DNA from: an uncultured Bdellovibrionales bacterium
Lineage (GTDB): Bacteria; Bdellovibrionota; Bdellovibrionia; Bdellovibrionales; UBA1609
NCBI GenBank assembly: GCA_937936325.1
Contig: CALGWV010000018.1
Span: 1 to 45,883, forward strand
DNA length: 45,883 bases
Reading direction: 5' to 3'
The first letter of the stretch is position 1. Each line of letters opens with the position of its first letter. A program made the position numbers and the translations under genes. Below, piece after piece: positions 1 to 45,883 of the stretch. The notes beneath the pieces were generated by a model. The model did not search any database, was not told where the DNA came from, and saw only the letters and a list, made by a program, of their open reading frames with translations.

Positions 1-391
1 AAACACTGGCAAAGCGCACATAGGCCACTTCATCTAATTTTTTAAGTTCTGACATGACAAAACGCCCTATCAGTTCTGAAGTGACTTCTTTTTCACCGCG
101 ATTTCTGATTTTATCAGAAATTCGCTCTACTGTGCTATCTATTTCAGACTGACTAATGGCTCTTTTTTGACAGGCCGCCTGAATGCCAACAAGTAATTTC
201 GATTTTTGAAAGGGCTCTCGGCGTCCATCTTTTTTAATGAGCATGGGATAATCTAGAATATAGGTTTCCTGGGTATTAATGCGAGCTTTGCAGGAGAGGC
301 ATTCCCTTCGTCGTTTGATGCCACCTATATGTGGGAGGCTCCTTGTCTCAAGGACACGGGTTTGGGGATGGCTGCAATAAGGGCATTTCAC
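1..391 (-). CDS. nrdR: Transcriptional repressor NrdR, 3' end truncated by window edge
   Basis: Reverse translation reads (GTG start at 391) MKCPYCSHPQTRVLETRSLPHIGGIKRRRECLSCKARINTQETYILDYPMLIKKDGRREPFQKSKLLVGIQAACQKRAIS..., the NrdR zinc-ribbon plus ATP-cone pattern. Not in the ORF track because it runs off the window. Confidence 0.93.
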   Translation of the reverse strand, partial: MKCPYCSHPQTRVLETRSLPHIGGIKRRRECLSCKARINTQETYILDYPMLIKKDGRREPFQKSKLLVGIQAACQKRAISQSEIDSTVERISDKIRNRGEKEVTSELIGRFVMSELKKLDEVAYVRFASV

Positions 392-607
392 GTCTAGTAA
401 TCCTCCATAATTCGAATCATAGAATATAAGGAAATTGAACCAGGGGGGCATTCAACGGTGTAGCATGCCTCTTTGTTGACAATTATTTAAAAGGAGCAAG
501 ACCATTGGTCCAGAATGAACTCTATCAAGGGCCAAATTGGCTCTGACCTTTGAATTGAATCTAAAGATAAAAAGCTAAACAGGAAGCTATTTTTGATAAT
601 ATTAGAT

Positions 608-1288
608 ATGAAAACAATTTTTATTTTTCTCTGTAGCTTTGTGTTTTTAAATTCTTCCCAAGGATCAGATAAGTTCTCTTATCAAGAGGCTTTGAAGTAC
701 TTCCAAGATCGTGACAAATTGCCAGTTTCGAAAGCGCTGAAATTTACACCAAAAAAAAACAACACCATGGCAGCTCCTGCTCTTGATTCTGATCCTATAA
801 AGTTTTCAAATGAAATTCGTATACCTGGAATTAAAGCCCCTAAGCGTTTTTTTGAAACCTCTTTAAGCCTGGGTGGTTTTATCCATTCTCAGCACGTGAT
901 ACCAGAAGATCTAAACTTAGAGCTCAGACTTAGACTGTCTCAACATGGGGGTTGGTCTACCTGGTTAGAGTTGGGAACTTTGATGAACTCCGCTTCGGGA
1001 GAAGCTCGACTTGCTGCCCTTCAAAAGTTAAGATACTCCATAGGACTTAGCTCCCATATTTTAGCGCTTTTTGAAGGCGGGCTTGGCGTGTCTTATACAG
1101 ATGACAAAGCCTCACTCAAGTCTTGGCAAAGACCTTGGGATCAAGCTTTTGGAGCTACCTATCGTTTTGGAGGGAGCAAAGACATTCAGCTCTCTGTAAT
1201 GATTGGGCGAAGAGGAGCATTTGCATGGACCAAGAAGCACAGTCAGGGCGATATCTACATGAGGTGGACCCTAGGTTTTCAGTTTTAG
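608..1288 (+). CDS. Secreted/outer-membrane protein of unknown function
   Basis: ORF 593..1288; probable ATG at 608 gives signal peptide MKTIFIFLCSFVFLNSSQGS; C-terminal alternating pattern ending in aromatic residue (TLGFQF) suggests a beta-barrel. Confidence 0.6.
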   Translation: MKTIFIFLCSFVFLNSSQGSDKFSYQEALKYFQDRDKLPVSKALKFTPKKNNTMAAPALDSDPIKFSNEIRIPGIKAPKRFFETSLSLGGFIHSQHVIPEDLNLELRLRLSQHGGWSTWLELGTLMNSASGEARLAALQKLRYSIGLSSHILALFEGGLGVSYTDDKASLKSWQRPWDQAFGATYRFGGSKDIQLSVMIGRRGAFAWTKKHSQGDIYMRWTLGFQF

Positions 1289-2505
1289 AAAGGTTCCCCA
1301 ACCCACTAGTTTTTGGTTTTGATGAGGCTTATAGCCTTGTTTTTGATGATCAAAGACATGGTTCAAAAGTTATCGAATCTCAATTCAAAAAAAACAAAAA
1401 ATGGGGCTCGAGAGATCGTAAAGTTTTTGCTCAGGTTTTTTACGATATTGTAAAATGGCAAATTAAAATCATGGATTGTTTAAAAAAAATGAATTTACCC
1501 CAAGACTCACATTCAGTCTTAAGGATGTGGTTAAGTTTAAACCTTATAGGGCCTTGGCCTAAATCCTTAGAGCCAAATCTGGGAGAAGAGGCTTTTAAGA
1601 TTTGGAACACGAAATCTGAGGACCTGGGGACGGAATATTCTTTTCCTGAAAACCTGATCCAACTCTTAAAAAAGAATCTTCCTTCGGAAAAGCTAGAAGA
1701 GTTTTTAGTTCAAAGCCAAGGCCAAGCCCCTGTCTTTTTAAGATTAAATACCCTGAGAACCCATGCCAAAAAACTCCAATCCGAACTTCAAGAAGAAGGC
1801 GTAGGCAGTGTTGTGAGGTCTCAAGAGACACTTGAATTAATGGAACGAAAAAATGTTTTCTTAACAACGAGTTTTAAAAAAGGTTATTTTGAAATTCAAG
1901 ATTTAAACTCTCAAAGAGTAGCTTTAGTTTTAAACCCCAAAGCTGGCGAACGTGTGATTGATGCCTGTGCCGGAGCTGGTGGAAAGAGTTTGCACCTGGC
2001 CACACTCATGGAAAACAAGGGGCAGTTGATTGCTTTAGACATTGGCGAGAGAAAACTTGAGGAGCTTAAAAAAAGATCTAAAAGGCAGGGGCTTTCTAAT
2101 ATAGAAATCAGAGTCATTGAAAGTAGTAAGACGATCAAAAGATTGGCGGGGAGCGCAGATGCACTGTTGTTAGATGTGCCATGTTCAGGTCTGGGTGTGC
2201 TCAGAAGAAAGCCAGATATTAAGTACAAATGGAATTTAGAAAGTTATAATGAAGCTCTTCAGGTTCAAGAAGATATTCTTCAAGACTATTCTAAAATGTT
2301 GAAGCCAGGTGGGCGGATGCTCTATGCGACCTGTTCTGTTTTAAAAGAAGAAAATCAAGACCAAGTTCAAAAATTTATCTCAAATAATCCTAGCTTTAGC
2401 CTAGTGTCGGATCAGCTTTATTTTCCTGAGTTAGGCCGTGGAGATGGTTTTTATGTAGCTTTACTAAAACATAATGATGCAGGTAAAACCGAGGTCGATG
2501 AATAG
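1264..2505 (+). CDS. RsmB/NOP-family rRNA (cytosine-C5) methyltransferase
   Basis: ORF 1123..2505; motifs DACAGAGGKSLHLA, LLDVPCSGLGVLRRKPDIKYKW, GGRMLYATCSVLKEENQ. Upstream residues overlap the previous gene in another frame; GTG at 1264 is a likelier start. Confidence 0.88.
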   Translation: MDPRFSVLERFPNPLVFGFDEAYSLVFDDQRHGSKVIESQFKKNKKWGSRDRKVFAQVFYDIVKWQIKIMDCLKKMNLPQDSHSVLRMWLSLNLIGPWPKSLEPNLGEEAFKIWNTKSEDLGTEYSFPENLIQLLKKNLPSEKLEEFLVQSQGQAPVFLRLNTLRTHAKKLQSELQEEGVGSVVRSQETLELMERKNVFLTTSFKKGYFEIQDLNSQRVALVLNPKAGERVIDACAGAGGKSLHLATLMENKGQLIALDIGERKLEELKKRSKRQGLSNIEIRVIESSKTIKRLAGSADALLLDVPCSGLGVLRRKPDIKYKWNLESYNEALQVQEDILQDYSKMLKPGGRMLYATCSVLKEENQDQVQKFISNNPSFSLVSDQLYFPELGRGDGFYVALLKHNDAGKTEVDE

Positions 2506-2615
2506 GCCTGAATCGGATTGCAGTTCCCCTAGGCCCTATTGAATAAGATGTGAATTGATGATAGCTTCTTCTTATTTATTCTTATACCTAGGTACTTTAA
2601 AATAAGGCGGATAAG

Positions 2616-5042
2616 CTGAAAAACAACTCCTGGGCTCTTTTCTTTTTTTCTCTGATTCTCACTCTGCCTCACCTATGCTTGAGTCGTTCATGGGATAGGC
2701 CGACCCATGAGTTAATGATTAAGGCTTTAGAGTCTAATGATCTCACTTCAATAAAAAATATCCTGAGTTCAGGGCATGATCCTAATTATGCCTATGGTGG
2801 AAAAAAAACATTTTATCTTCATCAAGCCTCTACTCCGAAAGAGGTTCAGCTCCTCATCCAATATGGAGCCGACAAAGAGGCTCAAGATTTCGTAGGATAT
2901 ACCCCACTTCTACTAGCTTGCTACCAAGGTGATCTATTGAAAGTGAAGACTCTATTAAAGCTGGGGGTTCAAACTTATTATATTAGTCGCTATCGTATTG
3001 TTTCAGTTTTAGCTGTGGCAGCTCAAAAAAACCGGTCAGAGGTCCTTCGTTATTTGTTGTCACAAAGTCAAAATATTGAGTTCGAAACTTATGATTTAAA
3101 TCGCGCCATAATGCGAGCCCTTGAATATAAAAGCACTGAAAGTCTGGACCTTCTTTTGAAAGAGCCTGGCATTGACCCTAATTTTAAAGAGAGCGGAACT
3201 CTATCCCTCACGTTAAAAGCACTGACTCTGGGAAAACTTGAAGCGCTAAAAACTTTTATAAGCTTAGGGGGGGCTTTGCCCAAGTTGAGTGAGCAGGATT
3301 ACGGACCTCTTGAGTTTGCGATCTTGTCTAATCAACTGAGTGTTCTCAGTTACTTATTTAATGATTTAAATTTGAATTTTTCAAAAATGAATAACCTCTC
3401 TACAGATTTAGGAGTGTTGGATCAAGCCATACTCATGGGCTTTGCAGAAGTGTTGGATTTTGCGCTCTCCCATGGAGCTCAAATCCGTTCTGATGAAGCT
3501 ATAATCCGTCAGAATGCCTGGCTGTCACAAAGTATGAAACTGATCGATGTCCTAAGGAAACACGGCATTGATATCAACTGCTCAAATTCAGATTGTGGAT
3601 TTAAAACTTTAAGACAAGCTATATTCTCAAACCAACCCGAGAGTGAAGACTTTGCTTTATTTCTATTAGCTCACAATGATTATAGTTCTGAGCTCAGTAA
3701 ACCTGAAAATATTGATATTCTTCATCAAGCTTTTAAAATTGAAAATGAAGATTTGATCAAGGCTTTGCTGTCTCAAGGGGCTACTCTAGAGCCTAAAACT
3801 TATCCTTATCAATATGAAAAATTGGCTAAATATTATCTGAAGGAGTTAAAGGGTTCGGCTCCCACGCAGAATGATTTTGAAATTTTTTTGCAAAATCAAA
3901 AAGTTAGGATCCAGAACTCAGGCCGAGAGGGTCCACTACAAAGGCCAGCTTCTAAGGTTTTCGTTTATGATGAGCCTATTTCTCTAGGAGGCTTAGAAAG
4001 TCTCACAGCGACCCTGGGAAATTCATACCTTGATTGGCAGTCTAAAAGAGCTCACGGTAATCTAGTGGCTTCAGCATTTTTAAGAGCAGGAATGCAGGGC
4101 TTAAATTTTTTGGAATTAGACCAGTTCATGATCGGAGACTGTACAGAGTTAAGGTCACACCCCCAGCTTACGGAGTATTATTTAAATCACTTTAAATCTG
4201 ATGTTGTCTCTATGTCCTGCCAAGGGTTTAAAAAAAAATCTATGATAAATATTTTTAAATCCGCCTCAGACATTGCAGAGAAAAATCAAACTTTCACAGT
4301 TATGGCTGCCGGGAACTTCAGAAAGATTTTGAATGAAGTGGATTTGGGTTTTAAGCTCTCAGCTTATTTTTTTAGTGTTGCAAGTCTTTCTCAGGATGGC
4401 AGTTTAACCGAACTTCAATCACCCATTAATCCTGATGTAATAAAAGGTACAAACTACGGGACGGCGGTCACATTTGGAGTGGAAGGCAGTGAGAATGCTA
4501 AGATATATCAATACAGTTCGAAAAACCCTTTGTTCTATAAAATTTATAAATGGGCAGGAACTTCCTATTCTGCCCCACAGATTTCAGGGCTCATTGGGAG
4601 AATGCTCAATCGTTTGCCAAAAGCAGCGAGACATTACCCGCTATATATTCGTCAGCTCATACTTCAACATGCCCAGCCTATTGCAAAACTTAAAGACAAA
4701 CTGATGCATAATGTGGCTGTGCAGCCAGGAAGAACCTTGAAGTTTTTAGACGACTCTCCTTTTTTTAGTTATAAGAAAGTGAATCAAAAATTACATCTCA
4801 AATGTGACTTTAGATTGAAAGCTTTTAAGCTGGGTTCTCAAAGATTTGAGTGTTCAGATGAAATCGCAAGCGTGATAGATTTTAATTTGGAGACTGACAT
4901 TAAAGCCATTTACCTACACCCTTACTCTGATTTTCCACATAAAAAATGTAATTTGAAGTTTCCTCAAAATCTCAGAAAAGTTTTCCAAAAACATGGAGTT
5001 GAAGAGTACTCCGACGAAGGTATCATGGAGTGCTCCGCTTAG
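2616..5042 (+). CDS. Secreted ankyrin-repeat protein with C-terminal subtilisin-like (S8) protease domain
   Basis: Ankyrin repeats (e.g. VGYTPLLLACYQGDLLKVKTLLKLGV). C-terminal S8-like signatures: KVFVYDEP (Asp), AHGNLVASAFLRAG (His), VMAAGN (oxyanion Asn), AGTSYSAPQISGLIGRML (Ser). The ORF track starts at TTG 2679; in-frame extension to CTG 2616 gives signal peptide (M/L)KNNSWALFFFSLILTLPHLCLS with GGCGG upstream. Confidence 0.8.
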   Translation: MKNNSWALFFFSLILTLPHLCLSRSWDRPTHELMIKALESNDLTSIKNILSSGHDPNYAYGGKKTFYLHQASTPKEVQLLIQYGADKEAQDFVGYTPLLLACYQGDLLKVKTLLKLGVQTYYISRYRIVSVLAVAAQKNRSEVLRYLLSQSQNIEFETYDLNRAIMRALEYKSTESLDLLLKEPGIDPNFKESGTLSLTLKALTLGKLEALKTFISLGGALPKLSEQDYGPLEFAILSNQLSVLSYLFNDLNLNFSKMNNLSTDLGVLDQAILMGFAEVLDFALSHGAQIRSDEAIIRQNAWLSQSMKLIDVLRKHGIDINCSNSDCGFKTLRQAIFSNQPESEDFALFLLAHNDYSSELSKPENIDILHQAFKIENEDLIKALLSQGATLEPKTYPYQYEKLAKYYLKELKGSAPTQNDFEIFLQNQKVRIQNSGREGPLQRPASKVFVYDEPISLGGLESLTATLGNSYLDWQSKRAHGNLVASAFLRAGMQGLNFLELDQFMIGDCTELRSHPQLTEYYLNHFKSDVVSMSCQGFKKKSMINIFKSASDIAEKNQTFTVMAAGNFRKILNEVDLGFKLSAYFFSVASLSQDGSLTELQSPINPDVIKGTNYGTAVTFGVEGSENAKIYQYSSKNPLFYKIYKWAGTSYSAPQISGLIGRMLNRLPKAARHYPLYIRQLILQHAQPIAKLKDKLMHNVAVQPGRTLKFLDDSPFFSYKKVNQKLHLKCDFRLKAFKLGSQRFECSDEIASVIDFNLETDIKAIYLHPYSDFPHKKCNLKFPQNLRKVFQKHGVEEYSDEGIMECSA

Positions 5043-5198
5043 CGCTCTGACTTTAAGCTTGTAAATGTTTAGCTCAAAAATGAGTGCCCTATGAGCAAAA
5101 TCTTGCTCATATTCACCTAAAGGCAGAAAGCTAAGCCAGGGCTTTGACCCCTGGTTTCAGAGAGATGACAGGGTTTAGAGCTTATGTGAGAGTGGGGC

Positions 5199-6539
5199 AT
5201 GTCTAAAAATAACTACTTAATTCAAGATGCCGATGTGTTTTACGAGGGCGCTTTAAAGAAGCTCAAAATTTCCATTATAGATGGGGTCATCGAAGCTATA
5301 GCTGAAGACCTTCAGCCTAAAGAGGGCCAAAGTGTATTGAGCTTGAAGTCTTTGACTGTCCTTCCAGGAATCATAGACACTCAGGTCCACTTTAGAGAGC
5401 CTGGTTTAGAATACAAAGAGACTTTAGCTGAGGGGGCGGCCGCTGCCCTTCAAGGGGGAGTCACTGGGTTTTTTGAGATGCCTAATACCAAGCCTGCCAC
5501 GGACTCTGCCATTGCGCTTCGGGACAAGGTCGATAGAATTAGTCCTAAAGCATGGACCCATTATGCCTTTTACCTAGGCTCTACGGAAAATAACTTAGAT
5601 CAACTTTCAAAACTTGAAACCCTCAAGACCTGTTGCGGAATTAAAACTTTTGTAGGCAGTTCTACAGGGTCTTTGTTGATCCATAAAGTGGAACATCTTG
5701 AAAAATTATTTCAAAATTTTAAACACCGAGCTGCCTTTCACTGTGAAGATGAATCTCGAATCAGAGCTCGCATTGATATTGCAAAAAAAGCAGCTCATCC
5801 TTCAGCTCACCCCCTTTGGCGTGATGAAGAGAGTGCTTTTTTAGCCACTCAAACTATAGTGGGTTTAGCTAAAAAATATGATCGACCCGTGCATATCCTT
5901 CATGTCACCACAGCAAAAGAAATGAACTATTTAAGACAAGAGAAAAAAAACCATCCCATCACAGTTGAAGTCACTCCACAGCATCTCACCTTAGAAGCTC
6001 CCGAGTGTTACGAAAAATGGGGAACTCTAGCACAAATGAACCCCCCTATTCGTGAGCGTCGTCACAAAGAAGCCCTGTGGGAAGGTGTTGCTGATGGAAC
6101 CGTGGATATCATTGGATCCGATCATGCCCCCCATACTTGGGACGAAAAGCAAAAACCCTACCCTGCAAGTCCTTCAGGAATGCCGGGGGTGCAAACCATA
6201 CTTCCACTGATGCTCAGTCATGTTAAAGAAAACAAACTCAGTTTATCTCGAATGGTGGATCTTTTGTCGCTGAACCCAGTCTCAATTTTTGGCATTAAAA
6301 ACTTAGGTCCTTTACAACCAGGCCGCCGAGCTGATTTAAGCGTGGTAGACTTAAGTCTGGAAAAGACTTTGGAAACTAAAGACCTATTTTACAAATGTGG
6401 TTGGTCTCCATTTGTAGGTTATAGGTTTAAAGCTTGGCCTGTATTAACAATGATTTCTGGGCATATATCTATGAGAGATGGAGAGTTCTTAGGATCACCC
6501 CAAGGGCAAAGCTTTGAATTTAATAAGGATCGTGATTAA
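5199..6539 (+). CDS. pyrC: Dihydroorotase (amidohydrolase family)
   Basis: PGIIDTQVHFREPG, GFFEMPNTKP, HCEDE, HILHVTTAKE, GSDHAPH motifs. Confidence 0.9.
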   Translation: MSKNNYLIQDADVFYEGALKKLKISIIDGVIEAIAEDLQPKEGQSVLSLKSLTVLPGIIDTQVHFREPGLEYKETLAEGAAAALQGGVTGFFEMPNTKPATDSAIALRDKVDRISPKAWTHYAFYLGSTENNLDQLSKLETLKTCCGIKTFVGSSTGSLLIHKVEHLEKLFQNFKHRAAFHCEDESRIRARIDIAKKAAHPSAHPLWRDEESAFLATQTIVGLAKKYDRPVHILHVTTAKEMNYLRQEKKNHPITVEVTPQHLTLEAPECYEKWGTLAQMNPPIRERRHKEALWEGVADGTVDIIGSDHAPHTWDEKQKPYPASPSGMPGVQTILPLMLSHVKENKLSLSRMVDLLSLNPVSIFGIKNLGPLQPGRRADLSVVDLSLEKTLETKDLFYKCGWSPFVGYRFKAWPVLTMISGHISMRDGEFLGSPQGQSFEFNKDRD

Positions 6540-6643
6540 ATATTGTGAGACTCTTTTAAAGTGAAATTGGGTATTAGAACCTGAGAGATGCATAGAGGCA
6601 CTTAAAATTGAGAATTTTATAAAAAGCTTAACAGGAGCCCACG

Positions 6644-7225
6644 ATGAGTGTTTTAAATTGGTTTTTACTTTATCACTATGAGCTATTAGTTATAAGCGCC
6701 ATAGGGTTTATCCTTTCTACAATTTGGTACTTATGGACCAGAGAAAAAACAGAGCTTAATACTGAAGAAGACGATGGCGTCCCAGTTTCTGAAGACTTCG
6801 CTCATCCTGAGTTTCAAAAACCAGAAATCACAACAGACAAACCCCATTTAGTTAAAGCCGCAACAGGAGCTACAGCCGTTGCCGCAGGCGCTGTGCTATC
6901 AGGATCACTTCTTAAAAATGAAAGTACTGAAATTAAAGTTGAAGAACCTATCGAAGAGTTTCATGAAAGTCTAAAGCAAGTTCCAGATCAAAGTATATCT
7001 GATGTTACGGCTGCTGTAAAAACAGAGCCCCCAATGCTCGAGCCTATACAGATGAGCGAGCACTCTCCTACTCAAGAGACGACAACCCAACCAGAAACAA
7101 TAGAAAACTCCTCAGAGTTTTATAAGTCCTTCAATGAAATAGAAATGCCCCATGTCCAAGAAGGCGCCTTCTCCCAAAAAATCGAAGACAAACTCATAGC
7201 TCTAGAAAAGTCTATCAAAGAATAA
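6644..7225 (+). CDS. Small membrane-anchored protein with acidic, low-complexity cytoplasmic tail, unknown function
   Basis: N-terminal TM helix YELLVISAIGFILSTIWYLW followed by Glu/Thr/Pro-rich region. Confidence 0.55.
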   Translation: MSVLNWFLLYHYELLVISAIGFILSTIWYLWTREKTELNTEEDDGVPVSEDFAHPEFQKPEITTDKPHLVKAATGATAVAAGAVLSGSLLKNESTEIKVEEPIEEFHESLKQVPDQSISDVTAAVKTEPPMLEPIQMSEHSPTQETTTQPETIENSSEFYKSFNEIEMPHVQEGAFSQKIEDKLIALEKSIKE

Positions 7226-7260
7226 AAATGAGAAGTGAGTTCCCAAAAGATACGATAGTG

Positions 7261-7415
7261 TTTGAGTTTAGCTTTCGAGAAGAGCTCGAATTACAAGTTT
7301 GAATTGAGTGTGCAAAGTGTATTGCCAGTACATTTACTCATGCTGTGATAGGGGAGACGACTTGCGGCCACGAACGTGCTTCTAATTCGAGTGCTTCACG
7401 AAAGCTAAACTCAAC
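7261..7415. repeat. Family A structured inverted-repeat element, copy A0
   Basis: Left arm 7261-7297 TTTGAGTTTAGCTTTCGAGAAGAGCTCGAATTACAAG pairs with right arm 7379-7415 (32/37 by eye); core contains GGGAGACGACTTGCGGCCACGAACGTGCTTC shared with A1 and A2. Confidence 0.8.
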
Positions 7416-7435
7416 TCACTCCCTAGATCCGTGGT

Positions 7436-7885
7436 TCAGGGGAATGAGTTTCTCTTAAGTAGTCTTTGTATTTTCAATTCCCGTTTAATCCTATAAATCA
7501 GGCTGAGCTCTTCTAAACCATTAGATTTCATCTCTTGGCGAACGCCTTGAATCGGAGGGTTAGAAATAGTTTTTTCTACTTGGATCTGACATGCTTCAAT
7601 GCCATCAATAGAGCCTGGAAGCATGGTGAACCTCAGATCGTAGGAGCCGCTCTGGGCTTGAATGAGTTTAGGTGGCATCCAGATTTCTTTATAGCGGATT
7701 TTTTTTGTTTGAATCACATACTTTTCTTCATCAGTACTTGCAATCGGGTAGGCGATAATCACAGCTTGCAGGCTACTCCAGCATTCTGGTCCGCTTCCGA
7801 AAACACTCTCTTTTAGTGTAGCTCTTGATTGAAAAGCCAGGCTTAAAGAGAGGAGTAAAAAAATAATTTGAGGTTTTAAAAGCAT
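7436..7885 (-). CDS. Secreted protein of unknown function
   Basis: ORF 7436..7918 minus; internal Met at 7885 begins signal peptide MLLKPQIIFLLLSLSLAFQSRA. Confidence 0.55.
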   Translation of the reverse strand: MLLKPQIIFLLLSLSLAFQSRATLKESVFGSGPECWSSLQAVIIAYPIASTDEEKYVIQTKKIRYKEIWMPPKLIQAQSGSYDLRFTMLPGSIDGIEACQIQVEKTISNPPIQGVRQEMKSNGLEELSLIYRIKRELKIQRLLKRNSFP

Positions 7886-7898
7886 TCTTAATTCTTCT

Positions 7899-8657
7899 TT
7901 AAATTTCGTGGAAATCACCTTCGCCTGTGATAAAGACGCTGGAGTTTTCTATAATTTTTTTAAGTGGAGTGTGCACGTTCCAATTGATGTCCAGCTGGAG
8001 TCCTGCAATGGGGCTTTTTTTTGTGCCTAAGTTAATAGGATTGCCCGTTGCAACAGAGACATTCACATCGATTCCAAAAAGAGTCCAGGGTATGTTTATG
8101 TTTTGGGGCACAACTTGGATGTTAGTGAGGTAAGAGCCAGAGCCATCTTCAGATTGTCCGCCATAAGTATAGCGGAGTACCAGATCTACCTTAAGCATTC
8201 GCTGTCCAGTGTATTTATTAGTATATTCCTTGGTGATGACTTTACGTACCGGAACTTTCCAACCCGTAAGTTTAGCCCAACAGGGGTTTTTAAAAGGGAG
8301 GACTGAGATCGAAGGCGCATCATTCATTTTAAAGCGAGCTTCACCCGTTTTGAAAAGATCAAAAACTTTTTTTCCTACTCTAAGGAGACCGTCTAATTCT
8401 TTTTCTAATTCTACAAATCTCATCATCGAGATCTTTTTACTCGATTTTTCTTTGTCAGAAAGATGGTCTTTTAAGAGTTCGTGATAGTCGGTCTTTCCGC
8501 AATCCTGGTTTGATTTTTTAAAAGTGAGCTCTCCATATTCTGTATGAGTGACTTTCATTGGCTGAGCTTGAATATCGAAAAAAGGAAAAGATGTCTTTTG
8601 GCTGAACCCAATTTGAGAGCTGAGTGAAAGTAAACCGATAAGAATAACTTTGATCAT
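7899..8657 (-). CDS. Secreted protein of unknown function
   Basis: ORF 7899..8705 minus; ATG at 8657 preceded by AAGGAGGAAAT Shine-Dalgarno and followed by signal peptide MIKVILIGLLSLSSQIGFSQ. Confidence 0.65.
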   Translation of the reverse strand: MIKVILIGLLSLSSQIGFSQKTSFPFFDIQAQPMKVTHTEYGELTFKKSNQDCGKTDYHELLKDHLSDKEKSSKKISMMRFVELEKELDGLLRVGKKVFDLFKTGEARFKMNDAPSISVLPFKNPCWAKLTGWKVPVRKVITKEYTNKYTGQRMLKVDLVLRYTYGGQSEDGSGSYLTNIQVVPQNINIPWTLFGIDVNVSVATGNPINLGTKKSPIAGLQLDINWNVHTPLKKIIENSSVFITGEGDFHEI

Positions 8658-8857
8658 ATTTCCTCCTTGAAAAGATCGTTTAAGATAATGTATGTGGTTG
8701 GGCACAAAAAAAATTAAGGTCCCTCTGGCTTTACAGCATGAAAATCTAAAAGGCCTTATTTAATTGTAGATCTAAATTCTAAAAATTGTCTAAACTCATT
8801 CCAAGATGTTGCTGAGCAGTGGAACTCTGTTAAGTTTTGGTGATTTCTTTATTGTAT

Positions 8858-9373
8858 TTAAACCTCGAGATGCGATAAATAAAATTTATACTCACTGATG
8901 CTCTCTGTGATGTCGTCCATGGCTCTGTGAGAATCAGATTTTTTAAATTCAATGTTTTTGTGTAGGAAGTAGAGTTTCCATGCGCTCACATCTAACATTC
9001 TGTAATGCAGTTTTTTACTAAATTCGTTGAAGTAGGCTTCAAGAAATCTTCGGTCCTGCCAAATTGAGTTTCCCGCTAGAATTATAGAAGTGTCTTCTGT
9101 CCAGAACTCATTGGCCCAATTTATGAGCTTTTTTTCTACCTCTGATTCAGAAGGAGCGTCTGCAATAAGATCAACCAATCCTGAAGACCCATGCTGGTTT
9201 TTGTTCCAATCATCCATTTGGTCTAGGAGACTTTGGGGCTGGTGAACCACACTATGAAACTGGGACAGAGTGTTGAGCTCAAAGTCTGTCACTAATCCTG
9301 CAACCTCGATAATACGTTCTTTTGAGACATCGAGTCCTGTCATTTCTAAGTCGAGCCATAATAAGTTTTTCAT
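8858..9373 (-). CDS. orn: Oligoribonuclease
   Basis: LLWLDLEMTGLDVSKERIIEVAGLVTD ... ILAGNSIWQDRRFLEAY ... SHRAMDDITESISEYKFY: DEDDh exonuclease pattern of Orn. Confidence 0.93.
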   Translation of the reverse strand: MKNLLWLDLEMTGLDVSKERIIEVAGLVTDFELNTLSQFHSVVHQPQSLLDQMDDWNKNQHGSSGLVDLIADAPSESEVEKKLINWANEFWTEDTSIILAGNSIWQDRRFLEAYFNEFSKKLHYRMLDVSAWKLYFLHKNIEFKKSDSHRAMDDITESISEYKFYLSHLEV

Positions 9374-9524
9374 ATAGATAGTGTAGCACCAAATCAGATT
9401 AAAAAATGCTCCTTCACTAAAATAGAGAGTTGAGCAAAGGCCTCTAGAAAATGAATCAGCTTTAGCTCACGAATTGTTAAGGTATGTTCATTGATTAGAT
9501 GTCTGAATGTGCCGATATCAAATA

Positions 9525-10379
9525 ATGCGTCTGTTATGTTTTTTAGTTTTATTATTGGGGCCTTATTGGGCTCTGGCCGAAAGTCTATGTAAAAATAAGC
9601 TGAGCTTTCTTGAAACTAATGATGATTTTCTTTACTTATTTATTTCAGATGACTTTGGGTACACCCATGAGCTAGATCTTTCTTATGAAAGGATTTGTCC
9701 TGATTCTTTGAGCTGGAGAGTGGGGGTGAATGCGGCTCTTTATACTTTGGTAGAGTTTAATAGAAATCCTCCAGATGGTTTTGATCGTTCTATTTATTTA
9801 TGGGATTGGACAAGTCTAGATTTTGATGTAAAAAAAAATTACAATAGAGCTTCAAGTTATACAGAACAGAGTTTAAATTTTGGTTTAAGCCTTGGCTTTG
9901 GCTCTAATAATCGAGGCCTGGGCTACCTTCAGCAGAAATTCTTTCACGCTTTTATTAATCTCTTTTTTGAGCCTCCGATTTATGAATATCTTTATGGATC
10001 TGAAATTAACTATTTTGTGGATTTGAGATTGAGGTATGATTTAAAACTTTATTTAACCGACCCCATAGAATCAAAGAGAAACTTCAAAATTTTACTTTCT
10101 CCTCAATTTACCTTCTCTAATTTGAGTGTGAGAAATGAACTCTTAGTGAGTTTTGGGGTGTCTTGGGGCGATGAGAACTTAGATATTAGAATCATGAATC
10201 ACCTCAAGCTTTATATTGATGATCTCTACAGCAATGACATTGAATTGGGGCTTGCTTATAAATGGAGTTCTTGGGCTGTGTATTTTTCATTTCTAGAGAG
10301 AATAGAGCCCCCATTTGAGCGAAATCGATATGATGATAACGAGCCTGTATTTAAGTTCGGTTTTAGTTATTATTACTAG
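9525..10379 (+). CDS. Secreted, probable outer-membrane protein of unknown function
   Basis: ORF 9507..10379; Met at 9525 starts MRLLCFLVLLLGPYWALAES; C-terminus ends FKFGFSYYY, typical of a barrel strand. Confidence 0.55.
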   Translation: MRLLCFLVLLLGPYWALAESLCKNKLSFLETNDDFLYLFISDDFGYTHELDLSYERICPDSLSWRVGVNAALYTLVEFNRNPPDGFDRSIYLWDWTSLDFDVKKNYNRASSYTEQSLNFGLSLGFGSNNRGLGYLQQKFFHAFINLFFEPPIYEYLYGSEINYFVDLRLRYDLKLYLTDPIESKRNFKILLSPQFTFSNLSVRNELLVSFGVSWGDENLDIRIMNHLKLYIDDLYSNDIELGLAYKWSSWAVYFSFLERIEPPFERNRYDDNEPVFKFGFSYYY

Positions 10380-10453
10380 GCTCTATTTTTTCTCTAAAAA
10401 TTTTTCTTTACGGCCCCAATCTAATGGTATTCATTCCAGACTTGTGATATTTC

Positions 10454-11812
10454 ATGACAATGATTGAAAAAACAGTACATTTTACCTCTTTAGGCTGCTC
10501 TAAAAATCTTGTAGATTCCCAGGTGATGTTGGGCCGTCTCTATGATAAAGGTTTTCGTGTTGAAGAAAACCCAGAGTTAGCAGAAGCCATTATCGTAAAC
10601 ACCTGCGCCTTTATTGAAAGTGCAAAAGATGAGTCCATTCAAACCATAATAAAAATGGCTGAGATAAAGTCAGATGAGACGGCCCTAGTGGTGTCTGGGT
10701 GTTTGGCTCAACGTTATCCTGTAGAGCTTGAAAAAGAATTCCCTGAAGTGGATCTGTTTATTGGAACCGGTGAGTATCATAAAGTCTATCAACTTCTAGA
10801 AGCTCGTAAAGAGGGCTCTCTTGAGAAAAAGTCATTTGTTGAAATCCCAAAATACATTCATACCGAATTCGACTCCCGAGTTTCAACAACACCTTCCTAT
10901 ATGGCTTGGCTCAAAGTCTCAGAAGGTTGTGACCGAAAATGCACTTTTTGTATTATCCCAAGTCTCAGGGGCCAGCTCCGCAGTCGCAGTGTAGAGTCAC
11001 TGATTGTGGAAACAAAAAGACTGATTGCACAAGGTGTGGGTGAGATCAATTTAATCTCGCAAGATCTCTCCTCTTATGGGGCAGACCTGGGAGAAGACCA
11101 AAATTTAGTCAGCTTGATTGAAGCTTTTGAATCTATAGAGAATCTCAAATGGGTGAGACTGTTTTATCATTATCCAGATGAGTTGAGTGATGAAGTGATT
11201 GCGGCCTTAAAAGCCTCGACTAAAGTAGTTCATTATTTGGATATGCCCGTACAACATATTAACACTCAAATTTTAAAAAGGATGAACAGAAAAATCACTT
11301 CTGAAAAAATGAAAGAGCGCATCGCAGAGCTTAAAAAGAGTTTGCCTGATATCGTTTTAAGAAGTTCAGTGATTGTAGGTTTTCCTGGAGAAACTCCTGA
11401 GCAATTTTTAGAGCTTTGTAAGTTCGTAAAAGAGGTCCAGTTTGATCATCTCGGTGTTTTTAAATATTCCGATGAAGAAGGCACTCCCGCTTACCGCTTG
11501 CCAGATAAAAACTCCCAGGACGTCATTGATGAGAGATTTGATGAAATCTATAAAATTCAAAAACAGGTCGTCCACCAAAAAAATCAAAGTTGGGTGGGCA
11601 AAACTGTGGAAGTTCTAGTAGAAGGAGAACACCCAGAAACAGAACTCCTCATTTCTGGGCGCCACTACGGCCAAGCCCCAGATATTGATGGGCAAGTGAT
11701 GATCAACGACACCCACGGCCACTCACTCAAAAGCGGCGACTTCATCAAAGTCAAAATCACAGAAGCCTTTGAGTACGATCTTGTGGGGGAGTACTTGGTG
11801 CCATCACTTTAG
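10454..11812 (+). CDS. rimO: Ribosomal protein S12 methylthiotransferase RimO
   Basis: HFTSLGCSKNLVDSQVMLGRL, radical SAM motif SEGCDRKCTFCIIPSLRGQLRSR, C-terminal TRAM domain. Confidence 0.93.
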   Translation: MTMIEKTVHFTSLGCSKNLVDSQVMLGRLYDKGFRVEENPELAEAIIVNTCAFIESAKDESIQTIIKMAEIKSDETALVVSGCLAQRYPVELEKEFPEVDLFIGTGEYHKVYQLLEARKEGSLEKKSFVEIPKYIHTEFDSRVSTTPSYMAWLKVSEGCDRKCTFCIIPSLRGQLRSRSVESLIVETKRLIAQGVGEINLISQDLSSYGADLGEDQNLVSLIEAFESIENLKWVRLFYHYPDELSDEVIAALKASTKVVHYLDMPVQHINTQILKRMNRKITSEKMKERIAELKKSLPDIVLRSSVIVGFPGETPEQFLELCKFVKEVQFDHLGVFKYSDEEGTPAYRLPDKNSQDVIDERFDEIYKIQKQVVHQKNQSWVGKTVEVLVEGEHPETELLISGRHYGQAPDIDGQVMINDTHGHSLKSGDFIKVKITEAFEYDLVGEYLVPSL

Positions 11813-11912
11813 AGGCTCAGGTTATTGTAAATACGATAGAAATAGTACTTTATTGTAAAATTTTTAAAAAGAAACTTTCCCAAAAACCTGTTTCATGATA
11901 GACACATGAGCT

Positions 11913-13250
11913 ATGAAAAATATTAAGAAATACATCTTAAAAACCATCACTTACACGCTATTTTTGAACTTCACTGGTGTCCTCGTTTTGGCTAATGTAG
12001 ACGATACCGGTTCTGGCAAGCCTTGTAAGTTCGATTTTATACTAAATCTAGAGCGAGCTCTACCTATAGAAAGTGCTTTAAGGCAGCAGGCTGTTGCAGA
12101 AGACCTCGAGGCTAGAGATCAGAGCTCTGCCACAGGTTTACCTTTAGGACAGAACGCCTTAGCCATTAATGTTATAAACGCTCGTAACCTAGCTGATCCT
12201 GCCGTTATTGATCGTTTATCCCTGATCGGAATAGAAGCCGCAAAAGTCTCATCAATTATAAGAGCAGGCGAATTTTTAGTTCTAACAGATATGGGGCCGA
12301 GCCTTTGGGAGCATGAAAGCTTTAATGCCTGGATGGGCTTGAGACCAACAGGAATGCTTACCGAAATGAGCACGGCTCATGAGCAGGTCGAGTATATAGG
12401 AGTTGTTCCTGAACATGCCCACCCTGGTTTATCTCCAGAACTTGTAGCCATGATGAGTGAGTCTTTCAACGTGAATATGAATGTGTTTTTAGAACAAGGT
12501 GCCTCCTCCATTAACAAAGATGCAGAAGATGAAGTTTTTGAGTACCTCTTTGGTAGCGTTGTTAGAAGAACGAGTAGGCAGGTCATTGAGTCTGAAAGAA
12601 GAAATACAGTGCGATTCCCATGGGGGGCTGGTATTGAATTTGCGGAACACAATGGTATGGATCCAGAATTAGCTCTTGGGGTGGTCGCTACTTTAGCTCG
12701 ATTCTCTTTAGTCGATAATCTGATATTCCAAAACCAAAGTGGCGACATGGTTAGAGTAAAAGATGCTCTGGACTTTGATTCTCGAATTTTTTTAGCAAGA
12801 GTTCCAAGTATGTCTATATTAGGACCTGTTCTGAGTGAGCTTCCAATAATCTTGAATCCATATCATATAGTAGCTGGACACTTGGAAAGCTTTGAGTTGC
12901 CAATTCATACTCAAAATATTATGGGCCAGGAGGTCTTTTTTAAGCCTCAGGTAAAAAAGCAAAAAACAGAGCTGGATTTCACCCCTGAGTTATTCTGGCG
13001 TGCAGACGTAGACAGAAATATTTATGATGATGTTGCGGAACCTATTAGAGATAAAATAAGTTCAGACGTATCAGAGCTATTTAAAGATTTCGTAGAGCAA
13101 CATTTCTCCGGCTTGTTACACAGGCCTCAAATTTCTTTTGAACTCAGAGAGAGGGATCCTTCTATGGTCGAAGTTTACGCACACATTGAAGGCTTAACAG
13201 AAGGCGAAAAGGCCCTCTTTGCCTATTATATTACCTCAGTAAAAAACTAA
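11913..13250 (+). CDS. Secreted protein of unknown function
   Basis: Long ORF with N-terminal signal peptide MKNIKKYILKTITYTLFLNFTGVLVLA; no family recognised. Confidence 0.55.
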   Translation: MKNIKKYILKTITYTLFLNFTGVLVLANVDDTGSGKPCKFDFILNLERALPIESALRQQAVAEDLEARDQSSATGLPLGQNALAINVINARNLADPAVIDRLSLIGIEAAKVSSIIRAGEFLVLTDMGPSLWEHESFNAWMGLRPTGMLTEMSTAHEQVEYIGVVPEHAHPGLSPELVAMMSESFNVNMNVFLEQGASSINKDAEDEVFEYLFGSVVRRTSRQVIESERRNTVRFPWGAGIEFAEHNGMDPELALGVVATLARFSLVDNLIFQNQSGDMVRVKDALDFDSRIFLARVPSMSILGPVLSELPIILNPYHIVAGHLESFELPIHTQNIMGQEVFFKPQVKKQKTELDFTPELFWRADVDRNIYDDVAEPIRDKISSDVSELFKDFVEQHFSGLLHRPQISFELRERDPSMVEVYAHIEGLTEGEKALFAYYITSVKN

Positions 13251-13341
13251 CAGTTTAAGCCTCTTTATCCTTGCCCGAGTCACATCTCTATTTGAAACTT
13301 TGGTGCCAGTCCTCTTTTGAGTATGTGGAGCGTTATTAGAA

Positions 13342-15468
13342 TCAGCCGATTTTAGCTAGCTCAAAGTCTTGTTTGAACTTTTCTAGCCTTGCTTTGAGCT
13401 TTTGATTTTTGGGGAGACTCACATTGGGGTCTTCTTTTAAAATCTCAAAGGCTGTCTCTCTTGCCGCATAAAGAGCTTTTGTGTGTGTCAATAGATTGGC
13501 AAACTTAAACCCAGGAAGGCCCGACTGTTTGGCTCCGAGATACTCACCAGGGCCTCGAAGTAACAGATCCTGTTCTGAAATGTAAAAACCGTCAGTACTT
13601 TTTTCCATAATTTTAGCGCGCTCAATTGAAACCTTTGAAAGCTGCTCTCCGAGCATTAAAAAACAATAGCTTTGGTGCTGGCCTCGCCCCACTCGACCTC
13701 GTAGCTGATGGAGTTGTGAGAGCCCAAATCTTTCAGAGTGTTCAATAATAATTATGTTAGCGTTAGGCACGTCTACACCCACTTCCACAATAGTGGTGGC
13801 CACTAGAACATCGAAATCGTGGTTTTTAAATTTAGCCATGAGTTCATCTTTTTCTGCTGGTTTAAGTTTGCCATGAATGAGTCCAATTCTAAATTCAGGA
13901 AGCTGCTCTTCTAGCCAGTTTTTATGATCGGTGACATTTTTGAGATCTAGATTTTCGCTTTCTTCCACCAAAGGGCAGACCACATAAGCTTGGCGTCCTT
14001 GTTGAAGTTGTTGTTTTAAAAATGTGTAAGTGTCTTTGCGTCCTGATTCAAAATACTTTTTAGTTTTGATAGGCTGCCTCCCAGGAGGGAGCTCATCAAT
14101 CACTGAAATATCTAATTCTCCGTACACGGTCATGGAAAGTGTTCTGGGTATGGGTGTTGCTGTCATGACTAAAAAGTGAGGTTCCGCATTTTTGTTTTTA
14201 AGTTTTAATTGTTGTCTTTGAAAGACGCCAAAGCGGTGCTGCTCATCAATGATAACAAGTCCAAGTTGATCAAAATCCACAGTGTCTTGGATTAAAGCAT
14301 GGGTGCCCACCACAAATTGAATTTCTCCAGAGGCCAGTTTAGATTTAATATTTTTTTGCTCTGAAGTCTTTTGTCCGCCAGATAAAAAACCAACATTGAT
14401 ATTAGTGTTCTTAAAAAGCGTGAGTGTGTTTTGATAGTGTTGATTTGCGAGTATCTCAGTGGGCGCCATCAGTGCAACTTGTGATCCGGCCTCGATCACC
14501 TTGAGGCTGCAAATTTGTGCGACCAGTGTTTTTCCACTGCCCACATCTCCTTGCAGCAGGCGTGTCATGGGGTGGTTTTGTTTTAAGTCCTCTTCAATTT
14601 CAGTGAGCACTCTTGTTTGTGCCGTTGTGAGAGTGAAATTGATTTCATTCAATATTTTTTGTTTTTGTTGAGCTACAATAGGAAAACCTTGGGAGCTCGC
14701 TTTTTTAATATGTTGTTTTTTAAAAGCCAGCTTCAACTCCATATCAAAGAATTCACCAAAGATGAGGCGTTTATGATAAGGGGACTCTTCCTGGTTCAGC
14801 TGTGAGCCACGCCTTGGGTCTGGCTTATGTAAAGCATTAAGTGAAGTCCACCAATCGGGGAGATTAAACTTTTCCAGTATCCACTTTGGTAAGGGTTCCG
14901 GAAAATCATCGGCTTGAACCTTTTTGTAGTTTTCTTCAAGGCTTTTAATTGTGACATCGACTAGCTTTCTGATTTTAGTATTTGAGATGCCGTAGGGCTC
15001 TGTATAAATGGGGATCAGTTCAAGTTCGGGGTCAGCAGCATTAGTATCACCTTCTTGAAGCACTTTCATCTCGGGGTGATTGAACTCAAGTCGATTTTTG
15101 TAGGCACTCACTTTACCGATCACTTCGATGGCTTGTCCTGCAGAGAACTGATCAAAAAAACCTTTATAAGGATTTCTAAAAAACTTACACGAAATCACAC
15201 CCGATGAGTCTCTTATCTCAACACTATAAAAACTTCGTCTAGGCCCCATGGCTACTTTTTGGTACCGAATAAATTGAGCTTTGATACGAACAGAGTCTCC
15301 GGCGGCAAGACTTGCGATATTGCGACCGAGTCTGCGGTCTTGGTACTCTCTTGGTATAAACTCAACAAGGTCTTTGGCTTTATAAAGGCCCGCCTTATTA
15401 AACAATCCTCCGAGACCGGGCCCCACACCTTTTACAAACTGGATATCAGAATCTAGATACAACCCCAT
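13342..15468 (-). CDS. recG: ATP-dependent DNA helicase RecG
   Basis: LLQGDVGSGKTLVAQ, DEQHRFGVFQRQQL, MTATPIPRTLSM, VEVGVDVPNANIIIIEHSERFGLSQLHQLRGRVGRG. Confidence 0.96.
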   Translation of the reverse strand: MGLYLDSDIQFVKGVGPGLGGLFNKAGLYKAKDLVEFIPREYQDRRLGRNIASLAAGDSVRIKAQFIRYQKVAMGPRRSFYSVEIRDSSGVISCKFFRNPYKGFFDQFSAGQAIEVIGKVSAYKNRLEFNHPEMKVLQEGDTNAADPELELIPIYTEPYGISNTKIRKLVDVTIKSLEENYKKVQADDFPEPLPKWILEKFNLPDWWTSLNALHKPDPRRGSQLNQEESPYHKRLIFGEFFDMELKLAFKKQHIKKASSQGFPIVAQQKQKILNEINFTLTTAQTRVLTEIEEDLKQNHPMTRLLQGDVGSGKTLVAQICSLKVIEAGSQVALMAPTEILANQHYQNTLTLFKNTNINVGFLSGGQKTSEQKNIKSKLASGEIQFVVGTHALIQDTVDFDQLGLVIIDEQHRFGVFQRQQLKLKNKNAEPHFLVMTATPIPRTLSMTVYGELDISVIDELPPGRQPIKTKKYFESGRKDTYTFLKQQLQQGRQAYVVCPLVEESENLDLKNVTDHKNWLEEQLPEFRIGLIHGKLKPAEKDELMAKFKNHDFDVLVATTIVEVGVDVPNANIIIIEHSERFGLSQLHQLRGRVGRGQHQSYCFLMLGEQLSKVSIERAKIMEKSTDGFYISEQDLLLRGPGEYLGAKQSGLPGFKFANLLTHTKALYAARETAFEILKEDPNVSLPKNQKLKARLEKFKQDFELAKIG

Positions 15469-15478
15469 GCTAAAAAAT

Positions 15479-16954
15479 CTAAGATTTTGGTTTCATAGTG
15501 GGGAAGAGCAAAATATCTTTAATAGAGCTTTGATCTGTAAGAAGCATAATGATACGCTCCACCCCTATGCCTACGCCCCCTGTGGGTGGCATGCCCACTT
15601 CAATGGCTTTAATAAAGTCATCATCCATGGGTTGAGCTTCTTCATCTACTAGACGTTGGCTTTCTTGCTCTTTAAGGCGAGCCAGTTGCTCCACTGGATC
15701 GTTGAGCTCGGTGTAAGCGTTCCCGATTTCCATGCCAGCACACACAGGTTCAAAACGCTCGACTAAACCTTTTTCCGTGCGGTGGTCTTTAGTGAGCGGT
15801 GAGATCTCTTTAGGGTGATCGATTATAAATGTGGGGTTCCAAATTTTGGGTTCTACATAATAATCAAAAAGCTCCATAACCAGTTGTCCGTGGGCTTTGT
15901 TTTTGGTTTCATATTTAGGGTCCACTTTAGTCACTTCTGAAGCCAAATCAGAAACACTCATTTGTTTCACATCCAGATCTGCATATTTTTTTAATGAATC
16001 ATAAACACTTAGGCGCTCCCAAGGTGTGGTGAAGTCCAGTTCTTTTTCTTGATAGGTGATTGTTGTAGTTCCGTGCACTTTCTCACAGAGGTGTGAGATT
16101 AACTCTTCAAACTGAAGCATCTGATCTTTGTAATCAGTGTAGGATTCATAGTACTCAAGCATGGTGAACTCAGGGTTGTGAGAGCGGTCGATGCCTTCGT
16201 TTCTAAAATTTTTACCAATTTCGTAAACCTTTTCAAAGCCACCTACGATAAGTCTTTTTAAATAGAGTTCTGGGCTGATTTTTAGATAAAGAGGAATGTC
16301 CAAGGCCCTGTGATGAGTTTTAAAAGGATAAGCTGATGCTCCTCCGTAAATAGGTTGCAAGACGGGTGTCTCCACTTCCATAAAGCCTTTGTTGTCTAAA
16401 AATTGTCGTATAGAGCGAATAATCATGGAGCGCACTTCAAAGAGTTTCCGGCTGTCTTCGCTCATGACCAAATCAAGGTAGCGCCTTCTGTATTTCGTTT
16501 CGACATCACTTAAGCCGTGATATTTTTCTGGGAGTGGCTCTAGGCTTTTACAAAGTATTTTAAGATCTGTAACCCTTAATGTGGCTTCGCCCTTACGGGT
16601 TTTAAAAACATAGCCTTCTACGCCGATAAAATCACCGATGTCCAACAAAGGAAATAAATTTTGTTGTTCTTCAGAAACTTCCGCAAGTTTAATATAGCAC
16701 TGGTTTTTTCCAGATTGGTCTTGAATGTTAAAAAAAGCCGCTTTGCCCATGGGCCTTTTCGTCATAAGACGTCCGGCTAATATGAGCGTTTCAGTTTCAA
16801 GAGATTCACCTTCGGATAAAGCTTCTGCACGAGGAGAGATTTCATTGCAATGATTCTTTTTTATAAATTCATGGGGATAAGGATCTATTCCTAATTTTTT
16901 GATTTCTTCAAGTTTGCGGAGTTTTTCGTCTCTAATCGGATTCGTGTCAGTCAT
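15479..16954 (-). CDS. lysS: Lysyl-tRNA synthetase, class II
   Basis: RYLDLVMSEDSRKLFEVRSMIIRSIR, FRNEGIDRSHNPEFTMLEYYESY, GVGIGVERIIMLLTDQSSIKDILLFPTMKP. Confidence 0.96.
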   Translation of the reverse strand: MTDTNPIRDEKLRKLEEIKKLGIDPYPHEFIKKNHCNEISPRAEALSEGESLETETLILAGRLMTKRPMGKAAFFNIQDQSGKNQCYIKLAEVSEEQQNLFPLLDIGDFIGVEGYVFKTRKGEATLRVTDLKILCKSLEPLPEKYHGLSDVETKYRRRYLDLVMSEDSRKLFEVRSMIIRSIRQFLDNKGFMEVETPVLQPIYGGASAYPFKTHHRALDIPLYLKISPELYLKRLIVGGFEKVYEIGKNFRNEGIDRSHNPEFTMLEYYESYTDYKDQMLQFEELISHLCEKVHGTTTITYQEKELDFTTPWERLSVYDSLKKYADLDVKQMSVSDLASEVTKVDPKYETKNKAHGQLVMELFDYYVEPKIWNPTFIIDHPKEISPLTKDHRTEKGLVERFEPVCAGMEIGNAYTELNDPVEQLARLKEQESQRLVDEEAQPMDDDFIKAIEVGMPPTGGVGIGVERIIMLLTDQSSIKDILLFPTMKPKS

Positions 16955-16968
16955 ATCACAGCCTTAGT

Positions 16969-16995
16969 AAAAACCCAGATCCGTGGATCTGGGCA
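16969..16995 (-). terminator. Intrinsic terminator-like hairpin immediately upstream of lysS
   Basis: Perfect palindromic stem CCCAGATCC(A/G)TGGATCTGGG at 16974-16993; on the minus strand it is followed by TTTTT and then, about 14 nt later, the lysS ATG. Confidence 0.6.
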
Positions 16996-17120
16996 AAAAA
17001 AGAATTATAATCTACATTTCTTATCTGTGTCGAGACTGATTTTGCTTAAAGTGTGGGTTCAATTAAAATTCCTGCTCATTTTTTTAAGTATGATGATTCT
17101 AAAGCCTAAAATGGAGAGTT

Positions 17121-17330
17121 TTATTTTTTAATATAAGAGGTAACTTTGAAAAATTTAGTAAATAAGCCTTTAAACTCTATATCAGAAAACTTCTCTTTCT
17201 GTCTCTTGAAGTAGGTAAGGTTGAGTTTACGGCCTTCAAGTCTTTGTTCATTCAAAGTTCCAACCTCAAAGCTATACATAGAAATACGATGAAAAATGTC
17301 AGCCCCGGAGCGAGCTTCAAAATTTTTAAT
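17121..17330 (-). pseudogene. C-terminal remnant of a paralog of the 17517..18224 gene
   Basis: Minus-strand translation VSIKNFEARSGADIFHRISMYSFEVGTLNEQRLEGRKLNLTYFKRQKEKFSDIEFKGLFTKFFKVTSYIKK* aligns with ...GSTNIFRLPTTLKKNYSVSKYVFEVGSLSENMLNGHKLNLECYKKGPYPFTKNELQTLIRNFFEVSF*. The N-terminal part is missing at the edge of a family B element. Confidence 0.72.
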
Positions 17331-17332
17331 AG

Positions 17333-17516
17333 AGACTGTGGAAGATTTATTTGTCCAAACGAGAAAAGCAGCTCACGAGAAAGTAGATTGCCCACTGAGA
17401 AAATTAAATGAAGGCTTAGTTGTGCTCAGATCAGATTTTAATTTTGTCAGTGGGCAATCTAGTTTTGACTTGAAATGTTTTTTGTAGTGGAGAAACGAAT
17501 CTTCCACAGCCCCTAG
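17333..17516. repeat. Family B nested inverted-repeat (MITE-like) element, copy B1
   Basis: Ends CTGTGGAAGATTTATTTGTCC / GGAGAAACGAATCTTCCACAG; internal arms 17385-17408 AGATTGCCCACTGAGAAAATTAAA and 17437-17460 complementary 23/24. Homologous to 19622-19786. Confidence 0.82.
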
Positions 17517-18206
17517 TTAAAAAGAAACTTCAAAAAAATTTCTGATCAGAGTTTGGAGCTCATTTTTAGTAAATGGGTAAGGACCTTTTTTGTAACATTC
17601 TAGATTTAACTTATGTCCATTTAGCATATTTTCTGAAAGAGAGCCAACTTCAAAAACATATTTACTGACGCTATAATTTTTCTTTAAGGTAGTTGGGAGT
17701 CTGAAAATATTTGTACTGCCTAGATGGTGCTCAGTGCTAAATGAAGTCGCTTCTGGAATAACATAAGGAGTTTGCTCTAAGTTTTTATTTTCAACTAGAA
17801 TTCGAACTTGGCAATAGGGTTTCATTTTTCTAAAAAAACAGGGTGAGAAGATTTTACTTTGAGAACATCCAAACTCGGCAGCAAGTTGAACCTGGCTTAA
17901 AATATTTTCATTATAAAATAAGTTTCTAGCATCAGAATTTGAAAAGTAAGTACTAGGTTTTTGGCCTGTAAGTTCCAAACTATAAGTTTGATCTAAGGTC
18001 CAAGGGGTAATGTTTGAGAAAACAAAAACTTTATTTTTGTCAAAAAGCTTGTAGTAAGTTCTTGTGGGTTCATAAGTGGAGTTTATGAGTTCAGAAACAG
18101 AAGGAAGAAAATCTGTCCAAGTGAGCTCAGCTTTAGAGGCGGTGGTAAACTTTAGCAATAAGAAAAAGCAGAAAAAACTCTGAATAGTAATGGCTTTAAT
18201 ACTCAC
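17517..18206 (-). CDS. Secreted protein of unknown function
   Basis: ORF 17517..18224 minus, overlapping the aldolase 3' end; GTG at 18206 gives VSIKAITIQSFFCFFLLLKFTTASKA signal peptide. A homologous C-terminal remnant lies at 17121-17330. Confidence 0.65.
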   Translation of the reverse strand: MSIKAITIQSFFCFFLLLKFTTASKAELTWTDFLPSVSELINSTYEPTRTYYKLFDKNKVFVFSNITPWTLDQTYSLELTGQKPSTYFSNSDARNLFYNENILSQVQLAAEFGCSQSKIFSPCFFRKMKPYCQVRILVENKNLEQTPYVIPEATSFSTEHHLGSTNIFRLPTTLKKNYSVSKYVFEVGSLSENMLNGHKLNLECYKKGPYPFTKNELQTLIRNFFEVSF

Positions 18207-19119
18207 CACAATAAACCCCAACAATATCTTTTAATAATTCAATAGCTTCAGCTTTTGGTCTTTGAAAAGCATTCCGACCCATGATGCTTCCAAAAGATCC
18301 TCCTTGAGAAAGAGCCTTCACTTCTTCTAAGACCTCATCTTTGGCCTTAGCAGCGCCGCCACTAAAAATAACAATACGACGCCCGTTAAAAGCAGATCGG
18401 ATCACAAGCTTGGTTCTGTCTTCTAACGATTTCGTACGTAAGCTGAACTCATCAAATACTTTTTGAGCCACAGGCTGTTCAATAAATTCAGTAGGGGGTT
18501 TAACTTTAATAATATGAGCACCGAGTTGAGCCGCAATCTGAGCAGCATAGCTAATGACATCAATGCCAGTTTCTCCTTCTTTGGAAAGTTCTTTACCGCG
18601 GGCATAAGACCAGATCACTGTAATCAACCCAGCTTTACGAGCTTCTTTAGAGGCTTCTGCAATTTGTTCATACATGGAGTTTCTTGCGGTGCTTCCAGGG
18701 TAAATTGTAAAACCTATTCCTACACATCCTAACTCTAAGGCCGCTTCAACAGATGAAGTGAAAGCTGGTAGCGGGGATTCTGAATTTGAGAACAAAGAGT
18801 CAGAGTTATTGATCTTTAGAATTAAAGGTATTTCACCGGCAAAGCGAGCTGCTCCTGCTTTTAAAAAGCCGTAAGGAGCGGCATAGGCTGAGCAACCGGT
18901 TTCAATGGCTAATTCATAATGATATAAAGGATCATATGCATCTGGATTTATAGCAAAAGAGCGAATAGGGCCATGTTCAAAACCTTGGTCTACAGGTAGG
19001 ATAAGCATTTTTCCAGTACCAGCTAAGCCCCCATGATTCATAATACGAGCCAGATTTGTTAAAACGCCTGGGGTTTCAGAATCATACCAACTTAAAATTT
19101 CGCGGACTCGAGGGCTCAT
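18196..19119 (-). CDS. Class I fructose-bisphosphate aldolase (FbaB/DhnA type)
   Basis: LILPVDQGFEHGPIRSFAINPDAYDPLYHYELAIETG, LILKINNSDSLF, GCVGIGFTIYPGS, VIWSYARG, HIIKVKPPTE, VIFSGGAAKAKDEVLEEVKAL. Confidence 0.9.
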   Translation of the reverse strand: MSPRVREILSWYDSETPGVLTNLARIMNHGGLAGTGKMLILPVDQGFEHGPIRSFAINPDAYDPLYHYELAIETGCSAYAAPYGFLKAGAARFAGEIPLILKINNSDSLFSNSESPLPAFTSSVEAALELGCVGIGFTIYPGSTARNSMYEQIAEASKEARKAGLITVIWSYARGKELSKEGETGIDVISYAAQIAAQLGAHIIKVKPPTEFIEQPVAQKVFDEFSLRTKSLEDRTKLVIRSAFNGRRIVIFSGGAAKAKDEVLEEVKALSQGGSFGSIMGRNAFQRPKAEAIELLKDIVGVYCGEY

Positions 19120-19263
19120 AATTTCTCCTTAATAGTACAGTTCTTTATATATAGACATAAAACTGTTGGAACAAAAGGGCAATCTCGTAAAAAAGAGACT
19201 AGAGGCAGTTGAACATAAACTTGTATTGTACAAACAATAAAAGTCACTCACAAGAAGGCTGAG

Positions 19264-19384
19264 AGAACGCAGGTTGAATAAATTTTGCGCCTACTTACAA
19301 ATTTATGTTATGAGAGCGAGTATTGTTTAACTGGGGGGTATGAGGGGGATTTTATAACGCTGTATCGAATTTAGGACACGCTCT
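19264..19384. repeat. Family C repeat, copy C1
   Basis: Box 1 AGAACGCAGGTTGAATAAATTTTGCGCCTACTTACAAATTT..GAGAGCGAGTATTGTT matches 37949-38019; box 2 ATTTTATAACGCTGTATCGAATTTAGGACACGC resembles the reverse complement of 37893-37926. Confidence 0.65.
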
Positions 19385-19387
19385 ATT

Positions 19388-19430
19388 TTCGGTTTGAAAT
19401 TCTTTTTGCAGTGGACAAACTGAATGTTTA
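19388..19430. repeat. Family B right-half fragment, copy B3
   Basis: TTTGAAATTCTTTTTGCAGTGGACAAACTGAATGTTT resembles the B1/B2 right ends (CTTGAAATGTTTTTTGTAGTGGAGAAACGAATCTTCC); no left half seen. Confidence 0.5.
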
Positions 19431-19621
19431 ACGGCCCGTAGTAGATGTTAGACCCCTTCAGGTATAACAAATCTTATTGCTACCATAGATAGTCCTTAAG
19501 TCTAATGCTGTTAAAGCTTTTCAATTAGATTTTTCCCACATAGTTTAAATGTAAGGCTTTTAGAGGGGGCGCTTTGTAAAAAGTGTATAAAAAGCTTTTA
19601 TTTTAAAGATTCTAAATTTAA

Positions 19622-19786
19622 AGGCTTTGGAAGATTCGTTTGTCCAAATGAGAAATTAGATTGCGCACAGACAAAGTAAATTGAAGGCTGAGTTGTGACT
19701 CGGTCGAGTTTAATTTTGTCAGTGCCCACTTTGGTTTCGACTTGAGATGTTGTTTCTAGTGGACAAACGAATCTTCCACAGCCTCT
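19622..19786. repeat. Family B nested inverted-repeat (MITE-like) element, copy B2
   Basis: AGGCTTTGGAAGATTCGTTTGTCCAA (left) vs TGGACAAACGAATCTTCCACAGCCT (right); central part homologous and in the same orientation as B1 (GAAGGCT.AGTTGTG, TTTAATTTTGTCAGTG). Confidence 0.82.
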
Positions 19787-19830
19787 AAGGTTTTAGAACG
19801 TAGAACAACAAGTAAATAGGAGGATAAGGT

Positions 19831-21555
19831 ATGAGATATTTTCTAGTTTTTAGTTTGGCTTTGTTATTTAGCCCATGGGTTTCTCAAGCTACTGTCACTT
19901 GTGACTTGAATGCACAGGACAGTTGTGAATTCCAGGTCAATTTAAATCCAGTCGGGACGGTTTTTGTACATGGTATAAATATCATCGGAGCTGCTGGAGA
20001 AATACAGGTTAGATCAAATACAGGTTTGCCTGTCATGATGAGTGAAGTGCATTATCTCACATCGCAATTTGATCCAAATAATCAGCAACATACATATAAC
20101 ATGACATCTGCAACTCAATCTTCGAGTCAGGTTCCAACGTGGGCAAGGGCTGCTCAGCAGTACTTTAGTGGGCAGTATGAAAACTCTTCTGTGAGTATTT
20201 TTATTCATCGAGCCTCATATGTACAAAATAGCCCTGCTTCAGATGTTTTAACTGTGACACCTCAAGCCTGGACACCTCCTGCTGAGTCGACCTCTGATTT
20301 TCAGTTTGTTCCAATGCCAAACCATACACCTGCGCAAACAAATCAAGTTTGCTCCTACAGGAGTAGCTTTGGGGTAGATCCCATTTACGTACGTCCAGGT
20401 GAGAAAGTCGACTGGCCTTTTGGTGAGCCTACTAAGACAGTGAGTCCGGAGGGTTGTGAATCTGGTTATGAAGGTACCGTGACTACCGTAAGTCAGAAGT
20501 TTTGGACTCAAGAGATGGGAGCTGACTGCAATTTAAAGCAAAATATACTTAATGAGTCAGAGAAAGTTGTTGATAAAATATATGACTGCACGCCCATTGT
20601 TAGCCCACAATCTCGAAAATCTGTCCCTGAAATTTCTCCAACTCCTCATGTTTACACTTGCCGCGTAGGTGGGACAATTTTAACTGGCGGAGGTTATGCT
20701 CAAGATTTAGCTGACCCTGTGCTAGAAAGTTTTCATGATTATTGTTCAAAGGGGTACTCTGGAGAAATTGTAGCTCTTACTCCTAAGTATAAATATTATG
20801 ATTGCAAAAATTTTGACTATGCTGAGTTAAATGAAGCTTACCCAGAAAAATATGGGCACAATCAAACCAAAATAGTGGACCGATGCACTCCGGCACCTCT
20901 TTCTTCTTGTTCTCATCCTCGGACTGGGGCAGAAGTCGTTCACGGTGAGCAGATTTTTGTTCGAGATCGTAATAGGTCTAAGCGCAAGAAAAGAAAGTGT
21001 TCCAATAGACGAAATGCTGAGGTGGTTTATGATATTTTCCATACAAAAATAGCAAAAAAATGTAACGGAAAAACAGGTTATTTTGAAGATGTTTATGTAA
21101 ACAGCAGTCTCTTAGAAACTTTTGGCAAGATTAAGCAAAAAGCTGAATGTCGTAAAAAGCACGAAAGAAGACGAGAGCGCGAAGCTCGAAGACAAGAAAA
21201 AGAGAGAGAGCAAAAAAGGCGTGAAGTTCGAAGACAAGAAAAAGAGAGAGAGCAAAAAAGGCGTGAAGTTCGAAGACAAGAAAGAGAGAGAGAGCAAAAA
21301 CGCGAAGCTCGAAGACAAGAAAAAGAGAGAGAGCAAAGGCGTAAGGCTCAAAGAGACAGGTCTCAGGTTCGAAAAAAAGAGAAGCCTAAATCCAAGGTTT
21401 CGTCTACTCCTAAAAAAACAAAAAATAAGCCAAGGAAAAGAAATGAGTCTGCAGCAGGTAAACCTCAACCGCACCCAGAGTGTATTTGGGATATAAGTAT
21501 AGAGGACTGGGATTGTGGCAGACGTCACGCCCCTACAGCAGACTCAAGCAAATAA
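19831..21555 (+). CDS. Secreted Cys-containing protein with charged (R/K/E/Q) tandem repeat, unknown function
   Basis: SD AGGAGGATAAGGT before ATG; signal peptide MRYFLVFSLALLFSPWVSQA; C-terminal repeats RRQEKEREQKRREV. Confidence 0.75.
   Translation: MRYFLVFSLALLFSPWVSQATVTCDLNAQDSCEFQVNLNPVGTVFVHGINIIGAAGEIQVRSNTGLPVMMSEVHYLTSQFDPNNQQHTYNMTSATQSSSQVPTWARAAQQYFSGQYENSSVSIFIHRASYVQNSPASDVLTVTPQAWTPPAESTSDFQFVPMPNHTPAQTNQVCSYRSSFGVDPIYVRPGEKVDWPFGEPTKTVSPEGCESGYEGTVTTVSQKFWTQEMGADCNLKQNILNESEKVVDKIYDCTPIVSPQSRKSVPEISPTPHVYTCRVGGTILTGGGYAQDLADPVLESFHDYCSKGYSGEIVALTPKYKYYDCKNFDYAELNEAYPEKYGHNQTKIVDRCTPAPLSSCSHPRTGAEVVHGEQIFVRDRNRSKRKKRKCSNRRNAEVVYDIFHTKIAKKCNGKTGYFEDVYVNSSLLETFGKIKQKAECRKKHERRREREARRQEKEREQKRREVRRQEKEREQKRREVRRQEREREQKREARRQEKEREQRRKAQRDRSQVRKKEKPKSKVSSTPKKTKNKPRKRNESAAGKPQPHPECIWDISIEDWDCGRRHAPTADSSK
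21187..21348 (+). repeat. Coding tandem repeat, 4 units (42, 42, 39, 39 nt)
   Basis: Unit CGAAGACAAGAAAAAGAGAGAGAGCAAAAAAGGCGTGAAGTT starts at 21187, 21229, 21271 and 21310. Confidence 0.9.
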
Positions 21556-21563
21556 AATTACGA

Positions 21564-21598
21564 AAGAAGCGGCTCATAGAGCTGCTTCTTTTTTTTTA
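21564..21598 (+). terminator. Rho-independent terminator after the 19831..21555 gene
   Basis: AAGAAGCGGCTC ATA GAGCTGCTTCTTTTTTTTT: perfect stem followed by a T-tract. Confidence 0.92.
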
Positions 21599-21699
21599 AT
21601 AAAAATTAATTTTTTTTAACCCAAGTAAAAAAATACTCTATCCGTATGGGTCGACCTTCCTTGTTGCTATTTAGTTTAAACTTTGTGACTCTGATTTGA

Positions 21700-22950
21700 A
21701 TGACTGAGTTTATGACCAAACGTTTTAGCCCTTTTAAATCCAGAAACTTCAGTTTATTTTTTGCAGCTCATACTTTATCACTGGTGGGTAAGTGGTCCCA
21801 TGAGTTGGCAAGAGCTTGGCTTATTTTTGAAATCACAGGTCAGGCTGGAGCCATGGGATTCGTACTTCTAGCCGGAGCTGTTCCAGTAGCACTTTTTATG
21901 CTTTATGGGGGGGCACTTGTAGATCGTTCTGATGCAAAAAAAATGATGATAGGTACACAAACAGTCCTTGCGCTGGCTTCTTTGTTTTTTGCATTTCATG
22001 TGGAGTTTCGCCAAGTTTTTTTCTGGCATCTTGTGGCTTTTGCTGTGTTGGAGGGACTGATTATGGCTTTTGATGTCCCTTCTTTTCAAGCTCTTGTTGT
22101 TAAACTTGTTCCGAAAGAGGATTATCAACAGGCTTTGGCTTTAAATTCAACAATATTTCATTTGGGTCGTGTTATAGGACCAGTTTTAGCAGGCCTGCTG
22201 ATGGCTTTTCATGGGCCTAGCCTTGTTTTTTTATTTGATGGTATTACGTTTTTAGTTCTACTTATAATACTTTATATGATGAGATGGGATGAGCAGAGTG
22301 CTTCAGAGTGGGTCCCTAAAAAACCAAAACCAATAAAATCAAACTTTGAAGATATCAAAGAAGGTTTAGTTTATTTATTTACGACCCATCACCTTAGATA
22401 TCCTTTGTCTCAGTTATTTATCACGATTATTGTGATTTTTCCCATGTTAATTTCAGTGCTCCGCACCTATATTCCTATTAACTATAATTTAAGTGCCAGT
22501 GAATACGGGTGGGTTTTTGCCTTTCCGGCTGTAGGATCTATGATGGGAGCGCTATTCTTTATGATTTGGAAGCCGGAACAGCCATTAAAAGCCTTAAAGT
22601 TTGGAGTGCCTTTTACAGCCTTAGGTATATTTTTAATTCCTATGTGTACGAGCATAATGATGGCCTGTTTGTTGATGTCAGTGGCTGGCTTTTTTACTTA
22701 TCTGTCCTTAGCCTCTTTAACAGTGTCGCTTCACCTAAGTATATTGGAGCAATATAGAGGACGTTTGAGTTCAGTAGTGGGTCTTGGATTTTTATGTATA
22801 GGACCACTCTTAAGCTATCCAATTGGAAAACTTTCAGATTATATTGGGTACGAAGTTACCATACAAATCTCAGCAATAACTTTTTTCATCTTCTCAGTAG
22901 CTTTATATTTTCTGACCTATAAATCTTCAGAAGTCGTAAAAGTTGACTAA
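21700..22950 (+). CDS. MFS transporter (EntS-like, MFS_3 type)
   Basis: About 12 hydrophobic segments; NSTIFHLGRVIGPVLAGLLMA and FALVDRSDAKKMM-type loop motifs. Confidence 0.82.
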   Translation: MTEFMTKRFSPFKSRNFSLFFAAHTLSLVGKWSHELARAWLIFEITGQAGAMGFVLLAGAVPVALFMLYGGALVDRSDAKKMMIGTQTVLALASLFFAFHVEFRQVFFWHLVAFAVLEGLIMAFDVPSFQALVVKLVPKEDYQQALALNSTIFHLGRVIGPVLAGLLMAFHGPSLVFLFDGITFLVLLIILYMMRWDEQSASEWVPKKPKPIKSNFEDIKEGLVYLFTTHHLRYPLSQLFITIIVIFPMLISVLRTYIPINYNLSASEYGWVFAFPAVGSMMGALFFMIWKPEQPLKALKFGVPFTALGIFLIPMCTSIMMACLLMSVAGFFTYLSLASLTVSLHLSILEQYRGRLSSVVGLGFLCIGPLLSYPIGKLSDYIGYEVTIQISAITFFIFSVALYFLTYKSSEVVKVD

Positions 22951-23111
22951 AAATTGAGCAAATGAATTTTTAAAAAAAATATTAATTTTCTTTAAAGTCC
23001 AACAGAACGAGAGTATTCGCCTCTTAACCCAAAACTAACATAAATTGAAAATTTTACACATTGAAAACCCCTCTCAGAATTGTTACATTATGCGTCAGGC
23101 TAGGAGGTTTG

Positions 23112-23642
23112 ATGTCGATACGTTTTCAAATAGGTGATAAAGCAGTTTATCCAGGACGAGGAGTGGCAGAAATCAAATCCATTCAGGAAAAAACAATCTC
23201 TGGGGTTCAATACAATTTTTATAGTTTGTATCTTGAAAAAACAGGCATCACAGTGATGGTTCCTGAAAAACAACTGGTTGCTCATGGGGTTCGACCCGTT
23301 ATCGATGAAGACGGAGCCGGACAAATTCTTGAAGAGCTTCGGAAGAAAGAAATCTTAAAGCCTAAAAACACAAAACTCATTTGGAAAAAACGCGTTCAGC
23401 TTTATACAGATAAAATCAACACAGGTTGCTTATTTCAAACAGTAGAAGTTTTGAGAGAACTCTTGTACCTCAAAGAGATCAAAACTCTAAGCTACAGCGA
23501 GCAACAAATCTTTGAAACGGCTCAGTTCTTACTTTCAGAAGAGATCTCCATCGCCACTGGTCAACAAGATATTTTGAACTCCTTCTTCTTCACTGTTAGT
23601 GTGACTGAAGATGAAACTACACAACACAAACTCCACGCCTAA
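23112..23642 (+). CDS. CarD/CdnL-family transcriptional regulator
   Basis: ORF 23061..23642; ATG 23112 with SD AGGAGG; MSIRFQIGDKAVYPGRGVAEIKSIQEKTISGVQYNFYSLYLEKTGITVMVP matches the CarD_TRCF-RID fold. Confidence 0.88.
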   Translation: MSIRFQIGDKAVYPGRGVAEIKSIQEKTISGVQYNFYSLYLEKTGITVMVPEKQLVAHGVRPVIDEDGAGQILEELRKKEILKPKNTKLIWKKRVQLYTDKINTGCLFQTVEVLRELLYLKEIKTLSYSEQQIFETAQFLLSEEISIATGQQDILNSFFFTVSVTEDETTQHKLHA

Positions 23643-25104
23643 AAAAGTCAGAGTCCGTTTTGCCCCAAGCCCAACGGGTTACCTCCATGTAGGTGGGGCA
23701 CGAACCGCTCTTTACGATTACCTCTTTGCTCAAAAGTTTGGAGGAGAGTTCATTCTCCGTATCGAAGACACAGATGAAGAGCGTAGCAAAGACGAATACA
23801 TGTGGTCTCAACTTGAAGATTTAAAATGGTTGGGGCTCACTTGGTCAGAAGGCCCTCAAGTCGAAACTCAAAAAGAGACGGGGGACTTAGGCCCTTATCA
23901 ACAAAAATACCGCTTAGAAATTTATAAAAAATATATTGATCAGCTTCTGGATCAAGGCCAAGCTTATTACTGTTTTTTAACGGAAGGAGAACTAGACCAG
24001 CAAAGAGAAGTGGCTAAAAAAAACAAGCTTCCTTTTCGTCCTCTAAGTCCGTCAAGAGATTGGTCCAAAGACAAAGCTTTGGCCCACACTAAAGAAAACC
24101 AGCTTCAGCCTACGGTCAGGTTCAAAAATAATTTTAAAAACAAAAAGTTTGAGTTTAAAGATTTAGTTCGAGGAGACATGAGTTTTCCATCAGATATGAT
24201 CGGAGACTTTGTCATTCAAAGATCCAGTGGAATGCCTGTTTATAATTTTGTCTGCACCATTGATGATGCTTTGATGAAAATCTCACACGTCTTCCGTGCT
24301 GAAGAACATCTTTCTAATACTTTAAAACAACTGATGATTTATGAGACTCTAGGTTTTGATAGACCTGAGTTTGCTCACCTTTCGATTATGTTAGGGGAGG
24401 ACAGACAAAAGCTTTCTAAAAGGCATGGAGCCACCAGTGTGTCTCAGTTTAAAGAAGAAGGTTATCTTCCTGAAGCTCTCACAAATTTTATTGCACTCAT
24501 GGGTTGGAGCTCACCCAGTGGTGAAGAGATTCTAAGCCAAAAGGAAATGATAGATAATTTTTCTTCAGATCGTTTTAATTCCGCTTCTTCTGTATTCGAT
24601 CCTGAAAAACTAAAATGGATGAATGCTCAGTATTTAAGAAAGCTAGAGCATCAAGACCTTTGGCAACGCTTGCAGGTCTTTTTTGATAAAGAACATCTAA
24701 AGCTCCCACAGGATAAAACTTGGGTAGATATGGCATTAGAGACTTTTAAAAGTTCAATGGAGACGCTTAAAGACGCTGTTGAATTGTTTCGCCCTATTTG
24801 TCCTGATCATTTTAAACTTGAGGACTCAGCCTCGGAGGTGATGGCATGGGAGACTACAGCAAAAGTTTTAGAATATTGGAAATCTGAGGTTTCAAACTAT
24901 CCTCATGATTATCTGTCTGCAGAAGACTTTAAGGCCCTTACGAAAAAAATTCAGAAAGACTGTGAGGTTAAAGGCAAGCCGCTTTTTATGCCTCTAAGGG
25001 TGGCTCTCATTGGCGCTCCCCAAGGAGTTGAGTTAGCTAAGCTAATACCACTGCTCTCAAGACAGGAGATCCTCAGGCGTGTCAGTGTGGTCTTAGGGGT
25101 TTAG
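23611..25104 (+). CDS. gltX: Glutamyl-tRNA synthetase
   Basis: VRFAPSPTGYLHVGGARTALYDYLFA, LRIEDTDEERS, KLSKRHGATSVSQFKEEGYLPEAL (KLSKR motif). Confidence 0.96.
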   Translation: MKLHNTNSTPKKVRVRFAPSPTGYLHVGGARTALYDYLFAQKFGGEFILRIEDTDEERSKDEYMWSQLEDLKWLGLTWSEGPQVETQKETGDLGPYQQKYRLEIYKKYIDQLLDQGQAYYCFLTEGELDQQREVAKKNKLPFRPLSPSRDWSKDKALAHTKENQLQPTVRFKNNFKNKKFEFKDLVRGDMSFPSDMIGDFVIQRSSGMPVYNFVCTIDDALMKISHVFRAEEHLSNTLKQLMIYETLGFDRPEFAHLSIMLGEDRQKLSKRHGATSVSQFKEEGYLPEALTNFIALMGWSSPSGEEILSQKEMIDNFSSDRFNSASSVFDPEKLKWMNAQYLRKLEHQDLWQRLQVFFDKEHLKLPQDKTWVDMALETFKSSMETLKDAVELFRPICPDHFKLEDSASEVMAWETTAKVLEYWKSEVSNYPHDYLSAEDFKALTKKIQKDCEVKGKPLFMPLRVALIGAPQGVELAKLIPLLSRQEILRRVSVVLGV

Positions 25105-25232
25105 GGAAGGTAACTATTGTAAGCTTGAACGTTGAAGTTGATGATCCAGCTCTTTTAATTGAGTGGACCCTAGTTTCAGGGGAGTTGAGGCCATAGCCTA
25201 TTGAAGTGCAGATTTATGTTAATGTAGACTCT

Positions 25233-27239
25233 ATGTTCAAACTCAAGTCTAAATTTCAGCCCGCGGGAGATCAGCCTGGGGCCATCAAAGAAATCGTAGA
25301 AACCTACAAGCAAGGGCAAAGATTCCAAACTCTCTTAGGAGTCACTGGCTCTGGTAAAACTTTCACCATGGCCCATTGTATCGAGCAGCTCAAGATGCCT
25401 ACACTCATTATGGCTCCTAATAAAACTTTGGCGGCTCAGCTTTATGGTGAGTTTAAAGATTTTTTTCCGGAGAATGCCGTCGAGTACTTTGTCAGTTATT
25501 ACGATTACTATCAGCCAGAAGCTTTTATCCCATCTACAAATACTTTTATTGAAAAAGATTCTGCCATTAATGAGCAAATTGATCGCATGAGACATTCTGC
25601 CACTCGAAGTCTTTTGGAGCGTGAAGATGTGATTATAGTTTCCAGTGTATCCTGTATTTATGGACTTGGTTCTCCAGAAGAGTATTTAAATCAAGTGGTC
25701 ACTGTTGAGGTGAATCAGCAGATGACCCGAGATCAATTTTTAAAAGAGTTGGTTCGGGTGCAGTACAAAAGACAAGACGTGGATTTTGATCGAGGCTGTT
25801 TTCGTGTGCGAGGAGATAGAGTAGAGATTCACCCTCCCTATGAAGAAGAGATTGTGATCCGAGTGGAGTTCTTTGGAAATTTTATTGAAGAGATCACCCT
25901 GGTCGATCCTGTCAGAATGACACCCCTAAAATCCTTACGAAAAGCATCTGTATATCCGGCCAGCCACTATGTGACCTCAGATGAAAAAATGAAACAGGCT
26001 ATGAGTGATATTCGTGAAGAGCTCAGACATAGACTTAATGAGCTTGAAGCTGCAGGTAAAATGTTAGAGGCCGAGCGCTTAAACAAGCGCACACAGTTTG
26101 ATTTAGAGATGATGCTCGAGATGGGGTTTTGCCCTGGGATTGAAAACTACTCCAGGCATATGACAAGACAACAAGCCGGTGAAGCTCCGCCGACTTTAAT
26201 AGAATACTTCCCTAAAAAGTTTTTAACTCTAATTGATGAGTCCCATGTGACCGTCCCCCAGGTGGGGGGAATGTATCGTGGAGATCGGGCCCGAAAGTCT
26301 ACTCTTGTGGAGCATGGTTTTAGGCTTCCGTCAGCTCTTGATAATCGACCTCTTAACTTTGAAGAATTTGAAAAACTCAATGATCATGTTCTCTATGTTT
26401 CAGCCACACCTGGTGATTATGAAAAAAATAAAACCGGGGGGCAAATTGTAGAGCAGATCATTCGACCCACTGGTTTGCTAGATCCTGAGATAGAAGTGCG
26501 ACCTGCTACGGGCCAAGTTAAAGATGTCTTAGGTGAAATCAAAAAGGTGGTCGCTCAAAATTTTAGAGTTTTGGTCACCACTTTAACTAAAAAGAGTTCT
26601 GAGGATTTAACTCAATATCTCAACCAACACGGGGTTCAGGTGCGCTACCTGCATAGTGATATTAAAACTGTGGAACGCACTGAAATTTTAAGAGATTTAA
26701 GGCTTGGGGTTTTTGATGTGCTTGTGGGAATCAACCTCTTGCGTGAAGGCTTAGATCTCCCTGAGGTCAGTCTTGTTGCCATCTTAGATGCAGACAAAGA
26801 AGGTTTTTTAAGATCAAAGCGTTCTTTGGTTCAGACCATTGGGCGTGCCGCTCGAAATGAACAGGGGCGAGTGATCCTCTATGCTGACAAGATCACCGAG
26901 TCTATGGAGTACGCCATGAGTGAAACCTCAAGAAGGCGGAAGCTCCAAATAAAGTATAATATAGATCATGGGATGACCCCCAAAACTATTATACGTCCTG
27001 TGAAAGAAGGTTTGCTCGAGATGTACTCCGCTGCCGTTGACCCTGATGAGAGCCTCCAGGTTTTAAAAAATAAGGTGCAGCAATACAGAGATCAAAAAGG
27101 AGGGCTGCCAAAAGAAATCACTAAGCTTAAGAAAAAAATGAAAAAAGCCTCTGAAGAGCTGGAGTTTGAGGTCGCTGCTAATATTAGAGATGAAATCAAA
27201 CGCCTGCAGCTCATGGATATGGAACTGGCTGGGGATTAG
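25233..27239 (+). CDS. uvrB: Excinuclease ABC subunit B
   Basis: GVTGSGKTFTMA, YFVSYYDYYQPEAFIPSTNTFIEKDSAINEQIDRMRHSAT, SVSCIYGLGSPEEY, C-terminal UVR domain. Track start is 25206; Met 25233 is likelier. Confidence 0.97.
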   Translation: MFKLKSKFQPAGDQPGAIKEIVETYKQGQRFQTLLGVTGSGKTFTMAHCIEQLKMPTLIMAPNKTLAAQLYGEFKDFFPENAVEYFVSYYDYYQPEAFIPSTNTFIEKDSAINEQIDRMRHSATRSLLEREDVIIVSSVSCIYGLGSPEEYLNQVVTVEVNQQMTRDQFLKELVRVQYKRQDVDFDRGCFRVRGDRVEIHPPYEEEIVIRVEFFGNFIEEITLVDPVRMTPLKSLRKASVYPASHYVTSDEKMKQAMSDIREELRHRLNELEAAGKMLEAERLNKRTQFDLEMMLEMGFCPGIENYSRHMTRQQAGEAPPTLIEYFPKKFLTLIDESHVTVPQVGGMYRGDRARKSTLVEHGFRLPSALDNRPLNFEEFEKLNDHVLYVSATPGDYEKNKTGGQIVEQIIRPTGLLDPEIEVRPATGQVKDVLGEIKKVVAQNFRVLVTTLTKKSSEDLTQYLNQHGVQVRYLHSDIKTVERTEILRDLRLGVFDVLVGINLLREGLDLPEVSLVAILDADKEGFLRSKRSLVQTIGRAARNEQGRVILYADKITESMEYAMSETSRRRKLQIKYNIDHGMTPKTIIRPVKEGLLEMYSAAVDPDESLQVLKNKVQQYRDQKGGLPKEITKLKKKMKKASEELEFEVAANIRDEIKRLQLMDMELAGD

Positions 27240-27448
27240 CTAAAGGTGAGAAGAAAGTCTTATTTAAAATATGATTTTGCACATTAATGTAAGTTATTGA
27301 TTTTCTTATGAAGTAATAGCTATATGGCCTTTGTTTCTTATCTCAGCCTATTAAAAAGTTAAGGTTTAGCCATTATACTTAGAAAAGTTGGATTTATGCC
27401 TGGAAGTAAGATATATCGAGAAGTATGACTAACAAAGGAGATCAGTCT

Positions 27449-27847
27449 ATGAAGTTATTATTATTTGTTACATTATTTATTTCGTCTCAAGTTTTTGCTG
27501 GTGTTGATGATTTAAAGATCATAACTATGGAAAAAATGACAAATGTGGATGAAAAAACAGTTGATATACCTGATTCTGTCACCAGACTCATTGTTAATGC
27601 TACTGTTGAAGTGGGAAACTGCTCTACGGAGCCTAAAATGTCTTTAACAATGGATGAGGACCGTAAAGTTTTAAAGGTATCTGCTAATGAAGGACATATA
27701 GCTTTCTCTTGTTTCAAAACAAATGAAACTCAAGAGCTTTCAGTTGCATTAGTTTATCTTTTGCCAGAAAGCGTAAAAAGCTCCGGGACTTTAAGTTTTA
27801 AGTTTTTGGGTGATAACTTTGTGGACGTGGAGTTCTTTTTTCTTTAA
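27449..27847 (+). CDS. Small secreted protein of unknown function
   Basis: ORF 27425..27847; ATG 27449 after AAAGGAGATCAG; signal peptide MKLLLFVTLFISSQVFAG. Confidence 0.65.
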   Translation: MKLLLFVTLFISSQVFAGVDDLKIITMEKMTNVDEKTVDIPDSVTRLIVNATVEVGNCSTEPKMSLTMDEDRKVLKVSANEGHIAFSCFKTNETQELSVALVYLLPESVKSSGTLSFKFLGDNFVDVEFFFL

Positions 27848-27880
27848 TAATATTGTTTCATTATAATTATTTATAAACTC

Positions 27881-27917
27881 AAGGCGACGTGTGAAAACAC
27901 ATCGCCTTATTTTTTTG
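27881..27917 (+). terminator. Rho-independent terminator
   Basis: AAGGCGACGTGTGAAAACACATCGCCTTATTTTTTT: strong stem-loop plus T-tract. Confidence 0.92.
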
Positions 27918-27962
27918 TAAAATGGACTTTATGAAAAACAATATTTCAAAAATTAGGCTCAG

Positions 27963-29690
27963 ATGACTGGATCTCGAATTGAGGCTCCATCTTCAGACCT
28001 CGATACACTTAAAATTCTTGCTAAGACCTTTCCAAAATCCCCAGGTGTTTATCTCATGAAAAACCATGCCGAAGTGGTCATTTATGTGGGTAAAGCTAAA
28101 AATTTAAAAAATCGAGTGAGTAGTTATTTTACAGGTATTAAAAATTTACCTTCAAAAGTAAAACATCTAGTTAAAAAAATTGTACATATTGATTATATGG
28201 TGACTGAAACTGAGGTTGAGGCTTTCTTACTTGAGGCGTCTTTAATTAAAAAATATCGCCCTAGATATAATATCCGACTTAAAGACGATAAGGCCTATCC
28301 CTATATTAAATATACTAAAAACGAAACCTACCCACGCCTTCTCATGAGTCGAAAGGTTAAAAATGATGGGGCTCTTTATTTTGGTCCTTATATTAGTGGT
28401 TATCATGTACGCGAGATGATTCAGTTTTTAAATCAAACCTACAAAGTGCGTGATTGTAGTAATGGATTTATGAAAATTCGTAAGCGCCCCTGTCTCACCC
28501 ATGAGATCGATGCCTGTGAGGCCCCTTGTGTAGATTTGGTTTCTAAAAAAAAATACACAAGCACCACCTTAAAAGCTGTAAAGTTTTTAGAAGGTGAGGA
28601 TCCTAAAATTCAAAAACTCATTGAAAAAAAGATGCTTAAAGCGGCGTCTCAAGAAGACTTTGAAACCGCAGCCATTTTAAGGGATCGCCTCACCTCGATT
28701 GAGCATTTGATGGAGAAACAAATTGTAGTGGGTTCTACTAAAGATGCAGATCGTGATGTCTTAGTGGTTGTGGAAGACGAAGACTCGCTTCTTTTAGAGT
28801 TTTTATTTTATAGAGCCGGTCGAGTCACTGGTTTTAAGAATCACTTTTTAACCCATAGGCAAAGGGGGGTTGAGGACCATGATTTAAGAGCCTGGCTCGT
28901 CTCCTTTTTAAATCAATATTATATGGATCAGATGATTCCCAAAAGAATCTGCCTTCCTATGGATTTGGGGCCGGAGCTCACAGCACTCTTGAAAAATGTT
29001 TTAGAAGCTCGTTTGGAAGCTCCAGTCTGGGTGTCTGCTGAAAAAGACCAGGTGGATTTAAAGCTCTATGAACTTTGTGAAAAAAATGCTCTCAAACACC
29101 TGAGTGACCAAAAAAATAAGCAAAGCCAAAAAGATCAAGGGCTCATGGATATCAAAAATAAATTGAACTTGCCTGATTTACCCAGTCGCATTGAATGCTA
29201 TGATATCTCTCACTTTCAAGGAGAGGAGACTGTAGGGTCCCAAGTCGTCTTCCAAGAGGGGTGGCCGAGTCGTGCTGATTATCGTAGGTATATTATTCGC
29301 ACAGTGAAGAACATAGATGACTATGAGTCTATGCGTGAGGTTTTAAAAAGGCGTTTTGCACATACAGAGTATAATGATCCTCAGATGATTTTAATAGATG
29401 GGGGTAAGGGGCAGCTCAAACGCGCCCTCAAAGCCCTTTCTGAAATGGGAAGGTCAGACATTCCTGTTGTAGGTATCGCTAAGGCTCGAACTCAAGGTCC
29501 GTTCAGCGACACTGAAGTCCATGGCACTCAAGAGCGATTTTACTTGCCCAACCAATTAAACCCTATCACTTTTCCCGCAAACTCAGAGGCTTTCAGGATA
29601 CTCACAAGCCTCAGAGACGAGGCCCATCGTTTCGCCATCACTCTCCACAGAAAACGTCGGGACGAAGCCCGTTTTCTTAGTTCTGACTAG
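27963..29690 (+). CDS. uvrC: Excinuclease ABC subunit C
   Basis: FPKSPGVYLMKNHAEVVIYVGKAKNLKNRVSSYF (GIY-YIG), UVR motif, IECYDISHFQGEETVGSQVVF, LIDGGKGQL. Confidence 0.96.
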   Translation: MTGSRIEAPSSDLDTLKILAKTFPKSPGVYLMKNHAEVVIYVGKAKNLKNRVSSYFTGIKNLPSKVKHLVKKIVHIDYMVTETEVEAFLLEASLIKKYRPRYNIRLKDDKAYPYIKYTKNETYPRLLMSRKVKNDGALYFGPYISGYHVREMIQFLNQTYKVRDCSNGFMKIRKRPCLTHEIDACEAPCVDLVSKKKYTSTTLKAVKFLEGEDPKIQKLIEKKMLKAASQEDFETAAILRDRLTSIEHLMEKQIVVGSTKDADRDVLVVVEDEDSLLLEFLFYRAGRVTGFKNHFLTHRQRGVEDHDLRAWLVSFLNQYYMDQMIPKRICLPMDLGPELTALLKNVLEARLEAPVWVSAEKDQVDLKLYELCEKNALKHLSDQKNKQSQKDQGLMDIKNKLNLPDLPSRIECYDISHFQGEETVGSQVVFQEGWPSRADYRRYIIRTVKNIDDYESMREVLKRRFAHTEYNDPQMILIDGGKGQLKRALKALSEMGRSDIPVVGIAKARTQGPFSDTEVHGTQERFYLPNQLNPITFPANSEAFRILTSLRDEAHRFAITLHRKRRDEARFLSSD

Positions 29691-29753
29691 AGCATTCAGT
29701 TGCTCCATTTTTCTTCGCAGATGCCGTCTATATAAAGATATTTTTGCCCAAAC

Positions 29754-31469
29754 ATGAGCCCTCTTAGAAACACCCTTTTTCCATATTCCCTAGCTATTTT
29801 CAGCAGACCCATTAAAGTGGCACTTGTGTACCGTCTAATTATACTATTTTGTTTTACTCTACCTCCTCTTAGCTGGGGTAAGGAGATTTTAGTCACCGAT
29901 AGCCCCATCGAAGAACCCTTGTCTGCTTTGCCTGGAGATTCTTTTTTTGAGAATGAAGCCCTTTGGTTTATGGGGACAGGGGCTTATGGTGAAGGGCGAT
30001 GGCTGATACCTGGGTTTGAGCCTAAGGATTTAAGCCTCAGCTATAAGGGGCTTCCTTTAAATGATATTACGAGTCCGAACGGAGCTGTCTCCTCAAATCA
30101 TATGCTTGTCACTGGAAATTTAAGCCCTAAAAAACTGGGTTTGGGTGAGATCTTAAACTACGAGCTTATTTCGACCTATTCTAAAAGCTTTAAGGGGGCT
30201 TTGAATTTAGGGAACTTTCTCCATCGTTCGCTCTATTTGTCTATAGCTTCGAGAACTTCTAAATGGAAAATCCATTATGCTTCTGAGCAACAAGCGAGTC
30301 GTGCTCAAGCAGGAGTGGAAAGCGAAAATTATCAAAACTTGCATTTAGAGTGGGACCAAAAAATTATAAATCATTCTAAATATTTATGGGAGACAAAGCT
30401 GAGTTTCAATATTTTAGATCAAGATTTGGATGCCTATGGGGCCACTGGGGCTATTGATGATGAGGATGCCCACCAAAAAGAGTTTCAAGCTTTTTTTGCA
30501 ACACACTTTGAAGCCAAGATAACTAATAAGATTAAAGCCTCTGTAGGACAGTCTCTCAATTTGAATTCAAGAGAGTATATCAATGAAAGCGATGCCTTAA
30601 ATCCCTTCGGTGAAGGTGAGATGTTTTGGAATGGTTTCAGACATTATCAAAAGTGGGAACTGAAGAGGAGCGGGGGTGGGGGCGAGCTTGGAGTAGGTTT
30701 TAATTTGGATTTCCAAAGCCTTCAAGATAAAAATAATTCTGAAAGTCTTTGGGAGGGAACTCCTCAAGTTCAATTTTTGATACATGATTTTATGAACACA
30801 GAGTTTCAAAGCCAGTGGTCCTATGTGTTTGGTCTTCGGCAGTTTAATTATTCTTTGAGTGCTCAAACTCACCTATCTCCTGAGTTCGTATTGATGGGAG
30901 ACTATCAAAGTCAGGGGCGGGCCCCTAGTTTATACCAAAATAGTTTGGCCTCTTCAGAACTCACTGCGGAAAAAGTAGATCTGGTAAGGCTTGGTGCAAA
31001 ACTCTTATTTGATTCTCAAAATTTTTTAGAGTTGAAGTATCAAAGACGAAACGAAACAAACCCCATTGATTATGTTTTTACTTCAGGTGAGTTTAGAACG
31101 ACAAACTCTGATGAAACACAGATTAAAAATAGTGTTTTGGTTCAATTTCAATTTCATACTCAAAAGCTTATGCGTTTGAGTCTTTTGGGTGCTTATAATT
31201 TTAATCCTCAAAAAGCTTTTGAGGCTAGGTTTTACTTAAAAACAGGTCTAACTTGGAGAATGAACAATAGGCTCATAATGGGTTTCGAGACAAAATCTTT
31301 ATTTTCTTATCGGGATGTTCAAAAGAATTTGATTCCATACTATTTAGAAGATAAGTGGAGCCTCCGGTGGAAAAATGCAGAGCTGCAGCTTAAAAACCTT
31401 ATTAACTCCCCTTCTTTTGAAAAGGGGCTCAACCGCCAAACACGAGTGCACTTTTTGTATCACTTTTGA
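29754..31469 (+). CDS. Outer-membrane beta-barrel protein (TonB-dependent-receptor-like), unknown substrate
   Basis: Signal-like N-terminus, plug-like segment DLSLSYKGLPLNDITSPNGAVSSNHM, then alternating amphipathic strands ending TRVHFLYHF. Confidence 0.55.
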   Translation: MSPLRNTLFPYSLAIFSRPIKVALVYRLIILFCFTLPPLSWGKEILVTDSPIEEPLSALPGDSFFENEALWFMGTGAYGEGRWLIPGFEPKDLSLSYKGLPLNDITSPNGAVSSNHMLVTGNLSPKKLGLGEILNYELISTYSKSFKGALNLGNFLHRSLYLSIASRTSKWKIHYASEQQASRAQAGVESENYQNLHLEWDQKIINHSKYLWETKLSFNILDQDLDAYGATGAIDDEDAHQKEFQAFFATHFEAKITNKIKASVGQSLNLNSREYINESDALNPFGEGEMFWNGFRHYQKWELKRSGGGGELGVGFNLDFQSLQDKNNSESLWEGTPQVQFLIHDFMNTEFQSQWSYVFGLRQFNYSLSAQTHLSPEFVLMGDYQSQGRAPSLYQNSLASSELTAEKVDLVRLGAKLLFDSQNFLELKYQRRNETNPIDYVFTSGEFRTTNSDETQIKNSVLVQFQFHTQKLMRLSLLGAYNFNPQKAFEARFYLKTGLTWRMNNRLIMGFETKSLFSYRDVQKNLIPYYLEDKWSLRWKNAELQLKNLINSPSFEKGLNRQTRVHFLYHF

Positions 31470-31538
31470 AAGACTAGACCTAAGGCATAGGTTTTGTTTT
31501 CTTTGATAAAGACTGTAAAATAAAGTTTTGGGGGAATA

Positions 31539-33806
31539 TTGAAAGTTTTAGTGGTTTTGTGTCTTATTTTCTTGGCTTATCAGGCTCATGCTGAACGTCA
31601 GCCCGATCAAGTTAAGCCGGCAATTCAAAACGCAACAGTCCCCTTTTCTTTGAGCTTGAATCACGCTTCTTTTCTAAATGCAGTAAAAAGTTTCGAAAAA
31701 GCTGACCTTAAAGCGGCGAAAGAAGTTTTCTTGCAGATCAACTCCCAGGCCCATCCTCTTAAAGCTCATTTGCATTTTTATTTAGCGAAAATCTACCTTC
31801 AAGAGCAGCAATATTCTAAGGCCGAAGTGTCATTTAAGTTGGCCCTGGATTCAGAGCCTAATTTTAATATTCGAAGACAAAGTCATAAAGGTCTAGGGGA
31901 CACCTATCGCCTCAGGAGGTTCCACACTGAAGCCTACAGTTCCTATAAAAAAGCTTTCAAACATTTTTATTTGCCTGAAGAAAAAAAAGAACTGTTAGTC
32001 TTACTCTTAGATCAAGCCCTTATTGTTAAGAAAAAAGAAAGTTGTAAATGGTTCACTTCACTTTTTGTAAATCACCCTGTGACAACGGGTAAAGATTTCG
32101 AGAGAGATTTAAAATCTTGGACCTTAGATTCGAAAACATGGACCCTGAATGCAAGGCCTATTAATTGTCCTGTGAGAGTTTCTCAAATAAAAAGAAGGAT
32201 GAAGAACTTTATCTGGAATGGTATTAAAGATAAACCTTTGATATCACTTTCTTATTATTATAAGACACACCCTCAACATAAGATTGAGCTTGAAACATCA
32301 AGGCTCTTGGCAATGTCTGAGCCTGATCAAGCATTTAAACTTTATAATGAAAACTATAAATATAATTACGAAGAACTTTATAATTTTTATGTTGCCAGCT
32401 CGAGAGCAGACAAGTATCTCGAAGCTGAGAAAATGATTAAAAAAATTCAAAAACTCAAGGGCTTAAGCCGTTCCCGTATTCAGAAGACCAAACTCCACGA
32501 GGGTTTTTTGCACTATGAATTTGGCAGTTATAAAAAAGCAGCGCAGAGATTTAAAGAATACCTAAAGTATGGTCGTGGAGCTAGAAACTATGGAGATGCC
32601 CTCTGGTATGAGGCCTGGACCACATATTTGAGTGGAAATTTTAACAAAAGCCAAACTTTGTTTTCAAATTATTTAAAAGCTGTTCAAAAAAAGAAACGCT
32701 ATAAATCCAGGGATCGATACTCTCCAGATCGCTTGAAATATTGGTTAGCTAAAAGTCACCAAAATCTAAAGCAAACAACCAAAGCTAAAGAGATTTACTC
32801 TTCCATTAACAAGGATACCTATTACATTAATTTAGCTCGTGAACAGATCCAAAAAATAAACTCTATTTACCCTAAATCCACTTTACCTTGGGGCAATGAG
32901 CTCGTTGTAGATCATTCTACTTACGCTCGGATTTTAGATCTTTGGACAGAAAATAAAAAAGAAGAGCTATACTCATTAGTTCAGAGCTTCTATAAGTCAG
33001 CCAAAGATGTCTCGGCACTTAAGAGAGCTAAACTCTTAAACGGATTAGGTTTAGGGGAGATGGCCTACTGGGAAGTTTATGATTTAGCCCAGAATTCAAA
33101 GTCCTACTACCAGAGGTTAGGAGTGGCATGGCTTTATGAGCAAGCGGGGCGTTTGGACCGTAGGTCAAGAACTCTGACAGGTTTATTGTCAGAGTTAAAA
33201 TTAGAGCTAAAAAGTGAAACTTTAAAAAAATATTGGCTTTTGGCCCATCCCAAAAACCATGACTCTTTAGTGAATAAAATTTCAAAAATAAATGAGCTCA
33301 GTCCTAATTTTGTTCACGGCCTCATGAGAAGCGAGAGTTTTTATAATCCTAAGGCCCACTCTTCTGTTGGAGCTCGTGGGCTAATGCAGCTCATGCCGGC
33401 TACAGCCAAAGAGCTTATGAGGTTGCTTGGACAAGAAGATGATATTGAGTCTAAGGATTTATATGACCCTTTTGTAAATGTGTTCTTAGGGGGGAGTTAC
33501 CTGGGGCGTATCAGTAAACAGTTTAATGCTTCAGAACTTCTCATGGCGGCCAGTTACAATGCCGGACCCCATAGAGCCAATTGGTGGCTGTATCGATTTG
33601 GTCAGCTTAAAAAAGATGAGTTTGTCGAGCATATTTTGTTCACAGAAACTAGAAATTACGTCAAGAAAGTCATCAAAACGAGGTGGATTTATGATGAGCT
33701 CTATAATTCAAAAAGGGGTTCCTCCAAAAACACATTTGCAGGTTTAATGGAAAATTTCGAAATTCAACGTAACAGAACCCCCTCTTTCAAAGAGTCCTGG
33801 AACTAA
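31539..33806 (+). CDS. Soluble lytic murein transglycosylase (Slt-type, TPR-like N-terminal region)
   Basis: TTG start with GGGGG upstream; TPR-like repeats; catalytic domain VHGLMRSESFYNPKAHSSVGARGLMQLMPATAKELM ... GGSYLGRIS ... MAASYNAGPHRANWW. Confidence 0.9.
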   Translation: MKVLVVLCLIFLAYQAHAERQPDQVKPAIQNATVPFSLSLNHASFLNAVKSFEKADLKAAKEVFLQINSQAHPLKAHLHFYLAKIYLQEQQYSKAEVSFKLALDSEPNFNIRRQSHKGLGDTYRLRRFHTEAYSSYKKAFKHFYLPEEKKELLVLLLDQALIVKKKESCKWFTSLFVNHPVTTGKDFERDLKSWTLDSKTWTLNARPINCPVRVSQIKRRMKNFIWNGIKDKPLISLSYYYKTHPQHKIELETSRLLAMSEPDQAFKLYNENYKYNYEELYNFYVASSRADKYLEAEKMIKKIQKLKGLSRSRIQKTKLHEGFLHYEFGSYKKAAQRFKEYLKYGRGARNYGDALWYEAWTTYLSGNFNKSQTLFSNYLKAVQKKKRYKSRDRYSPDRLKYWLAKSHQNLKQTTKAKEIYSSINKDTYYINLAREQIQKINSIYPKSTLPWGNELVVDHSTYARILDLWTENKKEELYSLVQSFYKSAKDVSALKRAKLLNGLGLGEMAYWEVYDLAQNSKSYYQRLGVAWLYEQAGRLDRRSRTLTGLLSELKLELKSETLKKYWLLAHPKNHDSLVNKISKINELSPNFVHGLMRSESFYNPKAHSSVGARGLMQLMPATAKELMRLLGQEDDIESKDLYDPFVNVFLGGSYLGRISKQFNASELLMAASYNAGPHRANWWLYRFGQLKKDEFVEHILFTETRNYVKKVIKTRWIYDELYNSKRGSSKNTFAGLMENFEIQRNRTPSFKESWN

Positions 33807-34005
33807 ATCATCCAGAAATACGCATTGAGCTTAACGCAACGAAATTTGTGGGATCCTATTATATTCGCTAGCATTTTGACTATTCCTGGGGACTTTCATT
33901 TCAAATTTAAATTTTTGATGAGTTTAAACTCCCTTCAGATGGAATTGCCCATGCTAGAGGAGCCATTTTGATTTCTCAATAGCATTTAAAAAATATCATG
34001 GAGCT

Positions 34006-35598
34006 ATGAGAGTGATCTTAAACAAGTTTCTTCAATATTTTGTAATATGTTTGACGTTATTTTCTTGTCAAAAAAAACCATCAGGTGAGTATGGGCTGGA
34101 TCCATCAGATACATTGAGGATCGCCTTTGGGGCAGAACCCCCGACGTTGGATTGGAATAAATCCTCTGACACCACTTCATCATCAGTCATTGATAACCTC
34201 ATGGACGGGTTGGTTGTTTTTGAATACTTAGACAATAAAATTAATTTAGGCGCGGGCTTAGCCACGAATTGGGAAGGCTCCCAAAAGAACACAGTATGGA
34301 AATTCCAAATTCGAAAAAATGTTCAATGGGAAGACGGCCAGCCTTTTGAACCCAGTCAGGTGATCGATGGATGGCAGCGACTCTTGGATCCTAAGACAGC
34401 CTCGCCTTATGCTTACTTCTTGTTTGGGATTCAAGGGGCTGAAGATTATAATAGTGGTAAGATTAAAGATTTCTCTAAAGTGGGAGTGAAGCTCAAGGGG
34501 CATGAGCTCCAGGTGAAGTTAAACAACTCTATGTATTTTCCCTACGCATTAACTCATACCTCAACCTACCCTGTGCGCAAAGATCTTATTGCAAAATACG
34601 GTGAAGATAAGTGGATGCAAGCTGGAAACTTTGTAGGCCTAGGGGCCTATAGTTTGAAACGCTGGGATCATGATAAAGTCATTATTTTAAAAGCAAATCC
34701 TAAGTATTATGGAACAGCTCCAAAAACGCCAAATATTTTGGGCTATATTATAACTGATGTGAACACTCAACTGAATATGTTTAATGCTGGTCAAATTGAT
34801 GTGTTAGATTCGGTTCCGTCGGTACAACTTAGAGAGCTCAAAAAACGAAGTGACTTTGTGGAATACGGGATTTTGTCTTCATACTATTTTGGCTTTAATA
34901 CGCAAATTGAACCTACAAATAATCCTCTTGTCCGTAGAGCCATTGCCCATGCCATTGATCGCACTAAAGTGACGCGCATGATGGCAGGAGGGCAAAAGCC
35001 TATGTCAGGTTGGATTCCTGAAGGCATACTGGCCCACGACCCAGAGGCGGGTTTAAAATTTGATCCAGTGAAAGCTAAAGACCTCTTAAAGCAAGCGGGC
35101 TATGATGAGAGCAACCCTCTTCCGCCCATACAACTTTCGTTTAATACGAACCAAGATCACAAACGTATTATTGAAAATGTCCAATCACAAATTAAGAAAA
35201 ACTTAGGGGTTGAAATTCAAGTTCAAAATAATGAGTGGAAAGTATATCTTGGAAATTTAAAAGCTAAACCGACTCAGATCTACAGGATGGGTTGGGTGGC
35301 TGATTATCCTGACCCTCATAACTTTTACGAACTTATGACTTCAAAATCAGAAAACAATTACACGGGTTGGAAGAGCCCAAAATTTGATAAAGCCGTGGTT
35401 CAAGCCGTCAGTGCACCAACTGATGAGCAAAGGTTAAAGTACTATAAAGAGGCGTCAAAGCTTTTACTTGAAGAAGGGGTCTCGGTGATCCCCATGTTCT
35501 CAGGTGTAGCCCATAAACTGATTCACCCCAGTGTCATCTCATACCCCATGAATCCCATGTCCCAAAGGCGTTTAAAAAATGTGAGTCTACAAAGATGA
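34006..35598 (+). CDS. oppA: Oligopeptide ABC transporter substrate-binding lipoprotein
   Basis: Lipobox VICLTLFSC; SBP_bac_5 features LRIAFGAEPPTLDWNKS, VRRAIAHAIDRTKVTRMM, YRMGWVADYPDPHNFYELM. Confidence 0.9.
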   Translation: MRVILNKFLQYFVICLTLFSCQKKPSGEYGLDPSDTLRIAFGAEPPTLDWNKSSDTTSSSVIDNLMDGLVVFEYLDNKINLGAGLATNWEGSQKNTVWKFQIRKNVQWEDGQPFEPSQVIDGWQRLLDPKTASPYAYFLFGIQGAEDYNSGKIKDFSKVGVKLKGHELQVKLNNSMYFPYALTHTSTYPVRKDLIAKYGEDKWMQAGNFVGLGAYSLKRWDHDKVIILKANPKYYGTAPKTPNILGYIITDVNTQLNMFNAGQIDVLDSVPSVQLRELKKRSDFVEYGILSSYYFGFNTQIEPTNNPLVRRAIAHAIDRTKVTRMMAGGQKPMSGWIPEGILAHDPEAGLKFDPVKAKDLLKQAGYDESNPLPPIQLSFNTNQDHKRIIENVQSQIKKNLGVEIQVQNNEWKVYLGNLKAKPTQIYRMGWVADYPDPHNFYELMTSKSENNYTGWKSPKFDKAVVQAVSAPTDEQRLKYYKEASKLLLEEGVSVIPMFSGVAHKLIHPSVISYPMNPMSQRRLKNVSLQR

Positions 35599-36668
35599 AA
35601 ATCGAAAAATACATTCCTCTTTTGTTACTAGGGCTCATAGTTTGGGCCATTGGCTTGGACCTCTTTGGATATATAATTCCTTCAGTTTTATTTTATGCTA
35701 TTGGACTCACTTTTGTGTGCGGGCTTGGAGTTTTTATTTATAAAAATTCCCTGCTCAAATACACCATGAAAAGAATTGGGGAAGCCTTTTTTGTCATTTT
35801 CCTCATCATGACCGCCACCTTTTTATTGCTAAGAACTATTCCCGGGGGGCCCTTTGATGAAGAAAAAGCTCTCCCGCCAGAGATCAAAGCCAATATTGAA
35901 AAAAAATATAATTTAGATCAACCCTTGCTCACACAGTATGCCTTATACATAGGGCAGGTGGTGCGCGGGGATATGGGAGAGAGTTTTAAATATGTTGGGC
36001 GCTCTGTCACTGACATTATAAAAGAGGCCCTGCCACCATCTTTGCTTCTGGGCTTTTATGCTTTGATCTTAGCTTTTTTGATGGGGATACCTCTGGGGCT
36101 TTTTGCAGCGGCCAGGCATAACACCTGGATTGATAATTTATGTATGGGCTTTGCCGTAAGTGGGATCGCTTTGCCCAATTTTCTTGTGGCCACACTTTTA
36201 GTGTTGTTCTTTTCATTAAAGTTGCAAGTATTGCCCGCAGCACTTTGGGTGACCCCTTGGCATTACATCTTGCCGGTCATTGCACTTGGGATCCGCCCTG
36301 CGGCTTTTATTGCCCGCCTCACACGATCCAGTGTTTTGGATGTCATTCAATCTGATTATATTCGTACGGCAAAAGCCAAGGGTCTGTCTGCTCGAAAAGT
36401 TTTATGGAAGCATGTTTTAAAAAACTCACTTCTGCCAGTGCTCACTTTTTCAGGACCACTGGCTGCTGGGATTATGTCAGGTTCATTTGTTATTGAATTT
36501 ATTTTTGCTATCCCAGGATTAGGTCCTCATTTAATATCAAGTGTGTCTAACCGAGACTATCCGCTGATTTTAGGTTTAACACTTTTGTATTCTATTATGC
36601 TTATTTTTGCGAACTTAATTGTGGATTTGTTGTACACATTTTTTGATCCAAGGATAAAACTATCATGA
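35595..36668 (+). CDS. oppB: Oligopeptide ABC transporter permease OppB
   Basis: LLRTIPGGPFDEEKALPPE, Tyr-Ile-Arg-Thr-Ala-Lys-Ala-Lys-Gly loop YIRTAKAKGLSARKVLWKHVLKNSLLP; start overlaps the oppA stop (ATGA). Confidence 0.92.
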   Translation: MKIEKYIPLLLLGLIVWAIGLDLFGYIIPSVLFYAIGLTFVCGLGVFIYKNSLLKYTMKRIGEAFFVIFLIMTATFLLLRTIPGGPFDEEKALPPEIKANIEKKYNLDQPLLTQYALYIGQVVRGDMGESFKYVGRSVTDIIKEALPPSLLLGFYALILAFLMGIPLGLFAAARHNTWIDNLCMGFAVSGIALPNFLVATLLVLFFSLKLQVLPAALWVTPWHYILPVIALGIRPAAFIARLTRSSVLDVIQSDYIRTAKAKGLSARKVLWKHVLKNSLLPVLTFSGPLAAGIMSGSFVIEFIFAIPGLGPHLISSVSNRDYPLILGLTLLYSIMLIFANLIVDLLYTFFDPRIKLS

Positions 36669-37546
36669 TGAAATCAAACAGCTTATGGCAAGACTCTTGG
36701 GTAAGACTTCAAAAAAATAAGGGAGCCATGTTCTCCATGTACTTTATTATTTTAGTGAGTGTGTTAGCACTTTTTGCTGGAGTACTGAGTCCTTACCCTT
36801 TTGATGAAATCTTCGATGGGAAAGAGTTCTTGAGTCCGAATTCAAAATTTTGGTTTGGAACAGACAGCTTAGGGAGAGATCTCTTTTCAAGAACGCTATA
36901 CGGCGCACGAATGTCTATGGCCGTTGGGATAATCACAGCTTTAATATCAATGGTGATTGGCACAGTTTACGGATCTATATCGGGTTGGTTCGGAGGACGC
37001 ATAGACTCCATCATGATGCGTTTTGTGGACACACTCATAGCCATACCCTCACTCGTTCTTTTAATTTTAGTGAAAGTCTTTTTTGATTCTTTTCAGCTTT
37101 TTGAAAGCCTAGAGGCCAGAGCCTTAACAGGAATGGTCGTGGCATTAAGTATGGTGGGCTGGGTGACCTTGGCTCGAGTCGTCAGAGGCCAGGTTCTACA
37201 GGTTAAAGAGCTCACCTATGTGGAAGCAGCCCGGGCCTTAGGGTTTAAACCTGCACATATTTTAAGAAAATATATTATCCCTAATATACTAGGACCTATT
37301 ATTGTCTTACTGACTTTTCAGATCCCAAGTAATATTTTATCAGAAAGTTTTTTAAGTTTTATAGGCCTCGGCCTTCAACCTCCATATAGTAGCTGGGGAG
37401 TGCTCGCCAATGATGGTTGGAAAGCCATGCAAACTTATCCCCATCTGATATTCCCACCAGGAGTAGCTATTTTCCTAACACTCTTAGCTTTCAACCTTTT
37501 TGGTGATGGCCTCAGAGATGCCCTTGATCCTAAGATGAAGACGTAA
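36665..37546 (+). CDS. oppC: Oligopeptide ABC transporter permease OppC
   Basis: FGTDSLGRDLFSRTLYGARMSMAVG, YVEAARALGFKPAHILRKYIIPNILGPIIV, SFLSFIGLGLQPPYSSWGVL. Confidence 0.93.
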   Translation: MMKSNSLWQDSWVRLQKNKGAMFSMYFIILVSVLALFAGVLSPYPFDEIFDGKEFLSPNSKFWFGTDSLGRDLFSRTLYGARMSMAVGIITALISMVIGTVYGSISGWFGGRIDSIMMRFVDTLIAIPSLVLLILVKVFFDSFQLFESLEARALTGMVVALSMVGWVTLARVVRGQVLQVKELTYVEAARALGFKPAHILRKYIIPNILGPIIVLLTFQIPSNILSESFLSFIGLGLQPPYSSWGVLANDGWKAMQTYPHLIFPPGVAIFLTLLAFNLFGDGLRDALDPKMKT

Positions 37547-37650
37547 AAATCAAATTTGAAGCCTTTAAATATTCGTGTTTGGCTTCGAGCTAATTCCTAT
37601 ATTTAAAGATTAAACTCTAATCACTGAGAAAGTTAATTTAAGTAATGGGT

Positions 37651-37872
37651 GTTAAGCACTTTTAATTCTTGTGTCTTCTTTGTGAACTCTTGAAGTCATT
37701 TCCCACTGGATAAAAAAAGCCCGCTTTCGGCCGCAAGTCGTCTCATGGAATGTATTATGAATACATTCCACACCCCAAGGTACGCCTTGCCGCGACGCTC
37801 AAAGCTTTCTTTTCTAGTGGGAAATGACTTCAAGAGTTCACAAAGAAGACACAAGAATCAAAAATGCTTAAC
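37651..37872. repeat. Family A structured inverted-repeat element, copy A1 (core on minus strand)
   Basis: Arms 37651-37707 GTTAAGCACTTTTAATTCTTGTGTCTTCTTTGTGAACTCTTGAAGTCATTTCCCACT and 37816-37872 complementary 55/57; core, read on minus strand, GCGTCGCGGCAAGGCGTACCTTGGGGTGTGGAATGTATTCATAATACATTCCATGAGACGACTTGCGGCCGAAAGCGGGCT. Confidence 0.9.
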
Positions 37873-37892
37873 ATGCTAATAATTTTATTCTA

Positions 37893-38019
37893 AGGCGTGT
37901 CCCGAATTCTATATGGTGCTACAAAATACAGGTCGTATTCAAAGTCAGTGAGCGCAGGTCGAATAAATTTTTAGCTAGCCATGGGCTTACTTACAAATTT
38001 GAGAGGGCGAGCATTGTTG
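37893..38019. repeat. Family C repeat, copy C2 (box order/orientation differs from C1)
   Basis: Box 1 TGAGCGCAGGTCGAATAAATTTTT..CTTACTTACAAATTTGAGAGGGCGAGCATTGTTG matches 19264-19328; GGCGTGTCCCGAATTCTATATGGTGCTACAAAAT (37893-37926) matches the reverse complement of C1 box 2. Confidence 0.62.
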
Positions 38020-38314
38020 AGTTTGGATCTGAGATGGGTTATGTAGCTTTATGACCTGATGCCGTACCAAAATGGCATTACTTTTGGCTCCATGTGCTCA
38101 TTCGAGGGTCGGAGAAGTATAGAGGTGGAAATACTTGATGAGCAACAGATATTAAAAACTAAAATTATATCCTCAGATGACTGCTCATCTGGTCAATTCC
38201 AGTAATATGTTCGTGAGCCCAAATCACAATCACTCTCTTGGAAATACTTACTATTTTAAAACTTCTAATAGTAGAGGTCTGTAAGTGTATTAGTAAATAA
38301 GATACAATCAATTC

Positions 38315-39532
38315 ATGAATAAAAAAATTGCAATTATTGGGGCTGGACTATCAGGTTTAGCAGCAGCCTTAGAGCTCAAGAAACTAGGCCATCAAATTAA
38401 AGTTTTTGATCAGTCTGTTAAAGTGGGTGGGCGAGTTCAATCGGATCATATCGATGGTTATACCTTGGATCGAGGTTTTCAGGTTCTCCTTCCGTCCTAT
38501 GAAATGGCGCAACATTATTTTGATTATGAAGATCTAAAACTCTCGGGTTTTCAGCCTGGAGCGCAGATCTATAATCAGTCCTCACAAAAATTTAATATAA
38601 TATCAGACCCCCTTCGAGACCCATCAACACTGTTAGTTACAGTTTTTAATTCGGTGGCGAGTCTCAAAGACAAATATTTGATTTTAAAATTAAAACTAAA
38701 TACAAAAAATTTTGAGATGAAGAGTCTTTCAAATACAACGACTTATTCAGGGCTTAAAGAGTTTGGGTTTTCAGACAAATTTATTAACGGATTTTTAAAA
38801 CCCTTTTTCTCAGGTGTCTTTCTGGAAAAGGAATTATCTCTAGACTTTAATTTTTTCAAGTATTTATTCTCAAAGTTTAATTCTTCCCAAGCGGTGCTAC
38901 CCCTAGGTGGGATGGGTGCACTTTCAGAACAAATGGCTAAGTCTCTATCTCAGGAGGAACTCAAACTAGGTATCAAGGTTGAAAGTTTCACACAAAACTC
39001 AGTCCAGACTCAAAATGCAGGTGAAAAATTTGATCATGTGATCTGCGCCATGGGGCAAGATCAAGCTCAAAAAGTTGGAGGTTTAAAGCTTAAGGCTGAG
39101 TCTGAGTCTGCTGAAACATATAGGCCAGTCGTCACTTCCTACTTTACAACTCCATCTGAGAAACACTCCTCTAAATATTTATATCTATTACCAGGTCATA
39201 AAGTGAATCACGTGGCTTGTCTTACAGCAGTCCAAAAAAGCTATGCTCCAAAAGGGCAAGTACTCTATTCAGTGAACTCCATAGAGTCAGAGGCTAGAGA
39301 TCCAAAAGAAATAATCCAAAGCCTAGTTCCAGTTTTTGGCGAAACAGAGATGAAAACATGGAGTCATCTCAAAACCTATGAAATTAAAAAAGCTCTTCCT
39401 AAAAACTTCCTAAATCAAGATAAAACTTTATCCCAAAATGGAATATTATATATCGGAGACTACACTCAACACCCATCCATCCAAGGCGCACTGGAATCAG
39501 GATATAAATGTGCCCAAGAAATTAAAAAATAA
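38315..39532 (+). CDS. NAD(P)/FAD-dependent oxidoreductase (amine oxidase/protoporphyrinogen oxidase-like)
   Basis: KKIAIIGAGLSGLAAALELKKLGHQIKVFDQSVKVGGRVQSD (Rossmann dinucleotide fold) and C-terminal LYIGDYTQHPSIQGALESGYKCAQEI. Confidence 0.87.
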   Translation: MNKKIAIIGAGLSGLAAALELKKLGHQIKVFDQSVKVGGRVQSDHIDGYTLDRGFQVLLPSYEMAQHYFDYEDLKLSGFQPGAQIYNQSSQKFNIISDPLRDPSTLLVTVFNSVASLKDKYLILKLKLNTKNFEMKSLSNTTTYSGLKEFGFSDKFINGFLKPFFSGVFLEKELSLDFNFFKYLFSKFNSSQAVLPLGGMGALSEQMAKSLSQEELKLGIKVESFTQNSVQTQNAGEKFDHVICAMGQDQAQKVGGLKLKAESESAETYRPVVTSYFTTPSEKHSSKYLYLLPGHKVNHVACLTAVQKSYAPKGQVLYSVNSIESEARDPKEIIQSLVPVFGETEMKTWSHLKTYEIKKALPKNFLNQDKTLSQNGILYIGDYTQHPSIQGALESGYKCAQEIKK

Positions 39533-39711
39533 AACTTCAAAGCTAGCTTGAAGCAGGTTTTAGTTTTAAAGAATTAGAAGTTCGTTATATTTCTAATAAA
39601 CTTATGGACAGCGAGTAGGACGTGAAACAATTGTTTTTTGGCACACCAAAAAGTTATTGGGTTTATGTTAAAGGATGCTTTGGCACGAAAAAAATAGAAT
39701 ATCCAACTGCG

Positions 39712-39911
39712 TATTTTAAAGCTTGAGATTGATTTTGGATTTCTTAAAGATGTTGAATAAGGCGGAAGCGTTGAACGTCGCGGCAGCGCGTATCTTGGTG
39801 TGTGATATGTACACATAGCACATTTCAGGAGACGTTCTGCGGCCGAAAGTGGGCTTCCATCTTATTCAACATCTTTAAGAAATTCAAAATCAATCTTAAG
39901 CTTTAAAAATA
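39712..39911. repeat. Family A structured inverted-repeat element, copy A2 (core on plus strand)
   Basis: Left arm from 39712 TATTTTAAAGCTTGAGATTGATTTTGGATTTCTTAAAGATGTTGAATAAGGCGGAAGC; right arm to 39911 is its reverse complement with a few mismatches and one indel; core AACGTCGCGGCAGCGCGTATCTTGGTGTGTGATATGTACACATAGCACATTTCAGGAGACGTTCTGCGGCCGAAAGTGGGCTT. Confidence 0.9.
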
Positions 39912-40068
39912 GACATGATCCACTCATATTGGCGTTGTAGCACCGCCATTCTCAAGATGTAGGCCATATTTTGGGATTTAGCGATATTTTTTTAAATTTT
40001 CTCAACCAAATCTTCATTATTTTTTAACTTCAGGCTAATTTACCGTGCAACAACACCACTCATATTTA

Positions 40069-41523
40069 TTATTTTCTTTTCCAAGTATTAAATTTTTCTA
40101 GCCAAGGAAAAACCCAGTCGGGTTTATTCTTCATTTTCCATTGACCAGCTGCAAACTTATTAGCCTCTCCCATGGTCGGATAGGGATGTATGGTGGACAT
40201 AATTTTGTTTAACCCAAAACCATGCTTCATAGCTGAACTAAATTCCAGTAACATGTCTCCCGCCTTTGAAGCCACAATCGTAGCTCCTAAGATTGTATCC
40301 TTACCTGGGGCCGTCAATACTCGAACCAATCCATGATCTGCCCCGTCGGCAATGGCTCGGTCCAAATCATCAATCCCATAGGTAGTCACTTCCACTGGAA
40401 TATTTTGAGCCTTGGCTTCACTTTCAGTTAAACCCACTGAAGCGACTTCGGGATCTGTGAAAGTGACTTTAGGGACGACTTTATATTCAGCCTTGAATTT
40501 TTTTAATGGTTGGAAGAGGGAATTCGTGGCGCAGAACCAAGCTTGGTGAGCCGCCGTGTGGGTGAACTGAAATGGCCCTGCAACATCCCCGCATGCAAAA
40601 ATATTTTTATATTTCGTAGTTCTTAAGTAAGGATCTACTTTTATGGTTCCGTTTTTATTAAATTCAACCTCAAGCTCTTCAAGCCCAAAACCCTTAGTGT
40701 TAGGGCGACGGCCGAGCGCCATTAAGCACTGGTCAAATTCAACTTCGACAATAGTTCCGTCTGCTTTTTTGGTAATGAGCTTTGGACCTTTTTCAAAACT
40801 ATCTGCAGAATGTCCTGTAAGGACTTCTACACCTTCAGCTCTAAGTTGAGCTTCTATAATTTGAGCCACCTCAGGATCCTCTCCGGCTAAAATATTTGAG
40901 CCCCTTTCAATAATACTGACTTTTGAGCCTAGGCGGGCAAAGCACTGAGCCATTTCACAGCCTATAGGCCCACCACCTAAGACGACGAACCTTTTGGGGA
41001 GTTCTTTAAGTTCCCAGAGGTTGTCCGAGGTGAGATAAGGGACTTGGTCTAAACCTTTAAAAGGGACGACTAAGGGTTTAGCCCCAGTAGCCACGACTAT
41101 ATTCTTAGTGGTTAAAACTTGATCATTCACCTTAACTTCATAGGGGCTTAAAATTTGACCATAACCTGTGAGGCAATCTACCCCTAAAGAAGTATATCGT
41201 TCAATGGAATCATGAGGTTCAATTTTTGAAATTACACTTTGTATGCGAGACATGATTTTTTGAAAATCAAACTGAATGTCCGTATCAGTCAGTCCGTACT
41301 TCGCCGCATTTTTAGATTGATATAAAACTTTGCAGCTTTGAATTAAAGCCTTGCTTGGTACACACCCAGTATTTAGGCAATCGCCTCCCATTTTATGGGC
41401 CTCAACAAGAGCGACTTTGGCTTTAAGTAGTGCCCCAATATAAGAGGTCACAAGCCCGCCACTGCCGGCTCCAAGTATAATCATATTATAATCAGTTTTA
41501 TTAGGTTTTTTGAATTTTTTCAC
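40069..41523 (-). CDS. Pyridine nucleotide-disulfide oxidoreductase (mercuric reductase/dihydrolipoamide dehydrogenase-like)
   Basis: MIILGAGSGGLVTSYIGALLKAKVALVEAHKMGGDCLNTGCVPSKALI (redox Cys pair), FVVLGGGPIGCEMAQCFARLGSKVSIIERG, C-terminal IHPYPTMGEANKFAAGQW. Confidence 0.92.
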   Translation of the reverse strand: MKKFKKPNKTDYNMIILGAGSGGLVTSYIGALLKAKVALVEAHKMGGDCLNTGCVPSKALIQSCKVLYQSKNAAKYGLTDTDIQFDFQKIMSRIQSVISKIEPHDSIERYTSLGVDCLTGYGQILSPYEVKVNDQVLTTKNIVVATGAKPLVVPFKGLDQVPYLTSDNLWELKELPKRFVVLGGGPIGCEMAQCFARLGSKVSIIERGSNILAGEDPEVAQIIEAQLRAEGVEVLTGHSADSFEKGPKLITKKADGTIVEVEFDQCLMALGRRPNTKGFGLEELEVEFNKNGTIKVDPYLRTTKYKNIFACGDVAGPFQFTHTAAHQAWFCATNSLFQPLKKFKAEYKVVPKVTFTDPEVASVGLTESEAKAQNIPVEVTTYGIDDLDRAIADGADHGLVRVLTAPGKDTILGATIVASKAGDMLLEFSSAMKHGFGLNKIMSTIHPYPTMGEANKFAAGQWKMKNKPDWVFPWLEKFNTWKRK

Positions 41524-42203
41524 GGAGTTCCTTTGAATTTATAAAATATTTTTTTGATAATAATTGGGGCCACTCCAAGTAAGACCAAAGAGGCTACGAG
41601 GCTTGGGCTTAAAATATCTTTTGGGCTTTCAATAGTTGCCAATTGAGTTCCTGCGTTTACAAACAGGGCAGTGCCAATAAGCATTCCTAACTGACTTACC
41701 CAGTAAAAGCTAAAGACTTTAATGCGTGTGAGAGCCATAAGTATGTTAACCAAAAAAAATGGGACAGCAGGGATGAGTCTTAAGCTAAAAAGGTACATAA
41801 AGCCATCTTTTTCAAAGCCGTCTTGGATAGGTTTTAATTTATGACCAAACTTAGCTTCAACCCAATCTTTCAAAAGAAAACGAGAAAGAATAAAGCATAG
41901 TGTGGCTCCTATAGAGCTTGCGAACGAAGCAATAATCACTCCCTTGAAAAAGCCAAACAAAGCCCCACACAGAAGAGTCATCACTGCTGCTCCTGGTAAA
42001 GAGAGTGCGGCCATAAGCATATAGCTTATAAAAAAGAAAAACATAAAAAATAATGGATTTTCTTTGAATTGGTTTTGGGCTAAGGCTTGGAGCTCTTCGA
42101 TTTTTTCAAAACTCATCCAGTGATGAAAGTCTAAATAGAAAAAAAGTAAAATGAAGAAACCCAAAATAAGGACGATTAAAAGTTGAAAAGTTTTTTTGTT
42201 CAT
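41520..42203 (-). CDS. TVP38/TMEM64 family membrane protein
   Basis: MAALSLPGAAVMTLLCGALFGFFKGVIIASFASSIGATLCFILSRFLLKDWVEAKFG ... LRLIPAVPFFLVNILMALTRIKVFSFYWVSQLGMLIGTALFVNAGTQL; overlaps the next gene by ATGA-type junction. Confidence 0.88.
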   Translation of the reverse strand: MNKKTFQLLIVLILGFFILLFFYLDFHHWMSFEKIEELQALAQNQFKENPLFFMFFFFISYMLMAALSLPGAAVMTLLCGALFGFFKGVIIASFASSIGATLCFILSRFLLKDWVEAKFGHKLKPIQDGFEKDGFMYLFSLRLIPAVPFFLVNILMALTRIKVFSFYWVSQLGMLIGTALFVNAGTQLATIESPKDILSPSLVASLVLLGVAPIIIKKIFYKFKGTP

Positions 42204-42289
42204 GAGTCTTAATTGTGACCTAAATTTTCAAAATAAAAAAGTCAAAGCCAAATAATGAATGAGATTTTATTATATTTTGAGATATTTGT

Positions 42290-42445
42290 GGGCTGCAGAA
42301 GATCCATATTGATTTATAAGTCTCACTTTTAAAGAGCTCGATGTGATTATTGAGTTTATATAAGTCTGAATTTATTTTTTAAATTGGTTGAGTCGGATAC
42401 AGTTCTAATGTTTATTAGGGGCTGCAGAAGATTCAAATTGGTTTT
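42290..42445 (+). repeat. Two direct repeats with family B-like terminus
   Basis: GGGCTGCAGAAGATCCATATTGATTTA (42290) and GGGCTGCAGAAGATTCAAATTGGTTTT (42419), 23/27 identical; the start resembles the family B terminus GGGGCTGTGGAAGATTCG. Confidence 0.6.
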
Positions 42446-42731
42446 AGAAGTATTAGACTCAACTCAAAATTGAGCAAAGCACAGACTTGGCTTTCCAGAG
42501 GAGTGGCCTTGAGCTGCTTTAGACCCAGAACAGAGTTTTATACTGCTAAAAGAATAAAAATTGGGATCATTTAATTGAAATTAGTTGTCAAAAGAGCTTG
42601 CAAAATCGTTTAAGTTTTTTTAAACTAAATCAGTTTTTTGGTTAGACATTAGGAATTTTTGTATTGGCGGTCTTCCACACTAATTTGGAGACCTAAGCTA
42701 AATAACTCTAATTTACCTGGAGATCTTGGAC

Positions 42732-43658
42732 ATGGATAATTCACTTATTAAAAGCATGCCTGACATCACTAATAATGGAAAGTCTCAAATCGAAGTCCCA
42801 TTAGAAGCTGTTGGAATGTCTGAGGTTGAGACTCTGTTTTCTTATAGTGAGGGGGTAGGATCTTGGACAAATATCCCTGCTGAAGCTTCAATGTATGTGA
42901 ACCTTATTGATCCAAAGGCCAAAGGCATTCATATGTCTCGTCTCTACAGACTTGTCAGTAAACATTTAGCAGCAGGTCCTCTGAGTAGAACTTCAGTAGA
43001 GTCTTTGTTATTAGAGATGATAGAGTCTCAAGATAAAAAAGCAGATTGGAGTGAGTTTAAGATTGAGTTTAAACTTCCACTTGAACGCAAAGCCTTAGTG
43101 AGTGAGCTTAAAGGTTTAAGGCATTATAAGCTTTATCTCTTAGGGTCTAAAAAACTGGGAGAGCCTGCAAAATTGAAATTAGGATTAGAGATTTATTACT
43201 CCAGCACATGTCCTTGCTCGGCAGCGCTTTCCCGACAGCTTGTACAAGAACATTGGAAAAATGAATTTAAATCAAAAGAATCCGTGAGCGTAGATGAAGT
43301 CTTTAAATGGTTGGGCCAAGAGAGCTCAATTGTAGCTACGCCTCACGCACAAAGAAGTACGGCAGAAGTCGAAGTCACTTTAGGTGATGCTCAGAGTTTA
43401 AATTTTGTGGACCTTATTAACAGCACTGAAGCCTGTTTAGGGACTCCTGTTCAATCGGCAGTAAAAAGAGAAGACGAGCAAGAGTTTGCTCGTTTAAACG
43501 CAAGCCAATTGATGTTTTGCGAAGATGCCGCTAGAAAAATTCATAGTTTGCTTGCAGAAAAAAAATTAAAAAAAGAAATCGTCAGCTTTAAAGCCAAGGT
43601 CTCCCATATAGAGAGTTTGCATCCTCACAATGCTGTGGCATTCACAAAAAGCAGTTAA
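42732..43658 (+). CDS. folE2: GTP cyclohydrolase IB (FolE2)
   Basis: YYSSTCPCSAALSRQLV, ATPHAQRSTAEVEV, EACLGTPVQSAVKREDEQEFARLNASQLMFCEDAARKI, KVSHIESLHPHNAVA. ATG 42732 with GGAG upstream (track gives TTG 42726). Confidence 0.94.
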   Translation: MDNSLIKSMPDITNNGKSQIEVPLEAVGMSEVETLFSYSEGVGSWTNIPAEASMYVNLIDPKAKGIHMSRLYRLVSKHLAAGPLSRTSVESLLLEMIESQDKKADWSEFKIEFKLPLERKALVSELKGLRHYKLYLLGSKKLGEPAKLKLGLEIYYSSTCPCSAALSRQLVQEHWKNEFKSKESVSVDEVFKWLGQESSIVATPHAQRSTAEVEVTLGDAQSLNFVDLINSTEACLGTPVQSAVKREDEQEFARLNASQLMFCEDAARKIHSLLAEKKLKKEIVSFKAKVSHIESLHPHNAVAFTKSS

Positions 43659-43688
43659 AGAAAATGTATTATAAAAAGGTGGTCTGTC

Positions 43689-44195
43689 TTGAATAAATCT
43701 GAAATCCCCCACTTATTAAGAGGGGATCAAAATCCCCCAGAAAAACTCATTGTTCGTGAACCTTTGGTTATCGATGATTTTAAAAGAATCATAAGAGATA
43801 TGGGTTTAAAAGTCACAAAACAAAGAATGGGTATTTTGAAGTCTCTAAACCAAGGGCGTGTACACGTAACCGCACAAGAGGTTTTTGAAGAGGTAAGCCA
43901 AGAGTATCCAGATATGGGTTTTGCCACGGTTTATCGTTTTTTAAGAAAGCTCACTGAGAAAAATTTTGTAACTGAAGTGCGCCTAGGTGGTCAGGCTGCT
44001 CGTTACGAGTTGACCCCAAAACAGCACCATGATCACATAACTTGTGTGAGATGTGGGCGAATTGTTGAGTTTCAAAATTTAGAAATTGAACAGCTACAAG
44101 AAGAAGTCGCAGTAGAAAATGGCTTTCGTCTCACTCATCATGTGCTAGAACTTTATGGCATTTGTGGGGATCCGAATTGTCATCAAACAAATTAA
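43689..44195 (+). CDS. Fur-family metalloregulator (Zur/Fur/PerR type not resolved)
   Basis: DMGLKVTKQRMGILKSLNQGRVHVTAQEVFEEVSQEYPDMGFATVYRFLRKL ... HHDHITCVRCGRIVEF ... GICGDPNCH (two CxxC-type pairs). TTG start. Confidence 0.92.
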   Translation: MNKSEIPHLLRGDQNPPEKLIVREPLVIDDFKRIIRDMGLKVTKQRMGILKSLNQGRVHVTAQEVFEEVSQEYPDMGFATVYRFLRKLTEKNFVTEVRLGGQAARYELTPKQHHDHITCVRCGRIVEFQNLEIEQLQEEVAVENGFRLTHHVLELYGICGDPNCHQTN

Positions 44196-45883
44196 ATAAT
44201 CATATACAAATTCGTGGGGCCAAAGAGAACAACCTCAAAAATATCGATGTCGATATCCCACGAAATGCCATCACTGTAGTTGCGGGACTCAGTGGTTGTG
44301 GGAAGTCCTCCTTAGTTTTTGACACCCTTTACGCCGAAGGCCAACGTCGATTTTTAGACTCACTGTCCGTTTATTCCAGACACTTTATTGGGTCTGCTAA
44401 AAAACCAGAGGTTGACTCCATACAAGGACTCACTCCTTCGCTTTCAGTAGATCAGCGTACGACTTCATATAGTCCGAGATCCACAGTGGGGACAGTCAGT
44501 GAAACTCTGGATTACTTAAGACTTCTTTTTGCACGTAAGGCCACTCCCTTATGTCCAAAACATGGTATCAAAGTCCAGTCTCATACTCCCGAGGTTCTAT
44601 GGAGTCGGTTGTTAGAGCAGTTTAAAAATAAAAAAGCCAGAATTTTAGCTCCTGTGGCACAGTCAAAAAAAGGTGAGTTTCAAAAAGAAATCGACTACTG
44701 GGAGAAAAAATCTTTTATTAAAGCCTATATAGATGGTGAATTGAAAGACCTGGCTGACGTTATAAAATTAGAAAAAAACAAAGCTCACGATATATTTTTA
44801 GTAGTGGACCAGGTGCAAATCTTAGAATCTGCCAAGGTGAGAATTATTAAAAGTCTAAAAAAGAGTTTTGAGGTCACCCATGGGCTTGTAGCTATTGAAG
44901 TTCTAGGTGAAGAGATTGAAGTGTTTTCATTAAGCTCTTCTTGCCCGGAGTGTGGATATAGCTTTCCTGATTTAGAGCCAAATCATTTTTCATTCAATAA
45001 CCCAAGGGGTTCTTGTGCTGCTTGTGGTGGCCTAGGGGCTAAAACTATTGAGGCTCAGGATGAAGACGAAGACGACAAAGTTGTCGTCTGTAAAAAGTGT
45101 AAGGGCCAAAGGCTCAATGAGCGCTCACTCAATGTCTTTTTTGAAAATAAAAACATTGCCGATCTTGCTGATGACTCTATTGAAACTCTTTATAGTTGGT
45201 CGGAGCAGATGTTAGCTCATCTCAACTATCAGGACGATATCACCCAACCTATTTTAAAAGAACTCAATTTAAGGTTGGGGTATTTGCTGCGTATTGGAGT
45301 GGGATATTTGAGTTTGTCCCGCCCATCGAGGAGCCTTTCTGGAGGGGAGAGCCAGAGGATTCGCTTGGCTTCTCAACTAGGGGCTTCTTTAGTAGGCGTT
45401 TCGTATATATTAGATGAGCCCTCTATTGGACTCCACCCTAAAGACCACCACAAGCTTCTCAGTGTATTAAAAGAAATAAAAGACAGAGGTAACACCCTTG
45501 TGATTGTGGAGCATGATTTAGAAACCATGAAAATCGCAGATCAGCTTATTGACATAGGACCTGGAGCTGGGGTACATGGCGGAAAGATTGAAGCCGAAGG
45601 CTCCTATTCTAAATTCATTAAGCAGAACTCTTTAACAGGGCAATATTTATCGGGTAAAAAATCAGTCATAAAACCTAGGTCTAAACTTGAGTCTACAAAA
45701 TTTATTTATATTGAAAAAGCTTGCGGACATAATTTAAAAGAGATTTCTGTAGAAATCCCTCAAAATGCTTTAGTCGGTGTGGCAGGCGTTTCTGGGAGTG
45801 GCAAGAGCACCCTGATCATGGACACTTTGTATAAACACGGGGCCCAAGTCTTAAATAAAAACACATCCGTGGAGACTCTGGGT
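44177..45883 (+). CDS. uvrA: Excinuclease ABC subunit A (UvrA-like), 3' end truncated by window edge
   Basis: Frame open from TTG 44177: (M)SSNKLNNHIQIRGAKENNLKNIDVDIPRNAITVVAGLSGCGKSSLVFDTLYAEGQRRFLDSLSVYSRHFIG ... CPECGYSFPDLEPNHFSFNNPRGSCAACGGLG ... LSLSRPSRSLSGGESQRIRLASQLGASLVGVSYILDEPSIGLHPKD ... GVAGVSGSGKSTLIMDTL. Not in the ORF track because there is no stop in the window. Confidence 0.93.
   Translation, partial: MSSNKLNNHIQIRGAKENNLKNIDVDIPRNAITVVAGLSGCGKSSLVFDTLYAEGQRRFLDSLSVYSRHFIGSAKKPEVDSIQGLTPSLSVDQRTTSYSPRSTVGTVSETLDYLRLLFARKATPLCPKHGIKVQSHTPEVLWSRLLEQFKNKKARILAPVAQSKKGEFQKEIDYWEKKSFIKAYIDGELKDLADVIKLEKNKAHDIFLVVDQVQILESAKVRIIKSLKKSFEVTHGLVAIEVLGEEIEVFSLSSSCPECGYSFPDLEPNHFSFNNPRGSCAACGGLGAKTIEAQDEDEDDKVVVCKKCKGQRLNERSLNVFFENKNIADLADDSIETLYSWSEQMLAHLNYQDDITQPILKELNLRLGYLLRIGVGYLSLSRPSRSLSGGESQRIRLASQLGASLVGVSYILDEPSIGLHPKDHHKLLSVLKEIKDRGNTLVIVEHDLETMKIADQLIDIGPGAGVHGGKIEAEGSYSKFIKQNSLTGQYLSGKKSVIKPRSKLESTKFIYIEKACGHNLKEISVEIPQNALVGVAGVSGSGKSTLIMDTLYKHGAQVLNKNTSVETLG

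Follow-up and report, generated by a model that had tools for sequence, protein, structure and literature searches.

A dispersed hairpin family with a conserved core and variable arms in Bdellovibrionales

The A1 hairpin and other repeats of the window

The stretch of DNA analyzed here (the window) comprises 45,883 nt from an uncultured Bdellovibrionales bacterium whose genome, hereafter G000, has 2.06 Mb and is 99% complete. A dppC/oppC-type permease gene on the plus strand (36665..37546) ends 104 nt before a long hairpin, A1, and its transcript would run into the strand opposite the A1 core. Read 5' to 3' on this core strand (minus), A1 is composed of a 5' arm (37804..37873) that is private in the genome, a conserved core with an imperfect apical hairpin (37717..37807; 96.8 and 79.4 bits with covariance models R1 and R2, respectively, with covariation across copies), and a 3' arm (37650..37720). 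An inverted-repeat search matched positions 37650-37717 with 37806-37873 over 68 nt (93% complementary), and gapped alignment lengthened the arms to 70-71 nt with 66 identities. An earlier note on this DNA had reported arms matching at 55 of 57 positions and forming one of the longest stems. The match proved to be the outer part of these arms, and no inverted repeat of the window is longer than A1. Both mismatches of this outer stem are G.U on the minus strand, so that the predicted RNA stem is unbroken over 58 pairs. The minus-strand fold of A1 reached -138.5 kcal/mol versus -53.5 +/- 4.6 kcal/mol for 200 shuffles (z -18.7). At positions 37720-37737 (minus strand), the 3' side of the core followed by the T-run of the arm resembles an intrinsic terminator (CTTGCGGCCGAAAGCGGG CTTTTTTT), and many copies in G000 have a comparable T-run at that place.

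Scanning the window for arms of at least 30 nt retrieved three hairpins (A1, A0, and A2), and none in twelve shuffled regions. A0 lies on the plus strand at 39714..39908 (arms 39714-39769 and 39853-39908, core 39766-39856; 104.2 bits), and A2 is a degenerate copy on the same strand at 7262..7414 (arms 7262-7297 and 7379-7414, core approximately 7294-7381; 59.1 bits). The homology of the minus-strand A1 core to these copies, which the earlier note had recognized, is clear: the A0 core is 80% identical to it over 91 nt, and both A0 and A2 were detected by the covariance models. No match above the gathering cut-off of any family was obtained when the window was searched against Rfam. Other repeats are also present. 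Two hairpins of a second family, B (17323-17522 and 19618-19788), have common arms (GTGGAAGATTCGTTTGTCCA) and are approximately 85% alike over 82 nt; since they share their arms, family B is an ordinary MITE-like repeat and offers a useful contrast to family A in the same genome. A tandem repeat at 21163-21337 consists of four copies of approximately 42 nt each, rich in AGAGAG and GAAGA.

Core conservation, private arms, and distribution of the family

A nucleotide search with the A1 core found copies throughout G000, and covariance model R1, built from 19 cores, identified approximately 37 of them with E-values that are to be taken as rough. Clear arms were present in 34 of the 37 copies examined, with a median length of 51.5 nt and 92.5% identity within a copy. 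The imperfect hairpin of the core shows two-sided covariation, and its motif GCGTATC...GA(A/G)GACG is maintained across genomes. While the cores of G000 have a mean identity of 71% between copies, the similarity of their arms is barely above that of shuffled arms (mean score 0.5 versus -1.0). Nineteen arms queried against the whole genome matched only their own two places (E < 1e-11), the next match having an E-value of 0.03. The claims that arm sequence is not shared with other copies and that a conserved core with private arms departs from a conventional MITE thus hold throughout G000. The same genome-wide search gave no source for the arms, and their origin as copies of sequence elsewhere in the genome was discarded. 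Chimeras of amplification or assembly were likewise rejected as the origin of the private arms: a conserved core lies between the arms in every case, the arms decay and have a G.U bias specific to one strand, and such arms are found again in assemblies made independently.

With a broader covariance model (52 cores) the family was detected in 13 of the 142 genomes of the order, a patchy distribution, and no positive genome was found outside this one order among the 379 genomes of the phylum that were scanned. Several of the genomes are fragmented MAGs, and their gene calls are automatic. A median arm of approximately 50 nt was also observed in G062 (an uncultured Bdellovibrionales MAG), in G063, and in other carriers, and G014 has longer arms too. 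Matches of core patterns to Lentisphaera and to a viral contig were without arms and were taken as chance. G063 contains a further seven hairpins (L304:5778-5902, L305:13170-13276, L308:2499-2636, L311:7331-7461, L315:16507-16628, L319:2038-2159, and L321:7459-7614) with a shorter core (loops of 35-66 nt, often GCGCAG...GAGCAC) and near-perfect arms of 33-45 nt. They are of the same design as family A with different cores.

Insertion sites, host gene ends, and decay of the arms

Mobility was assessed within one genus, to which G062, G063, G018, and G031 belong. The 12 copies examined in G062 and the 20 examined in G063 have no position in common, and the congeners G018 and G031 have no copies of the family. 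Two coincidences of neighboring genes between G000 and G063 were considered as orthologous insertions and discarded, as the side or orientation differs. For eight copies of G063 or G062, an orthologous element-free site was found in one to three congeneric relatives. The interval between the aligned flanks at these loci was 0-83 nt in the best-aligned relatives versus 178-259 nt with the element; in the clearest case (L120), a short gene spacer measures 15-17 nt in three relatives versus 188-198 nt in G063. At six of the eight loci the empty interval did not exceed the flank remnants adjoining the element by more than 5 nt; at L118 and L125 it exceeded them by 13-40 nt. Neither arm was present in the empty-site interval at any of the eight loci, which means that core and both arms arrived together. 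In these sister genomes they enter as one unit of approximately 165-205 bp. Target-site duplication was not detected among 56 copies (mean 2.0 versus 2.07 in mispaired flanks), a comparison in which the exact ends of the element could be off by a few nt.

Copies of the family often adjoin stop codons. For 14 of 20 copies in G063, the gene to the right is read in the opposite direction and has its stop codon at a position from 13 nt inside to 19 nt outside the arm. Moreover, two stop-codon sites are occupied by a different hairpin element in the sister species (L113 in G062 and L279 in G063; L133 in G063 and L214 in G062), which suggests that the positions right after stop codons are insertion hot spots. 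By GC skew, the core was on the lagging strand in 9/9 copies of G004 (skew taken from the surrounding 10-20 kb of regions L293-L301), 11/16 of G014, and 12/22 of G063. These counts do not agree from genome to genome on a preference for one replication strand, and the pattern of G004 was not reproduced in G063.

Arms that enter genes were best seen in G014, where many arms match at 100% over 50-83 nt. In 5 of its 14 family A copies, and in one copy of a second family, the arm extends 11-28 nt into the adjacent gene, and an inverted copy of the gene end lies on the opposite side of the core. Five of these six genes were examined and all end naturally inside the arm: DppC aligns with the DppC of the window (71% identity) to one residue from the end, and the MsbA, RimO, M23, and siderophore-interacting proteins reach the end of their family profile, or nearly so, within 5 residues of their own end. 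Relative to the core strand, the ancestral side lies 5' in some copies and 3' in others. The second hairpin family of G014 has perfect arms of 32-83 nt (L284:8740-8967, L287:1134-1325, L287:11103-11275, and L289:17036-17163), and its arm at L284 contains the last 27 nt of dppC. Other genomes, too, have arms that overlap a gene, over shorter distances (10 nt in one case in G000). At copy L113 of G062, the gene-side 10 nt are conserved in the G063 orthologue that lacks this element, and their copy across the core matches at 9 of 10 positions. As read from these other genomes, the outermost stem can be host DNA, namely an inverted copy of the adjoining gene end, although G014, where flank copying is best seen, has no close relative that would provide an empty site at base level. 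By analogy, the outer stem of A1 may be host-derived as well. Snap-back template switching appears to be the likeliest route to such inverted gene ends, template switching being a published route for making and repairing perfect stems (PMC8794818).

These observations also raise the alternative that only the core is mobile. Each insertion would then build the whole stem anew as an inverted copy of the flanking target, and the arms would be private because they are host DNA. The natural gene ends within G014 arms, which are almost unrelated between copies, and the unrelated arms of G000 would agree with it. On the other hand, it would not predict eight empty sites without either arm, six of them with intervals that leave no excess over the flank remnants, nor the arms of G063 and G062, which are recognizably homologous from copy to copy. 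In G000, arms seldom enter genes despite ending near stop codons, and their inner 10 nt are alike in composition. We therefore regard this alternative as unlikely. The proposal of the earlier note that an element duplicates its flank as an inverted copy survives for the outer arm of some copies (the gene ends of G014 and the 10 nt in G062), but not for the whole arm: at the eight loci no arm corresponds to ancestral flank and both were inserted together.

How the arms change after insertion was analyzed from their divergence. In G063, cores diverge by 5.8% between copies, whereas arms diverge by 4.7% within a copy and 23% between copies; even copies with cores less than 3% apart have arms that are 24.6% apart. 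In G062, most arm pairs are identical within a copy and diverge by 25% between copies. In G000, homology between the arms of different copies does not extend beyond the purine-rich inner 10 nt. What is constrained is the ability to form a stem, not the sequence of the arms. Arm identity in G000 drops with the score of the core (rho 0.73, p 6e-7), which indicates that inserted copies lose the match between their arms over time and that no perfect match is maintained in place.

Mismatches between the arms carry a strand signature. On the core strand, 110 transition mismatches were of the G.U type versus 51 of the A.C type, an excess limited to the inner 48 nt of the arms (95:30 versus 15:21 further out; Fisher p 2e-4). 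Mismatches common to several G063 copies comprised 18 G.U, 3 A.C, and 6 transversions, while those of a single copy comprised 7 G.U, 3 A.C, and 32 transversions; one mismatch column has TT in 5, TC in 6, and CC in 5 copies. Since the shared mismatches are mostly G.U on the core strand, pairing seems to be selected in single-stranded form. Our reading is that both arms are inherited and their pairing is selected as the single-stranded core strand, the outer stem being free of that constraint. Strand-biased deamination acting on the core strand could produce a similar G.U surplus, but it is less likely because in G063 its target would have to be the strand that serves as template for the adjacent gene. 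Among two-sided changes between copies, transversions are as numerous as transitions, and indels in one arm have their counterparts in the other. One arm may therefore template the other on occasion; stepwise compensation accounts for this pattern less well than templated copying does.

Two-sided changes of this kind, with a transition:transversion ratio near 1 and paired indels, would also be expected if template switching or gene conversion corrected the arms against each other in place and so kept them identical. The core would then be a leftover of such correction, a process documented for imperfect palindromes (PMC7202029, PMC8794818). The earlier note had offered gene-conversion-like correction as its second explanation, which fails on the joint decay of arms and core. 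G.U mismatches common to several copies have not been corrected, and imperfect pairs are retained in the core. We consider this explanation quite improbable.

Candidate enzymes, proposed mechanism, and comparison with known systems

No mobilizing enzyme was identified for the family. Among 47 genomes of the host's family, 28 contain Y1 transposase genes, but none was found in G000 (99% complete) or G014, and reverse transcriptase (PF00078), which a retroelement relying on its own enzyme would need, was not found in G000, G062, or G063. The flanks examined at Y1 and reverse transcriptase loci elsewhere in the family contained no core. Both enzymes were discarded as mobilizers, as they are missing from G000 and unlinked to the core elsewhere. 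An autonomous version with a gene between two cores was also searched for among close core pairs (G014, G006, G037, G000 C74, G063 C109, and the A1-A0 interval), and these enclose only host-type genes, mobility genes being judged by eye. The distribution of Y1 genes bears on another explanation, that of REPIN-like elements with an unusually long stem, which a Y1 (RAYT) transposase encoded elsewhere would mobilize in the form of ssDNA hairpins. A hairpin with internal mismatches, an extragenic position, and the absence of target duplication would suit it; without Y1 in G000 or G014, and without cores beside Y1 loci, we judge it very improbable. Finally, an immobile structured 3'-UTR element inherited vertically is hardly credible, since the covarying core and the positions beside stop codons that would favor it are outweighed by the empty sites, the patchy presence (13/379 genomes), and the lack of common positions between two species of one genus.

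Family A is therefore best seen as a set of small non-autonomous mobile repeats whose stem is conserved as structure only. We hold it somewhat probable that A1 is a copy of such a hairpin, one that inserts near stop codons and whose stem is inherited, drifts, and gains length when the flank is copied in inverted orientation. The Bdellovibrionales element presents a conserved core of approximately 90 nt, with its imperfect apical hairpin, on a stem of approximately 50 bp. Mobilization would require the core strand in a folded, single-stranded form, as ssDNA or RNA; for this reason the core would be held by recognition, whereas the arms would need only to pair and could otherwise drift. At or after insertion, snap-back template switching might extend the paired end of one arm along the flank; once inserted, arms and core would decay together. 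The arms in G000 are so unlike one another that a common ancestral arm cannot be demonstrated, and as this genome has no relative closer than family level, we infer the origin of A1's arms from the sister genomes. A bolder version, which we advance only tentatively, is a class of bacterial mobile element with no fixed terminal sequence. The stem that the structured core makes for itself would be renewed and gain length with each insertion, as host DNA is copied in inverted orientation, and every copy would thereby have private, host-derived terminal repeats.

The layout of family A inverts the one usual among small mobile repeats: recognition seems to be central, and the ends need only pair. 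The origin and persistence of long perfect stems can thereby be put to a direct test in a bacterium whose genome offers many independent insertions, and host gene ends are seen copied in inverted form into a mobile hairpin. Furthermore, the core model now available finds elements that searches for terminal repeats would miss.

Literature searches, mainly outside subscription journals, returned no described element with a constant core and private arms. In MITEs the terminal repeats are retained, and a target duplication is usual. Family A resembles them in being small, non-autonomous, bounded by inverted repeats, and inserted as one unit at the eight empty sites, but its terminal repeats are private in G000 and no target duplication was seen. 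Integron attC sites are found after stop codons, keep their structure with a variable stem sequence, serve as substrate in the form of a folded single strand, and have conserved boxes at the base of the stem. Family A shares with them the position after stop codons, the priority of structure over stem sequence, and possibly the single-stranded substrate, yet its conserved part is at the apex and its copies are dispersed, not in cassette arrays. REPIN and REP sequences, associated with RAYT (TnpA-REP), are likewise short, extragenic, multicopy, non-autonomous, imperfect hairpins, possibly with a folded single strand as substrate. REP sequences are marked by a foot (GTAG/GTGG) and a stem whose 7-20 nt are conserved in sequence (PMC6006769), whereas the stem of family A has approximately 50 bp of variable sequence, no such foot appears in core alignments or boundary composition, and Y1 genes are absent from G000 and unlinked to the core elsewhere. 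Family A thus fails tested defining features of both MITEs and REPINs, and is stranger than a MITE. Template-switch hairpins have perfect stems made or repaired by inverted copying of an arm or flank (Monttinen and Loytynoja 2022, PMC8794818), but these are single mutation events in genes, whereas family A is a dispersed mobile family with a constant core.
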